A stretch of DNA of 64,000 nucleotides, from positions 930,001-994,000 of the forward strand of contig NZ_JAHVXI010000001.1 in the NCBI RefSeq assembly GCF_021032705.1, given 5' to 3'. Each line of letters opens with the position of its first letter. Within the stretch, counting starts at the first letter, position 1. This document shows positions 1 to 64,000 of this stretch, piece by piece. This DNA comes from Psychroserpens luteolus. GTDB lineage: Bacteria; Bacteroidota; Bacteroidia; Flavobacteriales; Flavobacteriaceae. Both the position numbers and the translations under genes were made by a program. Below the pieces are notes generated by a model. The model worked only from the letters and a program-made list of their open reading frames with translations, did no database searches and was not told the origin of the DNA.

Positions 1-96
1 GGTGTCTGTAAGTGATAAGATAGGCTCAGCCACTCCAGAGATTAAAGCTGGAATAGCAAGTTTGTTGATGTTTTTTAATGTGATAGCTGTTTTCAA
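1..96 (-). CDS. MATE family efflux transporter, N-terminal fragment (runs off the window)
   Basis: Only the first 32 codons are present. The reverse-strand frame reads MKTAITLKNINKLAIPALIS and continues with GVAEPILSLTDT. This matches the typical MATE/DinF-like start, in which the first transmembrane helix carries an (I)PAL...EPxLSxxDT signature. MATE proteins are inner-membrane multidrug/cation antiporters. No ATG is available, so the start is taken as a TTG at 94-96 that overlaps the TGA stop of the upstream acetyltransferase gene. That arrangement suggests translational coupling within one transcript. The family call comes from motif recognition on a short fragment. The start codon is an inference. 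Confidence 0.7.
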   Translation of the reverse strand, partial: MKTAITLKNINKLAIPALISGVAEPILSLTDT

Positions 97-593
97 ATAA
101 TACGTTCGTAACAATAAAAAGGGAACTCACTTTGCTTCGGAAAATAAATATTTCCCAAGCGTTGATAGCCACGAAGTTCGTAAAATTTTTGGTTTCTTTT
201 GTTCTGAGAGAAGGTGTCTAATCGAATAGAGGTATAGTTATTTTCTATGGCGTAGTTTTCGGCAAAGTCCATTAATTGTTGTGCATAGCCTTGCCCTTGG
301 TATTTTGGATCAACCGCTAAGCGATGGATATAAATGTTGTTTTCATTTGGCGTTAACCACTTTATTGGCTCATATTCTTTATCCATTACTGTAGATATGA
401 CGATACAGCCACTAATACTGTTGTCGATATCTAATACGTAAAGCTCATCACGACGAACGTCATTTTCAAAAGCAGCTCTATTAGGATAATGCTCATTCCA
501 TTGAAATATGTTTTGATTAATCATATGTATGGCACATGCTTTTGTTATGTCCATGATTGCATCTATATCGGCTCGAGTTGCTTTACGTATCAT
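93..593 (-). CDS. GNAT family N-acetyltransferase
   Basis: This 166-residue protein is the size of a single GNAT domain. The acetyl-CoA binding motif A is visible near residues 93-112, where VDPKYQGQGYAQQLM follows the beta-strand IYIHRLAV. A C-terminal RLDTF...NQKFYELRGYQ segment forms motif B. The family transfers acetyl from acetyl-CoA to an amine. The substrate cannot be told from sequence. The MATE transporter gene follows with a 4-base overlap, so the two are probably co-transcribed, as some acetyltransferase/efflux pairs are. It is divergent from the universal stress gene, and the intervening 54 bases hold promoters for both directions. Confidence 0.9.
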   Translation of the reverse strand: MIRKATRADIDAIMDITKACAIHMINQNIFQWNEHYPNRAAFENDVRRDELYVLDIDNSISGCIVISTVMDKEYEPIKWLTPNENNIYIHRLAVDPKYQGQGYAQQLMDFAENYAIENNYTSIRLDTFSQNKRNQKFYELRGYQRLGNIYFPKQSEFPFYCYERII

Positions 594-610
594 ATTAATA
601 GTTACCTTTG
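578..610 (+). promoter_or_regulatory. Promoter of the universal stress protein gene
   Basis: TTG at 578-580 is followed after 22 bases by TAccTTTG at 603-610, matching the Bacteroidota vegetative consensus TTG/TAnnTTTG. The -33 element lies inside the divergent acetyltransferase coding sequence. The predicted 5' leader is about 30 bases. Confidence 0.6.
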
Positions 611-622
611 CAAAAATTTAAA

Positions 623-630
623 CAAAGTTA
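623..630 (-). promoter_or_regulatory. -7 element for the acetyltransferase/MATE transcript
   Basis: The reverse strand reads TAacTTTG, an exact -7 match, about 30 bases before the acetyltransferase ATG. No TTG is seen at the expected -33 distance. It lies 13 bases from the opposing -7 box at 603-610, so the two promoters probably compete. Confidence 0.5.
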
Positions 631-647
631 CTTTTAATTATTTGATT

Positions 648-1442
648 ATGAAGTCTATTCTTGTTCCAGTCGGGTCCTCTAAAAATGCAGAAAGTCATTT
701 ACAGTATGCTGTAGATTTTGCTAGAGCTTTTGGCGCTAAATTGTACGTGGTACAAATTTATAATGTTTATACAAAAGCTGGGACGATGATTAAGGTTGAT
801 CATATTTTAGAGCGTGAAAGTTTAGAGTTCTTAAAAGGACATGTATCTAAAATAGACACTAAAGGGGTTGATGTAGTGGTGAAGACATTTAAAGGAAAAC
901 TTGTAGATACTATAGAGTTGGCTTGTGAAGCATTAAACGTTGATCTCATTTTATTAGAGCCGCGAACAAACTCGATTAAAGATGAGGTGTATTTGGGAAA
1001 AACATCTGGAAAAATTGTAAAGCAAACGAATATTCCAGCGCTAATTGTTCCTGAAGGCTATGTTTATAAACCAATTGTAAAGATTTTGCTTGCGGTTAAA
1101 TCTGCTGTAATTAGAAAAGAGGATGCTTTAGATCCGTTAAAAGCTATAAAAAATCAATTTAAAGCAGTGGTTAATTTGCTTTTGGTGAAAACACCATTTT
1201 ACAATGAAGGCGATTTAAATGTTGATGAAGATTTAGCTAGTTTGATTACAAACACAACAACCAGTGAAAACGCTACGACCTATCAAGGTGTTTTAGAGCA
1301 CTATAAAAATAATAATCCAGACTTATTATGTGTTGTGAGACGTAAGCGTGGGTTTTTTGTGAAGAAATGGGAAAAGAGTACCATTTTAAAGAAAGACTTC
1401 AGTAGCGCTTTACCTGTCTTAGTTTTAAGAGGTTTAAAATAA
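648..1442 (+). CDS. Universal stress protein (UspA family), tandem-domain form
   Basis: The frame is open from 489, but the start is placed at the ATG at 648, which gives MKSILVPVGSSKNAESHLQY, the usual beginning of a Usp domain. The promoter at 578-610 also excludes the longer version. The 264-residue product fits two Usp domains. The first (about 1-140) ends with the YLGKTSGKIVKQTNIPALIVP strand/loop, where ATP-binding Usps carry GxxGSxxxxxxxxxxxPVLVV. The G/S residues here are only partly canonical. The second half is degenerate. Usps are cytoplasmic proteins linked to stress and energy limitation. The tRNA-Ala gene begins 6 bases after the stop. Confidence 0.88.
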   Translation: MKSILVPVGSSKNAESHLQYAVDFARAFGAKLYVVQIYNVYTKAGTMIKVDHILERESLEFLKGHVSKIDTKGVDVVVKTFKGKLVDTIELACEALNVDLILLEPRTNSIKDEVYLGKTSGKIVKQTNIPALIVPEGYVYKPIVKILLAVKSAVIRKEDALDPLKAIKNQFKAVVNLLLVKTPFYNEGDLNVDEDLASLITNTTTSENATTYQGVLEHYKNNNPDLLCVVRRKRGFFVKKWEKSTILKKDFSSALPVLVLRGLK

Positions 1443-1447
1443 TTTTT

Positions 1448-1521
1448 GGGGATGTAGCTCAGTTGGCTAGAGTGCTTGACTGGCAGTCAAGAGGTCACGG
1501 GTTCGAATCCCGTCTTCTCCA
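1448..1521 (+). tRNA. tRNA-Ala (anticodon GGC)
   Basis: The 74 bases fold as a cloverleaf. The anticodon stem CTTGA/TCAAG encloses loop CTGGCAG, with GGC at 1482-1484. The T arm is CGGG-TTCGAAT-CCCG. The acceptor stem pairs G1-C72 and G2-C71 and has a G3-U70 wobble, the alanine identity pair. Position 6 is a T-T mismatch. The discriminator base is A1521 and no CCA is encoded, as is common in this phylum. It sits 6 bases after the universal stress gene, and a long hairpin follows. Confidence 0.95.
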
Positions 1522-1537
1522 CATCAAGCGCAGCTTG

Positions 1538-1600
1538 TAATAAATCAAAACTAAAAATCTGACAAGTTTACTTGATCAGATTTTTAGTTTTGATTTATTA
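1538..1600 (+). terminator. Very long hairpin after tRNA-Ala, probable terminator
   Basis: Bases 1538-1562 are exactly complementary to 1576-1600, a 25-bp arm. The inner CAAG (1563-1566) pairs with CTTG (1571-1574) around a TTTA loop, leaving one bulged A. The 3' side is T-rich. It probably ends the stress-protein/tRNA transcript, and may work in both directions. A small CAAGC/GCTTG hairpin at 1525-1537 precedes it. Confidence 0.65.
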
Positions 1601-1659
1601 TTTCTTATCGGAAACGACGTTGCATTTGCAGTAGTGGATCATAGAGGAACTGCCGGGCT

Positions 1660-1677
1660 AATCCCGTCTTCTCCACA
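1660..1677 (+). repeat. Duplicate of the tRNA-Ala 3' end (att-like direct repeat)
   Basis: These 18 bases are identical to 1506-1523, the T-arm 3' strand and acceptor end of the tRNA, 154 bases downstream. CGGG just upstream at 1654-1657 would form a shortened T-arm with CCCG. Both copies are followed by a few bases and AAGCG. It is either a decayed second tRNA or a relic attachment site. No integrase is in the window. Confidence 0.6.
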
Positions 1678-1697
1678 ATTAAGCGTAATTTAAAAAC

Positions 1698-1730
1698 AAA
1701 AAGCCCGACTGTAAAATGTAGGGCTTTATT
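1698..1730 (-). terminator. Intrinsic terminator, reverse strand
   Basis: AAAGCCC (1700-1706) pairs with GGGCTTT (1721-1727). On the reverse strand the stem is followed by a T-rich tail (TTTTGTTTTTAAA). It lies downstream of the putative small membrane ORF at 1792-1890. The forward tail is weaker. Confidence 0.6.
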
Positions 1731-1791
1731 GCTTAAAACCTTAAACAAGAGGTTCAAGGTTCTAACTAACTACATCGTATAGCATATCTAT

Positions 1792-1890
1792 TTAATTCGA
1801 CATAAATATTCCTATTACTATAAATGTGTAAAATAAAATCAAGAATAGTATTATTTTTCTTTGTTCTGAAACTGTTCTTTTCACCATCAT
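1792..1890 (-). CDS. Putative small membrane peptide, 32 residues
   Basis: The frame starts ATG-ATG and encodes a basic head (MMVKRTVSEQRK) followed by one long hydrophobic stretch (IILFLILFYTFIVIGIFM) ending SN. This is the layout of a single-pass N-in membrane peptide. The ORF sits between a reverse-strand hairpin at 1930-1962 upstream and a reverse-strand terminator at 1700-1727 downstream, so it would fit a discrete small transcript. There is no Shine-Dalgarno sequence, but many genes here lack one. No family is recognised, and a chance AT-rich ORF is possible. Confidence 0.3.
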   Translation of the reverse strand: MMVKRTVSEQRKIILFLILFYTFIVIGIFMSN

Positions 1891-1920
1891 AGAAATAAAT
1901 TAATATGTTATTTTAATCTA

Positions 1921-1962
1921 AGAGAAAAAGAACCCATAGTATAGCACTACAACTATGGGCTC
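1921..1962 (-). terminator. Hairpin with T tail, reverse strand
   Basis: Bases 1930-1940 pair with 1952-1962 with one mismatch. On the reverse strand the stem runs into CTTTTTCTCTT. It may end a short transcript from 1963-2239, or act as a leader structure about 40 bases before the putative peptide at 1792-1890. Confidence 0.5.
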
Positions 1963-2239
1963 TGAAAAACCTCTTGTCTCAAATCAGAGATTATTGTTAT
2001 TAATCTAAGATTCTACTATTAACCAAATATTATGCTACTAATACAATAATTTAAAAGAGGTTATTATATGTTTATTCTTTTTCATTTCTTAATACTCATT
2101 ATCAATGATGATTTGATAAACGAAAAGTATTGGTTTTTATGCAAACCTGAAATAAGCACCAGCGCGCAATATATGAGTACTGGCACTTATAAGCTTCTTT
2201 AGAGATAAATGATATAAAGAGATATAACACATGATAAAA

Positions 2240-2266
2240 AAACCCAAAACTTTCGTTCTGGGTTTA
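2240..2266 (-). terminator. Terminator of the LamG/T9SS gene
   Basis: AAACCCA (2240-2246) pairs with TGGGTTT (2259-2265), with an inner AAC/GTT extension. The reverse-strand tail is T-rich. It lies about 60 bases after the stop of the gene at 2325-3392. Confidence 0.7.
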
Positions 2267-2324
2267 GTTTTGAACTAAATCGAATCTAGTTCTCCCTTAT
2301 TTAAACGTTTAAGATTGCTTTAAA

Positions 2325-3392
2325 TTAATCTTTAATAAGCTTTTTGGTAAGTGTACCTTCAGCGTATTTGACTTCTATTAAGTACAATCCTGATGCAAAT
2401 TCTGAAATATCAAAACGTAGCCCCTCAACTATATTTGTGTCTTCCTTTATCAATTTTCCTGAAATATTATAAATAGATACTTTTTCTATTTTAGAATTGC
2501 CTGAATGCTCAATTCTAAATGCCCCATTAGTTGTAGGGTTAGGCACTAGAGCAATATTGTTTTCTGTAAAGTCTGATTCATTAACAGATAAGGTATCGCA
2601 AGATCCTGAAACACCATTAGCTGAGGTATCTCTAAAATTACCTTCTACACTCATGAGTTCAAACCCAACTAAATTACCGTCTAAGTTATTTGAGGATTTG
2701 TCGGTAACAGTAGTAATCGTTGTATTATCTGTATTTACCGTACCTTGATTTAGATCAAAGTTTAGGATCAACCCTGTTTCATCTCCAATTAACTGACAAT
2801 CCATTGATGCATTAATTTCGACCTCAGTCCTTGCATAATTCCATAAACGAACTTCATCCATCATACCTTGCAACGGATATGGGTCACCTCCTGCAGTGGC
2901 ACCTGCACCAATTCTGAGAGGGTTACTGTTAGGTGTTAAACTTCCTGAGCCGGCTTGAGTTCGAACATTTATACCATCAATGTAAAACTTTACTTCGGTA
3001 CTGCTTAAAGTTACAGCTATGTGATACCATTGATTTGTAGTTACCGAGTTCCATATATAATCGGTGAAATTACCTCCAAATCCAGAGTGATAAAAACGAA
3101 AAATCTTATTACCTCCATCTGTTAACAGCATAAGCCCATAAGACTCGTTATATCTAGATTTAGCAAAGATGCATTCCCAATCCCATCCGTCAGTTGTTCT
3201 ATTGACTTGATCAAAATTTACCCAAGCCTCAAACGTAAAGCTCGTGGTGAAATCTAATGAATTATTATCAGGGATTTCTACATAATCCCATGAAGCAACT
3301 TGCCCATCAAAGTCTAACCCTGTGGCAGTTTGTGCTGTTAAAATTTGGCATAGAAATACCGAGGTAAGTAAAAAAAGTAGTTGTTTTTTCAT
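2325..3392 (-). CDS. Secreted LamG-like (concanavalin A-like) protein with type IX secretion C-terminal domain
   Basis: The 355-residue product has a signal peptide (residues 1-20, ending LTAQ). A LamG/laminin-G-like jelly-roll domain covers about 22-200, with FTFEAWVNF, WYHIAVTLSSTEVKFYIDG and GMMDEVRLWNYART, all hallmarks of LamG-like domains in surface adhesins and carbohydrate-binding proteins. The last 75 residues are a type A T9SS sorting domain: VPNPTTNGAF, VSIYNISGKLI, LRFDISEFASGLYLIEVK and TKKLIKD. The protein is predicted to be exported by the Sec and Por/T9SS machinery to the cell surface or medium. No catalytic domain is seen. It is divergent from the ECF sigma gene, and its upstream region carries the same ECF-type promoter motif as fecR, so it is a likely regulon member. 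Confidence 0.88.
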   Translation of the reverse strand: MKKQLLFLLTSVFLCQILTAQTATGLDFDGQVASWDYVEIPDNNSLDFTTSFTFEAWVNFDQVNRTTDGWDWECIFAKSRYNESYGLMLLTDGGNKIFRFYHSGFGGNFTDYIWNSVTTNQWYHIAVTLSSTEVKFYIDGINVRTQAGSGSLTPNSNPLRIGAGATAGGDPYPLQGMMDEVRLWNYARTEVEINASMDCQLIGDETGLILNFDLNQGTVNTDNTTITTVTDKSSNNLDGNLVGFELMSVEGNFRDTSANGVSGSCDTLSVNESDFTENNIALVPNPTTNGAFRIEHSGNSKIEKVSIYNISGKLIKEDTNIVEGLRFDISEFASGLYLIEVKYAEGTLTKKLIKD

Positions 3393-3423
3393 AATTAAAT
3401 AGGTTAAATAGTGTTTGTTACTC

Positions 3424-3454
3424 CTATGACATGTAACTCTTAACCTACCCTATT
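3424..3454 (-). promoter_or_regulatory. Putative ECF-sigma promoter of the LamG/T9SS gene
   Basis: The reverse strand reads AATAGGGTA (3454-3446) and ATGTCATAG (3432-3424), with 20 bases from the first G of GGG to the G of GTC. The same words at the same distance precede fecR at 4125-4157. The -10-like part is about 30 bases before the ATG. Assignment to the neighbouring sigma factor is inferred. Confidence 0.6.
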
Positions 3455-3551
3455 TTTTTTTTTCAACTTTTTAACTTTAATGTTTAAGAATGCTAAAACT
3501 GAGTTGGTTATTATCGCTTATGACATGAGATAAGAACTTCATCTTGTTTTT

Positions 3552-3584
3552 TTGTGATATATTTTAGTGCTTTGAGTATTTTTG
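3552..3584 (+). promoter_or_regulatory. Vegetative promoter of the ECF sigma gene
   Basis: TTG at 3552-3554, 22 bases, then TAttTTTG at 3577-3584, ending 15 bases before the ATG. The sigma gene thus appears to be read by the housekeeping sigma, while fecR has the ECF-type motif. Confidence 0.6.
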
Positions 3585-3599
3585 AACTCTCATTAGAAA

Positions 3600-4124
3600 A
3601 TGATGCAAGACAAAGAACCTTCTATTTGTGAAGAAAACGTGTATAACGAATTGTTTCGGAAATATTACGAACCCGTAACAAAGTACATTTATTATAAATG
3701 CGGAAATTTGCATCAGGCCGAAGACATTGTTCAGAATGTATTTATTAAAATCTGGAAACTGTGTGCTACTATTATGTATTCGAAAGCAAAATCGTACATA
3801 TATTCTGCCTCAAAACATTCCTTTTTAAATGAAGTTGCACACGAAAAAGTGGTTTTAAAACACAAAAAGACCATTGAGGAAAGCACAGATTATGAAAGTC
3901 CAGATTTTTTAATTGAAATAGATGAATTTAGAATGAAGTTAAAAGAAGCTATAAATACTTTAAATCCAAAAGAAAAGGAAGTTTTTTTATTGAGTAGAGT
4001 AGAAGATAAAACCTATAAAGAAATTGCTGAAATAACAGGGTTAACAGTTAAGGCTATAGAACGCCGAATGAGTAAAGCCTTAAGAGAATTACGTGAGATG
4101 CTCGGCGCACATATAAAAGTATAA
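3600..4124 (+). CDS. ECF RNA polymerase sigma factor (FecI-like, sigma-70 family)
   Basis: The 174-residue protein has only sigma regions 2 and 4, as ECF factors do. Region 2 spans about 14-50 (LFRKYYEPVTKYIYY and AEDIVQNVFIKIWK, the -10 binding and core-binding part). Region 4 spans about 115-168 (LNPKEKEVFLLSRVEDKTYKE, then the helix-turn-helix EIAEITGLTVKAIERRMSKA). Members direct polymerase to a small regulon when released by a membrane anti-sigma. The FecR gene and an STN-type TonB receptor gene follow directly, the classic cell-surface signalling order. ATG-ATG at 3600 and 3603 are alternative starts. A vegetative promoter lies just upstream. Confidence 0.95.
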   Translation: MMQDKEPSICEENVYNELFRKYYEPVTKYIYYKCGNLHQAEDIVQNVFIKIWKLCATIMYSKAKSYIYSASKHSFLNEVAHEKVVLKHKKTIEESTDYESPDFLIEIDEFRMKLKEAINTLNPKEKEVFLLSRVEDKTYKEIAEITGLTVKAIERRMSKALRELREMLGAHIKV

Positions 4125-4157
4125 AATAGGGTAAAGGCTAATTTAAATGTCTTATAG
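4125..4157 (+). promoter_or_regulatory. Putative ECF-sigma promoter of fecR and the TonB receptor gene
   Basis: AATAGGGTA (4125-4133) and ATGTCTTATAG (4147-4157) begin immediately after the sigma stop codon. From the first G of GGG (4129) to the G of GTC (4149) is 20 bases, the same as in the divergent copy at 3424-3454. It lies 21 bases before the fecR ATG. Comparable GGGTA...GTC words occur in front of other Bacteroidota anti-sigma genes as I recall them, but this was not checked. Confidence 0.65.
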
Positions 4158-4177
4158 TTAGAAGCTTATAACAGAGG

Positions 4178-5080
4178 ATGAATACTTACGATACAGATGA
4201 TACTTTTTTAGGACGTTGGATAGCTGGAGAACTGTCTGAAGAGGAACTTATTGCTTTTAAAAACACCAAAACCTATAAGCAGTTTAAACTCATTAATATG
4301 GAGTCTCAATTATTAAGCGGTCCAGATATTGATGTTGAGAAGGCACTTCGTGATGTAAAACAAAGATTAAAGCAAAACAAATCTAAGACAAAAACAGTTC
4401 GCCTTTGGCAAACAATTAGTGTCGCTGCAATATTAATTCTAGCCTTAAGTTTCTTTTTCAATTCATCTAAAACCTACACGACTGCAATTGGCCAAACCCA
4501 AACTATTCTCTTAGAAGATGGTTCAAAAGTATATTTGAATGCAAATTCTAGTCTATCGTTAAAACGCTTTTTTTGGTCGAGTAATAAAACTGTAAACTTG
4601 AATGGTGAGGCTTATTTTGTGATTACAAAAAACAATGATTTTAAAGTAAAGACTTCAAAAGGTTTGGTAAAGGTATTAGGGACAAAATTTAATATAAAAG
4701 ACAGATCTAACTTTGAGTTGAAATGTTACGAAGGGAAGGTAGAGTTTTCTCAATTGAACGATTCATCTTCTTCGAAGATCTTGACTCAGGGAATGCAAAT
4801 AATAATTGATAACGATCGTGTTGATGATTTACATTTTAAAGAAGAATCACCTTTGTGGCAAAAAGGTATTTCTAAATTTGAGGAGCAACCGTTACATCTA
4901 GTATTAGAGGAATTAACCCAATATTTTGATATCAATTTTGATGCTCAAAACATTAACACCAACAGATTGTTTTCAGGAAGTTTCGATCATAACAATTTAG
5001 ATCTTGCATTAAAAGCGACATTGGTTCCAATGGGAATAAATTATAAAGTCGAACAACAAACTATTATCCTTTCAGAATAA
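4178..5080 (+). CDS. FecR-family anti-sigma factor
   Basis: The 300-residue protein has a cytoplasmic N-terminal part (1-75), one transmembrane helix (about 76-94, TISVAAILILALSFFF) and a periplasmic part. The FecR domain is about 100-195, with the typical LLEDGSKVYLNANSSLSL start and GEAYFVITKNNDFKVKT. A C-terminal DUF4974 domain (about 225-300) includes FEEQPLHLVLEELTQYF and SGSFDHNNLDLALKA. It should hold the upstream sigma factor inactive and receive the signal from the STN domain of the TonB receptor encoded next. The gene has its own ECF-type promoter, giving positive feedback on the anti-sigma and receptor rather than on the sigma gene. Confidence 0.95.
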   Translation: MNTYDTDDTFLGRWIAGELSEEELIAFKNTKTYKQFKLINMESQLLSGPDIDVEKALRDVKQRLKQNKSKTKTVRLWQTISVAAILILALSFFFNSSKTYTTAIGQTQTILLEDGSKVYLNANSSLSLKRFFWSSNKTVNLNGEAYFVITKNNDFKVKTSKGLVKVLGTKFNIKDRSNFELKCYEGKVEFSQLNDSSSSKILTQGMQIIIDNDRVDDLHFKEESPLWQKGISKFEEQPLHLVLEELTQYFDINFDAQNINTNRLFSGSFDHNNLDLALKATLVPMGINYKVEQQTIILSE

Positions 5081-5119
5081 ACCGAAAAGTCTAAATTTGC
5101 ATTCCCAAATCAAACCCGT

Positions 5120-7564
5120 ATGAAGCATTATTTTTTCGTTTTAGTGTTCTTTTTTTCTATGACGATTGTTGCCCAGCAAAAACAGGATTTCAAGTATTCT
5201 CAAACTCCTTTATCCCAAGTATTAAAAGAAATTCAAGAGAAAAATGACGTGTCGATTTCTTTTGCGTCCGATGTTATAGAAGACATTCTTGTTACTGTTG
5301 ATATAAGGCAGGTGACTTGGATTGAATTTTTATCAGTTTTAGAAAGTGAAACAGGTTTGATTTTTGAAAAAATATCTGATAGTCAAATTATAGTCACACC
5401 TAATTCAGATAGCAATACACTAATCCCTATTGAAGCTTTAGATGATGTGATTATTTTAGGATATGTTACAAATGGGATCGATAAAAACAAAGACGGTTCT
5501 ATAGCTGTAGATACTGAGAGACTAGGAATTTTACCAGGAATGGTAAATACTGATATTGCGCAAAGTATTCAATTAATTCCTGGGATTTCAACTTTAGACG
5601 AATCGGCAACTGGAATACAGGTTAGAGGTGGTTCTCCGGATCAAAACTTAATACTGTACGACAATATCAAACTATTTAATACGGGTTATTTTTATGGGAT
5701 GTTTTCGTTATTTAATCCTTTTGCCACTCAAAAAGCAACTATTTATAGATCTGGAACAAGCGCTAGCTATGGCGATCGTATTTCTGGGATTATAGATATA
5801 TCTAGTGGTCATAAAATTTATGAAAACACCAAAGGAGGACTTGAAGTCGATGGTCTATCTATTAATGGTTATTTAAAAACCGCGTTGTCAAGTAAGATAG
5901 GATTATATCTGTTTGCCAGACGATCTTATTCAGATTTATTAGAAACACCTACATATACTAGTTATGTCGATAAAATTTTCACAAATTTTGGAATTGCTAG
6001 AGATGTTAATGGGACTATTTTAGAATTAGAAACTGATGATGATTTTAGCCCAGAAACTAGTAATAATACATTTAATTTTGCCGACGTTAGCACCAAGTTA
6101 ATTATAAAACCAAATGATAAGAATGATATTGAATTTAGTGCACTATATACTAGAAACCGTTTAGATTTTGATTTTAAAGGAGGAGATGAGGTGATTGTAG
6201 ACTCGCTAATTACTCAAAATAAAGGACTAAGTTTTAATTGGAAACATAACACTAGTGAAAAACAGCAAGAGGAACTTACAGTTTATTTTTCTGAGTATAA
6301 TTCTTACTATCAGAACGATGAGATAAAAGATGAAACAGGAGACGGTATTTTAGATCTTAGCGAAGTCAATATTAGAGAAAATAATATTACGGATATTGGC
6401 GTCAATTTTACGTCTGTTACTCAAATTGCAGCGTCTCAAAAGCTAACACTAGGCTATCAGTTGTCATATACCGATTTGGATGTCACCATTAGCAAAGAAG
6501 AACCGGTTGAATCTGAAAAAGAAGTCCTAGTACAAGATGATAATAATCTAAAAAATGCATTATTTGGAGAATATACTATAGATCTAAACAATAAGGGTTT
6601 AATTAATGCTGGTGTACGTTTTTCACATTATAGCAGCTTGAATGAATTTTTAATTGAGCCTCGCATTAACTTTGAATATGCTTTAAGTAAACGTCTAAGA
6701 TCAAAAATTGCAATTGAAAGAAGAAACCAACCTATTTCGCAATTAATAGAATTCAACCATACCGAATTACGCTTAGAGAACAACTTATGGCGCTTGTCGG
6801 ATGATGAACAATATCCATTACTCTCGAGTAATCAAATTTCAGGAGGGTTGTTATATTCCCATAAAAGCTTAAATATCGATATTGATTTTTATTACAAAGA
6901 ATTAAAAGGGCTAACGACGTTTACAAATGGCTTTAGTAACCCTTTAGAAAATTTAGAACAAGGTGAAAGTACAATAAAGGGTATTGATGTTTTATTAAAA
7001 TATAAACGAAACAATTATAAAGTTTGGCTAGGATATACCTTTAATGATATAACTTTTCAGTTTCCAAATTTAGAAGACACACCATCTAAATTTAACGGTA
7101 ATAATGACATTACACATCAATTTAGAATTTCCAACTCATTTAAATTAAACAATTGGCAATTTGCTTTAGGATGGCAAATTAGAACTGGAAAGCCAATTAC
7201 ACCAGTAAATAGTTACACTATAGAAATTGATGCTGATGGTGAAAACGCTGGAGTTGTAAATTTTGGAGCTATAAATAGTGATAGATTACCGAGTTTTCAT
7301 CGATTAGATGCTTCAGTCTTATATGATTTCAAGATTAAAAAAACAGATGCGCAATTAGGGATATCATTCTTAAATATTTACAATAGAATAAAACCATTAA
7401 ATTTAATTTACAAGGCCGAACGTAAACCTCTAGATGATGGTGGTATTGCTGTTGAAGGTACGACTGGTGCAACTCCTGAAGAACGAGAAATTATATTAGA
7501 ACAGGTGATTCAACGATTTTCATTAGGGTTTACACCTAATATTTCATTTAAGTTATTCTTTTAA
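5120..7564 (+). CDS. TonB-dependent outer-membrane receptor with N-terminal STN signalling domain
   Basis: The 814-residue product has a signal peptide (1-19, ending VAQQ). An STN domain (about 24-92; FKYSQTPLSQVLKEIQEKND, then VTWIEFLSVLES and IVTPN) is the part that contacts FecR. A plug domain (about 130-220) carries SIQLIPGI, IQVRGGSPDQNLILYD and YGDRISGIIDIS, followed by a 22-strand-type barrel ending in phenylalanine. The carboxypeptidase-like domain usual in SusC proteins is absent, and no susD follows. The transporter therefore does not look like a polysaccharide SusCD system. A siderophore, haem, peptide or small-ligand substrate is more plausible, and the substrate is unknown. The stop lies 4 bases from that of a convergent gene. 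Confidence 0.93.
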   Translation: MKHYFFVLVFFFSMTIVAQQKQDFKYSQTPLSQVLKEIQEKNDVSISFASDVIEDILVTVDIRQVTWIEFLSVLESETGLIFEKISDSQIIVTPNSDSNTLIPIEALDDVIILGYVTNGIDKNKDGSIAVDTERLGILPGMVNTDIAQSIQLIPGISTLDESATGIQVRGGSPDQNLILYDNIKLFNTGYFYGMFSLFNPFATQKATIYRSGTSASYGDRISGIIDISSGHKIYENTKGGLEVDGLSINGYLKTALSSKIGLYLFARRSYSDLLETPTYTSYVDKIFTNFGIARDVNGTILELETDDDFSPETSNNTFNFADVSTKLIIKPNDKNDIEFSALYTRNRLDFDFKGGDEVIVDSLITQNKGLSFNWKHNTSEKQQEELTVYFSEYNSYYQNDEIKDETGDGILDLSEVNIRENNITDIGVNFTSVTQIAASQKLTLGYQLSYTDLDVTISKEEPVESEKEVLVQDDNNLKNALFGEYTIDLNNKGLINAGVRFSHYSSLNEFLIEPRINFEYALSKRLRSKIAIERRNQPISQLIEFNHTELRLENNLWRLSDDEQYPLLSSNQISGGLLYSHKSLNIDIDFYYKELKGLTTFTNGFSNPLENLEQGESTIKGIDVLLKYKRNNYKVWLGYTFNDITFQFPNLEDTPSKFNGNNDITHQFRISNSFKLNNWQFALGWQIRTGKPITPVNSYTIEIDADGENAGVVNFGAINSDRLPSFHRLDASVLYDFKIKKTDAQLGISFLNIYNRIKPLNLIYKAERKPLDDGGIAVEGTTGATPEEREIILEQVIQRFSLGFTPNISFKLFF

Positions 7565-7568
7565 CGTA

Positions 7569-8417
7569 TTAACTTTCCGAAGTTATAAAAGCAATGGTTT
7601 CTTTAACTACAACGTCTAATGCTTTAGGTAAATGATTTGCACTCCAAGGATGGCTTGCTCCAAAGACATGGTTAGAATTTTCAATAGAAATGAGCTGATT
7701 GATGGAACACCAAGAATCTAAAGCTTCGGCTTCCTCAAATTTCACCGATGGATCATCTTGAGCATGAACGATCAAAATAGGACTAGTAATTCGTTGTATC
7801 GCAGATTCTATATGAAAGCGCTCTTCATTGGCTTTAAAATCTTCATAGAATTGGTAGTTATGAGGCATTTGTTGTTTGGTTCTTCCGTTTAACACATACT
7901 TCACGCCATCTTTTCGCCATTGTTCCAAATCACCTGTAGTGGAGGTTCTCTTACCAAAACTACTTACACTTGCCCAAGTAACCAATTTGGAGATGCGATT
8001 ATCTTCAGACGTTTTGATGATAGAAATCCCTCCACCTCTTGAATGTCCAATTAAAATAATCTCTCTTTTATTAATTTCGTTTTTGTATTCAAACGCTTCA
8101 GAAGTGGTAAAATTTAAAAGATCGTTTAGATCATCAAGTTCTTTTGTGTAATTATTTTCGGCGAAGGCTTCCAAGTCTGGAAAATCAATAGGGTTCTCAA
8201 CGGTTCCGCCATTATGAGAAAAGTTGAATTTTATAAAAAACAGACCATGATCACTAAACTGTTGTGCAACTAGATCCCATGCACCCCAATCTTTAAATCC
8301 TTTATACCCATGACAAAAAATCACGACTGGTTTTTTCTTTCCGTTAGACTTAAAAAAAGCATCCCAAACCATTGGTTTTTTCTCATTTCTATATAAAACT
8401 TGATTTTTAACTATCAT
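7569..8417 (-). CDS. Alpha/beta hydrolase
   Basis: The 282-residue cytoplasmic protein has the alpha/beta hydrolase plan. VIFCHGYKGFKDWGAWD forms the oxyanion loop. The nucleophile elbow is GHSRGGG near residue 126, the acid is in IVHAQDDPSVKF, and the histidine is in ENSNHVFG. It resembles dienelactone-hydrolase or prolyl-oligopeptidase-like esterases. The substrate is unknown. It starts one base after the addB-like stop, so it is the distal gene of that transcript. It converges on the TonB receptor gene with only 4 bases between stops and no terminator there. Confidence 0.85.
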   Translation of the reverse strand: MIVKNQVLYRNEKKPMVWDAFFKSNGKKKPVVIFCHGYKGFKDWGAWDLVAQQFSDHGLFFIKFNFSHNGGTVENPIDFPDLEAFAENNYTKELDDLNDLLNFTTSEAFEYKNEINKREIILIGHSRGGGISIIKTSEDNRISKLVTWASVSSFGKRTSTTGDLEQWRKDGVKYVLNGRTKQQMPHNYQFYEDFKANEERFHIESAIQRITSPILIVHAQDDPSVKFEEAEALDSWCSINQLISIENSNHVFGASHPWSANHLPKALDVVVKETIAFITSES

Positions 8418-8418
8418 A

Positions 8419-11181
8419 TTACACCTCTTTTTCTACAAAATCTATATCTAAATTATAAATTTCGGCAATTAATTTTTTAAGCTCAATTTCGAAGGCGTTC
8501 AATGTTTCTTCAGTAATAGCATATACTTTAGTTCTGCTATTTGAAGAAGGTTTTGTAGCAAACTTTAATAAACCAGAACTTAAATTTTTAAATGAAATAA
8601 TACCAGCTTCTACGGGAAGATTAATCTTTGATGATTTTTGCATCATATAGGCGTACATCAGTATTTGGAAGCTTTTGCTATACTTGTTGTAATCTGTTGA
8701 AATTGCGTCCCAATCGACTATTTCTACTTTACTAGATTCTACTCGTCCAGTTTTGTAATCTATTATTCTTATGGTTCCGTTATAGGCATCTACACGATCT
8801 ACTTTACCTATTAACATCACTGTTTTTGAAAGGCTTTCTAGGTGTAAGGGCACTTTGTTTTCGGTTTCAATAGCAACAATTTTGATCTCATTGCCTTGTT
8901 TGATATCCTCAATCTCCATATTCAAAAAATTGGAAATGTAACGTTGCGCAATTTCAAAAATGATAAGGTTTTTTCCAGACGTGATATCTCCTTCTTTAAA
9001 TTCAGCTTTAAAATGGTGGAGTACTGTAGAGCTAATCTTAGATTTCATTGTTTTGATGATCTCTACTGTTAAAATCTGGTTTTCAAAAGGCTTATAAAAA
9101 TCTTCAAGTGTATTATGAATTACAGTTCCTAATGTATTGTAAGCAACGCTTTCTTCGACCTCTTCATACTGCTTAATACCTAGCACCTTGTCATAATAGA
9201 AGTCAATGGGATTACGAATATAATTGGTCAATGATGACGGAGAAAATCCTTTTTGAGCCACCTTGTCTAATTTTTCTATAACGTCTGAAGTCTTTTGAAT
9301 TTGCTGTAACTGTTGTTCGATAGAAGGTACTTGAGCCGAAATTAAATACTGTTGTATGTCATGTGTTTTATCAACTTCCAATTGTGTAATAAACCTACTT
9401 TTTTCACCACCATTAAGAACATCAGGTTCTGTATTGTACAATATATAAGCTGTTTTTGCACGTTGTAATAAGCGATAAAAATGATAGGTGTAAACCGCAT
9501 CTTTTTCTTTGTAGGTAGGCAACTCGTTTTCTATTTTAACATCAAAGGGGATAAACGAATTATAGCTTTTTCCTGCTGGTAAAATGCCTTCATTAACCGA
9601 TGTTATAATAACAGTTTCGAAGTCTAGCACACGAGATTCCAGCATTCCCATAATTTGTAAACCTTTTAGAGGTTCACCTTTAAAGTCTAATGTTTCACTC
9701 TTAATAAGTTCTCGATATAAACTAAAAAGTGTAGTTATGACTTTAATATGAGAAAAAGAGCTATTTAAAGTATCTAGACTATTAAATACCTGATGAAAAC
9801 GATACAGATATTCTAGAGCTAATAAATTGTTTGATTTGTCTTGATCAAGGTTGATTTTAATCTTAGCAATAAGCTTAATGCAATGGTTTATAGCAGTTTT
9901 AGGGTTGTCATTCCAAGAATCGAACAGCAGCTTTAAAAGTGCTTTGTGAGTAGGAGCTATTTCGCATAAATCTTCTACAGTAAGCGATACTTTATTATTG
10001 AGCTGTATTTGGCTTATGATGTGTTCAGTGGCATTAGTGGTTTCAGTTTGAAACAAAGGAGAAACAAATTGATTGGATAAGACATCGACCACATTCTTAT
10101 AATACAAAACCTGTGAAGGTGATTTATGTAAACCGAATAGTGCCTCAAATAATGAAGCTAATGGAATAACTTTTAAAGGTAATCCCATCGTGACGTTTAT
10201 TGTGGTTATTGATTTTGGAATGGAGTTGAGTAAGGGTAATAGTAAAGTTTCATCACCTAAAACAACAGCTGTGTTTTGAAGATGACCTTTCTCATTATAA
10301 ATACCTTCTAGAAGCTCTCCAACATATTTGACTTGACTAATATTTTTTGGAGCTCCAATAACATGAATATCTTTTTTTTCGGCATAAGATTCTCCAACCC
10401 AATTAAAATTATGTTTATTAAAATATTTCCAGTTTTGTTTGTGGTGTCTCGTAAACAAGCCTGCATCATGAATAGGGTCGTTTATAAAGGTTTTATCTAT
10501 ATCCCAATAGATCAATGCCATTTCCTGTTGTAATAACTCCTGAATTATGATCTCTTCAGCTTTATTGAGTGCATTAAAGCCAACAAACACAAATGTTTTA
10601 TTTTCATGTAATGCTATATATTGTTCAATATTATTTACAGCTTCCCTATAAACGAGGCCTTGATAGGCTTTTTTCTTATGTTTAAGTTGCTTCTGAAATT
10701 TTGCGTAATAGACTTTTAAGCGATTCCAAAAAAGTAAGTAGTTTTTAATGTATTGTGTAGGCTGCTCATCTAAAGACCAATGCTTGTGTTCTATTTCTTT
10801 TATGGCAGATAAATAGTCAAAGACATGATTAGGAGGTATTAGATAACGATCAATTTCATTGAAGTCTTGAAGTAACAATTGAGCCCATTTAGAAAATTGA
10901 TCAAAAGGCTCTATATTTTGCTTTGGAGTGTGTTTGAGGTAGACATCATAAAATTCAAATAAGAGCTCTGCATTAGTCGCATATTGAAAATCTGAAAGCG
11001 TTTCTATAAACTCTTCAATAGATAGTATTTCAGGTGAAAAGATAGTTTTGTTGACGTGATTTGATATGGCTTGCTTTAGAAATGTTCCAGCACGCTTACT
11101 AGGCAAAACAAAGGTCAATTGAGAAATGTCATGATCGGTTTCTAATAAATTTACAATGACGTCGTCTATGAATGTTCTCAT
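8419..11181 (-). CDS. addB: AddB-like PD-(D/E)XK nuclease/inactive helicase subunit of the recombination nuclease
   Basis: The 920-residue protein begins with an inactivated helicase-like region (LTFVLPSKRAGTFLKQ, without a Walker lysine motif) and contains LKGLQIMGMLESRVLDFETV, a motif VI-like block. It ends with a RecB-family nuclease domain: AYNGTIRIIDYKTGRVE carries the DYKT catalytic core near residue 805, and the GTVIHNTLEDFY helix lies before it. In Bacteroidota this protein pairs with the AddA-like subunit at 13952-17104 to resect double-strand breaks. The two genes are not adjacent here; ompA and kbl lie between them. No iron-sulphur cysteine set was seen. The family call is confident, and the partner assignment is inferred. 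Confidence 0.82.
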   Translation of the reverse strand: MRTFIDDVIVNLLETDHDISQLTFVLPSKRAGTFLKQAISNHVNKTIFSPEILSIEEFIETLSDFQYATNAELLFEFYDVYLKHTPKQNIEPFDQFSKWAQLLLQDFNEIDRYLIPPNHVFDYLSAIKEIEHKHWSLDEQPTQYIKNYLLFWNRLKVYYAKFQKQLKHKKKAYQGLVYREAVNNIEQYIALHENKTFVFVGFNALNKAEEIIIQELLQQEMALIYWDIDKTFINDPIHDAGLFTRHHKQNWKYFNKHNFNWVGESYAEKKDIHVIGAPKNISQVKYVGELLEGIYNEKGHLQNTAVVLGDETLLLPLLNSIPKSITTINVTMGLPLKVIPLASLFEALFGLHKSPSQVLYYKNVVDVLSNQFVSPLFQTETTNATEHIISQIQLNNKVSLTVEDLCEIAPTHKALLKLLFDSWNDNPKTAINHCIKLIAKIKINLDQDKSNNLLALEYLYRFHQVFNSLDTLNSSFSHIKVITTLFSLYRELIKSETLDFKGEPLKGLQIMGMLESRVLDFETVIITSVNEGILPAGKSYNSFIPFDVKIENELPTYKEKDAVYTYHFYRLLQRAKTAYILYNTEPDVLNGGEKSRFITQLEVDKTHDIQQYLISAQVPSIEQQLQQIQKTSDVIEKLDKVAQKGFSPSSLTNYIRNPIDFYYDKVLGIKQYEEVEESVAYNTLGTVIHNTLEDFYKPFENQILTVEIIKTMKSKISSTVLHHFKAEFKEGDITSGKNLIIFEIAQRYISNFLNMEIEDIKQGNEIKIVAIETENKVPLHLESLSKTVMLIGKVDRVDAYNGTIRIIDYKTGRVESSKVEIVDWDAISTDYNKYSKSFQILMYAYMMQKSSKINLPVEAGIISFKNLSSGLLKFATKPSSNSRTKVYAITEETLNAFEIELKKLIAEIYNLDIDFVEKEV

Positions 11182-11192
11182 TATATAAAAAT

Positions 11193-11224
11193 AAAAAACG
11201 CTCCGATATTCGGAGCGTTTTTTT
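11193..11224 (-). terminator. Terminator of the ompA-like gene
   Basis: ACGCTCCGA (11198-11206) and TCGGAGCGT (11210-11218) form a 9-bp stem with a 3-base loop, flanked by A and T runs on both sides. It separates the OmpA gene from addB and could act in both directions. Confidence 0.85.
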
Positions 11225-11251
11225 ACTTATTTATGTTTGTAGTGAAACTTA

Positions 11252-12610
11252 TTACTTAAGTTTTACTTCTACACGTCTGTTTTCTTTTCTACCAGCTCTA
11301 GTTTTGTTAGTAGCGATAGGATAATCTTCACCGTAACCGTTAGCAGTTAATCTGTCTGCACTAATTCCGTTTGCGATTAAGTAATCTCTAACAGCGTTAG
11401 CTCTTCTTTCAGATAAAGCCTGGTTAGTTGATTTAGAACCTACACTATCAGTATGACCGTCGATAGAGAAATCTGCTCTTGGGTATTCTTTAAAGATAGC
11501 TACCATTGCTTGTAATACAGCATCAGTTTCTTTTTTGAAAGACGCTTTTCCTGAATCAAACAAGATAGATCTTGCGTAGTCATTTAATTGCTTTAATACA
11601 GGCTCAGTTGGCTTAACTTCTGGACAACCGTTGTTAGCAACAGTACCAGCTTCGTTAGGACATTGATCATCTTTATCTAAGATTCCGTCACCATCAGTAT
11701 CAGGCCAAGGACATCCTTTGTTAGCAGAAGGACCTTTTTCGTTAGGACAGTTATCATCTTTATCAGCAACACCATCAGAATCAGCATCTGGACAACCATT
11801 TAAAGCTTTTAAACCAGCAACTGTAGGACAGTCATCATCTTTATCAGCAACGCCATCAGAGTCAGAATCTGGACATCCATTAAACTCAGCTAAACCAGCT
11901 TCGTTAGGACAATCATCTTTAGAATCTTCGATACCATCGTTATCAGAATCTGGACAACCGTTGAATGCTTCTAAACCAGGAACGTCTGGACAAGCATCAT
12001 CTTTGTCGTATATACCATCACCATCAGTATCTTTTCCACCAAATCTGATAGAGATACCAGCAGAATGTTGCCAGTGCTTAGGAAGGTAATCTTCGAAAGC
12101 GTGCTTATATGAAGTTTGAACGTTAAAACCTAAGTTATCGTTTAACCAAACATTAAGACCTAAAGTACCATTTAATGTACCAGCACCAATTTCATCTACC
12201 CAAGTGTAACCACCACCAACACCTAAATAAGGGTCAACAGTTGAAGAGTTGATGATATCAGCAAAGCTGTAAGAAATAGTTCCATCAGCAGCGTAGTAAG
12301 ATAAGTCGTCTGCTCTAGAATCTCCAATTTTCTTAATTTGGTTAAGAGAACCTGCAACAGAAATACTAAACCCATCACTTAAATATCTCGATACAGAGAA
12401 TCTAGATAAAGAAGGTAAAAAGTTGTAGTGATCGTTTGCGTTAAAAAATTCGTCAAAGTAGTCACCTAATGGCGCTTCTTCTCCAACTGGATAAAGGTCA
12501 ACAGCATTGACACCGATATCAAATTTCCACGGGTTGTTTTGATCTTGCGCATTAGCACTGAAGCTTAATGATAATAACAAAACGAATAATAATCTGCTAA
12601 GATTTTTCAT
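11252..12610 (-). CDS. OmpA-family outer-membrane protein with thrombospondin type 3 repeats
   Basis: The 452-residue product has a signal peptide (1-21, ending ANAQ), an N-terminal eight-strand-type barrel (about 25-190) and a calcium-binding TSP3 region (about 193-330). The TSP3 region is built of repeated DxDxDGxxDxxDxCP units, each ending in a GC(P) turn. The C-terminal OmpA/MotB peptidoglycan-binding domain (about 340-452) has [20 protein letters not shown] and [14 protein letters not shown]. It anchors the outer membrane to the cell wall and is typically one of the most abundant outer-membrane proteins in flavobacteria. A perfect vegetative promoter and a strong terminator flank it, so it is a single-gene unit. 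Confidence 0.95.
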
Positions 12611-12647
12611 ATTCTAAATAATTTTAATTTTAAGTGTTAATTAAAGG

Positions 12648-12677
12648 CAAAAGTAAGTTGTTAAATTTTATTAACAA
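12648..12677 (-). promoter_or_regulatory. Promoter of the ompA-like gene
   Basis: The reverse strand reads TTG (12677-12675), exactly 19 bases, TActTTTG (12655-12648), an ideal Bacteroidota promoter. A second TAtaTTTG lies upstream at 12681-12688. The predicted leader is about 30 bases. Confidence 0.7.
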
Positions 12678-12735
12678 AGACAAATATATAAAAATATTGA
12701 TTATTGGTACTAAAAATAAGGAGTTTGGACTGATT

Positions 12736-13929
12736 TTAAATAATTTCAAGTTTTTCTCCAACCTTAATAAATGCCTCAATAGCCTTATCCAAATGTGCTT
12801 TTGTATGAGCCGCTGAGAGTTGTACGCGGATTCTTGCTTTCTCTCGCGGTACTACTGGGAAAAAGAACCCAATTACATAAATACCTTCGTCCAACAGCAT
12901 TTTTGCCATAGTTTGTGATAGTTTAGCGTCATACAGCATCACAGGTACAATTGCCGAGTCTCCATCAATAATATCAAAGCCAGCTTCCTTCATTCCTTTT
13001 TTAAAGTAAGTAGTATTACTTTCTAGGGTATCTCTTAATGTTGTATCGTTGGCAAGCATATCAAAAACCTTAATTGAAGCGCCTACTATTGCTGGAGCTA
13101 AAGAATTAGAGAATAAATAAGGTCTAGAGCGTTGTCGTAAAATCTCAATCACCTCTTTTTTTGCAGTTGTATAACCACCCATAGCGCCACCCATAGCCTT
13201 ACCAAGTGTTCCTGTAATAATATCTATTCGTCCTAAAACACCTTTTTCCTCTAAAGTTCCTCGTCCAGTTTCACCAATAAAGCCAGTAGCATGACATTCG
13301 TCAATCATGACAAGCGCATCATATTTATCAGCTAAATCGCATATTTTGTCTAATGGAGCAACTAATCCGTCCATAGAAAACACACCATCGGTAACAATGA
13401 TTTTAAAACGCGCACCATTCTCATTAGCTGCAATGAGCTGTTGCTCTAAGTCTGCCATATTATTATTTGCGTAACGGTATCTGGCTGCTTTACATAAACG
13501 TACGCCGTCAATAATAGATGCATGATTCAACGAATCTGAAATAATAGCATCTTCTTTTCCTAATAACGGTTCAAAAACGCCACCATTAGCATCAAAGGCC
13601 GCTGCATACAAGATTGTATCTTCGGTTCCGTAGAAATTGGCAATCTTTTGTTCAAGCTCTTTATGGATGTCTTGCGTTCCGCAGATAAAACGTACAGAAG
13701 ACATTCCAAAACCATGAGAATCCATAGTGTCTTTTGCCGCTTGAATCACTTCTGGATGTGATGACAATCCTAAATAGTTGTTAGCACAAAAATTTAAAAC
13801 AGTTTGACCAGTACTCAGGGTAATTTCTGCACCTTGAGGCGAAGTAATAATGCGTTCTTCTTTGAAAAGCCCATCATTTTTTATTGTTGCGATTTCATTT
13901 TGTAAGTGTTCTTGTATTTTTCCGTACAT
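12736..13929 (-). CDS. kbl: Glycine C-acetyltransferase (2-amino-3-ketobutyrate CoA ligase)
   Basis: The 397-residue protein has the normal length of Kbl, a PLP-dependent alpha-oxoamine synthase. It splits 2-amino-3-oxobutyrate with CoA into glycine and acetyl-CoA in threonine breakdown. Visible marks are [16 protein letters not shown] near the N-terminus, [19 protein letters not shown], the PLP aspartate in [13 protein letters not shown], and the PLP lysine in [15 protein letters not shown]. It starts 22 bases after the addA-like stop. No threonine dehydrogenase gene is nearby. The related 8-amino-7-oxononanoate and serine palmitoyl synthases are less likely, given the match throughout. Confidence 0.92.
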
Positions 13930-13951
13930 GATTGATTGATTTTTTACAAAT

Positions 13952-16900
13952 TTAGAATTCTTTTATGGTAATATCATCATTAATATAAATTAGAATTTTT
14001 TTTATGACTTCAAAGCCCATTTCTTCTAAAACATATTGATAATCGTAGAGTTGTTCTTTGTGACTAGAATCTTGCAAACCTGTTTTGTAATCTATAATGA
14101 TGGCTTGATTGCTAGAGTTAATAACTACTCTATCTGGTCGTAATAGTTTTCCTTTTTTTGAAATAATATCTTTCTCATTATACACGATTAGATTGTCTTC
14201 AAAAAGTGCTTTTAGATCCTTGTGATTTACAAGGTTATGTATAATGTGTTGTAAGGTTTTGGATTGCTCCGAATTAATAAACCCAGAACTTAAAAAATGA
14301 TCTATAGCAAAATCAACATCATGTTCTGTTTTAATAAGTGCCATGATTTGATGAACCAAATTACCGCGTTCTATAGCTTGTTCTTGAGCGGTATCCCATA
14401 AATAACCAGAGCTTGTAATAATATTAAGGTTCAGCTCTTCTTTTTTGGTTGAAATAAATTGACGCTGTTCTATAGTATCCAGATTAGAGCCTTCGGCTTC
14501 TAAAACTTTTTTAGCTTCACCAAAAGTATACTGCATTTGCTCTTCATTCCATATCCCAATCGTTTTTAAATAATTAATAAATAATCCAGAATAATGAGTT
14601 AGCTTTTCTAATTGATTTTTATCTACATCATATTCTGATATGATATAGAGTTGACCAATAGCTCTAGTTAAGACTACATAGAGCAAATTAAGACTGTCTA
14701 ATTCTAATTGTGCACGATAATCTCTATAAATTTGAGCACCTAAATCATTAAATTCTTCAAGGTCTTTATTTAAATTGATATATAAATTTGAAAAGCCTTC
14801 AAAAAGAGTTTTGTCCACAGGGAACCATACTTTAGGACTCATATCAAAATAAATATCTTGATTGGCATAAGGAAAAATCACTACAGGAAACTCTAAACCT
14901 TTAGACTTATGGATGGTCATAATTTGAATAGCATTTTCACTTTCAGGAGAGACAATACTTAATTTGTCTTTTTTACGATCCCAATAGTCTAAAAAACCTG
15001 AAAAACTCGCGTTGTATTTTTGAGAGTAATCAAATACTTCATCTAAATAAAATTGAATGTAAGCATTAGAGGTTTCATTTAAATGGAATCCTCTAATAAT
15101 ACTTTCTACCGCTTCATATATAGGTAATTGTAAAAACTCGCTATAATTAAACTGAAAGCCAAAACCATGTAACGCTTCAAATAAAGCCATCGGTTTTAAA
15201 TGAATGAGACGACTAAAGAACTCATGTTTATTAATCGATTCAAGTTTTTCTTCTGCTATAAAATTGAGGAGTTTAATTTTGATTTCATCATTTTGAGCCT
15301 GTAAGCTTAAGGTGATGAGGTGATTTATAAATTGAACTTCAGGAGCATTTTTGAGTAACAAAGTTTCAGAAGAAATAATGTCAATATCTAAATCGCTAAG
15401 ATACTCGGCGATGGCGATTCCTTCTTTAGTTTTTCTAACTATGATACATATATCCTTTCTTTTAAAACCTTGGTTTTCTACTTTTTTAATGGTGTTTAAA
15501 ACGGCTTCGCAATGTAGTTCATTTTTGTCTTCGCCTTTAGTATCTAAAAACGATAATTCAACATAGCCAATTGCTCCTAAGAATACATCTTGTTGTGCAT
15601 TTTTGTAGATGAATTGGTGGTCTGTATCAGAGAACGCAAAATTTGAAATGTGATCAAAAAAAGCATTATTGAACTCCACTATTGTTTTATAGCTTCTGTA
15701 ATTGAATGTTAAATCTCTAACATCTTGATCAGTAGCCAACGGCTTCTCTTTTTCAGAATACAGATCAATAAATTGTTCTGCTCGTCCTCCTCGCCATCTG
15801 TAAATTGCCTGTTTAGCATCGCCAACCAACATTGCTGTTCCTGTTTCCCCTTTAAGGTTTTCTCCAGATACAGCATTATTGACTAGAGGAATTAAATTAC
15901 GCCATTGTAAGCCAGAGGTATCTTGAAACTCATCAATAAAATAGTGTTTAAATTTTTCGCCTATTCGCTCATAAATAAAAGGGGCAGGTTGTTCTTTGAT
16001 TTCATTATTAATAAGATTATTAAATTCTGAAATAAGTAATAAATCGTCTTCATCTTTAATCTCTTGAAGTGTCTTTCCTATTGCACTTAAAACCGATAAT
16101 GGCGTAATGTTTTTTAATGCATTGTTTAAAAATTTAGACGTATAAACAAGTCTTTTAATAGTTAAATAGTTGGTTTCTATTTCTGGAAGTAAACGATCAA
16201 TTGACGTTGCCTTTTCTGCATCAAGTGTTTTATTGTAGATTGAAGTATTAGATGCTAAATTGTCTTGCAGCTTATTACTGTAAAGTCCAGAGAAACTTAG
16301 ACTTTGAGCTTTTTTAAAATGATTTGGTAATGTTTTTCTGGTGAAGTCTTCAACATCCAAACCATTAGATTCTATAAGATTTAATGTGGCTTGAGCTAGA
16401 TTTATAATTTGGTGTTCAACTTCGATTTTCTGTTTTTGCAGTTTGGATTTTAAGGCTTTAAAATCATCTAAACTTTTATCTTTTAACTCGTCTAGATATG
16501 GGATTTCATTTTCATTAACTAATAGTGGTGCTATGGCATTTAAGTCATAAGAGATATCCCAACTTTTATCGTCATCCATTTTTTCAAAAGCAAAATCAAC
16601 CAATACCTTAGTTAGTGCTTGATCGCTTCCGGCTTTATCAATAAGTTTATCTACTGCTTTTCCAAGCAGTGTTGCAGCGTCTAATTCTACTTCAAAATTT
16701 ATTGGAAGTTTAAGGTCGTAAGCAAAGGTTCTAATGAGCTTATGATTAAACTTGTCTATAGTAGAGATATCAAAAGCAGCATAATTATGTACAATACGAT
16801 GCAATACTATTTTTGATCTATTGTGAAGTTCTTGTAAATCAATATCAAGTTCTTCTACCAACACTTTAGACATACTATTTGGCGATTCTAGAATGTTGTC

Positions 16901-17104
16901 TTCGGAAAATAGTTTGAGCATATCTATAACACGCTCTTTCATTTCACTAACAGCTTTGTTTGTAAAGGTGAGTGCTAGAATGTTTCTAAATGCTAATTTA
17001 CTTTTAGATTGAAATAAAATTTTGAGATAATCTTTTACTAACGTGAAGGTTTTTCCGCTTCCAGCTGAGGCATTGTATATAGTAAAAGGTGATTGATTTT
17101 GCAC
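13952..17104 (-). CDS. addA: AddA-like UvrD/REP helicase-exonuclease (RecB family)
   Basis: This 1050-residue SF1 helicase has Walker [16 protein letters not shown] at about 10-24, motif Ia [16 protein letters not shown], motif [17 protein letters not shown], motif [16 protein letters not shown], motif [18 protein letters not shown] and motif [19 protein letters not shown]-terminal RecB nuclease core reads LLRPDRVVI and IIIDYKTG. It should unwind and degrade DNA ends together with the AddB-like product at 8419-11181. The helicase N-terminus makes the start clear. It is divergent from sodB. The kbl gene follows closely and may be read through. Confidence 0.88.
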
Positions 17105-17173
17105 GCTTAAAATTATAAAAACTATCTATGAGTTCATAGGTATTTAATATTTTTAATTGCGCTGTTTTATGCG

Positions 17174-17181
17174 TAAATTTG
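17174..17181 (+). promoter_or_regulatory. -7 element of the superoxide dismutase gene
   Basis: TAaaTTTG matches the -7 consensus, with a TTG at 17157-17159 only 14 bases upstream, which is shorter than normal. It lies 36 bases before the ATG at 17218 and rules out a longer reading frame beginning at 17179. Confidence 0.5.
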
Positions 17182-17217
17182 GAGGAATTAAATATTAACA
17201 ATAAAACCAATAATATT

Positions 17218-17826
17218 ATGGCTTTCGAATTACCGAAATTAAAATATGCATATGACGCATTAGAACCACATATTGATGCGCGCACCATGGAAATACATCA
17301 CTCAAAGCATCATAACGGATATACTACTAAATTAAATGCTGCTATTGAGGGTACAGATTTAGAAGGGAAGTCTATAGAGAATATCTTAGGTAATCTTGAT
17401 ATGAACAATAAAGGTGTTAGAAATAATGGAGGTGGATTTTATAATCATTCATTATTTTGGGATGTGATGAATCCAGAAGATAGAGGTTATCTTTCTGGAG
17501 AGTTGAAAGATGCTATTGACGCTGAATTTGGTTCAAAAGATGCTTTTGTTGAAGCATTTAGTAAAGCAGCAGCAACGCAATTTGGATCTGGATGGGCTTG
17601 GTTATGTGTTCATAAAGGCGGAAAAGTTGAGGTGTGTTCTACACCAAATCAAGATAATCCGTTAATGCCTGGAGTATCATGTGGAGGCACACCAATTTTA
17701 GGATTAGATGTATGGGAACATGCGTATTATTTGAACTATCAAAACAGAAGACCAGATTATATTGACGCATTTTTTAAAGTAATCAACTGGAACGAAGTTG
17801 AGAGACGCTATGCAGAAGCAAAATAA
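17218..17826 (+). CDS. sodA: Superoxide dismutase [Mn/Fe], probably Mn type
   Basis: The frame is open from 17179, but the ATG at 17218 gives [20 protein letters not shown], the standard start, for a 202-residue enzyme. The four metal ligands are visible: His in MEIHHSKHH, His in FYNHSLFWD, and Asp and His in LDVWEHAYY. The residues that separate the two metal types point to manganese: glycines in [10 protein letters not shown] and glutamine in [12 protein letters not shown], where iron enzymes carry a glutamine in the first block and alanine/glycine in the second. A cambialistic enzyme is possible. It dismutates superoxide in the cytoplasm. A single-gene unit with its own terminator. Confidence 0.93.
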
Positions 17827-17849
17827 TTAACGTCATATAATATAGAAAT

Positions 17850-17879
17850 AAAGCAGACTCATTTGGGTTTGCTTTTTTT
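17850..17879 (+). terminator. Terminator of the superoxide dismutase gene
   Basis: AAGCAGAC (17851-17858) pairs with GTTTGCTT (17867-17874) with one G-T pair, followed by a run of T. Confidence 0.75.
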
Positions 17880-17926
17880 ATGCTTCGGAAATGAAAACTG
17901 ATTTAATTTGAGTACGACTGAAAATG

Positions 17927-17999
17927 AAAAAAGGTGAACGAGAGTTCACCTTTTTTGCCCCAAATCTACCATAAACTTAACCTACTTATGTTATGGTGA
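17927..17999. repeat. Hairpin-plus-leader repeat, copy 1
   Basis: GGTGAAC (17933-17939) and GTTCACC (17944-17950) form a 7-bp stem with loop GAGA between A and T runs. The stem is followed by GCCCCAAATCT (17957-17967), then TTAACCTACTTATG and a stop two codons later. Copy 2 at 18224-18298 is nearly identical. The hairpin looks like a terminator in both directions. The function is unknown. Confidence 0.7.
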
Positions 18000-18223
18000 A
18001 ACAAATATAACAGCACTTTTATTTAATATTTTAATTTTTTAGACCAACGACGAATAAATTGGCTTAAACGGAAAAATCACTGTTTCTGATGGTTTTAGAA
18101 CCTTGAATAAAGTTGAACTTTAAGTGATGAAACGAACAAATTGATTAACAATGGTTTAATGAAAACTTTGAAAAAATGTGTTTTTAAGGCTTAACTTACT
18201 GAAGGTCTATAAGTTATATTAAT

Positions 18224-18298
18224 AAAAAAAGGTGAACAGAAGTTCACCTTTTTTTGCCCCAAATCTACCATGAACTTAACCTACTTATGTTATGGTGA
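18224..18298. repeat. Hairpin-plus-leader repeat, copy 2
   Basis: The stem GGTGAAC (18231-18237)/GTTCACC (18242-18248) has loop AGAA, then the same GCCCCAAATCT (18256-18266) and TTAACCTACTTATG. It differs from copy 1 at only a few positions over about 74 bases, mostly in the loop. The 220 bases between the copies are unrelated to either copy's flanks. Confidence 0.7.
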
Positions 18299-18410
18299 TA
18301 CCAATGTATGTGTTTATTGGGTAAGGATGATTAAATATTAGACGAAATGCGTTTTTTTCGGGTAAAAAGCACTTTTTTTAGGATAAAGTGCAAAAAAACT
18401 AACTGTTTAT

Positions 18411-20309
18411 CTAGTAAGCTCTTTCTTTATTTCCTTCATAAAAATTCACAAAAGCTCTGTTAACCACACGATTACCTCCAGCTGTTGGATAGTTACCTGT
18501 AAAGTACCAATCGCCTAAATTTTTCGGACATGCCTTATGTAAATTCTCTATAGGTTGGAAAATGGTTTTCACTTTAGCTTTTACAGTATCATCAGAAATG
18601 AGCTCAGCAATTTTATCTGAAATCTCATCAGCAGTAAACTCATCATATAAGTCCTTAACGAAATTTTTAACTTCTGTATCTTTTAATTCGAGTTGAGCTT
18701 TACACTTATGATAAACCTCTTCGACCATATGATACTTATTCGCCTCTTTTAATAATTCCAACATTGCTCTAAAGGCGATGAGGCTCTCAAGGTTGGCCAT
18801 ATCAATTCCATAACAGTCTGGGTATCTAATTTGTGGCGCAGATGACACAACAATAATTTGCTTTGGACTTAATCGGTCCATCATTTTGATAATACTCTTT
18901 TTAAGTGTTGTTCCTCTAACAATACTGTCGTCGATAATAACTAAATTATCTGTTGGTTGAATCACACCATAAGTCACGTCATAGACATGCGCTACCAAAT
19001 CATCACGACTACTGTCTTCAGTAATAAAGGTTCTAAGCTTTACATCTTTAATAGCAATTTTTTCAATTCGAGGTCTTTCAGAAAGAATATCGATAACACT
19101 TTCTGCTGAAAGTTTTCCATTACCATCTAATATGGCTTTAGTTTTTCGTTCGTTGAGGTATTCTTCAACAGTTTCTATCATTCCGAAGAAAGATGTTTCT
19201 GCAGTATTTGGGATATAAGAGAATACAGAATTTTTAGTATCGTTTTCAATAGCTTCAAGAACTTTTGGCATTAATAGCTTTCCTAGATTTTTACGTTCTT
19301 GATAAATTTCGGCGTCACTTCCTCGAGAAAAATAAATACGCTCAAATGAACAAGCTTTACGTTCTAGTGGTTCTATGATTTGCTCAATAAAAACATCACC
19401 AGATTTTTTGGTGATAATAGCATGACCAGGCGCTAATTCTTTAACATCGTCGAAATCAACATTAAAAACTGTTTGAATTACAGGACGTTCAGAAGCAACA
19501 ACCACAATCTCATCATCTTGATAATAATAGGTCGGGCGAATACCTGCAGGATCTCTTAATACAAATGAATCTCCATGACCTAATAGTCCGGCCATAGCAT
19601 AGCCGCCATCCCAGTTTTTAGATGCTTTCTTTAAGATTTTTGCCACGTTGAGGCGCTCAGCGATCAAAGGAGAACATTCATTTTTATTATAGCCTTCCTT
19701 TTTAAGTTTCTTATAAATTTTTGCAACAGCGTCGTCCAAGAAATGACCGATTTTTTCCATAATGGTAATCGTATCTGCTTTCTCTTTTGGGTGTTGACCA
19801 AGTTTTACCAATCCGTCAAATAACTGATTAACATTTGTCATATTAAAATTACCTGCTACGATAAGGTTTCTATGCATCCAGTTATTCTGTCTTAAAAAAG
19901 GATGGACGCTCTCTACGCTATTTTTACCAAAAGTACCATAACGTACATGACCTAAAAGTAATTCGCCAACATAGGGAATATGTCTTTTTTGAAGTGCAAC
20001 ATCATTTTGATATTCTGGATGTTCAGTTAATTCTTCGTTGATACGTTCGTTAATTTGAGCAAAAATATCTTGTATGGGTTGTTGAGCAATAGAACGTACG
20101 CGACTTATATATCGTTCTCCAGGTTGAGTGTCTAATTTGATACTTGCAAAGCCTGCACCATCTTGTCCACGATTATGTTGCTTTTCCATCATGAGGTACA
20201 TTTTGTTTACACCATAAAATGCACTTCCATATTTTTCTTTGTAATACTCTAATGGTTTTTTAAGTCTAATGAGTGCAATTCCGCATTCATGTTTTAAAGC
20301 ATCGCTCAT
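18411..20309 (-). CDS. purF: Long PurF-family protein (amidophosphoribosyltransferase, class II glutamine amidotransferase)
   Basis: The 632-residue product joins an Ntn glutaminase domain to a phosphoribosyltransferase domain. The catalytic cysteine is probably Cys9 in HECGIALIRL after a short propeptide. RGQDGAGFAS, LLGHVRYGTFG and VLRDPAGIRPTYYY follow as in PurF. The PRPP loop is LVIIDDSIVRGTTLKKS. It should make phosphoribosylamine, the first step of purine synthesis. At 632 residues it is longer than the usual 470-510, and FITEDSSRDDL stands where canonical PurF has the TFIQP...R segment. Bacteroidota also carry a shorter PurF, so this may be a divergent paralogue. It is the last gene of a reverse-strand block that includes purN. 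Confidence 0.75.
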   Translation of the reverse strand: MSDALKHECGIALIRLKKPLEYYKEKYGSAFYGVNKMYLMMEKQHNRGQDGAGFASIKLDTQPGERYISRVRSIAQQPIQDIFAQINERINEELTEHPEYQNDVALQKRHIPYVGELLLGHVRYGTFGKNSVESVHPFLRQNNWMHRNLIVAGNFNMTNVNQLFDGLVKLGQHPKEKADTITIMEKIGHFLDDAVAKIYKKLKKEGYNKNECSPLIAERLNVAKILKKASKNWDGGYAMAGLLGHGDSFVLRDPAGIRPTYYYQDDEIVVVASERPVIQTVFNVDFDDVKELAPGHAIITKKSGDVFIEQIIEPLERKACSFERIYFSRGSDAEIYQERKNLGKLLMPKVLEAIENDTKNSVFSYIPNTAETSFFGMIETVEEYLNERKTKAILDGNGKLSAESVIDILSERPRIEKIAIKDVKLRTFITEDSSRDDLVAHVYDVTYGVIQPTDNLVIIDDSIVRGTTLKKSIIKMMDRLSPKQIIVVSSAPQIRYPDCYGIDMANLESLIAFRAMLELLKEANKYHMVEEVYHKCKAQLELKDTEVKNFVKDLYDEFTADEISDKIAELISDDTVKAKVKTIFQPIENLHKACPKNLGDWYFTGNYPTAGGNRVVNRAFVNFYEGNKERAY

Positions 20310-20368
20310 TGTTGTGTTGTTGTTTTTGAGTACACCAAAATTATAAATTTTGGATTTAGTTTTAAATA

Positions 20369-20396
20369 AAAAACGCGCTCAAATTTGAGCGCGTTG
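20369..20396 (-). terminator. Terminator of the PfkB-family gene
   Basis: Bases 20372-20395 are a perfect 24-base palindrome (ACGCGCTCAAAT in each arm), followed on the reverse strand by six T. It begins 3 bases after the kinase stop. Confidence 0.8.
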
Positions 20397-20398
20397 GT

Positions 20399-21325
20399 TT
20401 ATGATAATTCAATATTAAATTGTGTGAGTTGTTTAAACTGCTGCATGCGCTTATGCACTTCGCTGTTTTCTAAATCAACCATACGTTCGGTTCCAAATTT
20501 TTCAACACAAAACGAGGCTAATGTAGACCCATAGATCACAGCATTTTTCATGTTCTCGAACGAATAATCTTCTGTTTTTGCTAGATAACCAGCAAAACCA
20601 CCTGCAAATGTATCACCTGCTCCTGTAGGGTCAAATACTTCTTCTAAAGGTAAGGCTGGTGCGTAGAACATATGATCATCATGAAATAATAAAGCACCAT
20701 GTTCTCCTTTTTTAATGACTACGTATTTTGGTCCCATCTCATGAATTTTACGTGCAGCTACAACTAAAGAATATTCTCCTGTTAATTGTCTAGCTTCCTC
20801 ATCATTAATAGTAATAACATCAATCTTTTTCATCACATTATGCAAATCGTCAAGAGCGCAATCCATCCAAAAATTCATCGTATCTAAAATGGTCAATTTT
20901 GGTTTGGTCGTCATTTGATCTAAAACACCCATTTGTACAATTGGATGTAAGTTTCCTAACATGACAACTTCAGCATTTTTATAAGCTTCAGGTACAACAG
21001 GGTTAAAATCTGCTAATACATTAAGCTCTGTGGCTAGAGTATCACGAGAATTCATATCATTATGATACCTCCCACTCCAGAAGAATGTCTTTCCCTCTTT
21101 TACAATTTCAACACCGTCTATATTAATATTTCTATTTGACAAGAGGTCTAAATATTTCTGTGGAAAGTCACCACCAACAACAGATACTGCTGCAGAATCA
21201 ACATTAAAGTGAGATGCAGCTAAGCCAATAAAGGTTGCAGCACCACCAAGAATTTTATCTGTTTTACCGAAAGGTGTTTCAATAGCATCAAAAGCTACTG
21301 TACCAACTATAACTAATTTGCTCAT
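20399..21325 (-). CDS. PfkB/ribokinase-family sugar or nucleoside kinase
   Basis: The frame is open from 21376, but the ATG at 21325 gives MSKLVIVGTVAFDAIETPFG, a normal ribokinase-family start, and 308 residues. The N-terminal signature region has KILGGAATFIGLAAS. The C-terminal PfkB signature is DPTGAGDTFAGGFAGYLA, with the catalytic Asp in GAGD. The fold phosphorylates a sugar, nucleoside or similar hydroxyl compound with ATP. The substrate is not identifiable. It lies between a START-domain gene and the PurF-like gene. A purine-nucleoside role is possible from context but unproven. Confidence 0.85.
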   Translation of the reverse strand: MSKLVIVGTVAFDAIETPFGKTDKILGGAATFIGLAASHFNVDSAAVSVVGGDFPQKYLDLLSNRNINIDGVEIVKEGKTFFWSGRYHNDMNSRDTLATELNVLADFNPVVPEAYKNAEVVMLGNLHPIVQMGVLDQMTTKPKLTILDTMNFWMDCALDDLHNVMKKIDVITINDEEARQLTGEYSLVVAARKIHEMGPKYVVIKKGEHGALLFHDDHMFYAPALPLEEVFDPTGAGDTFAGGFAGYLAKTEDYSFENMKNAVIYGSTLASFCVEKFGTERMVDLENSEVHKRMQQFKQLTQFNIELS

Positions 21326-21397
21326 AAAGCGTTTTAAAATTTGCTGCAAATATACAGCGATTAATTTCAAACTCAATTTTTTTTATGAGGAATACAT

Positions 21398-21994
21398 CTA
21401 TTTACTTTGAGTGACTGTTTTATGAAGATCTTTAAAGGTTTTGTAAGGTCCTTTAATGAGCAAGCTATTTACAACAAAAGGAGGTAAGTTACCTTCAGGG
21501 TTTAAAAAAAGTTGTTGAGTGACTCTGGTTTTCCCATCGATTTCTTCTAATAGCCAATGACCCATCAACTTTTTTACACGTATGGTCTTGTCTTTTTTTG
21601 GAAGTTCATCAGGAAGGCTTTCTAATGTTAATTTGACTGTGGTTGAATCTATTGTCTTAACTGTAAGTAAAGTGACTATATCTCGATCTTTAATTGGCCA
21701 TGGCAAATCTTTATGAGCGTAAAACACATGCTGATTTTTATCGAGCTCCTTTACATAATAACTTGTATTAGGTTTACAATTCTCATAATATTCTGGAGCT
21801 GTTAGCAATTCTTCCAAAATATGTTTTGAAGCTGTGTTTATAGTAGTAACTGCTTTAAACTCTTTTAAATCAGAATTGGAAGCATCTCGTGTATATATTT
21901 TAATATCATTATCCTCTTTTTTGAGATGCCATTCATTTTGAGAAAAGCCTAAAATAGGTAAACAGAAAAGGAGTATGATTATATTCTTTTGCAT
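21398..21994 (-). CDS. Exported START-domain (lipid-binding-like) protein
   Basis: The 198-residue protein has a signal peptide (1-18, ending LGFSQ) followed by one START/polyketide-cyclase-like domain. WHLKKEDNDIKIYTRDA at the beginning, PWPIKDRDIVTLL in the middle and GHWLLEEIDGKTRVTQQL near the end are typical of bacterial START-like proteins. The fold forms a hydrophobic cavity. The ligand is unknown. It is predicted to be periplasmic. It is transcribed in the same direction as RNase H and the PfkB gene. Confidence 0.8.
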   Translation of the reverse strand: MQKNIIILLFCLPILGFSQNEWHLKKEDNDIKIYTRDASNSDLKEFKAVTTINTASKHILEELLTAPEYYENCKPNTSYYVKELDKNQHVFYAHKDLPWPIKDRDIVTLLTVKTIDSTTVKLTLESLPDELPKKDKTIRVKKLMGHWLLEEIDGKTRVTQQLFLNPEGNLPPFVVNSLLIKGPYKTFKDLHKTVTQSK

Positions 21995-22062
21995 AACACT
22001 ATTAATTTAAACCTTAGTAGGTAAATTGTGTAATGCATTACAAAAGCAATAAAAATTTAAGA

Positions 22063-22704
22063 TTATTTTCTACCAAAATCTGCAGGAATTTCTCCCCAAG
22101 CTTTGGTTTCCCATTTTACAATGGTAGTAGTGTAGGTGTTGTTTTTTAACCAATTCACAGCACGATCTACTAATTCAAATAAAGCTTCATTTTTTTTATT
22201 TCGCTTTAATTTAGTGTTACAGGTTTTTTTTCTCACCCAGCTCATTGCTGTTTTTGAGTCTGTATATATAACTAGGTCACTATTTTTCTTTTTCAATAAT
22301 GCTAGTCCGTGAACAATAGCCAAAAACTCACCAATATTGTTGGTGCCTTCTTCAAAAGGGCCTTGTATAAATAATTGCTTTTTGGATTTAGTGTCTACAC
22401 CTCGATATTCCATTTTTCCAGGATTACCAGATGAGGCGGCATCAACTGATATGGATTTATAATTAGGTTGCCCAATTTTTTTGAGTTGTGCTTCAGAAAG
22501 TTCACTAGTAAACTTTTTACTTTTTCCTATATAATCTTTATAGTTGCCTTTTAACGCTTTTTTTGCAGCATCAAACGTTGCAAAGGATTTGTATTGCGCG
22601 CCTTGAAAGTCTTTAATTTGTGCTTTACAATCATCCCAAGATTCAAAAACACCTGTATGATGTCCTTTCCAAACCGTATAATATTTTTTCTTCTTTTTAC
22701 TCAT
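22063..22704 (-). CDS. Ribonuclease H with N-terminal viroplasmin-like domain
   Basis: The 213-residue protein starts with a viroplasmin/RNase H N-terminal RNA-DNA-hybrid binding domain (about 7-52; YYTVWKGHHTGVFESWDDCK and AQYKSFATFDAAKKAL). An RNase HI domain follows from about 80. The metal-binding acids are in SVDAASSGNPG (Asp), NNIGEFLAIVHGL (Glu) and IYTDSKTAMSWV (Asp). It removes RNA from RNA/DNA hybrids. The gene overlaps the end of purN by 8 bases, so translation is coupled. Confidence 0.88.
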   Translation of the reverse strand: MSKKKKKYYTVWKGHHTGVFESWDDCKAQIKDFQGAQYKSFATFDAAKKALKGNYKDYIGKSKKFTSELSEAQLKKIGQPNYKSISVDAASSGNPGKMEYRGVDTKSKKQLFIQGPFEEGTNNIGEFLAIVHGLALLKKKNSDLVIYTDSKTAMSWVRKKTCNTKLKRNKKNEALFELVDRAVNWLKNNTYTTTIVKWETKAWGEIPADFGRK

Positions 22705-23263
22705 TAAGAAGTTTTTCTACCACTTTCGGAAAGTGTTCCATCTCCAATTCATGGATTTTATGTGCAACATCTTGAGCCGAATCGGAAGCCTCGACGTCAC
22801 ATTTCGCTTGAAAAATGATTGCGCCTTCATCATAATGTTCATTAACGTAATGAATGGTGATGCCAGTTTCTTTTTCTTTATTAGCAACTATGGCTTCATG
22901 AACGTACATTCCATACATGCCTTTTCCGCCATATTTTGGCAGTAAAGCAGGATGAATATTAATAACTTTATTAGGAAATTCTTTAAGGATATGCTCAGGA
23001 AATTTCCACAGAAAACCAGCTAGAATAATTAAGTCTGGTTGTGCCGATTTCAAAATATGAAGCACGTCATTAGTTCCAGTGAAAGCCGTTTTATTGAATG
23101 ATAAAGCGCTAATTTTCAATTTTTTAGCACGATCCAAAACTTTGGCATGAGGATTGTTAGTGAGTACCTGAATGACAGAAGCATTTTCTCTGTTGTGAAA
23201 AAACTTAATTAAATTTTCAGCATTAGTGCCACTTCCGGACGCAAAGATTACAATACGTTTCAT
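22697..23263 (-). CDS. purN: Phosphoribosylglycinamide formyltransferase
   Basis: The 188-residue protein has the usual PurN length. MKRIVIFASGSGTNAENLIK opens the family fold. The catalytic triad is visible as Asn and His in FPNKVINIHPALLPKYGG, and the later Asp in HYVNEHYDEGAIIFQA. It transfers formyl from 10-formyltetrahydrofolate to GAR in purine synthesis. It is the first gene of a reverse-strand run (purN, RNase H, START, PfkB) and is divergent from acpP. Confidence 0.95.
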   Translation of the reverse strand: MKRIVIFASGSGTNAENLIKFFHNRENASVIQVLTNNPHAKVLDRAKKLKISALSFNKTAFTGTNDVLHILKSAQPDLIILAGFLWKFPEHILKEFPNKVINIHPALLPKYGGKGMYGMYVHEAIVANKEKETGITIHYVNEHYDEGAIIFQAKCDVEASDSAQDVAHKIHELEMEHFPKVVEKLLNE

Positions 23264-23387
23264 TTACAGACAAACAGTTAGTGTTATTCAAAACAAAAAA
23301 AAGAATAATAATTAACAATTAGACCGTAAAAGATAAATTCTTCAAAGTAATTTTAGTAAATTACAAACACATTTTTAATGTAAAGGT

Positions 23388-23417
23388 GTGTATTAAAATA
23401 AAGTTTTTTTATTTTTG
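23388..23417 (+). promoter_or_regulatory. Promoter of acpP-fabF(-rnc)
   Basis: GTG (23388-23390), 19 bases, TAttTTTG (23410-23417). The -7 box is perfect and the -33 box has one change. The ATG of acpP follows 31 bases after the -7 box. Confidence 0.65.
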
Positions 23418-23448
23418 CGACCTAATTAAAACTTAAAATTAAAAAATT

Positions 23449-23682
23449 ATGTCAGACATTGCATCAAGAGTAAAAGCGATTATCGTAGACAAATTAGGAG
23501 TTGATGAAAACGAAGTTGTAACTGAAGCAAGCTTCACTAACGATTTAGGAGCAGATTCATTAGACACTGTTGAGTTAATCATGGAATTCGAAAAAGAATT
23601 CGATATTCAAATCCCAGACGATCAAGCTGAAAATATCGCAACAGTTGGTCAAGCTGTATCTTATATAGAAGAAGCAAAATAA
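23449..23682 (+). CDS. acpP: Acyl carrier protein
   Basis: The 77-residue acidic protein carries the phosphopantetheine attachment serine in [19 protein letters not shown], the universal ACP motif. Holo-ACP shuttles the growing acyl chain in type II fatty acid synthesis. fabF follows 13 bases after its stop, the standard bacterial order, so they are co-transcribed. Confidence 0.97.
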
Positions 23683-23695
23683 GAACTTTATTTTT

Positions 23696-24946
23696 ATGGA
23701 ATTAAAGCGAGTAGTAGTTACCGGTTTAGGAGCACTTACACCAATTGGCAATACCAAAGATGAATATTGGGATGCGCTAGTTAGTGGAAAAAGTGGTGCT
23801 GCACCTATAACGCATTTTGATGCTGAAAAGTTCAAAACGCAGTTCGCTTGTGAAGTAAAAAACTTTGAAGTTACTGACTTTATTGATAGAAAATTAGCAA
23901 AGCGAATGGATAAGTTTTCGCAGTATGCAATGGTTGCTTCAGATGAAGCAATTGCAGACTCAAAACTTGATCTAGATGCTGTAAACAAATTAAGAGTTGG
24001 TGTTATTTGGGGAGCTGGTATTGGTGGTTTAGAAACATTTCAAGAAGAAGTGTTAAACTACGCTGCTGGAGATGGTACTCCACGTTTCAACCCATTCTTT
24101 ATTCCAAAAATGATTGCTGATATAGCACCAGGAAACATATCTATAAAATATGGTTTTATGGGTCCTAATTATACCACGGTTTCTGCTTGTGCGTCTTCTG
24201 CCAATTCAATGATTGATGCTTTAAACAATATTCGTTTAGGTCATTGTGATGTTGTAATTACTGGAGGAAGTGAAGCAGCAGTAACCATTGCTGGTATGGG
24301 AGGTTTTAATGCTATGCATGCTATGTCTACTCGTAATGACAATCCAGAATCAGCTTCTAGACCTTTTGATGCTAACCGTGACGGTTTTGTGTTAGGAGAA
24401 GGAGCAGGTGCTATTGTTTTAGAAGAGTATGAACATGCAAAAGCTAGAGGTGCTAAAATCTATGCTGAAGTAGTAGGCGGAGGATTATCTTCTGATGCTT
24501 ACCACATGACAGCACCACATCCTGATGGTATAGGTGTTGTTGCAGTAATGAGAAATTGTTTGCAGAATGCTGGTTTAAATCCCGAAGATGTAGATCATAT
24601 TAATACACACGGAACATCAACACCTTTAGGAGATGTTGCCGAATTAAAAGCTATATCTGAAGTATTTGGTAGCCACGCTAAAAGCATTAATATTAATTCT
24701 ACCAAATCTATGACAGGACATTTGTTAGGTGCTGCTGGTGCTATTGAAGCTATTGCTTCAATAATGGCTATCGAGCATGGTACAATACCTCCTACAATCA
24801 ATCATGAAACGGTTGACGAAAACATAGATCCAGAATTAAATTTAACACTCAATAAAGCTCAGAAAAGAGATATTAAAGTTGCAATGAGTAATACCTTTGG
24901 ATTTGGCGGTCATAACGCTTGCGTATTATTCAAAAAAATAGACTAA
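23696..24946 (+). CDS. fabF: Beta-ketoacyl-ACP synthase II
   Basis: The 416-residue protein has normal FabF length. The Cys-His-His triad is visible: Cys in TTVSACASSANSM, His in INTHGTSTPLGD and His in SMTGHLLGAAGAIEA, with the C-terminal NTFGFGGHNA loop. It condenses malonyl-ACP with acyl-ACP in chain elongation. rnc starts 7 bases after the stop. Confidence 0.97.
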   Translation: MELKRVVVTGLGALTPIGNTKDEYWDALVSGKSGAAPITHFDAEKFKTQFACEVKNFEVTDFIDRKLAKRMDKFSQYAMVASDEAIADSKLDLDAVNKLRVGVIWGAGIGGLETFQEEVLNYAAGDGTPRFNPFFIPKMIADIAPGNISIKYGFMGPNYTTVSACASSANSMIDALNNIRLGHCDVVITGGSEAAVTIAGMGGFNAMHAMSTRNDNPESASRPFDANRDGFVLGEGAGAIVLEEYEHAKARGAKIYAEVVGGGLSSDAYHMTAPHPDGIGVVAVMRNCLQNAGLNPEDVDHINTHGTSTPLGDVAELKAISEVFGSHAKSININSTKSMTGHLLGAAGAIEAIASIMAIEHGTIPPTINHETVDENIDPELNLTLNKAQKRDIKVAMSNTFGFGGHNACVLFKKID

Positions 24947-24953
24947 ATCCCGA

Positions 24954-25697
24954 ATGAGCTTCATTCGTAACATACTAAAAAATTCCCGTTTCCATAAGGA
25001 CGGGAATTTTTTTTTACAACTCAACGATATTGTTGGTTATAAGGTCAAGAAAAAATCGTTATACATCAAAGCATTTACGCATCGTTCTATGAATATAAAG
25101 GACAAAGACGGCAATGCTATTAATTACGAACGACTCGAATTTGTTGGAGATGCAATGCTGGGCGCTGTTATTGCATCTTATTTATTTGAGGAAGTGCCTC
25201 ATGGAGATGAAGGATACCTCACTAAAATGCGTTCTAAGATTGTAAGTAGAGAACACCTCAATGAATTGGGAAAAGAACTCAACCTAATTGATTTGGTGGA
25301 AAGTAAAATCCCTAAATCAAACTTTGGAAACAATATTCATGGTAACCTTTTCGAAGCTATAGTAGGCGCTATTTACCTTGATAAAGGGTATAAATATTGT
25401 GAAAAATTCATTCATAAACGCGTGATCAAGCCTCATGTTGATATTGAAACATTAGAAGGTCGAGTGATTAGTTATAAGAGTTTATTGATTGAATGGTGCC
25501 AGAAAGAAAAGAAAACCTTCGATTATAATGTCTATGAAGATACAGGTAATGACGACTTAAAACATTTCTCTGTAAAGTTGTCCATAGACGAAAAAGTTAT
25601 ATCAAAAGCCAGAGCAACTTCAAAAAAGAAAGCTGAAGAAAAAGCGTCGAAACGTGCCTTTTTTGCTTTTCAAAAAGAAATAAGCAAGGCCTTTTAG
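24954..25697 (+). CDS. rnc: Ribonuclease III
   Basis: The 247-residue protein has the RNase III signature YERLEFVGDAMLGAVIASY, with its catalytic Glu and Asp, a second acidic site in NIHGNLFEAIVGAIYLDKGY, and a C-terminal double-stranded RNA-binding domain (about 170-240; SYKSLLIEWCQKEKK and ARATSKKKAEEKASKRAF). It processes rRNA and structured mRNAs. It is the third gene after acpP-fabF, 7 bases downstream. A strong terminator-like hairpin sits in its first codons. The N-terminus before the hairpin matches the extended N-terminus I recall for flavobacterial RNase III, so the start at 24954 is kept. Confidence 0.95.
   Translation: MSFIRNILKNSRFHKDGNFFLQLNDIVGYKVKKKSLYIKAFTHRSMNIKDKDGNAINYERLEFVGDAMLGAVIASYLFEEVPHGDEGYLTKMRSKIVSREHLNELGKELNLIDLVESKIPKSNFGNNIHGNLFEAIVGAIYLDKGYKYCEKFIHKRVIKPHVDIETLEGRVISYKSLLIEWCQKEKKTFDYNVYEDTGNDDLKHFSVKLSIDEKVISKARATSKKKAEEKASKRAFFAFQKEISKAF
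24977..25015 (+). terminator. Terminator-like hairpin inside the 5' end of rnc
   Basis: Bases 24977-24989 and 25000-25012 form a perfect 13-bp stem with core ATTCCCGT/ACGGGAAT. An inner CC/GG pair encloses ATAA, and nine T follow the GC-rich part. It covers rnc codons 9-21, which encode KNSRFHKDGNFF. It has every feature of an intrinsic terminator for acpP-fabF, yet lies in a coding region. RNase III cleavage of the stem is another option. Confidence 0.6.
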
Positions 25698-25831
25698 ATT
25701 TGATTTTTGATTTCGTTTTTAAAACCTCGCAACTATAACGTTTTCGTTGCTATACTTGACATAAGATTAACCAAAACTTCACAATTGTATAGCTTTTATG
25801 TGTTATATTTACAACTTGTAGTTGATAAATT

Positions 25832-26314
25832 ATGGCATTACACAAATTATTAGTTGACGATTTTTATGATGCTTCTTTTTCGCTTCTAGCTATTCATTGT
25901 AGATTAGAAGATTATAGATTAGCTTATCTCCTCAATAAACATTTGGGACTTAATTTAGAGCGAAAACCACAAGATTTAGACTATAATTATTTTGCAGCTT
26001 CCTTTTCTATTTACGAGTGGGAAAACAAAAGGTTTGATACCGTTTGGAACCTTGTATCTAATATTTGTAAAAAAGAAGAAGCGGCGCTCCAAAGCTCAGG
26101 TTCGTTGTTTGAAAGTCCAACAACAGTCACTAGAACCTTTAACCTGTTACCAGAATTGAAATCAGTAGATTATCTTATTAAAGTATCTAATGAACACAGA
26201 AATTTTAATGAGAAGCATATTCTAAATACAATTCAAACGATACCACAAGTGATTACCACTTACAGTGTAGATGTCGACCAAATAAAATCTAAAGACCACT
26301 TAATTTTTGATTAA
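25832..26314 (+). CDS. IPExxxVDY-family protein
   Basis: This 160-residue protein has no known function. It belongs to the Bacteroidota IPExxxVDY family, whose name motif is represented here by LPELKSVDYLIKV in the second half. The rest is a mixed alpha/beta sequence with no signal peptide or membrane segment. Its stop overlaps the start of pyk by one base, and rnc is immediately upstream. This rnc/IPExxxVDY/pyk order is one I associate with the phylum, and it suggests co-expression with pyruvate kinase. Confidence 0.82.
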   Translation: MALHKLLVDDFYDASFSLLAIHCRLEDYRLAYLLNKHLGLNLERKPQDLDYNYFAASFSIYEWENKRFDTVWNLVSNICKKEEAALQSSGSLFESPTTVTRTFNLLPELKSVDYLIKVSNEHRNFNEKHILNTIQTIPQVITTYSVDVDQIKSKDHLIFD

Positions 26315-27756
26315 TGTTAAGAACTAAAAAAACCAAAATAGTAGCTACATTAGGTCCAGCGACAAGCAGTAAAGATGTTCTAAAAGGAATGCTTGAAGAA
26401 GGCGCAAATGTATTTAGAATTAATTTTTCTCACGCCGATTACAAAGATGTAGAAGAGCGTGTAAAAATGATTAGAGACCTCAATAAAGAATTTGGTTACA
26501 ATGCTGCTATTTTAGCAGATCTTCAAGGGCCAAAATTGCGAGTTGGTGTCATGAAAGGCGAGGTTATTGTTAATGAAGGCGATGAGATTGTTTTTGCAAC
26601 GGGTGAACGTTTTGAAGGAACTAAAGAACGTGTTTATATGACTTATGACAAGTTTCCTCAAGATGCTAAACCAGGAGAACGTATTCTTTTAGATGATGGA
26701 AAACTAATTTTTGAGGTCGTATCTACAGATAAGAAATCTGAAGTCAAGGCAAAAGTTATTCAAGGTGGACCACTTCGCTCTAAAAAAGGGGTCAACCTTC
26801 CTAACACCAATATTTCACAACCAGCTCTAACCGAAAAAGATGTGAAAGATGCCATATTTGCTTGTGGATTAAAAGTGGATTGGATGGCATTATCCTTTGT
26901 GCGACATGCAGAAGATCTTATGCAGTTAGAAGAGTTGATCAAAGAACATAGCGATCATAAAATTCCAATTATCGCAAAAATTGAAAAACCCGAAGCGGTA
27001 GACAATATTGATAAAATTGTAGCCTATTGCGATGGATTGATGGTAGCCCGAGGAGATTTAGGTGTTGAAATTCCTGCTGAAGAAGTGCCGCTCATTCAGA
27101 AAAAATTAGTATTACGAGCAAAACGTGCTAGAATTCCTGTAATTATTGCGACTCAAATGATGGAAACCATGATTACAAGTTTAACACCAACACGTGCGGA
27201 AGTTAATGACGTGGCCAATTCTGTGATGGATGGTGCAGATGCTGTAATGCTCTCTGGAGAAACGTCTGTAGGAAACTATCCAATACAAGTCATCAAACAA
27301 ATGGCTGGTATTATTAGGAGTGTAGAAGATTCCGATTTAATTCAAGTACCACAATCGCCACCACACATTAAAACCAAGCGTTATATTACAAAATCTATTT
27401 GTTTCCATGCGGCCAATATGGCCAATGAGATTAGTGCCAAAGCCATCTCAACATTAACTAATAGTGGGTATACAGCGTTTCAAATTTCGGCTTGGCGACC
27501 AAGTGCGCATATTTTAGTATTTACATCTAACAAGCGTATTTTAACACAACTCAGTTTACTTTGGGGAGTTGAAGCATTTTATTACGATAAGTTTGTGAGT
27601 ACAGACGAAACTATTGAAGATGTAAATGCCATAGCCTGTAAAAAAGGGTATCTCGACGTAGGAGACATGCTTATTAGTTTGGCCGCAATGCCAATTCAAG
27701 AGAAAGGAATGGTAAATACCTTAAGAGTAACCGAAATTACGAGTTGTAGTTTTTAA
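26314..27756 (+). CDS. pyk: Pyruvate kinase
   Basis: The 480-residue enzyme has the usual bacterial length. It starts RTKKTKIVATLGPATSS, has the active-site lysine/metal block IPIIAKIEKPEAVDNID, the MVARGDLGVEIPAEEVP loop, and ATQMMETMITSLTPTRAEVN followed by DGADAVMLSGETSVGNYP. The C-terminal allosteric domain is present. It converts phosphoenolpyruvate and ADP to pyruvate and ATP in the last step of glycolysis. Translation is coupled to the IPExxxVDY gene by an ATG that overlaps the upstream stop. Confidence 0.97.
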   Translation: MLRTKKTKIVATLGPATSSKDVLKGMLEEGANVFRINFSHADYKDVEERVKMIRDLNKEFGYNAAILADLQGPKLRVGVMKGEVIVNEGDEIVFATGERFEGTKERVYMTYDKFPQDAKPGERILLDDGKLIFEVVSTDKKSEVKAKVIQGGPLRSKKGVNLPNTNISQPALTEKDVKDAIFACGLKVDWMALSFVRHAEDLMQLEELIKEHSDHKIPIIAKIEKPEAVDNIDKIVAYCDGLMVARGDLGVEIPAEEVPLIQKKLVLRAKRARIPVIIATQMMETMITSLTPTRAEVNDVANSVMDGADAVMLSGETSVGNYPIQVIKQMAGIIRSVEDSDLIQVPQSPPHIKTKRYITKSICFHAANMANEISAKAISTLTNSGYTAFQISAWRPSAHILVFTSNKRILTQLSLLWGVEAFYYDKFVSTDETIEDVNAIACKKGYLDVGDMLISLAAMPIQEKGMVNTLRVTEITSCSF

Positions 27757-27761
27757 TATTT

Positions 27762-27906
27762 GGGCGCCTGCCTGCCGCAGGCAGGGTTACCCAAGGGTCG
27801 CGCTTTATTCGTTGGTTTCTATTTTATATTATGGAATTCATGAATATGAACATTTCACTACTCGCTCTCTTTGAGGAGCTCAAACATGTCGTTTAATCGC
27901 TAACGC
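27762..27906. repeat. Dispersed Flavobacteriaceae-type repeat element with a nested palindrome
   Basis: The block begins GGGC and resumes GTTACCCAAGGGTCGCGCTTT, and ends CGCTAACGC. The ends are inverted (GCGTTA/TAACGC). I recall similar GGGCGTTACC...CTAACGC units scattered through flavobacterial genomes. Between GGGC and GTTACCC sits a 20-base palindrome (27766-27785, CCTGCCTG-CCG-CAGGCAGG), itself a repeat type. An inner TTTGAG/CTCAAA hairpin lies near the 3' end. It is non-coding. Copy number could not be checked. Confidence 0.6.
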
Positions 27907-27924
27907 AGAAGCCTTATCACACCA

Positions 27925-28164
27925 ATGATTATTTTAAAAGAAGATTGGTCCTATACCTTAGAAAAAACGAAATCTGAATCGTATATATTAACGGTAGTTT
28001 GTGGAAGTATTGGTATTTATGAAATTAAAATAGCACTTAATCCAGAGGAAATTCAAAAGTTTATAACTCATGGAGAGTCATATATTGTTCAAAGCGTTCG
28101 AAACATACAAGAATCACCTTCAAAATATACACATCGGCATATAGATAATACATCTAAGTTGTAA
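27925..28164 (+). CDS. Small uncharacterised protein, 79 residues
   Basis: No family is recognised. The protein is soluble, with two strand-rich segments (WSYTLEKTKSESYILTVVCG and SIGIYEIKIAL) followed by a probable helix (NPEEIQKFI) and a charged tail with HRH. It begins 18 bases after a dispersed repeat and ends 5 bases before the convergent lipoprotein gene. Codon use looks like its neighbours and the length is intact, so it is probably real. Confidence 0.55.
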   Translation: MIILKEDWSYTLEKTKSESYILTVVCGSIGIYEIKIALNPEEIQKFITHGESYIVQSVRNIQESPSKYTHRHIDNTSKL

Positions 28165-28169
28165 TGCTT

Positions 28170-29168
28170 TTATTTATTTTCAATTATAGCTTTAAAATCA
28201 ACTTTATAAATCCGGCTTGCACCATTATCATATCTATTAATCTGGTCTAGGAGTTCTTCTGTATCAGTATATCCAGATTCTTTTTTTTCGATATTACTTC
28301 TGCGGCTAGTTAAATACAATGTTCCTGTTTTGGTGTTCACAAACGGACAATACTCCATATCTTTAGAATTAATGGTTTCTCCTAAGTTGGTCGCTGTTTG
28401 CCATATGCCATTTTCACGTTTGCTCATATAGATATCGCCACTTCCAAGACCGTCTGGTCTACGCCAACCACCAAATAGGATAAACGATTCGTCAGGCGCT
28501 ACAAAGGCATTGTATTCGGCACCTTTAGTATTTACACCTTCGCCCAATACAACAGGCTCAGAATAGGCACCATTTTTCCATTCGCACATAAAAATATCAT
28601 CCTGAGATTCTAACTCCTTTTTAACCGTTGTAAAATAAATGTTGTTTGATGAGGTTACCGATGGGTAAAATTCATCCAACGCTGAGTTTACTGGAGCACC
28701 AAGATTGATGGGCTGCGACCATTCCAAATCCAATTGATCTCGCTGCACATACCAGATATCAAAATCCTTAACGCTAGTGCTATCTTTTGAAATAGGTCTG
28801 TTAGACGCAAAGTAAAGCTTTAAACCATCAGGAGATAGAAAAGGCTCTAAGTCTGTATACTGACCAGAGAAACTAGCAATTTTTGGGTCGCTCCATGAAT
28901 CATTTTCCTTTTCTATATGCATTATAACAGACAGTTCTCTGGCTGGACTTAATAATGTAAAATAAGCTTCATTTTCTTCAGAATCTATTGTAAAATCTCT
29001 AACATTAATAAACTGAGAAAATATGCTTGGAGCAAACGGAGTTACAGCACCTTCTTTGTATGTGATTTGTGATGGTTTCTCTTGGTCTGCTTCAGTCGTT
29101 TCGGAGGTCTGTCTTTCATTACAATTAAATAGTAATACACACAGTACTAATAAGCTTATTGATTTCAT
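28170..29168 (-). CDS. Lipoprotein with TolB-like PD40 beta-propeller repeats
   Basis: The 332-residue protein has a lipoprotein signal peptide with lipobox LLFNC at about residue 16. Repeated PD40/WD40-like motifs follow: LEPFLSPDGLKLYFASNR, EFYPSVTSSNNIYFTT, EYNAFVAPDESFILFGG and EYCPFVNTKTGTLYLTS. Each gives one blade of a TolB-type propeller. Such proteins sit in the outer membrane or periplasm and mediate binding. The ligand is unknown. It converges on the small gene at 27925-28164. Confidence 0.85.
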   Translation of the reverse strand: MKSISLLVLCVLLFNCNERQTSETTEADQEKPSQITYKEGAVTPFAPSIFSQFINVRDFTIDSEENEAYFTLLSPARELSVIMHIEKENDSWSDPKIASFSGQYTDLEPFLSPDGLKLYFASNRPISKDSTSVKDFDIWYVQRDQLDLEWSQPINLGAPVNSALDEFYPSVTSSNNIYFTTVKKELESQDDIFMCEWKNGAYSEPVVLGEGVNTKGAEYNAFVAPDESFILFGGWRRPDGLGSGDIYMSKRENGIWQTATNLGETINSKDMEYCPFVNTKTGTLYLTSRRSNIEKKESGYTDTEELLDQINRYDNGASRIYKVDFKAIIENK

Positions 29169-29249
29169 AAGGATTGGTTTTATATTACAATTTAGAAACT
29201 ATCTGATCTAATGCGTAAAATATTAACAGTATTTAGCATTTGAGATCTA

Positions 29250-30362
29250 TTAAAAATCAAATTTCAATTGTACACTAACAGGTTTTTCTTTGGCCTTAGG
29301 CGTTTTGGCTTTTGAAGTTTCGGTATTTAAATTAGATAAGGAAATTCCTAATAATCGCACCGAGTTATTTAATTTATCTTGATATAATAAATCTTTAGCA
29401 GTTTCCAGAATGATACTTTTATCACTAATAAAATAAGGTAAGGTTTTACTTCGAGTTTGCAATGTAAAGTCACTATACTTTATTTTTAAAGTGACTGTCT
29501 TTCCGGCAACGTTACTTTTGGCAAGACGTTTAGCTACCTCTTCAGCAATATGATCTAGTTTTTCGAGCATGAAGATTTCCGAAGATAAATTCTCGCTAAA
29601 GGTGCGTTCGGCAGCGAGCGATTTTCGAATGCGGTTTGGTTTTACTTCACTGTTTTGGATACCACGAACAATGTAGTAATAATAACGTCCCGATTTTCCA
29701 AAGTTCTCATCGAGATATTCCAGTGATTTCGCTTTTAAATCCTTACCAGTGAAAATCCCTTTCTGGTACATTTTTTCTGCAGTAACTTTTCCAACACCAT
29801 AAAACTTTCTGATGTCTAAGTCTTCCAAAAATTGAAGCACCTCTTCTGGGTTTACAGTTTTTTGTCCGTTAGGTTTATTATAATCGCTGGCTACTTTAGC
29901 AATAAACTTGTTGATGGATATGCCAGCAGAAGCTGTTAATCCTACTTCATTAAAAATACGTGCTCTAATCTCTTGAGCAATTAAGGAAGCACTAGGATTC
30001 CCTTTTTTATTTTCAGTGACATCAAGATAGGCTTCGTCAAGCGATAAGGGTTCAACGAGATCTGTGTAATCATAAAAGATATGACGTACTTTTTTAGAGA
30101 TTTCGGTGTAACGCGCAAAATCGGTTCGTACAAATATCAGTTCAGGGCATAACTTGATTGCCAGTCGACCAGACATGGCGCTTTTAACGCCAAATTGACG
30201 TGCTTCATAACTTGCAGCGCTTATAACGCCACGCGTACCACCACCACCTACAGCAATAGGTTTACCTTTAAGTTCTGGATTATCCATTTGTGCTACAGAG
30301 GCATAAAAGGCGTCCATATCGACATGAATGATCTTTCGTATTGGTAAATCGTTTGACATCAT
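29250..30362 (-). CDS. dinB: DNA polymerase IV (Y family)
   Basis: The 370-residue protein has the Y-family catalytic motifs IIHVDMDAFYASVAQ and LVEPLSLDEAYLDVTEN, with the metal-binding Asp and Asp-Glu. GKPIAVGGGGTRGVISAASYEAR is in the fingers, and two helix-hairpin-helix segments surround FYGVGKVTAEKM. The extreme C-terminus ends in QLKFDF, a beta-clamp binding peptide. It is an error-prone translesion polymerase. A second ATG is the next codon. It is divergent from the CYTH gene with 29 bases between the starts. Confidence 0.95.
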   Translation of the reverse strand: MMSNDLPIRKIIHVDMDAFYASVAQMDNPELKGKPIAVGGGGTRGVISAASYEARQFGVKSAMSGRLAIKLCPELIFVRTDFARYTEISKKVRHIFYDYTDLVEPLSLDEAYLDVTENKKGNPSASLIAQEIRARIFNEVGLTASAGISINKFIAKVASDYNKPNGQKTVNPEEVLQFLEDLDIRKFYGVGKVTAEKMYQKGIFTGKDLKAKSLEYLDENFGKSGRYYYYIVRGIQNSEVKPNRIRKSLAAERTFSENLSSEIFMLEKLDHIAEEVAKRLAKSNVAGKTVTLKIKYSDFTLQTRSKTLPYFISDKSIILETAKDLLYQDKLNNSVRLLGISLSNLNTETSKAKTPKAKEKPVSVQLKFDF

Positions 30363-30391
30363 GTAAATTTAGACATTAAAAGTCTTTTTTC

Positions 30392-30865
30392 ATGATAGAA
30401 ATAGAACGTAAATTTTTAGTGACTTCTAAAGCTTTTAAAGGCGAAGCTCATAAACAAATTCGAATTATTCAGGGTTTTTTAAACACAGATCCTGAGCGAA
30501 CAGTTAGAGTACGGCTAAAAGGTGATAAAGGGGTTTTAACCGTTAAAGGAAAATCTACTAATGATGGGTTATCACGTTTTGAATGGGAAAAGGAAATTTC
30601 AAAAACCGATGCAAAAGCACTTTTAGAGTTATGCGAGAAAGATGTTATCGATAAGCTGAGATATGAGGTAGATGTTGGACATCACACCTATGAAATTGAC
30701 GAATTCTATAAAGACAATGAAGGTCTTATTATTGCTGAGGTAGAATTGAGCCACGAAGATGAAGCTTTTGAAAAACCTACATGGTTAGGACGAGAGGTGA
30801 CAGGAGATATTCGCTATTACAACTCTCAATTAAGTAAGGATCCATTTAAGAATTGGACATTATAA
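30392..30865 (+). CDS. CYTH-domain protein (triphosphate tunnel metalloenzyme family)
   Basis: The 157-residue protein starts MIEIERKFLVTSKAF, containing the ExExK signature of the CYTH fold. It continues with RVRLKGDKGVLTVKGK, FEWEKEI and YEIDEFYKDNEGLIIAEVEL, the alternating charged strands that line the tunnel. Members are inorganic triphosphatases, thiamine triphosphatases or class IV adenylate cyclases. The small single-domain bacterial type is most often a triphosphatase. The lipoprotein gene follows 11 bases downstream. Confidence 0.9.
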   Translation: MIEIERKFLVTSKAFKGEAHKQIRIIQGFLNTDPERTVRVRLKGDKGVLTVKGKSTNDGLSRFEWEKEISKTDAKALLELCEKDVIDKLRYEVDVGHHTYEIDEFYKDNEGLIIAEVELSHEDEAFEKPTWLGREVTGDIRYYNSQLSKDPFKNWTL

Positions 30866-30876
30866 ATTTTAATATT

Positions 30877-31386
30877 ATGAACATAAAAATTTTATATTTT
30901 TTCACAGCTTTGCTAGTATTGTCGTGCAATAAAGATGCAAAACATACTGAGATTACTGGCGATAATACAGCAAGTGATATTGCAAAAGAAAAAAAGCCAT
31001 CTATTAAAGCCCTTAAAGAAGAACTCAAGGCAAAGGGCTATCAAACATTTGATTATATAGATGAAAAAACGCAAGATACTATTGTGATGCAACAGTATTT
31101 CATTGCGTTTTTAAAACGGGGAAACAATAGGTCGCAGTCAAAAGTAGAGGCCGATAGTCTTCAAAAATTGCATTTGGCACATTTAGGTAAAATGTATGAG
31201 ATGGGCTATGCCGATATTTCTGGTCCGTTTGGAGATGATGGTGATATAAGAGGTATTACAATTTATAATGTACCAACACTAGCTATGGCAGATAGTTTGG
31301 CTAATGCCGATCCTATGGTAAAATCTGGACGCTTGGAGATTGAAATTCACCCTTGGTGGGCAGGAAAAGGACTTCCTTTACGATAA
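30877..31386 (+). CDS. Lipoprotein with YCII-related domain
   Basis: The frame is open from 30853, but the ATG at 30877 gives MNIKILYFFTALLVLSCNKD, a lipoprotein signal with Cys at about residue 17, and 169 residues. The mature part has a predicted coil (SIKALKEELKAKGY). A YciI-like ferredoxin-fold domain follows: YFIAFLKRGNNRSQ, LHLAHLGKMYEMGYADISGPF and YNVPTLAMADSLANADPMVKSGRLEIEIHPWW. The conserved His in HLAHL and the Asp of ADPM are those expected of the family. The role is unknown. It is probably co-transcribed with the CYTH gene. Confidence 0.82.
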   Translation: MNIKILYFFTALLVLSCNKDAKHTEITGDNTASDIAKEKKPSIKALKEELKAKGYQTFDYIDEKTQDTIVMQQYFIAFLKRGNNRSQSKVEADSLQKLHLAHLGKMYEMGYADISGPFGDDGDIRGITIYNVPTLAMADSLANADPMVKSGRLEIEIHPWWAGKGLPLR

Positions 31387-31388
31387 CA

Positions 31389-31417
31389 AAAAACCCACTC
31401 GTTCGAGTGGGTTTTTA
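31389..31417. terminator. Bidirectional terminator
   Basis: ACCCACTCG (31393-31401) and CGAGTGGGT (31404-31412) form a 9-bp stem flanked by A and T runs. It lies between the convergent YCII lipoprotein and HMA lipoprotein genes and can serve both. Confidence 0.88.
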
Positions 31418-31436
31418 AATATCTTAAGAGTTTTGA

Positions 31437-31949
31437 TTATGCTTTCTTCTCTGCACAACAATCTTTTTTGCAATCTTCTGCACAAGCCATTTTTTCTTTA
31501 GCGCTTTTATTAGCACAAGCGGCTTTTTCTGCAGCAGTACATTCATGCTTTTTTTCTGAAGAGAACGAATCGACAGTTTTCATGTCTTTTACTTTGTATG
31601 TGTCTCCTGCTTTTGCAACAGCTTCTTCTAGAGAGTTTGGTGTTACCATCGCTTCATCATACTCAACCATTGCGATTTCTTTTTCAAAATCTACTTTTGC
31701 AGATTTCACACCATCCATTTTTGCAATTTTCTTTTCGATAGTTTTAGCACAACCCATTGCACAAGTCATACCTTCAATTCCGAATTCTGCTTTTGCATAA
31801 GTAGCATTAGGATCTAACTTCTTAGCCGCATTCGTATTAATTTCTGTTTTAGATTCTACCGTCTTTACTTCAGGTGATGTTTCACTCTTACAAGCAATCA
31901 TTGATGCTGAAATGAATGCGATAGCTAAAATATTTCTTAATGTTTTCAT
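31437..31949 (-). CDS. Lipoprotein with heavy-metal-associated (HMA) domain and cysteine-rich tail
   Basis: The frame is open to 31976, but the ATG at 31949 gives MKTLRNILAIAFISASMIAC, a lipoprotein signal, and 170 residues. The HMA domain begins FGIEGMTCAMGCAKTIEKKI with a metal-binding C-x3-C and continues MDGVKSAKVDFEKEIAMVEYD. The last 35 residues hold seven cysteines (ECTAAEKAACANKS, MACAEDCKKDCCAEKK). HMA domains usually carry copper in the cytoplasm, so a lipid-anchored envelope form suggests periplasmic copper or zinc capture. The metal is not known. No copper ATPase gene is nearby. Confidence 0.85.
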   Translation of the reverse strand: MKTLRNILAIAFISASMIACKSETSPEVKTVESKTEINTNAAKKLDPNATYAKAEFGIEGMTCAMGCAKTIEKKIAKMDGVKSAKVDFEKEIAMVEYDEAMVTPNSLEEAVAKAGDTYKVKDMKTVDSFSSEKKHECTAAEKAACANKSAKEKMACAEDCKKDCCAEKKA

Positions 31950-32042
31950 AGTTAAATTTAATAGTAATTCGAACAAACTTAATAAATATTGATGTTCCTT
32001 GCATGAAAATTAACGAATTTTGTGAATTACTTAAGAAAACCT

Positions 32043-32921
32043 ATGCAAAACACGAACATTAAATGGCTGTATTTACTGGTTTTATCATTAATTTGGGGAA
32101 GTTCTTTCATTTTAATAAAAAAATCTCTTCTTGGTCTAACACCATTTCAATTGGGTGCATTGCGAACACTTATCACAGGTGTTTTTTTATTTGCAGTTGG
32201 GTTGAAAAGTATTAAATCGATCAAAAAACAAGAATGGAAATGGGTTATTATTTCTGGTTTTCTTGGGTCGTTTATTCCAGCATTTTTGTTTGCCATAGCT
32301 GAAACCGAAATTGATAGTGCGATTACGTCAATTTTAAATTCGCTTGTGCCATTAAATGCCATCTTATTGGGTTTTGCAATTTTTAAAATAGGATTTACTA
32401 GGCGCCAATTTCTTGGAGTGATTATTGGTTTTATAGGTACAAGTATTTTGATTTTAAGAGGTGCAGATTTAAATCCGAATCAGAATTATTTATATGCTGG
32501 GTTTGTTATTATTTCAACCGTAATGTATGCACTCAATGTAAATATTATTAAAAAATACCTTCAAAATGTAAAACCCTTGAGTATTGCTACAGGAAATTAT
32601 GTTGCGATTATGATACCAGCACTAATTATTTTGATGTTTACAGATTTCTTTTCTCAAAACACGTATAAGCATCCAGATTTTAAGATGGCGATGGTGTATG
32701 TGGTTATTTTATCTTTATTTGGAACAGCTTTAGCGAAAGTTCTGTTCAATACCTTAGTACAAATTTCGACACCAGTATTTGCTTCTTCTGTAACGTATTT
32801 AATGCCAGTTGTTGCTTTAGTTTGGGGCTTGTTGGATGGTGAGGAGTTTGGTGTTATTCAAGTTATTGCTAGTGCAATTATTCTTTTAGGAGTGTATTTA
32901 GCTAATAAGAAAAAGACATAA
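32043..32921 (+). CDS. EamA-family (DMT superfamily) transporter
   Basis: The 292-residue protein has about ten transmembrane helices in two EamA repeats. The first repeat starts LYLLVLSLIWGSSFILIKKSL and includes TPFQLGALRTLITGVF. The second includes ASSVTYLMPVVALVWGLLDGEE, the usual end of the second EamA unit. Such inner-membrane proteins export metabolites or amino acids. The substrate cannot be predicted. The start was moved from a GTG at 32022 to the ATG at 32043, which fits the hydrophobic N-terminus better. A weak GGTTTTTTT hairpin follows the gene. Confidence 0.88.
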   Translation: MQNTNIKWLYLLVLSLIWGSSFILIKKSLLGLTPFQLGALRTLITGVFLFAVGLKSIKSIKKQEWKWVIISGFLGSFIPAFLFAIAETEIDSAITSILNSLVPLNAILLGFAIFKIGFTRRQFLGVIIGFIGTSILILRGADLNPNQNYLYAGFVIISTVMYALNVNIIKKYLQNVKPLSIATGNYVAIMIPALIILMFTDFFSQNTYKHPDFKMAMVYVVILSLFGTALAKVLFNTLVQISTPVFASSVTYLMPVVALVWGLLDGEEFGVIQVIASAIILLGVYLANKKKT

Positions 32922-32975
32922 AAAAAACCCGAAGCACTTATGTTCTCCAGGTTTTTTTGATTTGATATTTATACT

Positions 32976-35051
32976 CTAATCTTCAAAATCTGCGTCAGTA
33001 ACTCCTGTATTAAGAATTGCTTCTACTAATTTTGATTCTACAGTTTGTGGGCCTAAAGCACCAACTTTAGTATGAGGGAACATGATTCCTTCTACTGCTT
33101 TGTAATTAGAAAATTCAGATTCTTGGTTTTGAGTTTGACCTTGGAAATTAATCACAGATACTTCTTTAACTTTTAAACCGGATTCTACATCATAAAAAGA
33201 TGTAATAGCAACAGTACTTCCTGGGATTTCTATTTTGTATGCGTCTTTCCCATTTACTTTTTCAATACCTGAAAGTTTAGCTTTTCCAGAAGCCATAAAT
33301 CCTAACTCAGGAAACACACCTATAGATGGTTTAAGATCATCTAACATGGCTTGAGGCATTGGTATTTTTTGTCCACCTTGCTTCATATACATTTCAGAAT
33401 CTTTTGCAACGACAGACATCATTGGAGATCCATTCATTGAAGTCACGTTAGCAAATTTATCAGCTGTTCTCTTTTCTTCAACCAATACGGTAGCTCCCAT
33501 TGCAGAAGCTTCATATTTTAGCACAACAGATGTTATTCTACTCACTTTATCTTTACCACCAATAGCTTCAATATAGTTAGCTAGTACTGTGTTAGCATCC
33601 ATACCTTCTGGCATCTCAACGTCATAGTTAGGCTTTTCAGTAGGATTAGCATAAGCGTCATAATACTTAATAGGAATTCCAGTTTTTTCAAGATTTTCTA
33701 AAACTTCACTTCCTTTTCCAACAACTATAAAACGAGCGTTTTCAGTTTTGAAATATTTATTTGCCACACGATTAACATCATCTGCAGTAACAGCGTTGAT
33801 TTTTTGTAAGTATGTTGTGTAAAAATCATCTGGAAGATCATTAAGCTTAATATTTAAAGCATAACGTGCTATGGTTTGCGGACTTTCTAAAGCCAATACA
33901 AAATCGCCAACATATTTAGCTTTTGCATTTTTAAGCATGTCTTGAGCTACAGGTTCTTTTTTAATACGATTGATCTCCTTTAAGGTTTGAACAACAGCAC
34001 TATCGGTCACCATGTTTCTCACAGCAGCTCCTGCGCTAAAGCGAGAAGCATACTCATCTACTCCAATTCTAGAACGAGCACCATACGTATAACCATGCTC
34101 TTCACGAAGATTCATGTTTAGGTAACTATTAAATCCACCTCCTAAAATCTTATTGGCAATTAATACCGAGTGGTAATCATCATCTTTCATTTCTAAATCA
34201 ACATTATTTGTCAATGAAATGTTAGATTGAACAGCATTAGGCATATCAACAAAGTTGATTTGAGTGTATTGTGCATTAGGCGCTTCTTCAGGAACCGTAT
34301 AATCTACAGCAACTGATTTATCCCACTTACCAAAATGTTCAGTAATTTGTTTTTTAACAGTTTTAAAATCTACATCTCCAACAACAACTAAATAGGCGTT
34401 GTTAGGATTGAAATATTGCTCATAGAACGAAACGACATCACCAAAAACAACATTACCTGCAGTTTCTTTTGTTGTGAATTCTCCATAAGGATGATTTTTA
34501 CCATAAGATAATGCACCTCCAACTCGACTAGCAACAGCATCCACACTTTTCTCATTAGTTTTTAAACCTTCGATAAGTTTTTCTTTTTCTTTCTCGAACT
34601 CTTCTTTAGTCAATAGTGGATTAATAGCAGCATCTGCCATTAATTCTAAGATACGATCTGAATATTTAGATAGAGAACTTGCAAAAGCACCACTAAATCC
34701 AAAGTTAATGTTAGCTCCTAAGAAATCTACCTCTTCGTTAAATTCGTCTTTAGTGATATTGGTAGTTCCATTCCCCATCATTGCACCAATTAAACTTTCA
34801 ACACCTGCTTTGTCTCCAACAGTCATTGGTTTATTGTCTATAGTTAATGAGTAAGATACTCTAGGCAGTTTATGATTTTCAACCACTAAAACTGTTAATC
34901 CATTTTTTAATTTGAATTCTTCAGGTTTATCCAAAGAGATTTTTGGAGCAGGTCCTGGTTCTGGCATTTTAGATCTGTCAACTTGTGCAAATACACCAAC
35001 AGACATTAAAAATGCTACTATAAATATTGATATTTTAAATTTCATTTTCAT
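32976..35051 (-). CDS. M16-family peptidase-like protein, non-catalytic subunit type
   Basis: The 691-residue protein has a signal peptide (1-22, ending VFAQ) and two M16 (insulinase/processing peptidase) domains in about 30-480. The HxxEH zinc motif is missing: the position reads AGVESLIGAMMGNGT. The glycine-rich substrate loop LGGGFNSYLNMNLREEHGYTYGA is present, as in M16 partner subunits. The last 190 residues (LANYIEAIGGKDKVSRITSV onward) resemble a LolA-like outer-membrane lipoprotein-sorting fold. It starts 8 bases after the catalytic partner gene, so the two should form a periplasmic heterodimer. Confidence 0.88.
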   Translation of the reverse strand: MKMKFKISIFIVAFLMSVGVFAQVDRSKMPEPGPAPKISLDKPEEFKLKNGLTVLVVENHKLPRVSYSLTIDNKPMTVGDKAGVESLIGAMMGNGTTNITKDEFNEEVDFLGANINFGFSGAFASSLSKYSDRILELMADAAINPLLTKEEFEKEKEKLIEGLKTNEKSVDAVASRVGGALSYGKNHPYGEFTTKETAGNVVFGDVVSFYEQYFNPNNAYLVVVGDVDFKTVKKQITEHFGKWDKSVAVDYTVPEEAPNAQYTQINFVDMPNAVQSNISLTNNVDLEMKDDDYHSVLIANKILGGGFNSYLNMNLREEHGYTYGARSRIGVDEYASRFSAGAAVRNMVTDSAVVQTLKEINRIKKEPVAQDMLKNAKAKYVGDFVLALESPQTIARYALNIKLNDLPDDFYTTYLQKINAVTADDVNRVANKYFKTENARFIVVGKGSEVLENLEKTGIPIKYYDAYANPTEKPNYDVEMPEGMDANTVLANYIEAIGGKDKVSRITSVVLKYEASAMGATVLVEEKRTADKFANVTSMNGSPMMSVVAKDSEMYMKQGGQKIPMPQAMLDDLKPSIGVFPELGFMASGKAKLSGIEKVNGKDAYKIEIPGSTVAITSFYDVESGLKVKEVSVINFQGQTQNQESEFSNYKAVEGIMFPHTKVGALGPQTVESKLVEAILNTGVTDADFED

Positions 35052-35059
35052 CTTATTTT

Positions 35060-36394
35060 TTAGTTGTCAGTTTTTTCTTTTGGTAAGTATTCTAACTCAA
35101 CACGTTGGTTAGGATTCAAGTATTTTTTTACAACATCTTGAATTTCCTGTCTAGTAATTGATCTGTAGATATCAATTTCGTTATTGATTAAGTTAATGTC
35201 TCCATATAACATATAATATCTTACCAAAGAATTAGCAATTCCTTGAACACTAGAATTAGAGTTTACAAATCTATTTTCAAATTTATTCTGAAGTTTTTGA
35301 TAGTCTTTTTCTGAAATCAATTCATTTTGCATTTTAACGATTTCTTCGTCAATTTCGGCAAGCAAAGTATCTAAAGATGTATCTCCTAATGGAAGTCCAT
35401 AAATAGCATAGATACTGTAATCCATTTGCTCGACGTTGATAGCTCCGGCTTGAAGCGCCATTTTTTGTTCATCAACTAATTTTTTATAAAGCTTAGACGT
35501 TTTACCATCACTTAAATATGCCGAAACCATATTTAAAACATAAGAATCTCTTGTACCATACCCAGGAGTTCTGTAAGCAGTAATAATACCTGGAATTTGA
35601 ATATTTGGATCATAGAACTTTGCTTTGATCGTTTCTGTAATTGGTTCTTCTTTAGGGAAGGCTCTTACTGGATCTGTTCCTTTAGGAATATCCTTGAAGT
35701 ATTTGTTTACTAATTTCTTAGCTTCTTTGCTATCAATGTCACCTGCAATAACTAAAGCAGCATTGTTAGGACCATACCATTTTTTGAAATAGTTTTGAAA
35801 CTCTTCTAAAGTAGAGGCATCTAAATCTGCCATTTCACCAATATTCTTATTCTTATATGGATGTACTTTAAATAAGTTTTCGCTTACGGCGAATAAAAAT
35901 TGCCCATAAGGCGAATTATCATAGCGTAAACGCTTTTCTTCTTTTACAACTTCGTTTTGTGTGTCTACACCTACTTGGTCAATCACAGGATGAAGCATAC
36001 GTTCAGATTCCATCCAAAGTCCTAGTTCTAGATTATTTGATGGGAATACTTCATAGTAATACGTTCTATCAAGAGAGGTATTCGCATTATTACTTCCTCC
36101 ATTAGAAGACACAATAGTAAACCATTCGCCTCTGTCAATATTCTTTGTTCCTTCAAATAAAAGGTGCTCAAAAAAGTGAGCAAATCCTGTACGTGGCGCT
36201 TCGGGCTTTCCTCCTAAGTCTTTTCCTCCAACATCATACATTACACCAACAGTAACTACTGGAGCGGTATTATCTTGGTGTAAGATAACATGAAGTCCGT
36301 TATCTAAATCAAATTCTTCAAATTCAACTTTTTGAGCATTGGCATAAAAACCAACAAGCATCAAAGAAGCTAAAAATAATAGGCATTTTTTCAT
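35060..36394 (-). CDS. M16-family zinc peptidase, catalytic subunit
   Basis: The 444-residue protein has a signal peptide (1-20, ending YANAQ). The inverted zinc motif is at residues 73-77, His-Phe-Phe-Glu-His in GFAHFFEHLLFEGT, with the downstream Glu in NEVVKEEKRLRYD. The second M16 domain follows from about 200. It should degrade peptides in the periplasm with the inactive-type partner encoded immediately downstream. Active/inactive tandem M16 pairs are common in Bacteroidota. Confidence 0.92.
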   Translation of the reverse strand: MKKCLLFLASLMLVGFYANAQKVEFEEFDLDNGLHVILHQDNTAPVVTVGVMYDVGGKDLGGKPEAPRTGFAHFFEHLLFEGTKNIDRGEWFTIVSSNGGSNNANTSLDRTYYYEVFPSNNLELGLWMESERMLHPVIDQVGVDTQNEVVKEEKRLRYDNSPYGQFLFAVSENLFKVHPYKNKNIGEMADLDASTLEEFQNYFKKWYGPNNAALVIAGDIDSKEAKKLVNKYFKDIPKGTDPVRAFPKEEPITETIKAKFYDPNIQIPGIITAYRTPGYGTRDSYVLNMVSAYLSDGKTSKLYKKLVDEQKMALQAGAINVEQMDYSIYAIYGLPLGDTSLDTLLAEIDEEIVKMQNELISEKDYQKLQNKFENRFVNSNSSVQGIANSLVRYYMLYGDINLINNEIDIYRSITRQEIQDVVKKYLNPNQRVELEYLPKEKTDN

Positions 36395-36466
36395 TGTGAG
36401 TTTGTTTTAATTTTTTTTATATGTGTGATAAGTGTCTCATTTAAAAAAAATGTTACACAGTTTCCA

Positions 36467-36474
36467 CAAAAATA
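36467..36474 (-). promoter_or_regulatory. -7 element upstream of the M16 peptidase pair
   Basis: The reverse strand reads TAttTTTG. No TTG is found at the -33 distance, and the leader would be about 65 bases. A candidate only. Confidence 0.35.
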
Positions 36475-36589
36475 GCGAATAGCAATGCTTTTTTAGTAGT
36501 TTTTGATGCAAAAAAAATCATAAAAACACCCTTTTTGATCATTTTTTTTCCGAACTTTAGTAATCCTACGATTTAAAAACCAGATAGTT

Positions 36590-37045
36590 ATGAATACTTC
36601 ATTCAAAGTAGCTTTACGGTATGGCATATTTGTTACCATAAGTTTGATCGCTTATTTTTTAATTTTAAAGTTGTTTAACCTCCATGAAAACCCATGGCTA
36701 AGATTATTTAATGGTGTCGTTATGTCTTTAGGTATTTACTATGCCATAAAGCATTATAAGTTAATTTCTAAAGATGAATTCTCTTATATTAATGGGGCAA
36801 AAACTGGTCTGGTAACAGGGTTTGTAGCTACAGTAATATTTACTGTTTTTATGGCGATATACATGTTTCATTTAGATTTGCCTTTTACTGAAAAATTGCT
36901 TGGCGACTGGTTTAATGATTATGAAGTAGGCGCTAATATTTTACTCTTTATTATCTTTATTGAAGGTTTAGCCTCGACTGTTGTATTATCTTTAGGATTT
37001 ATGCAACTCTTCAAAAAAAGCTATAATATCTCTCAAAATCTATAA
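36590..37045 (+). CDS. DUF4199-family membrane protein
   Basis: The 151-residue protein has four predicted transmembrane helices (about 9-28, 38-55, 72-95, 117-143). The pattern, including YYAIKHYKLISKDEFSYINGA between helices 2 and 3, is that of DUF4199, a Bacteroidota inner-membrane family of unknown role. It precedes the rplU promoter, whose -33 element begins 6 bases after this stop, so it is a separate unit. Confidence 0.82.
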   Translation: MNTSFKVALRYGIFVTISLIAYFLILKLFNLHENPWLRLFNGVVMSLGIYYAIKHYKLISKDEFSYINGAKTGLVTGFVATVIFTVFMAIYMFHLDLPFTEKLLGDWFNDYEVGANILLFIIFIEGLASTVVLSLGFMQLFKKSYNISQNL

Positions 37046-37050
37046 AACGT

Positions 37051-37080
37051 TTGTAGATTAAGAATTTAGACGTATATTTG
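37051..37080 (+). promoter_or_regulatory. Promoter of rplU-rpmA
   Basis: TTG (37051-37053), exactly 19 bases, TAtaTTTG (37073-37080). An ideal Bacteroidota promoter 43 bases before the rplU ATG. Confidence 0.8.
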
Positions 37081-37122
37081 CACTCATTTTTTGAACAAAT
37101 TAATTAATAAAAACGTTACGCT

Positions 37123-37812
37123 ATGTACGCAATTGTAGAGATAGCAGGGCATCAATTTAAAGTTGAAAAAGACCAAAAAGTTTTTGTTAACCGTTTAGCA
37201 ACAGAAGAAGGTAAGAAAGTTTCTTTCGATAACGTTCTTTTAATAGGAGATGGTAACAATGTAACTTTAGGCGCCCCAGCTATAGACGGAGCACAAGTAA
37301 GTGCAAAAGTCTTAAAGCACCTTAAAGGTGATAAAGTGATAGTTTTCAAAAAGAAAAGAAGAAAAGGTTACCGTGTAAAAAATGGACACAGACAATCTTT
37401 ATCTGAAATCGTAATCGAAAGCATCGTAGCTTCTGGAGCAAAAAAGGCCGCTCCAAAGAAAGAAACTAAAAAAGCTGAACCGAAAAAAGTAGAAGCAAAA
37501 GCTGCTGCTCCAAAAACTGAAGCTAAGAAAGCTGCACCAAAGGCAGCTGCTAAAAAAGCAACAGGAAAAGCTGACGATTTAAAGAAAATCGAAGGTATTG
37601 GACCAAAAATCGCCTCAACTTTAGTTGAAGGAGGAATTGTAACTTTCGCAGATTTAGCAAAAGCTAAACCAGCTCAAATTTCTGAAATCATCGCAGGTGT
37701 TCGTGGAAATCACGTGACTGATACTTGGCCAAAGCAAGCTAAATTAGCTGCAGATGGTAAGTGGGATGAGTTAAAGAAATTACAAGACGAATTAGATGGT
37801 GGTAAAGCGTAA
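37123..37812 (+). CDS. rplU: Ribosomal protein bL21 with C-terminal helix-hairpin-helix extension
   Basis: Residues 1-102 are a complete bL21 (MYAIVEIAGHQFKVEKDQKV, and the KKKRRKGYRVKNGHRQ rRNA-binding loop). A Lys/Ala/Pro-rich linker (103-150, repeats of KKAAPK and KKAEPK type) connects to a C-terminal domain (151-229). That domain starts DDLKKIEGIGPKIASTLVEG, a helix-hairpin-helix of the type found in nucleic-acid-binding proteins, and ends WDELKKLQDELDGG. Ordinary bL21 is about 100-105 residues, so the gene is more than twice the usual size. rpmA follows after 39 bases, as in nearly all bacteria. Confidence 0.95.
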   Translation: MYAIVEIAGHQFKVEKDQKVFVNRLATEEGKKVSFDNVLLIGDGNNVTLGAPAIDGAQVSAKVLKHLKGDKVIVFKKKRRKGYRVKNGHRQSLSEIVIESIVASGAKKAAPKKETKKAEPKKVEAKAAAPKTEAKKAAPKAAAKKATGKADDLKKIEGIGPKIASTLVEGGIVTFADLAKAKPAQISEIIAGVRGNHVTDTWPKQAKLAADGKWDELKKLQDELDGGKA

Positions 37813-37851
37813 GCAAACCACTTAAGTATAACAATATAAAACCTTAAGACA

Positions 37852-38112
37852 ATGGCTCATAAAAAAGGAGTAGGTAGTTCTAAAAACGGTAGAGAATCAG
37901 AATCGAAACGCTTAGGTGTTAAGATTTTTGGTGGACAAGCTGCAATAGCTGGAAACATTATCGTAAGACAAAGAGGTAATACACATCACCCAGGTGAAAA
38001 TGTGTATGGCGGAAAAGATCATACTTTACACGCTAAAGTTGATGGTGTTGTAAAATTCACGAAGAAAAAAGATGGTAAGTCTTTTGTGTCTATTGAGCCG
38101 TTTGAAGCTTAA
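37852..38112 (+). CDS. rpmA: Ribosomal protein bL27
   Basis: The 86-residue protein begins [20 protein letters not shown], the conserved N-terminus that reaches the peptidyl transferase centre, and has the [19 protein letters not shown] block. Full length and in the normal position after rplU. It ends just before a strong terminator. No N-terminal propeptide of the Firmicutes type is present. Confidence 0.98.
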
Positions 38113-38135
38113 TTTGAATTTTATACAATAATATA

Positions 38136-38167
38136 AAAACCCATTCTCATTGAGAATGGGTTTTTTG
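38136..38167 (+). terminator. Terminator of rplU-rpmA
   Basis: ACCCATTCTC and GAGAATGGGT (within 38139-38161) form a stem with a very short loop, followed by six T. Confidence 0.88.
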
Positions 38168-38248
38168 TTTTTGCAATATTAAGATGCTATTATGGTTATA
38201 TGAAATCTCTCAACTGGTCTGTAAAGTTTCACCAATTATTATTGAAGA

Positions 38249-40021
38249 CTAATCCACAATCTCCATTTTCTTCAAGAGGAAACTCGCATTCATATTTTGG
38301 CAAATCCCCTTTTTGAATTTGTAGTCAAAATACAATTCGTCATCGACGATTTCAGCATCAAAGTAATAGTTCTTGACGTCATCTAATTCTTCGGAAATTT
38401 CACAAAGACTTAAATCGTGAGTGGCAATGATACCAGTCGCATTTCCAGCAACGAGTTTCTCAACAAATTTTCTGGAACCAATAGCTTTATCGGTACTGTT
38501 TGTTCCTTTTAAAATTTCATCTAGAATGATAAAGTACGGTTCTTTATCAATAGCATCTACAATAAACTTTAAGCGTGTTAATTCTGAAAAGAAATAACTA
38601 CTATCGTCGGTTAGAGAATCACTCGTTCGCATACTGGTAATGAGTTTTACAGGCGAGTATTCACTAGACGCAGCACATACTGGTAAACCTACATTTGCCA
38701 TGACAATATGCAAGGACACCGTTCGCAAAAAGGTACTTTTACCAGCCATATTGGCGCCAGTCACAATAAAAAACTCTTGATCGTTAATAGTGACATCGCT
38801 GCTAACACGCTTGGATCTATTTAATAAAGGATGACCAAGTTGAGTCGCTTTAATCACAGATTGATTTTGAGTTATTTTTGGAAACACATGTTCTGGGTGA
38901 TTAAACGTATATGTTCCTAAGCTGTTATAGGCATCAAAAAATGAAACGACCTCAAACCAATCTTCTACTTTATGCGCATAAGTTGAAATCCATTGTTCGA
39001 CCTTATAGGCATTTTTAATATCAGATAGGAGGTAGCCATTTCCAAAAATTGCCGAAATGAGGTTGTTTCTGTTATCAAGTGCATCTAAGTGTTTTGAGAA
39101 TTCTGAGAAAATGACAGAAGCTTTTTTATTTTCAGATTGAATCTTCTTTTGTTTCTTCTGAAGTAACTCGGAGGTAAACGTTTTGTTTTCTATCTGAAGT
39201 AACAATGAAGCATATTGTTTAAATGTATCTTTTGTTTTATCAGAATTAGAAGCAAGGTTATTGATGTTTTTTAAATAGCGTCCGGTTATTACTAAACCAA
39301 CAAAAATCCAATAGCCAAACACACTAATATCTAAGATTTTTAATATAGCTAGAGTCAATAGTCCTATGGAAATAGACGCAAACACCCATGGAATCCATTT
39401 CATTTGCTTTGGGATATAAGTTTTATGCGTTTTTAACCAATCAATAATTTTTGGTGCAGGCGTTTCGGTGGTAATTAAACTTGAAGTGGCTGCATATAGT
39501 TGAATCCATTCGGGATTTTGAGACAGTTCTTTTATGGCGTCTTGGCGTTTTTCAATCTGGGTAATAGTATTGGCTTTTAAGCTTTTGGCCAGTTGTTGTT
39601 CGCCTTCTGAAGAACTCGTTCTATTAAGATATTGGAAAAAAGAGCCTTTTCCGAAGAGATCAATATCTAAACTATAAAAATGCTTTGGCTCTTGAAACGT
39701 AGATCCTGTATCCCTATGGTAAAAATCTCCTGATGCAATTTTTAACTCCTCTTCGTTTATTGAAACTAATGCTCTATGGAGTTGGCGCTTTGCTTTTGTA
39801 TCGGTATATCTAGACAAGAAAAAGATAAAAATGCCTAGTCCGATAAGACCTAAAACAGTAGCCATCTGCCAATTAGGAAACGCGATATACACGGCACTTG
39901 CAGATGCTATAAATGTTAATAAACGTAAGGTGCTCAATACGATGAGTCGCTTTTGAAGTAAAGCAGCTTCGGCCTTATGCTTTTCTAATTGAGAGGTATA
40001 AAATGATGTTGGACTATTCAT
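38249..40021 (-). CDS. MutS-related ATPase with membrane segments
   Basis: The C-terminal 200 residues are the MutS ATPase domain: Walker A TGANMAGKSTFLRTV, SLTDDSSYFFSELTRL, Walker B YFIILDEILKGTNSTDK and TGIIATHDLSL. The N-terminal part lacks the mismatch-recognition domain. It has two hydrophobic hairpins instead, at about 28-68 and 205-245 (WIPWVFASISIGLLTLAI, ISVFGYWIFVGLVI). The 590-residue protein is therefore predicted to be membrane-anchored and is not the repair enzyme MutS. The family is common in Bacteroidota, with no function I can name. Confidence 0.82.
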   Translation of the reverse strand: MNSPTSFYTSQLEKHKAEAALLQKRLIVLSTLRLLTFIASASAVYIAFPNWQMATVLGLIGLGIFIFFLSRYTDTKAKRQLHRALVSINEEELKIASGDFYHRDTGSTFQEPKHFYSLDIDLFGKGSFFQYLNRTSSSEGEQQLAKSLKANTITQIEKRQDAIKELSQNPEWIQLYAATSSLITTETPAPKIIDWLKTHKTYIPKQMKWIPWVFASISIGLLTLAILKILDISVFGYWIFVGLVITGRYLKNINNLASNSDKTKDTFKQYASLLLQIENKTFTSELLQKKQKKIQSENKKASVIFSEFSKHLDALDNRNNLISAIFGNGYLLSDIKNAYKVEQWISTYAHKVEDWFEVVSFFDAYNSLGTYTFNHPEHVFPKITQNQSVIKATQLGHPLLNRSKRVSSDVTINDQEFFIVTGANMAGKSTFLRTVSLHIVMANVGLPVCAASSEYSPVKLITSMRTSDSLTDDSSYFFSELTRLKFIVDAIDKEPYFIILDEILKGTNSTDKAIGSRKFVEKLVAGNATGIIATHDLSLCEISEELDDVKNYYFDAEIVDDELYFDYKFKKGICQNMNASFLLKKMEIVD

Positions 40022-40049
40022 AGTTTAATTTGAGGTATAAAGAAACAAA

Positions 40050-40076
40050 AAAACCCAAGTCGTTACAACTTGGGCT
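40050..40076 (-). terminator. Terminator of the succinate dehydrogenase operon
   Basis: CCCAAGT (40054-40060) and ACTTGGG (40068-40074) form the stem. The reverse strand continues with seven T. It lies 30 bases after the sdhB stop. Confidence 0.8.
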
Positions 40077-40105
40077 AAAATATATTTAGAATGTGGTTGG
40101 TTAGT

Positions 40106-40852
40106 TTAACCTTTAAGTGATGCTTTTAAATATTCTTGGTTCATACGTGCAATATTTTCTAAAGAAATTCCTTTAGGACACTCTACTTCGCAAGCTCCAG
40201 TATTGGTACAGTTACCAAAACCTTCTTCATCCATTTGTTTTACCATATTTAATACACGATCTGTAGCTTCAACTTGACCTTGTGGTAATAAGGCAAATTG
40301 AGACACTTTTGCACCAACAAATAGCATGGCACTCGAGTTTTTACAGGTTGCTACACATGCACCACAACCAATGCAAGTTGCTGCACTAAAGGCATCGTCT
40401 GCATCATGTTTGTTTATAGGAATTGCATTGGCATCAATTGTATTTCCAGAGGTATTTACAGAAATGAATCCTCCTGCATGTTGGATGCGATCAAAAGAAC
40501 TTCTATCAACAATTAAATCTTTTATTACAGGAAAGGCTTTTGCTCTAAATGGCTCGATGTAAATAGTATCACCATCTTTAAATTTCCTCATGTGCAATTG
40601 ACATGTTGTAATGCCTCTATCTGGCCCGTGAGCTTCTCCATTGATGTATAGAGAGCACATACCACAAATTCCTTCACGACAATCGTGGTCAAAAGCCACA
40701 GGTTCATCGTCTTTGGCAACCAGACTTTCATTTAAAACGTCCAGCATTTCCAAAAAAGACATATCTGGAGAGACATCACTAATTTGATAGTCTACCATTT
40801 TCCCTTTGTCGTTGGCGTTTTTTTGACGCCATATTTTTAATGTTAAATTCAT
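40106..40852 (-). CDS. sdhB: Succinate dehydrogenase/fumarate reductase iron-sulphur subunit
   Basis: The 248-residue protein carries the three cluster motifs. The 2Fe-2S set is [19 protein letters not shown] plus a later Cys in [19 protein letters not shown] and [14 protein letters not shown] provide the 4Fe-4S and 3Fe-4S ligands. It passes electrons from the flavoprotein to the quinone site on the membrane subunit. It is the last gene of the sdh operon, 12 bases after a small membrane-protein gene and just before a terminator. Confidence 0.97.
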
Positions 40853-40864
40853 AACAAGTGTTTT

Positions 40865-41227
40865 TTATTGTTCTATTCTATGGTCTTTACCTATTTGAGA
40901 AATCTCTAAACCCGTTTTCTCAAAATCGATATCTATACCACCAGTTTTCTTTAAGATAAAATTTAAAAGAGAACACGCTATTATAGTGATTATAAAAACA
41001 AATATTCCCGCAATAACTAACATAAAAATAATACCTAATATTCCGCCGCCTAACATTGCCGCACCAGCCGCTAAATCATTTGAGCCACCTATTAATGACC
41101 CTAATAAAAGAAAAGGAACATATATTATTAACAGAATCAGTAGATATACTAATGTGACTACTACTGCATACTTTACTGGATCAATTCTTTTTAATTTTAA
41201 TTTTAAGGTATTAATATTAGTATTCAT
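40865..41227 (-). CDS. Small membrane protein (DUF3566-like) inside the sdh operon
   Basis: The 120-residue protein has two long hydrophobic helices (about 19-44 and 58-90) after a basic N-terminus, LKLKLKRIDPVKYAVVVTL, and a soluble C-terminus, GGIDIDFEKTGLEIS. The pattern resembles DUF3566-type proteins, though I cannot confirm the assignment. It lies between sdhA (36 bases) and sdhB (12 bases) in the same direction, so it is co-transcribed with complex II. It is not SdhD: the cytochrome subunit encoded upstream is the five-helix kind that needs none. The role in the complex is unknown. Confidence 0.7.
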   Translation of the reverse strand: MNTNINTLKLKLKRIDPVKYAVVVTLVYLLILLIIYVPFLLLGSLIGGSNDLAAGAAMLGGGILGIIFMLVIAGIFVFIITIIACSLLNFILKKTGGIDIDFEKTGLEISQIGKDHRIEQ

Positions 41228-41263
41228 TGTTTATAATTTAGCTGGTTAGTGTTTGATTACGTT

Positions 41264-43261
41264 TTATTTGTAGCTTCTTTCTTTTACTTCAATATTTTCG
41301 TATATAAGGTCCTCTTTGTGGAGTACAGCATCTTTTGGTTCTCCTTTATATTCCCAAGCAGACACATATTGAAATTCTTTACGACGCATGGCTTCACCTT
41401 CACCTGTTTGATATTCTTCTCTAAAGTGCCCTCCAGCAGACTCTTCTCTTAATAACGCATCTTTAGCAAATAATTCACCTAATTCTAAGAAATCTGCAAC
41501 GCGTAATGCTTTTGCCAATTCTTCGTTATATTCTTGATCTGTACCTGGTACTTTAACATTTTTCCAGAATTCAACTCTTAACTCGGCGATCTCTGTAATA
41601 GCAGATTTTAGATCTTCGGCATTACGAGCCATTCCACATTTATTCCACATGATCTTTCCTAAACGTTTGTGGAAATGATCAACAGAATGCGTTCCGCTAT
41701 TATTGATCAAATGGTTAATATTATCAATGACGCTCTTTTCGGCTTCATCAAATTCTTTGGTATCTGTAGAAATTTTTCCAGTACGAATATCATCAGCAAG
41801 ATAATCACCAATAGTGTAAGGCAATACAAAATAACCATCGGCTAGACCTTGCATTAATGCCGAGGCACCAAGACGGTTAGCACCATGATCTGAGAAATTA
41901 GCTTCTCCTATGCAGTACAATCCTGGAACTGTAGTTTGTAAATTATAATCTACCCAAACACCTCCCATAGTATAATGTACAGCAGGATAAATCATCATTG
42001 GCGTTTCGTAAGGATTTTGATCTACAATTTTTTCGTACATCTGGAATAAGTTTCCATACTTGTTCTTTACGATTTCCTGTCCTAATTTTTTAACAAGCGC
42101 CTCATCATTTTCGTCTAGACCTTTAACATGGGCTTGCTCTTTTCCGTAGCGCATAAATGCCGAAGCAAAATCTAAGTAAACAGCTTCACCAGTGGCATTT
42201 ACACCATAACCAGCATCGCATCGCTCTTTAGCAGCTCTTGAGGCAACATCACGAGGCACTAAATTTCCGAAGGCAGGATAACGACGTTCTAAGTAATAAT
42301 CTCTATCCTCTTCAGCTAATTGTGTCGGTTTTAATGTTCCTTCACGAATTGCTTCTACATCTTTTTTATGTTTAGGAACCCAGATACGTCCATCATTACG
42401 TAATGATTCAGACATCAAGGTTAATTTTGATTGGTGATCTCCAGAAACAGGGATACATGTTGGGTGAATTTGAGTGTAACATGGATTAGCAAAATAAGCA
42501 CCACGTTTGTGTGCTTTCCATGCTGCAGTCACATTACTTCCCATAGCATTGGTAGATAAGAAAAATACATTACCATAACCTCCAGTACCTAATACAACAG
42601 CATGAGCAGAATACCTTTCAATTTCTCCAGTGACTAGATTACGAGCAATAATACCTCTTGCTTTTCCATCTACAATGACCACATCTAACATCTCATGGCG
42701 ATTGTACATTTTTATTTTACCACGACCAATTTGACGGTTCATAGCCGAATAAGCACCTAGTAATAATTGTTGCCCTGTTTGACCAGCAGCATAAAACGTT
42801 CTTGATACTAATACACCACCAAATGAGCGGTTGTCTAATAAACCACCATATTCACGAGCAAATGGAACACCTTGTGCCACACACTGGTCAATAATATTTG
42901 CAGATACTTCAGCTAAACGATAGACATTGGCTTCACGCGAGCGGTAATCACCACCTTTCACAGTGTCGTAAAATAAACGATAGGTAGAATCACCATCGCC
43001 TTGATAGTTTTTTGCTGCATTAATTCCTCCTTGAGCTGCAATAGAATGCGCACGTCTTGGAGAATCTTGAAAACAAAATGCTTTTACATTATAACCGAGC
43101 TCGGCAAGCGTTGCGGCAGCAGAACCTCCTGCTAAACCTGTTCCAACAACAATAACATCAATGTTACGTTTGTTTGCAGGATTAACGAGGTCTATTGTGT
43201 TTTTATGATTGGTCCACTTGTCTGCTAGTGGTCCCTTTGGTATTTTAGAATCTAAAGCCAT
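41264..43261 (-). CDS. sdhA: Succinate dehydrogenase/fumarate reductase flavoprotein subunit
   Basis: The 665-residue protein has an FAD-binding Rossmann start, [20 protein letters not shown]. The histidine that holds FAD covalently is in [18 protein letters not shown]. Active-site blocks include [10 protein letters not shown] and the C-terminal [23 protein letters not shown] motif (here [12 protein letters not shown]). It oxidises succinate to fumarate. The length and sequence fit the B-type enzyme of Bacteroidota (SdhCAB). Confidence 0.97.
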
Positions 43262-43276
43262 ATTTAGATGTGTTTT

Positions 43277-43969
43277 TTAATGAGAAAAAGAAAAGTGATG
43301 AAATAACGCAATGAAAATAAATCCTAATGGAACAACGATTGCATAGAATTTTCCAAACCCTTTTAAACCTTTTGTGTATTTATTATTTGCTCCGACCGAT
43401 TGAAATGCAGAGTCAAAACCATGTAATAAATGAAGTGCTAAGAATACAAAACCTAGACAGTATAAAGCGACGCGCCAGATAGGCTCGAACTTGTGAACTA
43501 ACTCTTCATGATATCTAAACGCACTTGTGACGTCTTCTGGATTTATTCTACCAGACATGTCTCCAAGAATATACTTTGTATTAATTTCTGGAAACCAAAA
43601 GTCGATAAAGTGAATTATCAAGAATACAAGGATAAACCCTCCACTCCAAATCATGTTTCTACTCATCCATGATGAATTAGCAGCACCATTATTTTTAGCA
43701 TAGCTAATCTGTCTTGCATTTCTATTTTTGATCTCTAATACAAACCCCATAACAAAATGGAAGATGACACCAATAATCAAAACAGGTTGCAAGGCATATT
43801 GTACTAACGGATTAGTACCCATGAAATGTGATACCTCGTTAAATGTATCTGGATTGAATACCGAAAGGATATTTATTGCAAAGTGTTGTAAAATGAAAAA
43901 CATGAGGAAGAGTGCCGAAAGCGCCATGGCAAACTTTCTTCCTATCGACGAATTTAAAATTCCGCTCAT
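43277..43969 (-). CDS. sdhC: Succinate dehydrogenase cytochrome b subunit (b558 type)
   Basis: The 230-residue membrane protein has five helices, the fused form that replaces separate SdhC and SdhD. Likely haem-ligand histidines lie in FFILQHFAINIL, GVIFHFVMGFVLE, FLIIHFIDFWF and LALHLLHGFDSAFQ. It binds two b haems and menaquinone and anchors SdhAB in the inner membrane. It is the first gene of the operon, with a near-perfect promoter just upstream. Confidence 0.94.
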   Translation of the reverse strand: MSGILNSSIGRKFAMALSALFLMFFILQHFAINILSVFNPDTFNEVSHFMGTNPLVQYALQPVLIIGVIFHFVMGFVLEIKNRNARQISYAKNNGAANSSWMSRNMIWSGGFILVFLIIHFIDFWFPEINTKYILGDMSGRINPEDVTSAFRYHEELVHKFEPIWRVALYCLGFVFLALHLLHGFDSAFQSVGANNKYTKGLKGFGKFYAIVVPLGFIFIALFHHFSFSH

Positions 43970-43996
43970 TATAATTGTAGTTAATTATTTGTACTA

Positions 43997-44027
43997 CAAA
44001 GATAAGGTTCACAGGTATGTGCTACAA
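43997..44027 (-). promoter_or_regulatory. Promoter of the sdh operon
   Basis: The reverse strand reads TTG (44027-44025), 20 bases, TAtcTTTG (44004-43997). The leader to the sdhC ATG is about 20 bases. Confidence 0.75.
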
Positions 44028-44065
44028 ATTTTAGCTTCTATTTTAGTTATTTAGAATGGGTTTAA

Positions 44066-45301
44066 TTAAAAGTTGAATCTCGGATTGACAATAGAATTGT
44101 AAATCGATCCAAATTGATAACTAAAGCCTAGACTTACAAAGTAGTTATAACCGGATTGTAGTTGTTGTTGTTGAAGTAATAATTCTTCAAGCGATACATC
44201 GCCTGCAGGAAGATTGATTTGGTCTCTTGTAATTCTGTAACTACCACTTACATTAAAATTAAACCCTTTAAATACACGAATGTTAGCGCCTAAAAAGAAT
44301 CCGAATGAATGTAATTCTGTATCGTGTAGATATTGATTAAATGAGGCTTCTCCATTTATATTTCCCCATTCTTGACGAAAACTTCCTCCTAATAAAAAAG
44401 AATGTTGAAACAAGAGTTCTTTGTCTTCTGCAAATATGGATCTTTCAATATAATTATTGAATACTAGTCCGTTTCTATACGATAAAATCAGTTGCTTTTT
44501 TGCAGATTCAGCATATCTAAAAAAGTTATACTCCAAAGCTGGTCTTAATCGCCAAAATAGGTCATAGTTACTAAATGTTGAGGTTCCAATATTTCCGAAG
44601 ATTCCATAAGACCAATGATCATTAATACTTATGACATCACTAACATTTAAAGATTTGTTATTGTTTATTGCGACAATGTCTTCACCATCAAATGTGAATG
44701 TTGATTTGTTTTCACCAAAATTTGCACGAAATGAGAACTTGTTTTTTTCTGTTACTCGTCTTGCCGAAAGGTTAAAATTTAATCGGCTGAACTTATTAGA
44801 TTCTTGACCATCAAAAAAGCCATTAGCTCCAACTCTAAATACCCAATAATTCCATGGATCTACCTCAGGCTTATCTTCGGTTTCGGTTTCAGGGCCAGGA
44901 ACAGAAACGCTAACGCTTGATATATTATCATTAGCAATCCAGAATCGGACTAACCCTAATTTTATGTATTCTAAAGTACGTCGTCTAACATCATCACGTG
45001 TCATATTAGAATCTGTAGAGAACTCTAATTTATAATTGATGTTTTCGAACTCATTTTTCCCAATAAAGTCAATTTCGTATAAACGTCCTCCACTTCCATT
45101 TCTTTGAGTGACAAAAAATAAGTGTACATCACTAAGGTCTTGATCTCTAACAAATTGTACGTTACCTAGGTTTTGTCTCATGTAGGTGTTATCACAAACA
45201 TTACAATCGAGAAATATTTTTAGGTCATCGCTCGGCTCATCTTGCGAAAAGGCAATAGAAGAGATAAACAATGCTAGTAGTAAAAAGGCGGACTTTAGCA
45301 T
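44066..45301 (-). CDS. Putative outer-membrane beta-barrel protein with N-terminal periplasmic domain
   Basis: The 411-residue protein has a signal peptide (1-19, ending AFSQ). The N-terminal domain (about 25-130) contains FLDCNVCDNTYMRQNLGNVQFVRD, with a C-x2-C pair, and DVHLFFVTQRNGSGGRLYEIDFIG. From about 150 alternating aromatic strands (WVFRVGANGFF, SRLNFNLSARRV, YNFFRYAESAKKQLILSYR, GYNYFVSLGFSYQFG) suggest a barrel ending in FNF. I recognise it only as a conserved Bacteroidota protein of unknown role. It is a single gene upstream of the sdh promoter. Confidence 0.7.
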   Translation of the reverse strand: MLKSAFLLLALFISSIAFSQDEPSDDLKIFLDCNVCDNTYMRQNLGNVQFVRDQDLSDVHLFFVTQRNGSGGRLYEIDFIGKNEFENINYKLEFSTDSNMTRDDVRRRTLEYIKLGLVRFWIANDNISSVSVSVPGPETETEDKPEVDPWNYWVFRVGANGFFDGQESNKFSRLNFNLSARRVTEKNKFSFRANFGENKSTFTFDGEDIVAINNNKSLNVSDVISINDHWSYGIFGNIGTSTFSNYDLFWRLRPALEYNFFRYAESAKKQLILSYRNGLVFNNYIERSIFAEDKELLFQHSFLLGGSFRQEWGNINGEASFNQYLHDTELHSFGFFLGANIRVFKGFNFNVSGSYRITRDQINLPAGDVSLEELLLQQQQLQSGYNYFVSLGFSYQFGSIYNSIVNPRFNF

Positions 45302-45508
45302 AATTTGTGATAGTTAGGTTGCAAATATTGAATATTAAAATTTAATAGTGTGGTCGCGTTGCGATTTTAAGTTTTTTTTATGATTGTTATATTTTGAATG
45401 TAAAACTAGACAGGTTTTAATTAAATAATGTCAAAAAATTGCAAAAGAAATGTCAAGTCTTTCTAAAATACTTAGTTTTTTAGGTCATATTGAAGACCGG
45501 TTCTTTAT

Positions 45509-46378
45509 TTAATTCTCTACATTAGGAATTAATCCTCTTAATCCCATATCGACAACTTGTTCTCCTGCTTCTGGTTCGTACTTTCCATCTACATTTACTT
45601 CGGTCCACTCAAAACTATTATTAATTGAGAAGGATAATGTAACTACAACATCTTCAGTTTCATTTCCAGAAATGGTTAATCCATTTTCAAATTCACCTGT
45701 AACTACACATGAACCTTGTGGAATTGGAGACGAACTAAATAATGGGTTTGGAACTGTCGTTGCACCTTCAGGAGCTTGACCTTGAGAAGTAAAACCTAAG
45801 GCTTCAAATGCCCAAAACCCTTGTGCTCGATTTCCGTTAACGTCAATCGCTGAACCATTAAGGTCAAAAGAGGTGATGTATGAATTGTAACCAACAAAAC
45901 TGGCTAAGGTTCCTGAAATATCTTGACCATTTACAAATACGTCTATAGTCCCTTCTTGATAGGCTAGAGACACTCTAACCCATTCGTAGTTTCCTGCTGA
46001 AATACTGTTTAATGGAACAGATAAAAAGACCTCGTTGTCACCAGCAAAAAGGGCATTTTGGAAATCGATGGCCTGAGAACCTCCTGCTGAAGTTTCGAAA
46101 CCTTCAAAAATGATTTCGCCAGTGCCTAAAGCTGTTGTAGCCGTTTGAGCAAACTCAATATAATTGGCACTCATTTGGTTTATTGTTGGCGATTGTGCTG
46201 CATTACCATTAGCCACAGATACAGGTTGTCCAAGATTACCTAAACGCTCTTGTGTTGGATCAAATTTTAATTTGATGACTAAATTCGGCGTTGTAGGTTG
46301 GCTTATGTTGTCTTGATCATTACCACAAGACAAGATCAAGCATAATGTCAAAACACAAATACATTTGAATGATTTCAT
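45509..46378 (-). CDS. Hypothetical lipoprotein, 289 residues
   Basis: A lipoprotein signal (LTLCLILSCGN, Cys about residue 18) precedes an Asn/Gln/Gly-rich mature part. The first half (VIKLKFDPTQERLGNLGQPV, QMSANYIEFAQTATTALG) and the middle (YEWVRVSLAYQEGTIDVFVNGQDI) look like a beta-sandwich resembling ligand-binding surface lipoproteins. No family is recognised. It follows the BNR-repeat gene's region in the same direction, 38 bases from that gene's stop, but is upstream of it in transcription, so the two may be co-expressed. Confidence 0.6.
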   Translation of the reverse strand: MKSFKCICVLTLCLILSCGNDQDNISQPTTPNLVIKLKFDPTQERLGNLGQPVSVANGNAAQSPTINQMSANYIEFAQTATTALGTGEIIFEGFETSAGGSQAIDFQNALFAGDNEVFLSVPLNSISAGNYEWVRVSLAYQEGTIDVFVNGQDISGTLASFVGYNSYITSFDLNGSAIDVNGNRAQGFWAFEALGFTSQGQAPEGATTVPNPLFSSSPIPQGSCVVTGEFENGLTISGNETEDVVVTLSFSINNSFEWTEVNVDGKYEPEAGEQVVDMGLRGLIPNVEN

Positions 46379-46416
46379 TAGTTAAGAGTTTTTAGTATAA
46401 CTCCTAACCCAATAAT

Positions 46417-49260
46417 TTATTTTACTTCGAACATTCTTTTTTCTTTGCCAATTTGAATGGTATACTTCCCTTTTGGGATATAGTATTTACCATTTTGTGC
46501 TTTGTTAATATCGATGCTAGAGTTTTCTTTTAGTAATGCTTTTCTCCCTTTTTCGGTAAGTGTCAAATCATAAGTTGTATAATTAAAACCTTTATCGGCA
46601 TTAATTGTCATCTCGTTCAGCAAAGTACCATTTTCTGAAAGTACTTTAATTGTTTTTCCTTCTGTACTATTAGAGAAGAAGCTTATGTCGATTGATGGTT
46701 CATATGGATCAGACCACTGGCTAAAAGAACTTCCCCAACGTGATGAAAATCTGATGTCGTTAACCTTAAATAAGGTCTCAGCTTTAGACATCATCTGATC
46801 ATTCATTTGTTGTAGAGGAGAAATATCAGTTTTATAAATACTTCTTCCATGCGTTCCTAAAAGTAAATGCTTAGCATCTGGTTGCACTACAATATCATGA
46901 ATGGCCACATTTGGAAATCCCTTACTAAAGGCTTCCCAGCTCACACCTTGATTAAATGAAACATAAGCACCATTATCGGTTCCTAGATATAACACATTTT
47001 CGTTTTCAGAATCTTCTCTAATCACATTTACTGGAGAAGCAGGAATATTAGAACTTATATCTTTCCATGTGTTTCCATAGTCATTACTCATATACGCATA
47101 GACTTTAAAATCGTCCCAGCGATACCCATTAAGTGTCACATAAACACGTTCTTTTTTATGCTGAGAAGCGACGATTCGGCTTACCCAAAGATCTTTAGGG
47201 AATGTATTGGAAATATTTCCCCAGCTTCCACCAGCATCTTTAGTGATATGAACTAATCCGTCATCACTTCCTGTATAGATTAATCCAAACTGAAATGGCG
47301 ATTCACTTATTGAAGTTAAGGTTCCGTAGGCCACATTGCCTTTTTTCCCACCATTAGTAAGATCGTCACTAATGGCTGTCCAATTAGTTCCTTGATTCAT
47401 TGAGCGCATAAGTTTATTACCGCCTAGATATAAAATGTCTTGATTGTGTGGTGACAATAAGATAGGAGTTTGCCAATTAAAGCGGTATGGATTTTCGCCT
47501 AATTCATGCTTTGGCTGAATATAGGTTTGCTCATCAGTTTCTAAATTAAGTCTGAAATAGTTTCCAAATTGAAACCCAGTATAAACAACATTGTGATCTC
47601 TACTATCAATTTGAATTTGCATACCATCACCACCCATAATACTTTTCCACGGATATTGACCACTTTGATGCCACCTTTTGTTTTCTCTTGAACCATAGGC
47701 ACCAACCCAAACGCCGTTATCTTGCAAACCTCCATAGACATTATAAGGTTGAGCATTGTCAACATTTATAGCATAAAATTGACCAACTGAAGGTGAATTA
47801 TTTTTAATCCAGTTCTCACCGTCATCATAGGTAATATTAACACCACCATCATTACCATTGATAAGATGATTAGGGTTTTTAGGATTAATCCAAAGCGCAT
47901 GATGATCGGCATGAACATTTTCGGCACTTATAGATTTGAACGTTTTTCCACCATCTTTAGATTTTACGATAGGCACACCATAGATGTAAATGTTATCAGA
48001 ATTATTTGGAGCCACATAAATATGTCCAAAATAGTAGCCATAACTATAATAGATGCCATCCAAATAGTTGTCATGTGTCTTTTTCCAAGTTATTCCGCCA
48101 TCCGTACTTTTGTAAACTTCGGTGCCAATTACTGGAGTGTCAAACAGCAGTGAGTTTGCATTTTCTAAGTATTTAGCGAGGTCGATAGGTTTAACATTTC
48201 CACTACGTACCATTTGTTTGACATTATCTGCTCGATATTTTTCTTGAAACCCATTCATTTTTAAATAAGTATTAAGCTTTTTATTATCTAGAGCTAAAAA
48301 TGTTTCGGTTGACATGGTTTTAAAATCGTCTTTAGACAACATTTTAGAAGCTTCTTTTTTTGTTTCAGAAGGTCTACGAAACTGACTGTCATGAATAGCA
48401 TAAATAATAGTATCATCAAAAACTGCTAGGCCAATTCGCCCAACACCTTGACCCGTTGGGAAACCACTTTTTTCGGTAGAGACTTTTGTCCATGTATTCC
48501 CTGCATCTGTACTTTTATAGATGGCAGAATTATTTCCACTACCATCAAAATTCCAAGCTTTTCGATCTTTGGTCCACGAAGAAGCAAACATCAAATTAAA
48601 ATTATTTGGATCACGTTGTACGTCTATAATCCCACTCATATCATCAACAAATAATTTTTGAGACCATGTCTTTCCGCCATCAGTGGTTTTGTAAATACCA
48701 CGTTCTTGGTTAGGAGAATATAAGTGACCAGTTACACCAACAACGACATGGTCTGGATTGTTTGGGTTTATTAAAATACGACCGATATGATGAGAATCTT
48801 TGAGACCCATATTCTGCCATGTCTTTCCATTATCTGTAGATTTTAAAATTCCAATTCCAGCATAACTTGATCGGGATGAATTGTTTTCTCCTGTACCAAC
48901 CCAAATTGTTCCATTTTTCCAATCAACGGCAATATCTCCAACATTTTGAGTATTTGATGTGTCTAGTATTGGATGAAATGTTGTTCCGTTATTGTTTGTA
49001 TGCCATACACCTCCAGAAGCATAGCCCACATAAAATTCGGTTGGGTTGTCTGGGTTAACATCTAGATCTGTTACTCGACCACTCATTACTGTAGGACCTA
49101 TATTGTCAAAAACAACGTTTTTTACTAATGATGTTTTAGTGAGTTGTTCTTTTTGAGCGAGTGCTTTATCTACAATTTGAGATGAAGTTGAAGGTTGTTG
49201 TGCAGCTACTGTAATTGCACTTAAAATAAGTGTAAGCGAAAGAAATCGTGAATAAAACAT
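46417..49260 (-). CDS. Secreted BNR/VPS10-like beta-propeller protein
   Basis: The 947-residue protein has a signal peptide (1-20, ending VAAQQ) and many sialidase-type Asp-box repeats: STDNGKTWQNMG, TTDGGKTWSQK, STDAGNTWTKV, STDGGITWKKT, SKDGGKTFKS, TKDAGGSWGN and SNDYGNTWKD. These fold as two or more propellers of the sortilin/VPS10 type. No sialidase catalytic residues were recognised. A C-terminal domain (about 830-947) ends IPKGKYTIQIGKEKRMFEVK. It may be a surface binding protein or glycosidase-like protein. It is not clearly a T9SS substrate, as the canonical C-terminal signature is absent. Confidence 0.82.
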   Translation of the reverse strand: MFYSRFLSLTLILSAITVAAQQPSTSSQIVDKALAQKEQLTKTSLVKNVVFDNIGPTVMSGRVTDLDVNPDNPTEFYVGYASGGVWHTNNNGTTFHPILDTSNTQNVGDIAVDWKNGTIWVGTGENNSSRSSYAGIGILKSTDNGKTWQNMGLKDSHHIGRILINPNNPDHVVVGVTGHLYSPNQERGIYKTTDGGKTWSQKLFVDDMSGIIDVQRDPNNFNLMFASSWTKDRKAWNFDGSGNNSAIYKSTDAGNTWTKVSTEKSGFPTGQGVGRIGLAVFDDTIIYAIHDSQFRRPSETKKEASKMLSKDDFKTMSTETFLALDNKKLNTYLKMNGFQEKYRADNVKQMVRSGNVKPIDLAKYLENANSLLFDTPVIGTEVYKSTDGGITWKKTHDNYLDGIYYSYGYYFGHIYVAPNNSDNIYIYGVPIVKSKDGGKTFKSISAENVHADHHALWINPKNPNHLINGNDGGVNITYDDGENWIKNNSPSVGQFYAINVDNAQPYNVYGGLQDNGVWVGAYGSRENKRWHQSGQYPWKSIMGGDGMQIQIDSRDHNVVYTGFQFGNYFRLNLETDEQTYIQPKHELGENPYRFNWQTPILLSPHNQDILYLGGNKLMRSMNQGTNWTAISDDLTNGGKKGNVAYGTLTSISESPFQFGLIYTGSDDGLVHITKDAGGSWGNISNTFPKDLWVSRIVASQHKKERVYVTLNGYRWDDFKVYAYMSNDYGNTWKDISSNIPASPVNVIREDSENENVLYLGTDNGAYVSFNQGVSWEAFSKGFPNVAIHDIVVQPDAKHLLLGTHGRSIYKTDISPLQQMNDQMMSKAETLFKVNDIRFSSRWGSSFSQWSDPYEPSIDISFFSNSTEGKTIKVLSENGTLLNEMTINADKGFNYTTYDLTLTEKGRKALLKENSSIDINKAQNGKYYIPKGKYTIQIGKEKRMFEVK

Positions 49261-49362
49261 ATTGGTTAGAATTTTATTGGCATGAAATTACCATTTTTTT
49301 AAATAACAATGATAGTTTTCAATTGTATTTAACGCTTTAATACGGTGTATGTTTAAAGAATT

Positions 49363-50076
49363 TTAGAGCTGTCTTTTATTAATGGCATCAAAGAATTTTT
49401 TACGATAAGTATTACCAATAGGCAATTGCTTTTCCTGTATCCAAACAGTGTCATTGTCGATCTTATTTATATGTGATAAGGCAATAATATAGGACTTATG
49501 AATTTGGATGAACTGTGCATTAGGTAATCTTTCAGATAAGTGTTTGAGCGTGCTGTATGTTATAATTTGTTCATTCTTTAGTTGTACTGAAACATAGTTT
49601 TTTAAACCTTCTATAAATAGTATTTCTTCAATAAAGACACGATTGAAATTATGTTTCCCATCGGTTTTAATAAAAATAAAAGCATCCTCATTTTCTTCTG
49701 TTTTGAAAGGTTTTGCATATTGTTTTTGCGCTTTTAAAACAGCTTTATAAAAGCGTTCAAAAGAAAATGGTTTCAGTAGGTAATCAGCTGTTGCTACTTC
49801 ATAACTATCTAGTGCAAATTCAGAATAAGCTGTTGTGAATATGATTTGAGTATGAGATGCAATAATTTTTGATAGTTGAATACCTGTAATTTGAGGCATC
49901 TGTACGTCTAGGAATACTAAGTCTATGGTGGTGGACTCTAGAAATGCTAGAGCTTCTAGTGGTTTAGTAAAGGTCTTTTGTAATTTTAAAAAGGCCACAT
50001 CAAGCACATACCGTTCGAGCAATCTTACAGCTGCAGGTTCATCATCTATAATAATACATTTTAACTGTTGCATCAA
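49363..50076 (-). CDS. LytTR-family response regulator
   Basis: The 237-residue protein has a receiver domain (1-120), with the acidic pair in CIIIDDEPAAVRLL and the phosphoryl Asp in DLVFLDVQMPQITG. The conserved Thr and Lys are in IIFTTAYSEFAL and DYLLKPFSFERF. The C-terminal LytTR DNA-binding domain (about 140-237) has ILFIEGLKNYVSVQL and FIQIHKSYIIALSHINKI. Its start overlaps the stop of the sensor kinase gene by 4 bases, so the pair is translationally coupled. Targets are unknown. The divergently transcribed exported protein at 51331 is a candidate. Confidence 0.93.
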   Translation of the reverse strand: MMQQLKCIIIDDEPAAVRLLERYVLDVAFLKLQKTFTKPLEALAFLESTTIDLVFLDVQMPQITGIQLSKIIASHTQIIFTTAYSEFALDSYEVATADYLLKPFSFERFYKAVLKAQKQYAKPFKTEENEDAFIFIKTDGKHNFNRVFIEEILFIEGLKNYVSVQLKNEQIITYSTLKHLSERLPNAQFIQIHKSYIIALSHINKIDNDTVWIQEKQLPIGNTYRKKFFDAINKRQL

Positions 50077-51119
50077 ATGGGAATTTTTAGATAAGCTAGA
50101 TAAGTGTTGTTCTTGTGTTTGGTATTCAATATGTAGTTGTTATCAAATAATAGCTTTAAACGTTTTTTAATATTGTTTGAACCAATGCCTTTATCCATAT
50201 AGTTTTCAGAAGGGTTTACTTCATTTTTTGTTTGAATTTCCAAATACTCATCGCTAACATTAATTTTAATAGTCGCTCGTTGCTTTGAATCGTTAATAAT
50301 ACCATGCTTACATAAATTTTCGATAAAATGGATGAGCATTAGTGATGGAACTTTTTGGTTACTTACTTTTCCTTCTATTGATAAATCTACAAAAAACTCG
50401 TCCTCATATCTCCTTTTAAAAAAATAAAGATAATCTTCAATGAAAGAGATTTCTTTAGACAAAGGCATATAATTGTCTTTAGCATCATAAGTAACATATC
50501 TTAATAATTTAGAAAGTTTTAGAATGTCATTGGCTGTTTCTGGTTGTTTATCATATAACTCTGAATAAAATCCATTTAAGGTATTGAATAAGAAATGTGG
50601 ACTTATTTGAGATTTTAGCATTGCCATTTGTGCTTCTTGATGTTGTAGTTCTAATTGATGTATTCTGGATTTGTTTTCTGTGAATCTAAAAAACAAAAAC
50701 ATAAGACTGCTAAATAAGCATGGTCTTGAGGCGTATAACGCACTGTCTGTCAGGTAAATGGCTACAATGTTTGGTCTGTTTAGATTGTAATTATGAAAAT
50801 TGAAGAGTTCTAAAATTAAAATTTCTTCTAAAAAAAATCTAACAATAGCAAAACATAAAGTCATTATGACAAATGAAAATAAGTACTGTACTATTTTGTT
50901 AGGTTTTAAAAAACGAGGTGCAAAGACCAAATAGTTTAAAAGATAAACTGAAAAGTAAGCAATATTATAAGTAAAGAATAGTATAACAGCCCCAGGTTTA
51001 AACCAAGACGTCCTACCTTGGTTAAAAATTAAATCATTAGAATATTCCCAAGTTTGTCCTATTAAGATGAGTAAAAACCCAAAAATGATGTTGTATTTAA
51101 GTTCTTTAGATAATCGCAT
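50073..51119 (-). CDS. LytS-type sensor histidine kinase
   Basis: The 348-residue protein has four hydrophobic segments in the first 150 residues, a short coiled region (QLELQHQEAQMAMLKSQ), and then the His_kinase domain with the phospho-acceptor His in SQISPHFLFNTLNG. The ATPase N-box is FIENLCKHG. The histidine that normally reads NAxKHG is replaced by NLCKHG, and the C-terminal G-box GIGSNNIKKRLKLLF is intact. Such kinases sense envelope or membrane signals and act on a LytTR regulator. The cognate regulator gene overlaps its 3' end. Confidence 0.92.
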   Translation of the reverse strand: MRLSKELKYNIIFGFLLILIGQTWEYSNDLIFNQGRTSWFKPGAVILFFTYNIAYFSVYLLNYLVFAPRFLKPNKIVQYLFSFVIMTLCFAIVRFFLEEILILELFNFHNYNLNRPNIVAIYLTDSALYASRPCLFSSLMFLFFRFTENKSRIHQLELQHQEAQMAMLKSQISPHFLFNTLNGFYSELYDKQPETANDILKLSKLLRYVTYDAKDNYMPLSKEISFIEDYLYFFKRRYEDEFFVDLSIEGKVSNQKVPSLMLIHFIENLCKHGIINDSKQRATIKINVSDEYLEIQTKNEVNPSENYMDKGIGSNNIKKRLKLLFDNNYILNTKHKNNTYLAYLKIPI

Positions 51120-51330
51120 ACTACGAATTTAAGACCATTCTGTACAGTAGTTTGTATAATTATATGAACGGCGCATTTTCTTATATCTACATATGTTTTT
51201 ACAAGACATTTTCAAAAATAGAATAAAACAAGGCATTGGCATAATCTATACCTTAGGATGTCAGATTATAAATTTCCTGAAAGCATATAGTAATAATATT
51301 ACGGTAAAGTTTAACTTAAAATTTTATCTC

Positions 51331-52596
51331 ATGAAAAAAATAATCATACTCTTACTTATTGTATGCATAGGTCATACTGCAAAAGCGCAAAAAGAAACAC
51401 CTACACTAGATACCGAGTTTTTAAGCTTGCATACTTCTTATTTTACAATTAAAAACAATACAATTTCTGGTGAAGGTAAATCTGTATTGAAAGATATTGC
51501 AAGTCAATCTCAGTTTGTAGTTTATGGCGAAATGCATGGTTCAGAGCAAACATCAATATTTAATAAGGCATTTATTCCTTTACTATTTGATTCTGGATTT
51601 AAATATTTTGCTATTGAAGTTGGCCCTCATTCAGCGGCTAAGCTTACCGAGTTGTCTAGTCCAGCATCCAAAACTGTTGAAAACCTAAAGGCATTTTATT
51701 CTAAATATACTGTGGTGCAAGGCGAAGAAGTTGCCGAACCAATTCCTTTTTTTACAAGTACTTCTGATGCTGAATTTTTAAAAGAAGCACGTAGTCGCAA
51801 TATGCAACTTTGGGGTTTAGATCAGGAGTTCTATTTTTCAGCTTTTTTCTTAATGGACGAGTTAACTAAAACAGCGAGAGGGAGCTCAAAATATGATGAT
51901 ATACAATCTCTAGAAAATCAAGCAAAAGCTATTATGTATAAACATTTTCTAGCTGAATTTAAAAACGAAATTGATAACGCTTATGATGTAATTAAAAAAG
52001 AAACAGCAGTTGTAAACTATTTTAATGCATTTGATAAGTCAAATGAAAAAGCGCAAGCACTTATTAAAGATTTAAAAATTAGCTGGGATATATATATAAA
52101 TTGGAGAAATGATTCTCATGTTGACCGTATAAGTTATATGCGTAATAATTTCATGACTCATTATAACGAAGTATCAAAAACAGAAAAACGACCAAAAGTT
52201 TTTACAAAGATAGGTAGTCTCCATGCTAAAAAGACATTCTCTAATGGCGCTTATGATATAGGTGAATTAGTAGAATCATTAGCACAAAAAAATGGAACGG
52301 TTGCAACTGTTATTAATTCATGGAGACCTTATGAAAAAGGTAAAGATGGAAAGCTTGTCAATAACTTTGAAAGATATAAAAGAGGGTTTAAACGCTATCA
52401 AGTATTTTTTCCATTAGCTAAACAAGATACTTGGGCCATTGTTGATTTGAAAGCGATAAGAAAAGCCATAGATAATAATGAAATCCAATTACCAAAAACA
52501 GGAGAGTATCACAAATTAAAAAATTTAATCTATGGTTATGATTATCAGCTTTTATTGCCTGCAGATGAAGATCCTATACCAAATAGATCAAAATAA
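51331..52596 (+). CDS. Exported erythromycin esterase-like (EreA/TIKI superfamily) protein
   Basis: The frame is open from 51193, but the ATG at 51331 gives MKKIIILLLIVCIGHTAKAQ, a clear signal peptide, and 421 residues. FVVYGEMHGSEQTSIFNKAF has the Gly-Glu-x-His motif, and GFKYFAIEVGPHSA follows. Both are typical of the erythromycin-esterase/TIKI superfamily of metal-dependent hydrolases. A later His is in FTKIGSLHAKKTFSNG. The substrate is unknown, and antibiotic resistance is not implied. It is divergent from the LytS/LytR pair with about 210 bases between starts. Confidence 0.7.
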   Translation: MKKIIILLLIVCIGHTAKAQKETPTLDTEFLSLHTSYFTIKNNTISGEGKSVLKDIASQSQFVVYGEMHGSEQTSIFNKAFIPLLFDSGFKYFAIEVGPHSAAKLTELSSPASKTVENLKAFYSKYTVVQGEEVAEPIPFFTSTSDAEFLKEARSRNMQLWGLDQEFYFSAFFLMDELTKTARGSSKYDDIQSLENQAKAIMYKHFLAEFKNEIDNAYDVIKKETAVVNYFNAFDKSNEKAQALIKDLKISWDIYINWRNDSHVDRISYMRNNFMTHYNEVSKTEKRPKVFTKIGSLHAKKTFSNGAYDIGELVESLAQKNGTVATVINSWRPYEKGKDGKLVNNFERYKRGFKRYQVFFPLAKQDTWAIVDLKAIRKAIDNNEIQLPKTGEYHKLKNLIYGYDYQLLLPADEDPIPNRSK

Positions 52597-52734
52597 TATT
52601 TAAAAGCACCCTGCTAAAAACCATTTTAAATTGCTTGATTTCCAATAAAAATGTTAATTAAATAAATTATAATTCAATTTTTTAACTAAAAAAATCGTTA
52701 TTTTTCAAAATATTAACTAATAACTTTATTTAAA

Positions 52735-53037
52735 ATGGAAGAGTATTTACCCTTAATTATCCAACTCGTCAGTGGTGCAGTTGGTGGAAACCTTGCAGGA
52801 TCGCTAATGAAAAAGTTTTCTTTAGGAACGCTTGGTAACTCAATTTTAGGACTTCTTGGAGGAGGACTTGGCGGTCAACTTTTAGGAATGTTAGGACTAG
52901 GAGGCGCAGAAGCTGCAGAAGCCTCAGCTAGTATGGATTTACCTAGTATACTTGGTAGCGTTGCTGGTGGTGGTGTTGGTGGAGGTGTTCTCATGGCAAT
53001 AGTGGGAATGATAAAGAGTGCTATGGGTAGTAAATAA
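52735..53037 (+). CDS. Small glycine-rich membrane protein, 100 residues
   Basis: The protein begins MEEYLPLIIQLVSGAVGGNL and is built of Gly/Leu/Ala-rich hydrophobic stretches (LGLLGGGLGGQLLGMLGLGG, SILGSVAGGGVGGGVLMAIV). This looks like glycine-zipper-type helices with one short acidic break (AEAAEAS). It probably inserts in a membrane. The family's function is not known to me. It stands alone, with a strong terminator after it. The AT-rich region 52597-52734 upstream has no clear promoter match. Confidence 0.7.
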   Translation: MEEYLPLIIQLVSGAVGGNLAGSLMKKFSLGTLGNSILGLLGGGLGGQLLGMLGLGGAEAAEASASMDLPSILGSVAGGGVGGGVLMAIVGMIKSAMGSK

Positions 53038-53052
53038 CTTTGTGAGCATAAT

Positions 53053-53090
53053 AAAAAAGGCGTTCAATAAATTATTGAACGCCTTTTTTA
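53053..53090. terminator. Bidirectional terminator
   Basis: Bases 53053-53070 are complementary to 53072-53089 (GGCGTTCAATAA core), with A and T runs at the ends. It separates the small membrane-protein gene from the convergent metalloprotease-like gene. Confidence 0.9.
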
Positions 53091-53105
53091 TTTTATGAAA
53101 TTGTT

Positions 53106-54914
53106 TTATTCAACAATAAACTTTTTACTAATAGTAGTATTGTCTACTTTTAATTTAATAAAGTAAACACCTGATTGTAGTTCACTTACATTTATAGTAC
53201 TTAAAGTGTTTGAAGTACTTAAACTTTTAGAAAGAACACGTCTTCCTCTAACATCATATATCGTTGCATGCTCTAATTCAATACTAGGAGCATTGCGAAT
53301 ATTCAAATTATGCTTTACTGGATTTGGATAAATTGAAATATTTTCTGCCAGTTCATTGTCGTCAACACCTAAAGTTGAACATGCAGAATAGGTCATTAAA
53401 GTTTGAGAGCATACAGGTATTGCAACATTTCGGTCCATAACATCTGTTCCACCAGCAAGATCACTAGCACCAAGGTCTCTACTGTTCTGTCCATTTGCTA
53501 TGGAGTAATGCATCACTTCTCCTGCATCGATAATATGAGCTAATTGATGACCATGTCCCAATTCGTGCACAGCAACACTTTCAAAATCTACTTCAAAACC
53601 TGTAGCAGTATCTGGGCCAAATTCCCAAGAGAGTACAGATAAACTTCCTGTAAACACATCGTTAAAAACGATATCAAGTTCTGTAACAACAGCATCAAAT
53701 CCACCACATGTTCCAAATCGAGATGTACAACGACCTAAAACACCTTCTGGCAATTCGGTCCCATTGTCAAAACGAATGATGTTTATACCATCGGCTGCAA
53801 CCTCATCTGTTGTTGTAACTGCTCCAATTTCCCAATTCACACCAGTTGTACAAACCCAAGTATCAAAAGCTCTTAAGAATGACGCTTTGGCATCGGCATC
53901 GGCATCAAAATCTGTGAACATTTGCCAAGTATATCCACCATTTCCATTCGTGTCAAAATGCTGAGACGAAAAGGCATTGGTTCCATTAGATGGGTTTATT
54001 TGCGAATAAAATACTGTTAATGTTTGGCTAGACACGTCAGATGAGCCACCACCATTAGTAGTTACTCTAATATCTCCAGTTCCTGCTCTAGAAGGAACCT
54101 CTACTACAATTTCAGTATTTGACCAGCTTATAATTTGAGTAGAAAGAGCGGCAAAATAAACAGGTGTTCCCATATTATCTTCACCACCAGCATTTGCATC
54201 TCTAAATTCTACAGTACCTTCTGTAGCTCCAAAGCCAGCACCAGTAATTGTTAATTGATCTTTTACACCTCCATTTAAAGTTGTAGGAGAAAAGCTTGTT
54301 ATTGATGTCGCACCATTTACATTTCTGTTAGCGGTATTATTCTCGAGAATAGTATCAACATTAAAATCTGAAACTTCAACAATTGCAGTATTATTAGTCA
54401 AACTTCTAATTTGATTATAAAAGATATCCGTAATACCTTCTTTTGCTTGAAAAGGATTGTGTACCGTATTTTCTTTAAGATTGTATTTGTAAAATCCTTG
54501 AGATGAGGCAAAAGGCTTAAATTTATTTTGAGCAGTTCCGTTGGTTATTGCAATATCATTATTATGAAGCATAAAAACACCAATATCACCAACCTCAAGA
54601 CTTAAACTAGGTGTCACGACCTCAGATTCTGAACCAACAGTTCCACCAGGAGTAATAACTTCTATGATTTGAGTAATCGTTTGTCCTTTAAATATTTTGT
54701 AGACTTCAACAGTATTAACTGTAAAAATATTTTTTTGATTATCATCCCAAAATGATGTTTTTGAGATAACTTTTCCTTCAATAATATCTGAAGACGATTG
54801 CACCTGTGTATTTAGCGGAACTTCATATAAAAGTTCTTGGGCAATAGAGGTGTTTACCATCATTAATGATAAACATACTGTTAATAACACAGTAGATAGT
54901 GTAGTTTTTTTCAT
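53106..54914 (-). CDS. Secreted metzincin-like metallopeptidase with IPT/TIG domain and T9SS C-terminal domain
   Basis: The 602-residue protein has a signal peptide (1-25, ending SIAQE), an N-terminal region of about 170 residues, and an IPT/TIG fold (about 205-300; ITSFSPTTLNGGVKDQLTITG and ADDIRV-like GTGDIRVTTNGG). The peptidase domain carries HELGHGHQLAH, an HExxHxxxxxH zinc site at residues 450-460, with a Met-turn VMHYS at 467-471. The usual Gly of HExxHxxGxxH is Gln here. Residues 522-602 are a type A T9SS sorting domain (ISIYPNPVKHNLNI, ATIYDVRGRRVL, ISKKFIVE). It is predicted to be released or attached on the cell surface. Confidence 0.85.
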   Translation of the reverse strand: MKKTTLSTVLLTVCLSLMMVNTSIAQELLYEVPLNTQVQSSSDIIEGKVISKTSFWDDNQKNIFTVNTVEVYKIFKGQTITQIIEVITPGGTVGSESEVVTPSLSLEVGDIGVFMLHNNDIAITNGTAQNKFKPFASSQGFYKYNLKENTVHNPFQAKEGITDIFYNQIRSLTNNTAIVEVSDFNVDTILENNTANRNVNGATSITSFSPTTLNGGVKDQLTITGAGFGATEGTVEFRDANAGGEDNMGTPVYFAALSTQIISWSNTEIVVEVPSRAGTGDIRVTTNGGGSSDVSSQTLTVFYSQINPSNGTNAFSSQHFDTNGNGGYTWQMFTDFDADADAKASFLRAFDTWVCTTGVNWEIGAVTTTDEVAADGINIIRFDNGTELPEGVLGRCTSRFGTCGGFDAVVTELDIVFNDVFTGSLSVLSWEFGPDTATGFEVDFESVAVHELGHGHQLAHIIDAGEVMHYSIANGQNSRDLGASDLAGGTDVMDRNVAIPVCSQTLMTYSACSTLGVDDNELAENISIYPNPVKHNLNIRNAPSIELEHATIYDVRGRRVLSKSLSTSNTLSTINVSELQSGVYFIKLKVDNTTISKKFIVE

Positions 54915-55047
54915 GTTGTAGATTTAGGTTTATTAGAGTGAAATATGTATTTCAACGGACAAATATAGCAATTTGTCGATAAACCCAAAATATTATTTAA
55001 TCTATTTACTTTTACAATTCTTAAGATTTATTATATCAATACATTAG

Positions 55048-55632
55048 ATGTACGTGTCTAAAACAAATTTTGAAGCTTATTTAAGATCTATCATAAACAA
55101 TGATATTTTTGATGCGTCTATTTCAGAAATTTTGACATCTTTTCAAAAGCTCAGATTAGCTAAGAACGAATTTTTTGTCAAGGAAGGTGAGGTTTGTGAT
55201 TATTTCTGTTTTGTAGAAGCAGGTGTTTTGCAACATTCAATTGATGTTGAAGGCGAAGATAAAACAACGTATTTAGCCATGAAGAATTCATGTACTTCGG
55301 CTCTAAAAAGTTTTATAGATGCAATCCCGTCTAGAAAAAATATTAAGGCTATTAGTGATTGTGATCTTTGGGTAATTAAAGTTGAAACCTTCAAATATTT
55401 ACTTAGAAACAATGACGCCTTTAATAGGTTTTATTATAATCTTATTGAGAATCAAATTTATCTTATAGATGATTATCGTATTGACCTACTAACACTTTCT
55501 CCTGAAGAACGCTATAAAAAATTACTGAGTAATGATCCCGAATTGTTGTTACAGGTGCCACTGCATTATCTTGCTTCATTCTTAGGTATATCTTCTAGAC
55601 ACATGAGCAGAATACGTAAAAATATAAATTAA
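55048..55632 (+). CDS. Crp/Fnr-family transcriptional regulator
   Basis: The 194-residue protein has a cyclic-nucleotide-binding-type jelly roll (about 20-120; LRLAKNEFFVKEGEVCDYFCFVE-like strand pair) and a C-terminal winged helix (about 150-194; SPEERYKKLL and LASFLGISSRHMSRIRKNI). The effector-binding arginine of true CRP is not evident, so it may sense something else or nothing. It is divergent from the metallopeptidase gene at 53106-54914 with 133 bases between starts. Small flavobacterial regulators of this kind often control one neighbouring gene. Confidence 0.9.
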   Translation: MYVSKTNFEAYLRSIINNDIFDASISEILTSFQKLRLAKNEFFVKEGEVCDYFCFVEAGVLQHSIDVEGEDKTTYLAMKNSCTSALKSFIDAIPSRKNIKAISDCDLWVIKVETFKYLLRNNDAFNRFYYNLIENQIYLIDDYRIDLLTLSPEERYKKLLSNDPELLLQVPLHYLASFLGISSRHMSRIRKNIN

Positions 55633-55667
55633 CGCCATTTGGCTGGGTAAATACATTTTTGTTTAAT

Positions 55668-55675
55668 TATTTTTG
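55668..55675 (+). promoter_or_regulatory. -7 element upstream of aminopeptidase P
   Basis: TAttTTTG matches the consensus, 54 bases before the ATG. The nearest TTG (55639-55641) is 26 bases upstream, too far for a standard -33 element. Confidence 0.4.
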
Positions 55676-55729
55676 GAAAAACAAGTATTCATTGTTCCTA
55701 AAGCTTAGGAATACAAAACATACAATCTT

Positions 55730-57022
55730 ATGAAATATCATAAAATAGATAGTCAACTCTTTATCAAAAATCGAAAAAATTTCATGTCAAAAATGAAGCC
55801 TAGTAGTCTAGCGGTTTTTAATTCAAATGATATTTACCCTATAAGTGCCGACAGTACAATGCCTTTTGAACAGCATCGCGATATTTTCTATTTAAGTGGC
55901 GTAGATCAAGAAGAAAGTGTTTTAGTGCTATTTCCAGATTGCCCAAAAGAAAAGCATAGAGAAATTTTATTTTTAAAGGAAACTAACGAGCATATAGCTG
56001 TTTGGGAAGGCGAAAAACTAACAAAGGATGCTGCTTTTAAAACTAGCGGAATTAAGACTGTATATTGGCTTCAAGATATGGAGAAAATCATGTTTGAGCT
56101 CATGACTCAATGTGATACGGTTTATATTAATACCAATGAGCATTATAGAGCATCTGTTGAAACTGAAACGCGCGAAGATCGCTACACAAAATGGTTAAAG
56201 GATAAATATCCGGCACATACTGTAGCTAAGAGCAACCCAATATTACAGCGATTACGTTCGGTAAAGGATCAAATTGAATTAGACTTGTTGCAGCAAGCCT
56301 GTGATATTACTGAAAAGGGATTTCGTCGTGTGTTGAATTTTGTAAAACCTGATGTTTGGGAGTTCGACATTGAAGCTGAATTTATGCATGAATTTCTAAG
56401 AAATCGCTCAAAAAAATTCGCATATACACCAATTATTGCTTCAGGTAACAACGCTAATGTGTTACATTATATTGAAAACAATCAGCAATGTAAAGCAGGT
56501 GACTTAATTTTAATGGATGTTGGAGCAGAATACGCAAACTACAGTAGTGACATGTCACGTACAATTCCAGTATCTGGTCGTTTTACCGAAAGACAAAAAG
56601 CTGTTTATAACGCTGTGAATCGTGTTAAGAACGATGCCACAAAATTATTAGTACCTGGAACGCTTTGGGCTGAATATCATGTTGAGGTTGGAAAATTAAT
56701 GACTTCAGAATTACTAGGGCTTGGATTACTTGATAAAGCCGATGTTCAAAATGAAAATAAAGATTGGCCAGCATACAAAAAGTATTTTATGCATGGCACG
56801 TCTCATCATATGGGATTAGACACACATGACTATGGTATTTTAACAGAGCCAATGCAAGCTAATATGGTGTTTACAGTAGAGCCAGGTATCTATATTCCAG
56901 ATGAAGGCTTTGGTATTCGTTTAGAAGATGATGTTGTGATTCAAGAGCAAGGTGAACCATTTAACCTTATGCGAAATATCCCAATTGAAGCTGATGAGAT
57001 TGAAGAGATTATGAATAGCTAA
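55730..57022 (+). CDS. pepP: Xaa-Pro aminopeptidase (aminopeptidase P)
   Basis: The 430-residue protein has an N-terminal creatinase-like domain (1-170; PFEQHRDIFYLSGVDQEESV) and the pita-bread M24 catalytic domain. The dinuclear metal ligands are visible: Asp in LILMDVGAEYANYSSDMSRT (two Asp), His in MHGTSHHMGLDTHD, Glu in FTVEPGIYIPDEGF and Glu in GIRLEDDVVI. It removes an N-terminal residue before proline. It is a single-gene unit; the AbiH gene converges on it. Confidence 0.95.
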   Translation: MKYHKIDSQLFIKNRKNFMSKMKPSSLAVFNSNDIYPISADSTMPFEQHRDIFYLSGVDQEESVLVLFPDCPKEKHREILFLKETNEHIAVWEGEKLTKDAAFKTSGIKTVYWLQDMEKIMFELMTQCDTVYINTNEHYRASVETETREDRYTKWLKDKYPAHTVAKSNPILQRLRSVKDQIELDLLQQACDITEKGFRRVLNFVKPDVWEFDIEAEFMHEFLRNRSKKFAYTPIIASGNNANVLHYIENNQQCKAGDLILMDVGAEYANYSSDMSRTIPVSGRFTERQKAVYNAVNRVKNDATKLLVPGTLWAEYHVEVGKLMTSELLGLGLLDKADVQNENKDWPAYKKYFMHGTSHHMGLDTHDYGILTEPMQANMVFTVEPGIYIPDEGFGIRLEDDVVIQEQGEPFNLMRNIPIEADEIEEIMNS

Positions 57023-57060
57023 ATTGATATAAATAAATTGAGAAGCTTAGAACAATTGTT

Positions 57061-58281
57061 TTAGGCTTCTTTAGTTTTTAAATCGAAACTAGCCTCTTGA
57101 GGTAAAGGTTTGCATAAAGATTTTGGAACTATCTTTTCTCGCATTATTTTTTTATCATTAAAATGTCTTGAAATATTTTGAACAATATCTGTATAATTAT
57201 CCCAATCGCCATTTTGGTGATAAAAAACCTTTATAGAGCGACAGTTTTTATGTTCAAAAATAGTGTTTAAAAGCGTTCTGTCCGATAAACCACAAGAATG
57301 GCCTAAAATACATACTTGAAATTTTTCACCATTTATGTAATTTAGTAATGAGTTGTAATTTTTATTTTGTAAATATTGGAAAGACTTAAAATATTTTAAG
57401 TATTCATTATCATCAATGTTTTCAATTGATTTATAATCTTCATCCATTTCATCTCCAAAGCCAAAATTCATCAAATTTTCTTCACTATTTAATCTGCCAT
57501 GAATATAACATGTTGACGCGTTAAAACCTTCTTGCCTTAAGAAACCAAAATATGGTCCAATAGAGGTGGTATAATTGAAATTCAGTAAAAGAGAAAAGGT
57601 TTCTATTGAGCCTCTCTTTTGAGTTCTAAGTAACCTGTTTAATGATGTCTTATCACTTGGATCTGTAAATTCTTCATTTAAATTAGTTTCCATATGATTA
57701 ATAGGTTTAAAAACATTATAAATCTCAATCCATTTTCTATTGCTTGGTGTCTTGTTAAGGTCAAATTTTTTTTGCACCTTTTCTGTTAAATATTTTTCCA
57801 GTAAAGTTTTAACTTCATTAAACTCTATGTTTAACTTTTCTACAAGTTTTTTATCATTTTCCAATCTCCTTTCAGAAGATTTTGCAATTTTTTTAAGCTC
57901 TTTATAATACTCGTTCTCAATGTCAACCCAATTTTGAATTGATTTCTTAATATTTATTGTTTTGAAGAAGTCGTTTTTAATGTTGAAGAGAATATTACTT
58001 CTTGTTTTGTCATAGTAATATTTGTAATTTCTTGCATCATAATAATTGCCTCGATCTGAAGCATGCATTTCAATATTCGAAATTAAATCTTCAAAAGAGT
58101 TTATTTTATTGAGACTCAAAAAACCATTATGTAATTCATTTATTGTTACGAAGTTTTTAATAAACTCTTTCTTATAATTTAGCTTTAGATTTGTCCAAAA
58201 ATCATCTATAAAGTTGTTATAAGAAGTTGGAAGCCCATGGGCTAAGTCAAAACCATTACCAATTATGAAAAGTCTATTCAT
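57061..58281 (-). CDS. AbiH-family abortive phage infection protein
   Basis: The 406-residue protein begins MNRLFIIGNGFDLAHGLPTS, the AbiH signature start. It contains LLNFNYTTSIGP, CYIHGRLNSEE and VCILGHSCGLSDRTLLNTIF, matching the family's conserved C-terminal blocks. The middle is Lys/Asn-rich and looks coiled. AbiH proteins were first described as phage abortive-infection determinants. The mechanism is not settled. The base composition is visibly more AT-rich than brnQ or pepP, which suggests acquisition. Its ATG overlaps the stop of brnQ by 4 bases, so it is read from the brnQ transcript. No recombinase or mobile element is next to it. Confidence 0.87.
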   Translation of the reverse strand: MNRLFIIGNGFDLAHGLPTSYNNFIDDFWTNLKLNYKKEFIKNFVTINELHNGFLSLNKINSFEDLISNIEMHASDRGNYYDARNYKYYYDKTRSNILFNIKNDFFKTINIKKSIQNWVDIENEYYKELKKIAKSSERRLENDKKLVEKLNIEFNEVKTLLEKYLTEKVQKKFDLNKTPSNRKWIEIYNVFKPINHMETNLNEEFTDPSDKTSLNRLLRTQKRGSIETFSLLLNFNYTTSIGPYFGFLRQEGFNASTCYIHGRLNSEENLMNFGFGDEMDEDYKSIENIDDNEYLKYFKSFQYLQNKNYNSLLNYINGEKFQVCILGHSCGLSDRTLLNTIFEHKNCRSIKVFYHQNGDWDNYTDIVQNISRHFNDKKIMREKIVPKSLCKPLPQEASFDLKTKEA

Positions 58282-59600
58282 GATTCGATTGAATTAGTTT
58301 TATAAGACAACAAACCTACGCTCAAACAAGTTAACAAAGCAGGTAATACCCATCCTAATTGATGTTTAGCTAACGGAATATAATCAATAAGCGTATTCAA
58401 AATTTCTGAAGGGCTTTCATAACCCATAGCGTTACGTATAAATCCAACAGCATCTGGAATGCTAAATAAGAACGTGACAATTACAACAGCTCTAAACATT
58501 AAAGGCGACGACCATCGTTTTGAAAGCACATTAAGAATAATAAGAACAATAGTAATAGGATAAACAAAAAGTAATATTGGAAAAGCAATAACGATAATAG
58601 AGTGAAAATCTAATTGACCAATAACGACACCAAGGACGCAGCTAATAATTGATGTTGCGACATAAACAGAATGTGAATTACCAAGTAAACCTTTAAAATA
58701 ATCTGCAGTTCCGGCAATAATACCTACAGCCGTTGTAAAACAAGCTAAAGAAATTAAAATACTTAAAACGGTATTTCCAAAAGTGCCTAAAGCAGCAATA
58801 CTAACTCCTCTTAGTAGGTTAGCACGTTGCATATCATCACTTAATTCTGAATTTATAATGATCTCAGAACCATAATAGGCGCCAACCGAAATTAAACCAG
58901 CATAAATCATAAACAATCCAAATCCAGCAACCCAACCTGATTTAGCAATGAGTGCCCTCTTCTCTTCAAAACTTCCTTTATGTCTAATATTAACAGATAT
59001 AATTATAAAAGCTCCAACAACTGCGGCACCAATAGCGTCAAAAGTTTGATAGCCTTCTAGAACTCCAGTTACAATAGGTGTTTTAAATTGAGATACGTTT
59101 GTGGTCATTTCAGAAGAAAATAAACCTATACCAATTACCATTAATAGCATGATTACAATTAATGGTGTTAAAAACTTACCTACAAAACTTAATATTTTAG
59201 ATCTATTAAGAACAAAAACTAGAACGAGTATAAAATAGATAGAACTTGTTAATAATGGACTCGTTCCAAATGCTGGATGAATAGCAATTTCATGTGTAGC
59301 TGAAGCTGTTCTTGGCGACGGAATAGCAATAGATATAACATAAATAAGTATGCAATAAATGAGACTAAATTGTGGTGAGACCTTCTTCCCAAAATCGTAT
59401 AGTGTTCCTTGTAGCTTTGCATGAGCCAAAATCCCAATTATAGGAATAACGACACCTGTGATCATAAAACCAATAGCCACCCAAATCCAATTTTCTCCTG
59501 CATTATAACCTAAAAGAGGAGGAAGCAATAAGTTAGCAGCACCGAAAAAAAGTGAGAATAAGGCAAAGCTAGTAATGAAAAGTTCTTTTCTAGAATTCAA
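58278..59600 (-). CDS. brnQ: Branched-chain amino acid transport system II carrier protein
   Basis: The frame is open to 59651, but the promoter -7 box at 59625-59632 lies inside that stretch. The start is therefore placed at the TTG at 59598-59600, giving MNSRKELFITSFALFSLFFG and 440 residues. Twelve hydrophobic helices are evident, with FGAANLLLPPLLGYNAGENW and the YQTFDAIGAAVVGAFIII block characteristic of LIVCS-family Na+- or H+-coupled transporters. It imports leucine, isoleucine and valine. AbiH is translationally coupled at the 3' end. Confidence 0.92.
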   Translation of the reverse strand: MNSRKELFITSFALFSLFFGAANLLLPPLLGYNAGENWIWVAIGFMITGVVIPIIGILAHAKLQGTLYDFGKKVSPQFSLIYCILIYVISIAIPSPRTASATHEIAIHPAFGTSPLLTSSIYFILVLVFVLNRSKILSFVGKFLTPLIVIMLLMVIGIGLFSSEMTTNVSQFKTPIVTGVLEGYQTFDAIGAAVVGAFIIISVNIRHKGSFEEKRALIAKSGWVAGFGLFMIYAGLISVGAYYGSEIIINSELSDDMQRANLLRGVSIAALGTFGNTVLSILISLACFTTAVGIIAGTADYFKGLLGNSHSVYVATSIISCVLGVVIGQLDFHSIIVIAFPILLFVYPITIVLIILNVLSKRWSSPLMFRAVVIVTFLFSIPDAVGFIRNAMGYESPSEILNTLIDYIPLAKHQLGWVLPALLTCLSVGLLSYKTNSIES

Positions 59601-59624
59601 TGAAATTATTTTTAAGGTTGCTGT

Positions 59625-59632
59625 CAAATATA
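59625..59632 (-). promoter_or_regulatory. -7 element of brnQ-abiH
   Basis: The reverse strand reads TAtaTTTG. A TTG lies 16 bases further upstream, slightly closer than ideal. The predicted start of transcription is about 18 bases before the TTG initiation codon. Confidence 0.55.
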
Positions 59633-59666
59633 GTAAATACTTAGTATGCAAAATCCGTTCAAATAG

Positions 59667-59674
59667 TATCTTTG
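59667..59674 (+). promoter_or_regulatory. -7 element of the alpha/beta hydrolase gene, leaderless arrangement
   Basis: TAtcTTTG ends 6 bases before the ATG at 59681, so transcription would begin at or next to the start codon. The opposing brnQ -7 box is 35 bases away. Confidence 0.5.
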
Positions 59675-59680
59675 TTTTCT

Positions 59681-60454
59681 ATGATTTTAAAGTATAAAAA
59701 TATTCCTGTTTTTTATGAGGATGTAGGTGAGGGAGAACCAATTGTCCTGCTTCATGGTTTTCTTGAGAATGCAGCAATGTGGCATGATATTAAAAAGGAT
59801 CTTATACAAACCAATAGAGTTATAAGTGTTGATTTATTAGGTCATGGTAAAACGGGATGTATTGGATACATTCACAAGATGTCAGATATGGCCAATGCCG
59901 TATTATCGGTCTTAGAGCATTTAGATGTTAAAGAGTACAACTTAATTGGTCATTCTATGGGAGGTTATGTCTCCTTAGATATGGCTGAACGCTATCCTAA
60001 AGCTGTCAATCGATTGTGTTTAATTAATTCGACATATAAAGCAGATGATGAAGAGCGTAGAATGGTAAGGCAAAGAGCCAATAAGATGGTACAGTCAAAT
60101 TATGAAGCTGTTGTTAAAATGTCATTTATAAATTTATTTTCTTCAGAAAGTAGAAAAACACACGCTAGTGAACTTGAAAAGGCATTATTTCAAGCATTAA
60201 AAACACCACTTCAAGGCTATATAGCAGCTCAAGAGGGAATGATGGTTCGAACAGATAAATATGAGCTTTTAAAGGCTTTAGATGCAAAAAAAATAATTAT
60301 TGTTGGTAAAAAAGATCCAGTTGTTGATGCCAATCGTATATTGAAAGAGACCATAGGAACTAATATAGTTTGTAAGCAATTACCAGATGGGCACATGAGT
60401 CACATAGAAAATAAATCAGAATTATCTTACATAATAAAACATTTTATCGAATAA
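59681..60454 (+). CDS. Alpha/beta hydrolase
   Basis: An upstream TTG at 59672 extends the frame, but it lies inside the -7 box, so the ATG at 59681 (MILKYKNIPVFYEDVG) is chosen, giving 257 residues. The fold is clear: VLLHGFLENAAMWHDI is the oxyanion loop, and LIGHSMGGYVSLD carries the nucleophile Ser. The acid is in IVGKKDPVVDANR and the His in LPDGHMSHIENKSE. It resembles MenH-like and esterase-type hydrolases. The substrate is unknown. A zinc-ribbon mini-protein gene follows after 64 bases. Confidence 0.88.
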   Translation: MILKYKNIPVFYEDVGEGEPIVLLHGFLENAAMWHDIKKDLIQTNRVISVDLLGHGKTGCIGYIHKMSDMANAVLSVLEHLDVKEYNLIGHSMGGYVSLDMAERYPKAVNRLCLINSTYKADDEERRMVRQRANKMVQSNYEAVVKMSFINLFSSESRKTHASELEKALFQALKTPLQGYIAAQEGMMVRTDKYELLKALDAKKIIIVGKKDPVVDANRILKETIGTNIVCKQLPDGHMSHIENKSELSYIIKHFIE

Positions 60455-60501
60455 AAATACTTTTAGACGTTTTTAATAACTTTTTTTTCTAAGTTTACTG
60501 T

Positions 60502-60518
60502 CCCCAAATCTAACAGCC
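60502..60518 (+). promoter_or_regulatory. CCCCAAATCT leader of the first zinc-ribbon gene
   Basis: CCCCAAATCT (60502-60511) lies 7 bases before the ATG. It follows TAagTTTA (60490-60497), a near -7 box, so it would form the extreme 5' end of the transcript. The same word occurs at 17958, 18257 and 62309. Confidence 0.5.
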
Positions 60519-60788
60519 ATGAAAAAAACAACACCTACTAAGACTTCAAGTCCGTTAAAAATCTACTGTGACATATTTGGTCATAACTATGAGATGACAA
60601 AAAAAGTAACCTCTCATGTTAAAGAATATACGTGCAAATGCTGTAAGCGTCAATTGACGACCAATGGCAATGGAAAGTTAACAGAACTTACACCTAAGTA
60701 CAAAGAAATAAATGCTATTCTAGAGCAGATATATACACGCAGAATGATGCGTTTAAAGAAGAAAACACTCAGTTCATCGATATATTAG
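60519..60788 (+). CDS. Small zinc-ribbon-like protein, paralogue 1
   Basis: The 89-residue basic protein carries a putative metal site C17-x4-H22-x16-C39-x2-C42, in YCDIFGHNYE and EYTCKCCKRQ. It then has LTELTPKYKEINAILEQIYT and an Arg/Lys-rich C-terminal helix. Two paralogues with identical Cys/His spacing lie at 60866 and 62331. The C-x4-H/C-x2-C layout resembles short zinc ribbons of the DUF1660 type, but that assignment is uncertain. Zinc binding and a nucleic-acid or protein partner are inferred. The function is unknown. Confidence 0.7.
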   Translation: MKKTTPTKTSSPLKIYCDIFGHNYEMTKKVTSHVKEYTCKCCKRQLTTNGNGKLTELTPKYKEINAILEQIYTRRMMRLKKKTLSSSIY

Positions 60789-60865
60789 TGTAAAATCTCA
60801 CGTTATTGTGTGGTTTTCATATATTTAGTAATCCTCTAAAATTAATAACTAAATATCACAATAAG

Positions 60866-61135
60866 GTGAAAAGTCTCTACTGCTCGTTATTTGGACATCA
60901 ATACGAAGTCTCTAAAAATATCACGTATCACGTTAAAGAATATAAATGTTGCCATTGTAATACCCAAGTCACTACAAATGGGAAAGGTGGTCTAACATTA
61001 CTAACGCCTAAGTATAAAGAAATCAATTCGGTGTTAGAGCGTATTCATAACAGAAGAATTTCTCGAATAAAACAGAAAGCGTCCAATACAATTGAAGAGA
61101 ATTCAGTTTTGGATTTTACGCCTCATTTTTCATAG
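60866..61135 (+). CDS. Small zinc-ribbon-like protein, paralogue 2
   Basis: The start is placed at the GTG at 60866, giving an 89-residue protein beginning MKSLYCSLFGHQYEVSKNIT, the same length as paralogue 1. A TTG at 60806 would add a 20-residue extension that aligns with nothing. The metal site is C6-x4-H11-x16-C28-x2-C31, and the TPKYKEINSVLERIHNRRIS tail matches paralogue 1 closely. It is probably co-transcribed with paralogue 1 (77-base gap). Its last 20 bases overlap the convergent thiL gene. Confidence 0.65.
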   Translation: MKSLYCSLFGHQYEVSKNITYHVKEYKCCHCNTQVTTNGKGGLTLLTPKYKEINSVLERIHNRRISRIKQKASNTIEENSVLDFTPHFS

Positions 61136-62168
61136 CATTCCAACCTTTTGCGATAATTGGTATTGCTTGCTCACCTCTGGTGATTAAGTGCATGCCTCTT
61201 GCCTTTTCAGTAATATAACCAATAACAGTTAAATTTGGATTGCCTTTTATCTTGGGGAAATCCTCTTGAGCTACAGTCATTAGTAATTCATAGTCCTCAC
61301 CTCCATTTAATGCTATAGTTGTACTGTCTATTTTAAATTCTTCACAAGTTGAGATAACTTGTGGATCTAGCGGAATTTTATTTTCATAGATTTCTACACC
61401 AACATCACTTTGTTTGCAGATATGCATTATTTCCGAAGATAGTCCGTCACTAATATCGATCATTGCTGTCGGTTTTACATCTAACTGTTTAAGGAGTTCA
61501 ATAATGTCTTTTCTAGCTTCTGGCTTTAATTGACGCTCAATAATGTAAGTATATGGATCTAAATCTGGTTGATTTTGTGGATTCACTTTAAACACTTCTT
61601 TTTCACGCTCTAAAACTTGAAGTCCCATATATGCCGCACCAATATCTCCTGTAACAACAACTAAGTCATTTGGTTGTGCACCATTTCTTAATACAACATC
61701 TTCCTTATTTACATTACCTATGGCAGTAACTGAGATAATAAGTCCAGTTGTAGAAGACGTCGTATCACCACCAACCACATCAATATTATAAATTTTTGTT
61801 GCAGTTTCAATACCTGCATATAATTCTTCAAGAGCTTCTAAAGGAAAACGGTTGGAAACAGCTATGGATACAGTAATTTGAGAAGCATGAGCATTCATTG
61901 CGTACACGTCACTTAAATTAACAATTACAGCTTTGTAACCCAAATGCTTAAGAGGAACATAGCTAAGATCAAAATGAACATTCTCAACTAGTAAATCTGT
62001 AGTGACAACGATTTGGTTTGATTTATGATCTAGAACTGCAGCATCATCTCCTATACTTTTTAAGGTTGAAGTATGTTTTACATCAAAATTTTTGGTCAAA
62101 TGTTCTATAAGACCAAATTCTCCAAGTTGTTCTAATGATGTGCGTTGTGGATTTTTATCTTCTATCAT
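61116..62168 (-). CDS. thiL: Thiamine-monophosphate kinase
   Basis: The 350-residue protein has the AIR-synthase/ThiL fold. The N-terminal motif is IGDDAAVLDHKSNQIVVTTD, with LLVENVHFDLSYVPLKHLGYKA next. The metal-binding VVGGDTTSS, the VTGDIGAAYMGLQVL block, and DISDGLSSEIMHICKQS and NGGEDYELLMTV follow as in ThiL. It phosphorylates thiamine monophosphate to thiamine pyrophosphate. The N-terminal extension IEDKNPQRTSLEQLGEFGLI is the flavobacterial form. The -7 box lies only a few bases upstream, so the mRNA may be leaderless. Confidence 0.95.
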   Translation of the reverse strand: MIEDKNPQRTSLEQLGEFGLIEHLTKNFDVKHTSTLKSIGDDAAVLDHKSNQIVVTTDLLVENVHFDLSYVPLKHLGYKAVIVNLSDVYAMNAHASQITVSIAVSNRFPLEALEELYAGIETATKIYNIDVVGGDTTSSTTGLIISVTAIGNVNKEDVVLRNGAQPNDLVVVTGDIGAAYMGLQVLEREKEVFKVNPQNQPDLDPYTYIIERQLKPEARKDIIELLKQLDVKPTAMIDISDGLSSEIMHICKQSDVGVEIYENKIPLDPQVISTCEEFKIDSTTIALNGGEDYELLMTVAQEDFPKIKGNPNLTVIGYITEKARGMHLITRGEQAIPIIAKGWNAMKNEA

Positions 62169-62172
62169 AATG

Positions 62173-62180
62173 CAAAAATA
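62173..62180 (-). promoter_or_regulatory. -7 element of thiL, leaderless arrangement
   Basis: The reverse strand reads TAttTTTG and ends 4 bases before the thiL ATG, which places the transcription start at or next to the start codon. No -33 TTG is seen. Confidence 0.45.
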
Positions 62181-62308
62181 AGTAGCTTTTTCAGAAGAAC
62201 ATGACCGCTAAAGGTATTTTTATGACTTTCGAGAATAAGAAAATATGCATTTCAACGAAAAAACCAGTATTTCATCGGTTAAATGAATAAAAACTGTTAT
62301 GTTAGCTT

Positions 62309-62330
62309 CCCCAAATCTTATTAACCTACT
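62309..62330 (+). promoter_or_regulatory. CCCCAAATCT/TTAACCTACT leader of the third zinc-ribbon gene
   Basis: CCCCAAATCT (62309-62318) is followed by TA and TTAACCTACT (62321-62330), directly before the ATG. Both words also occur together in the intergenic repeats at 17958 and 18257. Confidence 0.5.
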
Positions 62331-62570
62331 ATGCAAACCACTTCTAACAACGAATTGTCGTGTTCGGTATTTGGACACAATTTAGAGCGTTCGTCATTGA
62401 TATCTAAAGATAATCATGAACTCACTTGTAAAACATGCCATTCAAAAGTAATGATAGGTGATCATGGTGAATTTAATGCGCTTCCCTACAAAAATAGAGA
62501 TATCAATACGACCATGAGACAACTTTTTCTGTTGAAAAATAGACGTTTTCATCATCCAATTTCGGCTTAG
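62331..62570 (+). CDS. Small zinc-ribbon-like protein, paralogue 3
   Basis: The 79-residue protein has the same metal-site spacing as its two paralogues, C11-x4-H16-x16-C33-x2-C36, in LSCSVFGHNLERSS and HELTCKTCHSKVM. A shortened, more diverged tail follows (LPYKNRDINTTMRQLF, then KNRRFHHPISA). It is separated from the other two by thiL, which is on the opposite strand. The function is unknown. Its leader carries the CCCCAAATCT motif. Confidence 0.65.
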   Translation: MQTTSNNELSCSVFGHNLERSSLISKDNHELTCKTCHSKVMIGDHGEFNALPYKNRDINTTMRQLFLLKNRRFHHPISA

Positions 62571-62669
62571 AACAATAACTACTTTTCTCATTGGAATTAG
62601 GTTCTAGATCTCAGGTCTTTGCATTAATTATACTTATGTAATCATTTGCTAATATAATGTTAGGTTCTA

Positions 62670-62699
62670 TTGAAAAAATAGACTTATGTCGTATATTTG
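62670..62699 (+). promoter_or_regulatory. Promoter of the suf operon
   Basis: TTG (62670-62672), exactly 19 bases, TAtaTTTG (62692-62699). The leader to the first gene is about 115 bases, long enough for regulation, but no conserved riboswitch or repressor site is recognised. Confidence 0.75.
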
Positions 62700-62822
62700 C
62701 AATCTATTTAGATAAAACATTCAAGCAAAGTTTTTTTGTTAAAGGTGTTTGGTATTTATATAGATGTTCAATCTAATATTTGAAAAAGGATATTAAGAAC
62801 AGATTAAATCTATAAATAAGAC

Positions 62823-63152
62823 ATGATTAAAGTATCTGAAACAGCAAAAAAGAAAGTCATTCAGTTAATGAATGATGATGGCTTTAACTCTGCTACCGAT
62901 TATATACGCGTTGGTGTAAAAAGTGGAGGATGCTCAGGTTTATCATATGACTTAAAATTTGATAAAGAACAAAAAGAAGATGATAAGGTCTTTGAAGACA
63001 ATGGAGTAAAAATCATCGTTGATAAAAAGAGCTTTTTATATTTAATAGGAACAACCCTAGAATATTCGGGAGGTTTAAATGGTGCTGGATTTGTATTTAA
63101 TAATCCAAATGCCAATAGAACTTGTGGTTGTGGAGAGTCATTCTCACTTTAA
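62823..63152 (+). CDS. sufA: HesB/IscA/SufA-family iron-sulphur carrier protein
   Basis: The 109-residue A-type carrier has the three conserved cysteines, one in VKSGGCSGLSYDL and two in NRTCGCGESFSL at the C-terminus. It receives nascent Fe-S clusters and delivers them to apoproteins. sufB starts 9 bases after its stop, which identifies the first genes of a SUF assembly operon. Whether it should be called SufA or IscA cannot be told from sequence alone. Confidence 0.92.
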   Translation: MIKVSETAKKKVIQLMNDDGFNSATDYIRVGVKSGGCSGLSYDLKFDKEQKEDDKVFEDNGVKIIVDKKSFLYLIGTTLEYSGGLNGAGFVFNNPNANRTCGCGESFSL

Positions 63153-63161
63153 AAAAGATGT

Positions 63162-64000
63162 ATGAGCAATAAATATACAGAAGATGATCTTCGCGAAGAA
63201 CTGAAGACTAAGGAATACGAATACGGTTTCTACACAGATATTGAATCGGAAACATTTCCTGTTGGTTTAAATGAAGACATAGTTAGAGCAATTTCTAAAA
63301 AGAAAGAAGAGCCAGAATGGATGACCCAATGGCGTCTTGAAGCCTTTAAGATCTGGAAAGAAATGATTGAGCCTGAGTGGGCAAATGTGCATTACGAGAA
63401 GCCAGATTTTCAGGCAATTTCGTACTACTCTGCTCCAAATAGCAAACCAAAATACGATAGTATAGATGAGGTTGATCCAGAGCTTTTAGCGACGTTTGAG
63501 AAATTAGGAATTTCATTGGACGAACAAAAGAAGCTAGCTGGAGTTGCAATGGATGTTGTAGTCGATTCTGTTTCGGTAGCAACGACATTTAAAAAGACAT
63601 TGGCCGAAAAAGGAATCATCTTCATGAGTATTTCTGAAGCGATACAAGAACATCCAGAACTGGTAAAGAAATATATTGGAACTGTAGTACCTCAAAAAGA
63701 TAATTTTTATGCGGCATTAAATAGTGCAGTTTTTAGTGATGGTAGCTTTTGTTACATACCAAAAGGTGTTCGCTGTCCAATGGAATTATCAACTTACTTT
63801 AGAATTAATCAGGCAGGAACAGGTCAATTCGAACGTACTTTGGTCATCGCAGATGAAGGTAGTTATGTAAGTTATTTAGAAGGTTGTACGGCACCTAGTC
63901 GTGACGAAAATCAACTGCACGCTGCTGTAGTAGAATTAATCGCCTTAGATGATGCCGAAATAAAATATTCTACCGTTCAAAATTGGTATCCAGGAAATGC
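63162..64000 (+). CDS. sufB: Fe-S cluster assembly protein SufB, 5' part (runs off the window)
   Basis: The first 279 codons are present from ATG 63162 ([20 protein letters not shown]). The family blocks are [32 protein letters not shown] ([20 protein letters not shown]), [15 protein letters not shown] and [14 protein letters not shown], with the C-terminal beta-helix core beginning. SufB is the scaffold of the SufBC2D complex, which builds Fe-S clusters with SufS/SufE sulphur. An ATG 4 bases earlier is out of frame. The rest of the operon lies beyond the window. Confidence 0.96.

Follow-up and report, generated by a model that had tools for sequence, protein, structure and literature searches.

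In the FecIRA system, occupancy of the receptor is relayed through the receptor's signalling domain to FecR and from there to FecI. The E. coli version, as set out in the published account (PMC9249621), combines a FecI-type ECF sigma factor, FecR, and a TonB receptor carrying an N-terminal signalling domain, with a sigma gene that is vegetatively transcribed and not autoregulated, and an ECF promoter before the receptor gene. The locus we investigated appears to share these properties. However, in that account fecI and fecR are cotranscribed under sigma70, with the ECF promoter before fecA (PMC9249621), whereas here the putative ECF promoter is located between fecI and fecR, so that fecR belongs to the driven unit, and an extra candidate ECF promoter precedes a divergent gene that does not encode a receptor. 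Bacteroides polysaccharide utilization loci under ECF/anti-sigma control also have an ECF/anti-sigma pair beside a TonB receptor and co-regulated surface proteins, according to PMC12596196. We ruled out this type of locus because there is no SusD near the receptor: the source genome has six SusD matches, and the nearest on the contig of the locus (C11:1144829) is about 210 kb away. Pfam and NCBIfam recognized no glycan enzyme among the four cassette proteins. For the SM6 ECF promoters of F. psychrophilum, the targets include T9SS machinery genes (PMC9723704), whereas our locus pairs a substrate-type protein with a receptor. The locus and its relatives are best described as an ECF regulon for surface signalling, in which a redox arm is conserved and the surface arms can be exchanged.

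The window (the whole 64,000-nucleotide stretch of Psychroserpens luteolus DNA that was analysed) encodes the four proteins in close succession, and the closest named matches to the locus are uncultured Psychroserpens isolates (loci L038 and L039). The sigma factor (3600..4124, plus strand, 174 aa) has both Sigma70_r2 and Sigma70_r4_2 above cut-off and matches the Bacteroidetes sigma family TIGR02985 with E=4.8e-33, under that profile's own cut-off (114.7 of 126.4 bits). It is followed on the same strand by a fecR-type anti-sigma factor gene (4178..5080, 300 aa, Pfam FecR and FecR_C domains) and by a gene for a TonB-dependent receptor/transducer (5120..7564, 814 aa). In the receptor the Plug domain is above cut-off, FecR_C is above cut-off at aa 24-92 and STN is below cut-off; together with the structure model, these matches mark an N-terminal signalling domain. 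Sigma regions 2 and 4, a FecR/FecR_C anti-sigma factor, and a signalling domain on the receptor are what characterizes a FecI/FecR/TonB-transducer cassette, and a predicted cognate ECF promoter stands before the receptor unit. The receptor model is moderate (mean pLDDT 58.5), with a folded N-terminal domain at about 80, barrel strands, and a poor plug region. FpvA, FoxA, and FecA are the first three among the PDB matches listed, and query TM-scores range from 0.37 to 0.48 in the 50 PDB matches listed; given these scores and a moderate model, we read no ligand class from it. A PDB sequence search with the receptor gave no match.

The divergent gene (2325..3392, minus strand, 355 aa) was assigned with Pfam and NCBIfam profiles. 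Its product has a Laminin_G_3 domain at aa 36-193 (PF13385, E=1.9e-30) and a T9SS type A sorting tail at aa 284-354 (PF18962, E=3.1e-12; TIGR04183 above cut-off). The N-terminus was judged by eye to be a putative signal peptide, and SprA, the component of the T9SS machinery that was searched for, is above cut-off in the source genome. This combination of signal peptide, sorting domain, and SprA identifies the LamG protein as a predicted T9SS substrate. Modelling of its structure gave a poor result (mean pLDDT 39.6 from 3 sequences), which was left out of the analysis.

Two matching sites flank fecI. On the fecR side, AATAGGGTA-N15-GTCTTA occupies 4125..4154 on the plus strand (full site AATAGGGTAAAGGCTAATTTAAATGTCTTA); its first base directly follows the fecI stop codon, and the motif starts 53 nt before the fecR ATG. 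On the LamG side, AATAGGGTA-N15-GTCATA occupies 3425..3454 on the minus strand (full site, 3454-3425, AATAGGGTAGGTTAAGAGTTACATGTCATA), with the motif start 62 nt ahead of the LamG ATG; in L038 and L039 the same two boxes precede the LamG orthologues. The original prediction of two matching sites with 20 bases from GGG to GTC in each is thus borne out by the sequence. The combined pattern AATAGGGTR-N15-GTCWTA, with 15 specified letters at fixed spacing, has exactly two matches in the 3.84 Mb genome, both of them flanking fecI; from the background rate, and with position left out, two exact sites would arise in one genome by chance with a probability of about 1.5e-4 to 2.6e-4. The looser pattern GGGTA-N14..18-GTCWTA matches twice in the window against 0.20 expected, a count reached in one of 100 shuffles, but in the whole genome it has four matches and the reversed control 12. 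Taken alone, this pattern is therefore weak, and the argument depends on the exact sites together with their conservation. With up to two mismatches, the full pattern has 28 matches in the genome against 37 for a control that was not divided by mismatch number, which confines the signal to the exact sites; for the same reason we dropped the idea of a wider regulon in this genome. Two of these 28 near-matches are the sites of paralogous FecI loci (C11:779550 and C55:137335).

Conservation was assessed in 13 orthologous loci that were gathered by similarity of the FecR protein, with the motif unused, and all 13 were analysed: the window, three from the 22 other genomes of the genus, eight from the 396 other sampled genomes of the family, and one named Kordia record (two other loci from the named-record search come from the same genomes as two of the genus set). 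Family genomes were taken at FecR E<=1e-70; in the genus, the next best FecR matches drop to 38% identity. Two intervals were searched in each locus, the gap that separates fecI from fecR and the stretch on the divergent side of fecI, allowing up to three box mismatches and spacers of 10 to 20. The original prediction made conservation in orthologous loci its touchstone, and AATAGGGTR or a one-letter relative was found at both positions in all 13 loci, with AATAGGGT unchanged and free of mismatches in 26 of 26 promoters. The distance from GGG to GT is constant as well, GT being at spacer 15 in all 26; the divergent copy of L054 was scored at spacer 17, yet likewise has GTC at 15. Of the 13 fecR promoters 12 retain GTC, and of the 13 divergent ones 11 do; the -10 box reads GTATTA instead in both promoters of L049 (genome G014) and in the divergent thioredoxin promoter of L039 (genome G019). 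Mean pairwise identity is 0.99 and 0.97 for the boxes against 0.58 and 0.52 for the spacers.

The loose pattern, which is no commoner in the genome than its reversed control, could be used to argue that the twin sites match by chance or stem from copied DNA and do not act as promoters. However, boxes are conserved and spacers diverged in 13 genomes of at least eight genera, and the sites are placed before start codons; a chance match is ruled out by this conservation, and the explanation as a whole is exceedingly improbable. When 395 genomes of the order were searched for this FecI, only the window's own was recovered; only eight candidates per genome were scored, so some may have been missed.

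The sigma gene appears to have a promoter of a different kind. In F. psychrophilum the -7 box of sigma-A promoters has been reported as TAnnTTTG (PMC9723704). A match to this consensus, TATTTTTG (3577..3584, plus strand), lies 23 nt before the fecI ATG, which fits the earlier claim of a vegetative promoter for the sigma gene. Exact TAnnTTTG is found 23-30 nt upstream of fecI in 10 of the 13 loci; L057 has one at 44 nt, and L052 and L053 have none within 75 nt of fecI.

The exact motif is also concentrated in genomes with the FecR orthologue. The family sample comprises 397 genomes, part of a larger family, of which nine have a FecR orthologue and 388 do not. Exact sites occur in 16 of the 397: in seven of the nine genomes with the orthologue (19 sites) and in nine of the 388 without (9 sites; Fisher p=1.4e-9). 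The reversed control pattern has seven sites in the 397 genomes (counted by eye from the table). Two of the genomes with a FecR orthologue (G169 and G404), and also G014, have only sites with one mismatch. Placement points in the same direction as specificity: of the 30 exact sites in the 13 genomes, 22 are followed at a distance of 40-80 nt by the ATG of an ORF of 100 aa or longer. The same holds for 7.6% of positions drawn at random (1230 of 16200) and for none of the nine sites in genomes without the orthologue. With the twin promoters (13 exact sites) set aside, nine of the remaining 17 sites have such a gene (p=1.2e-6). Eight of the 30 sites have no gene start at 40-80 nt; in one of these, L052 at 13749, the end of the locus cuts the gene, which is present in L125.

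Comparison with paralogues suggests which sigma factor reads these sites. FecI was sought in 45 loci, and 44 gave one (L013 gave none), 13 of the clade and 31 paralogues. The box before fecR is AATAGGGT in 13 of 13 clade loci, whereas an exact match is found in none of the 31 paralogues, the nearest (L022) being one letter off. Typical paralogue boxes are AGTAGGGTAAAACA...CGGTTTTA, (A/G)GTAGGGTTTT...GTTGTCTTA, or GGTAGGAATTTT...CTGTTATA, and one paralogous clade has AGTAGGGT...GTCTTA; L017, L023, and L036 have no clear box before fecR. The region 4 stretch TGLTVKAIERRMSKAL, which we take to be the helix that reads the -35 box, is nearly invariant in the FecI clade and different in the four paralogues aligned. 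The class of the fecR box tracks the FecI clade, and the data agree with a model in which each sigma acts on the fecR promoter of its own locus. AATAGGGTR-N15-GTCWTA is therefore well supported, as far as comparison of sequences goes, as the putative cognate ECF promoter of this FecI clade, and the paralogues suggest that the pair of boxes is particular to each FecI clade; if so, flavobacterial ECF regulons might be readable from sequence. For one clade in the Flavobacteriaceae this provides a testable promoter code.

Reading of the sites by a paralogous ECF sigma, by another regulator, or by several sigmas is improbable. Several paralogous loci do have AGTAGGGT or GGTAGGGT with GTCTTA, one to three letters from the motif, and in L141 (genome G131, without an orthologue at the E cut-off) a paralogous FecI with 41% identity has an exact site about 40 nt upstream, at 6755-6784, that points away from it. 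The specificity of the motif is thus not absolute. On the side that the L141 site would drive, there is no ORF of at least 60 aa in the next 220 nt, and the fecR box of this paralogous FecI is GGTAGGGT...GTCTAA. Against cross-reading stand the tracking of the clade by the fecR box and the frequency of the exact motif outside the clade, which is that of the reversed control. In the source genome, the paralogous locus L059 (C55) has twin, slightly different sites of its own, with GGGT at 5747 (minus) and 6340 (plus), one before fecR and the other before a divergent gene for a 491-aa lipoprotein-like protein, for which Pfam gave no match.

What lies beyond the divergent promoter differs between loci. 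In 10 of the 13 the divergent genes encode a thioredoxin (PF13899), ApbE, DUF4266, and DUF3570 (Pfam run on one example of each). The DUF3570 proteins of all 10 loci contain one or two [S/T]GA[S/T] motifs each, and the DUF4266 sequences printed have a CXC end. In L053 the first divergent gene is matrixin-like and has an exact site, and the thioredoxin gene behind it has a site with one mismatch. The linked operon is absent, among the 13 loci, from the window, L038, and L049; the divergent gene encodes the LamG protein in the window and L038 and a PAP2 protein in L049. LamG orthologues were found in three genomes only, among the 23 genomes of the genus and the 13 loci, and thus in three of the 13 loci; within the genus, three of the four genomes with the cassette have one compared with none of the 19 without it (p=0.002). 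LamG as the general partner is ruled out by this count. The original prediction of one sigma with promoters before both fecR-receptor and an exported LamG gene therefore stands with regard to the conserved twin sites, but its LamG arm was drawn too narrowly, as the ApbE/DUF3570 operon takes this position in 10 of 13 loci.

L039 contains both arms, in the order LamG, DUF3570, DUF4266, ApbE, thioredoxin, fecI, with one site before LamG, 3.5 kb from fecI, and another before the thioredoxin gene. In the simplest history, LamG would originally have stood on the far side of the redox operon, under a promoter of its own, and the window's line would later have lost the operon. An unlinked set of the four genes is present on C22 of the source genome (L149:7078-10049), with no exact site near it; the 15 kb analysed there contain no FecI, FecR, or receptor of the cassette type. 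This copy faces a TerC-like gene (named by eye). Exact motifs are also found before a thioredoxin fragment (L122:954, genome G348) and before a DUF3570 remnant (L135:9066, genome G412); these are apparently decayed second copies of the redox arm.

The same four families make up the DsbD-type clusters of a survey of extracytosolic ApbE flavinylation (eLife 2021), which counts 285 DsbD clusters, 227 of them with DUF3570, 221 with DUF4266, and 183 with a thioredoxin-like protein, as well as 316 more clusters without DsbD, and calls function uncertain (PMC8238504). The text of the survey mentions neither sigma nor FecR, and the clusters that it links to TonB are of a different class, PepSY-like, 231 of which have what it terms a TonB receptor (PMC8238504). 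In the relatives of our locus, position and promoter tie the flavinylation operon to an ECF/TonB-transducer unit. The DUF3570 flavinylation system is thereby connected to a receptor that could help find its substrate, and the conserved divergent promoter suggests that a sigma of this FecI clade commands more than its own receptor.

Exact or one-mismatch sites are also found upstream of large exported proteins in several genomes: a HYR protein (L055), a 1630-aa protein containing a Laminin_G_3 domain (L123, genome G297), M60-like peptidase and HYR proteins of Kordia (L132), YadA/C1q and S74 fibre-like proteins (L125 and L128), a sortilin-like protein (L129), and a T9SS-tailed protein (L122).

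We consider it highly likely that the locus is a surface-signalling unit in which a vegetatively made sigma, released through FecR, reads the promoter of fecR and the receptor together with the divergent promoter of an envelope or surface partner. A ligand would act through the receptor on FecR, and release from FecR would let the sigma start transcription at AATAGGGTR-N15-GTCWTA. A single ECF promoter would drive fecR and the receptor; the anti-sigma factor would be raised together with the receptor and should therefore damp the response, a delayed negative feedback. The divergent promoter would drive the partner, which in relatives is usually the thioredoxin-ApbE-DUF4266-DUF3570 operon; in the group of Psychroserpens to which the window belongs, this place would be taken by a LamG protein exported through the T9SS, with the linked redox operon gone. 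Judging from the matching promoters, the sigma very probably turns on both the receptor and the LamG protein. The divergent -35 box starts 53-58 nt upstream of fecI in 11 of the 13 loci, where the -33 element of the vegetative fecI promoter is expected, so that polymerase active at the divergent promoter might block fecI. In the window and L038 the distances are 146 and 176 nt, and this brake would be gone.

As to what the partners are for, a reading with close to an even chance is that the promoters are real ECF promoters, but that LamG and the other surface proteins reflect general surface remodelling and not ligand handling, the sigma being a switch for the state of the envelope. This would agree with the diversity of partners (LamG, matrixin-like, the latter below the Pfam cut-off, HYR, M60-like, YadA/C1q, S74, sortilin-like, and PAP2 phosphatase) and with the lack of a LamG orthologue in 10 of 13 loci. 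However, the constancy of the redox operon in 10 of 13 loci speaks for one specific core substrate or process. We tentatively suggest, as possible rather than probable, that this receptor/ECF regulon commands a flavinylation electron-transfer system and large surface proteins, that the receptor reports a surface-bound ligand which is reduced or otherwise redox-processed in the envelope, and that in the window's lineage, after loss of the linked redox arm, a LamG capture protein is the only detected second arm. A more specific idea, by analogy to the lipoproteins that accompany SusC- or BtuB-type receptors, is that LamG captures the receptor's ligand at the surface, which would give the two proteins a common purpose. 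Its lectin-type domain is exported, Laminin_G_3 recurs in a second regulon member (L123), and in the genus the orthologue is found only together with the cassette; nevertheless, we regard this role as unlikely, as no match to SusD falls within some 200 kb of the locus and most relatives have no LamG orthologue there.

An EQLP-type tail with D-x-N-x-DG stretches forms the C-terminus of five regulon proteins, three of them in L132 and one each in L053 and L123. No family covers this tail in Pfam, searched with all five, or in NCBIfam, searched with four of the five, and it may be an undescribed C-terminal domain. Upstream of the cassette, 18 nt of the 3' end of a tRNA-Ala gene (1448-1522) are repeated exactly, at 1506-1523 and 1660-1677, with the second copy downstream and 154 bases from the first, start to start; this could be a remnant of integration at the tRNA.
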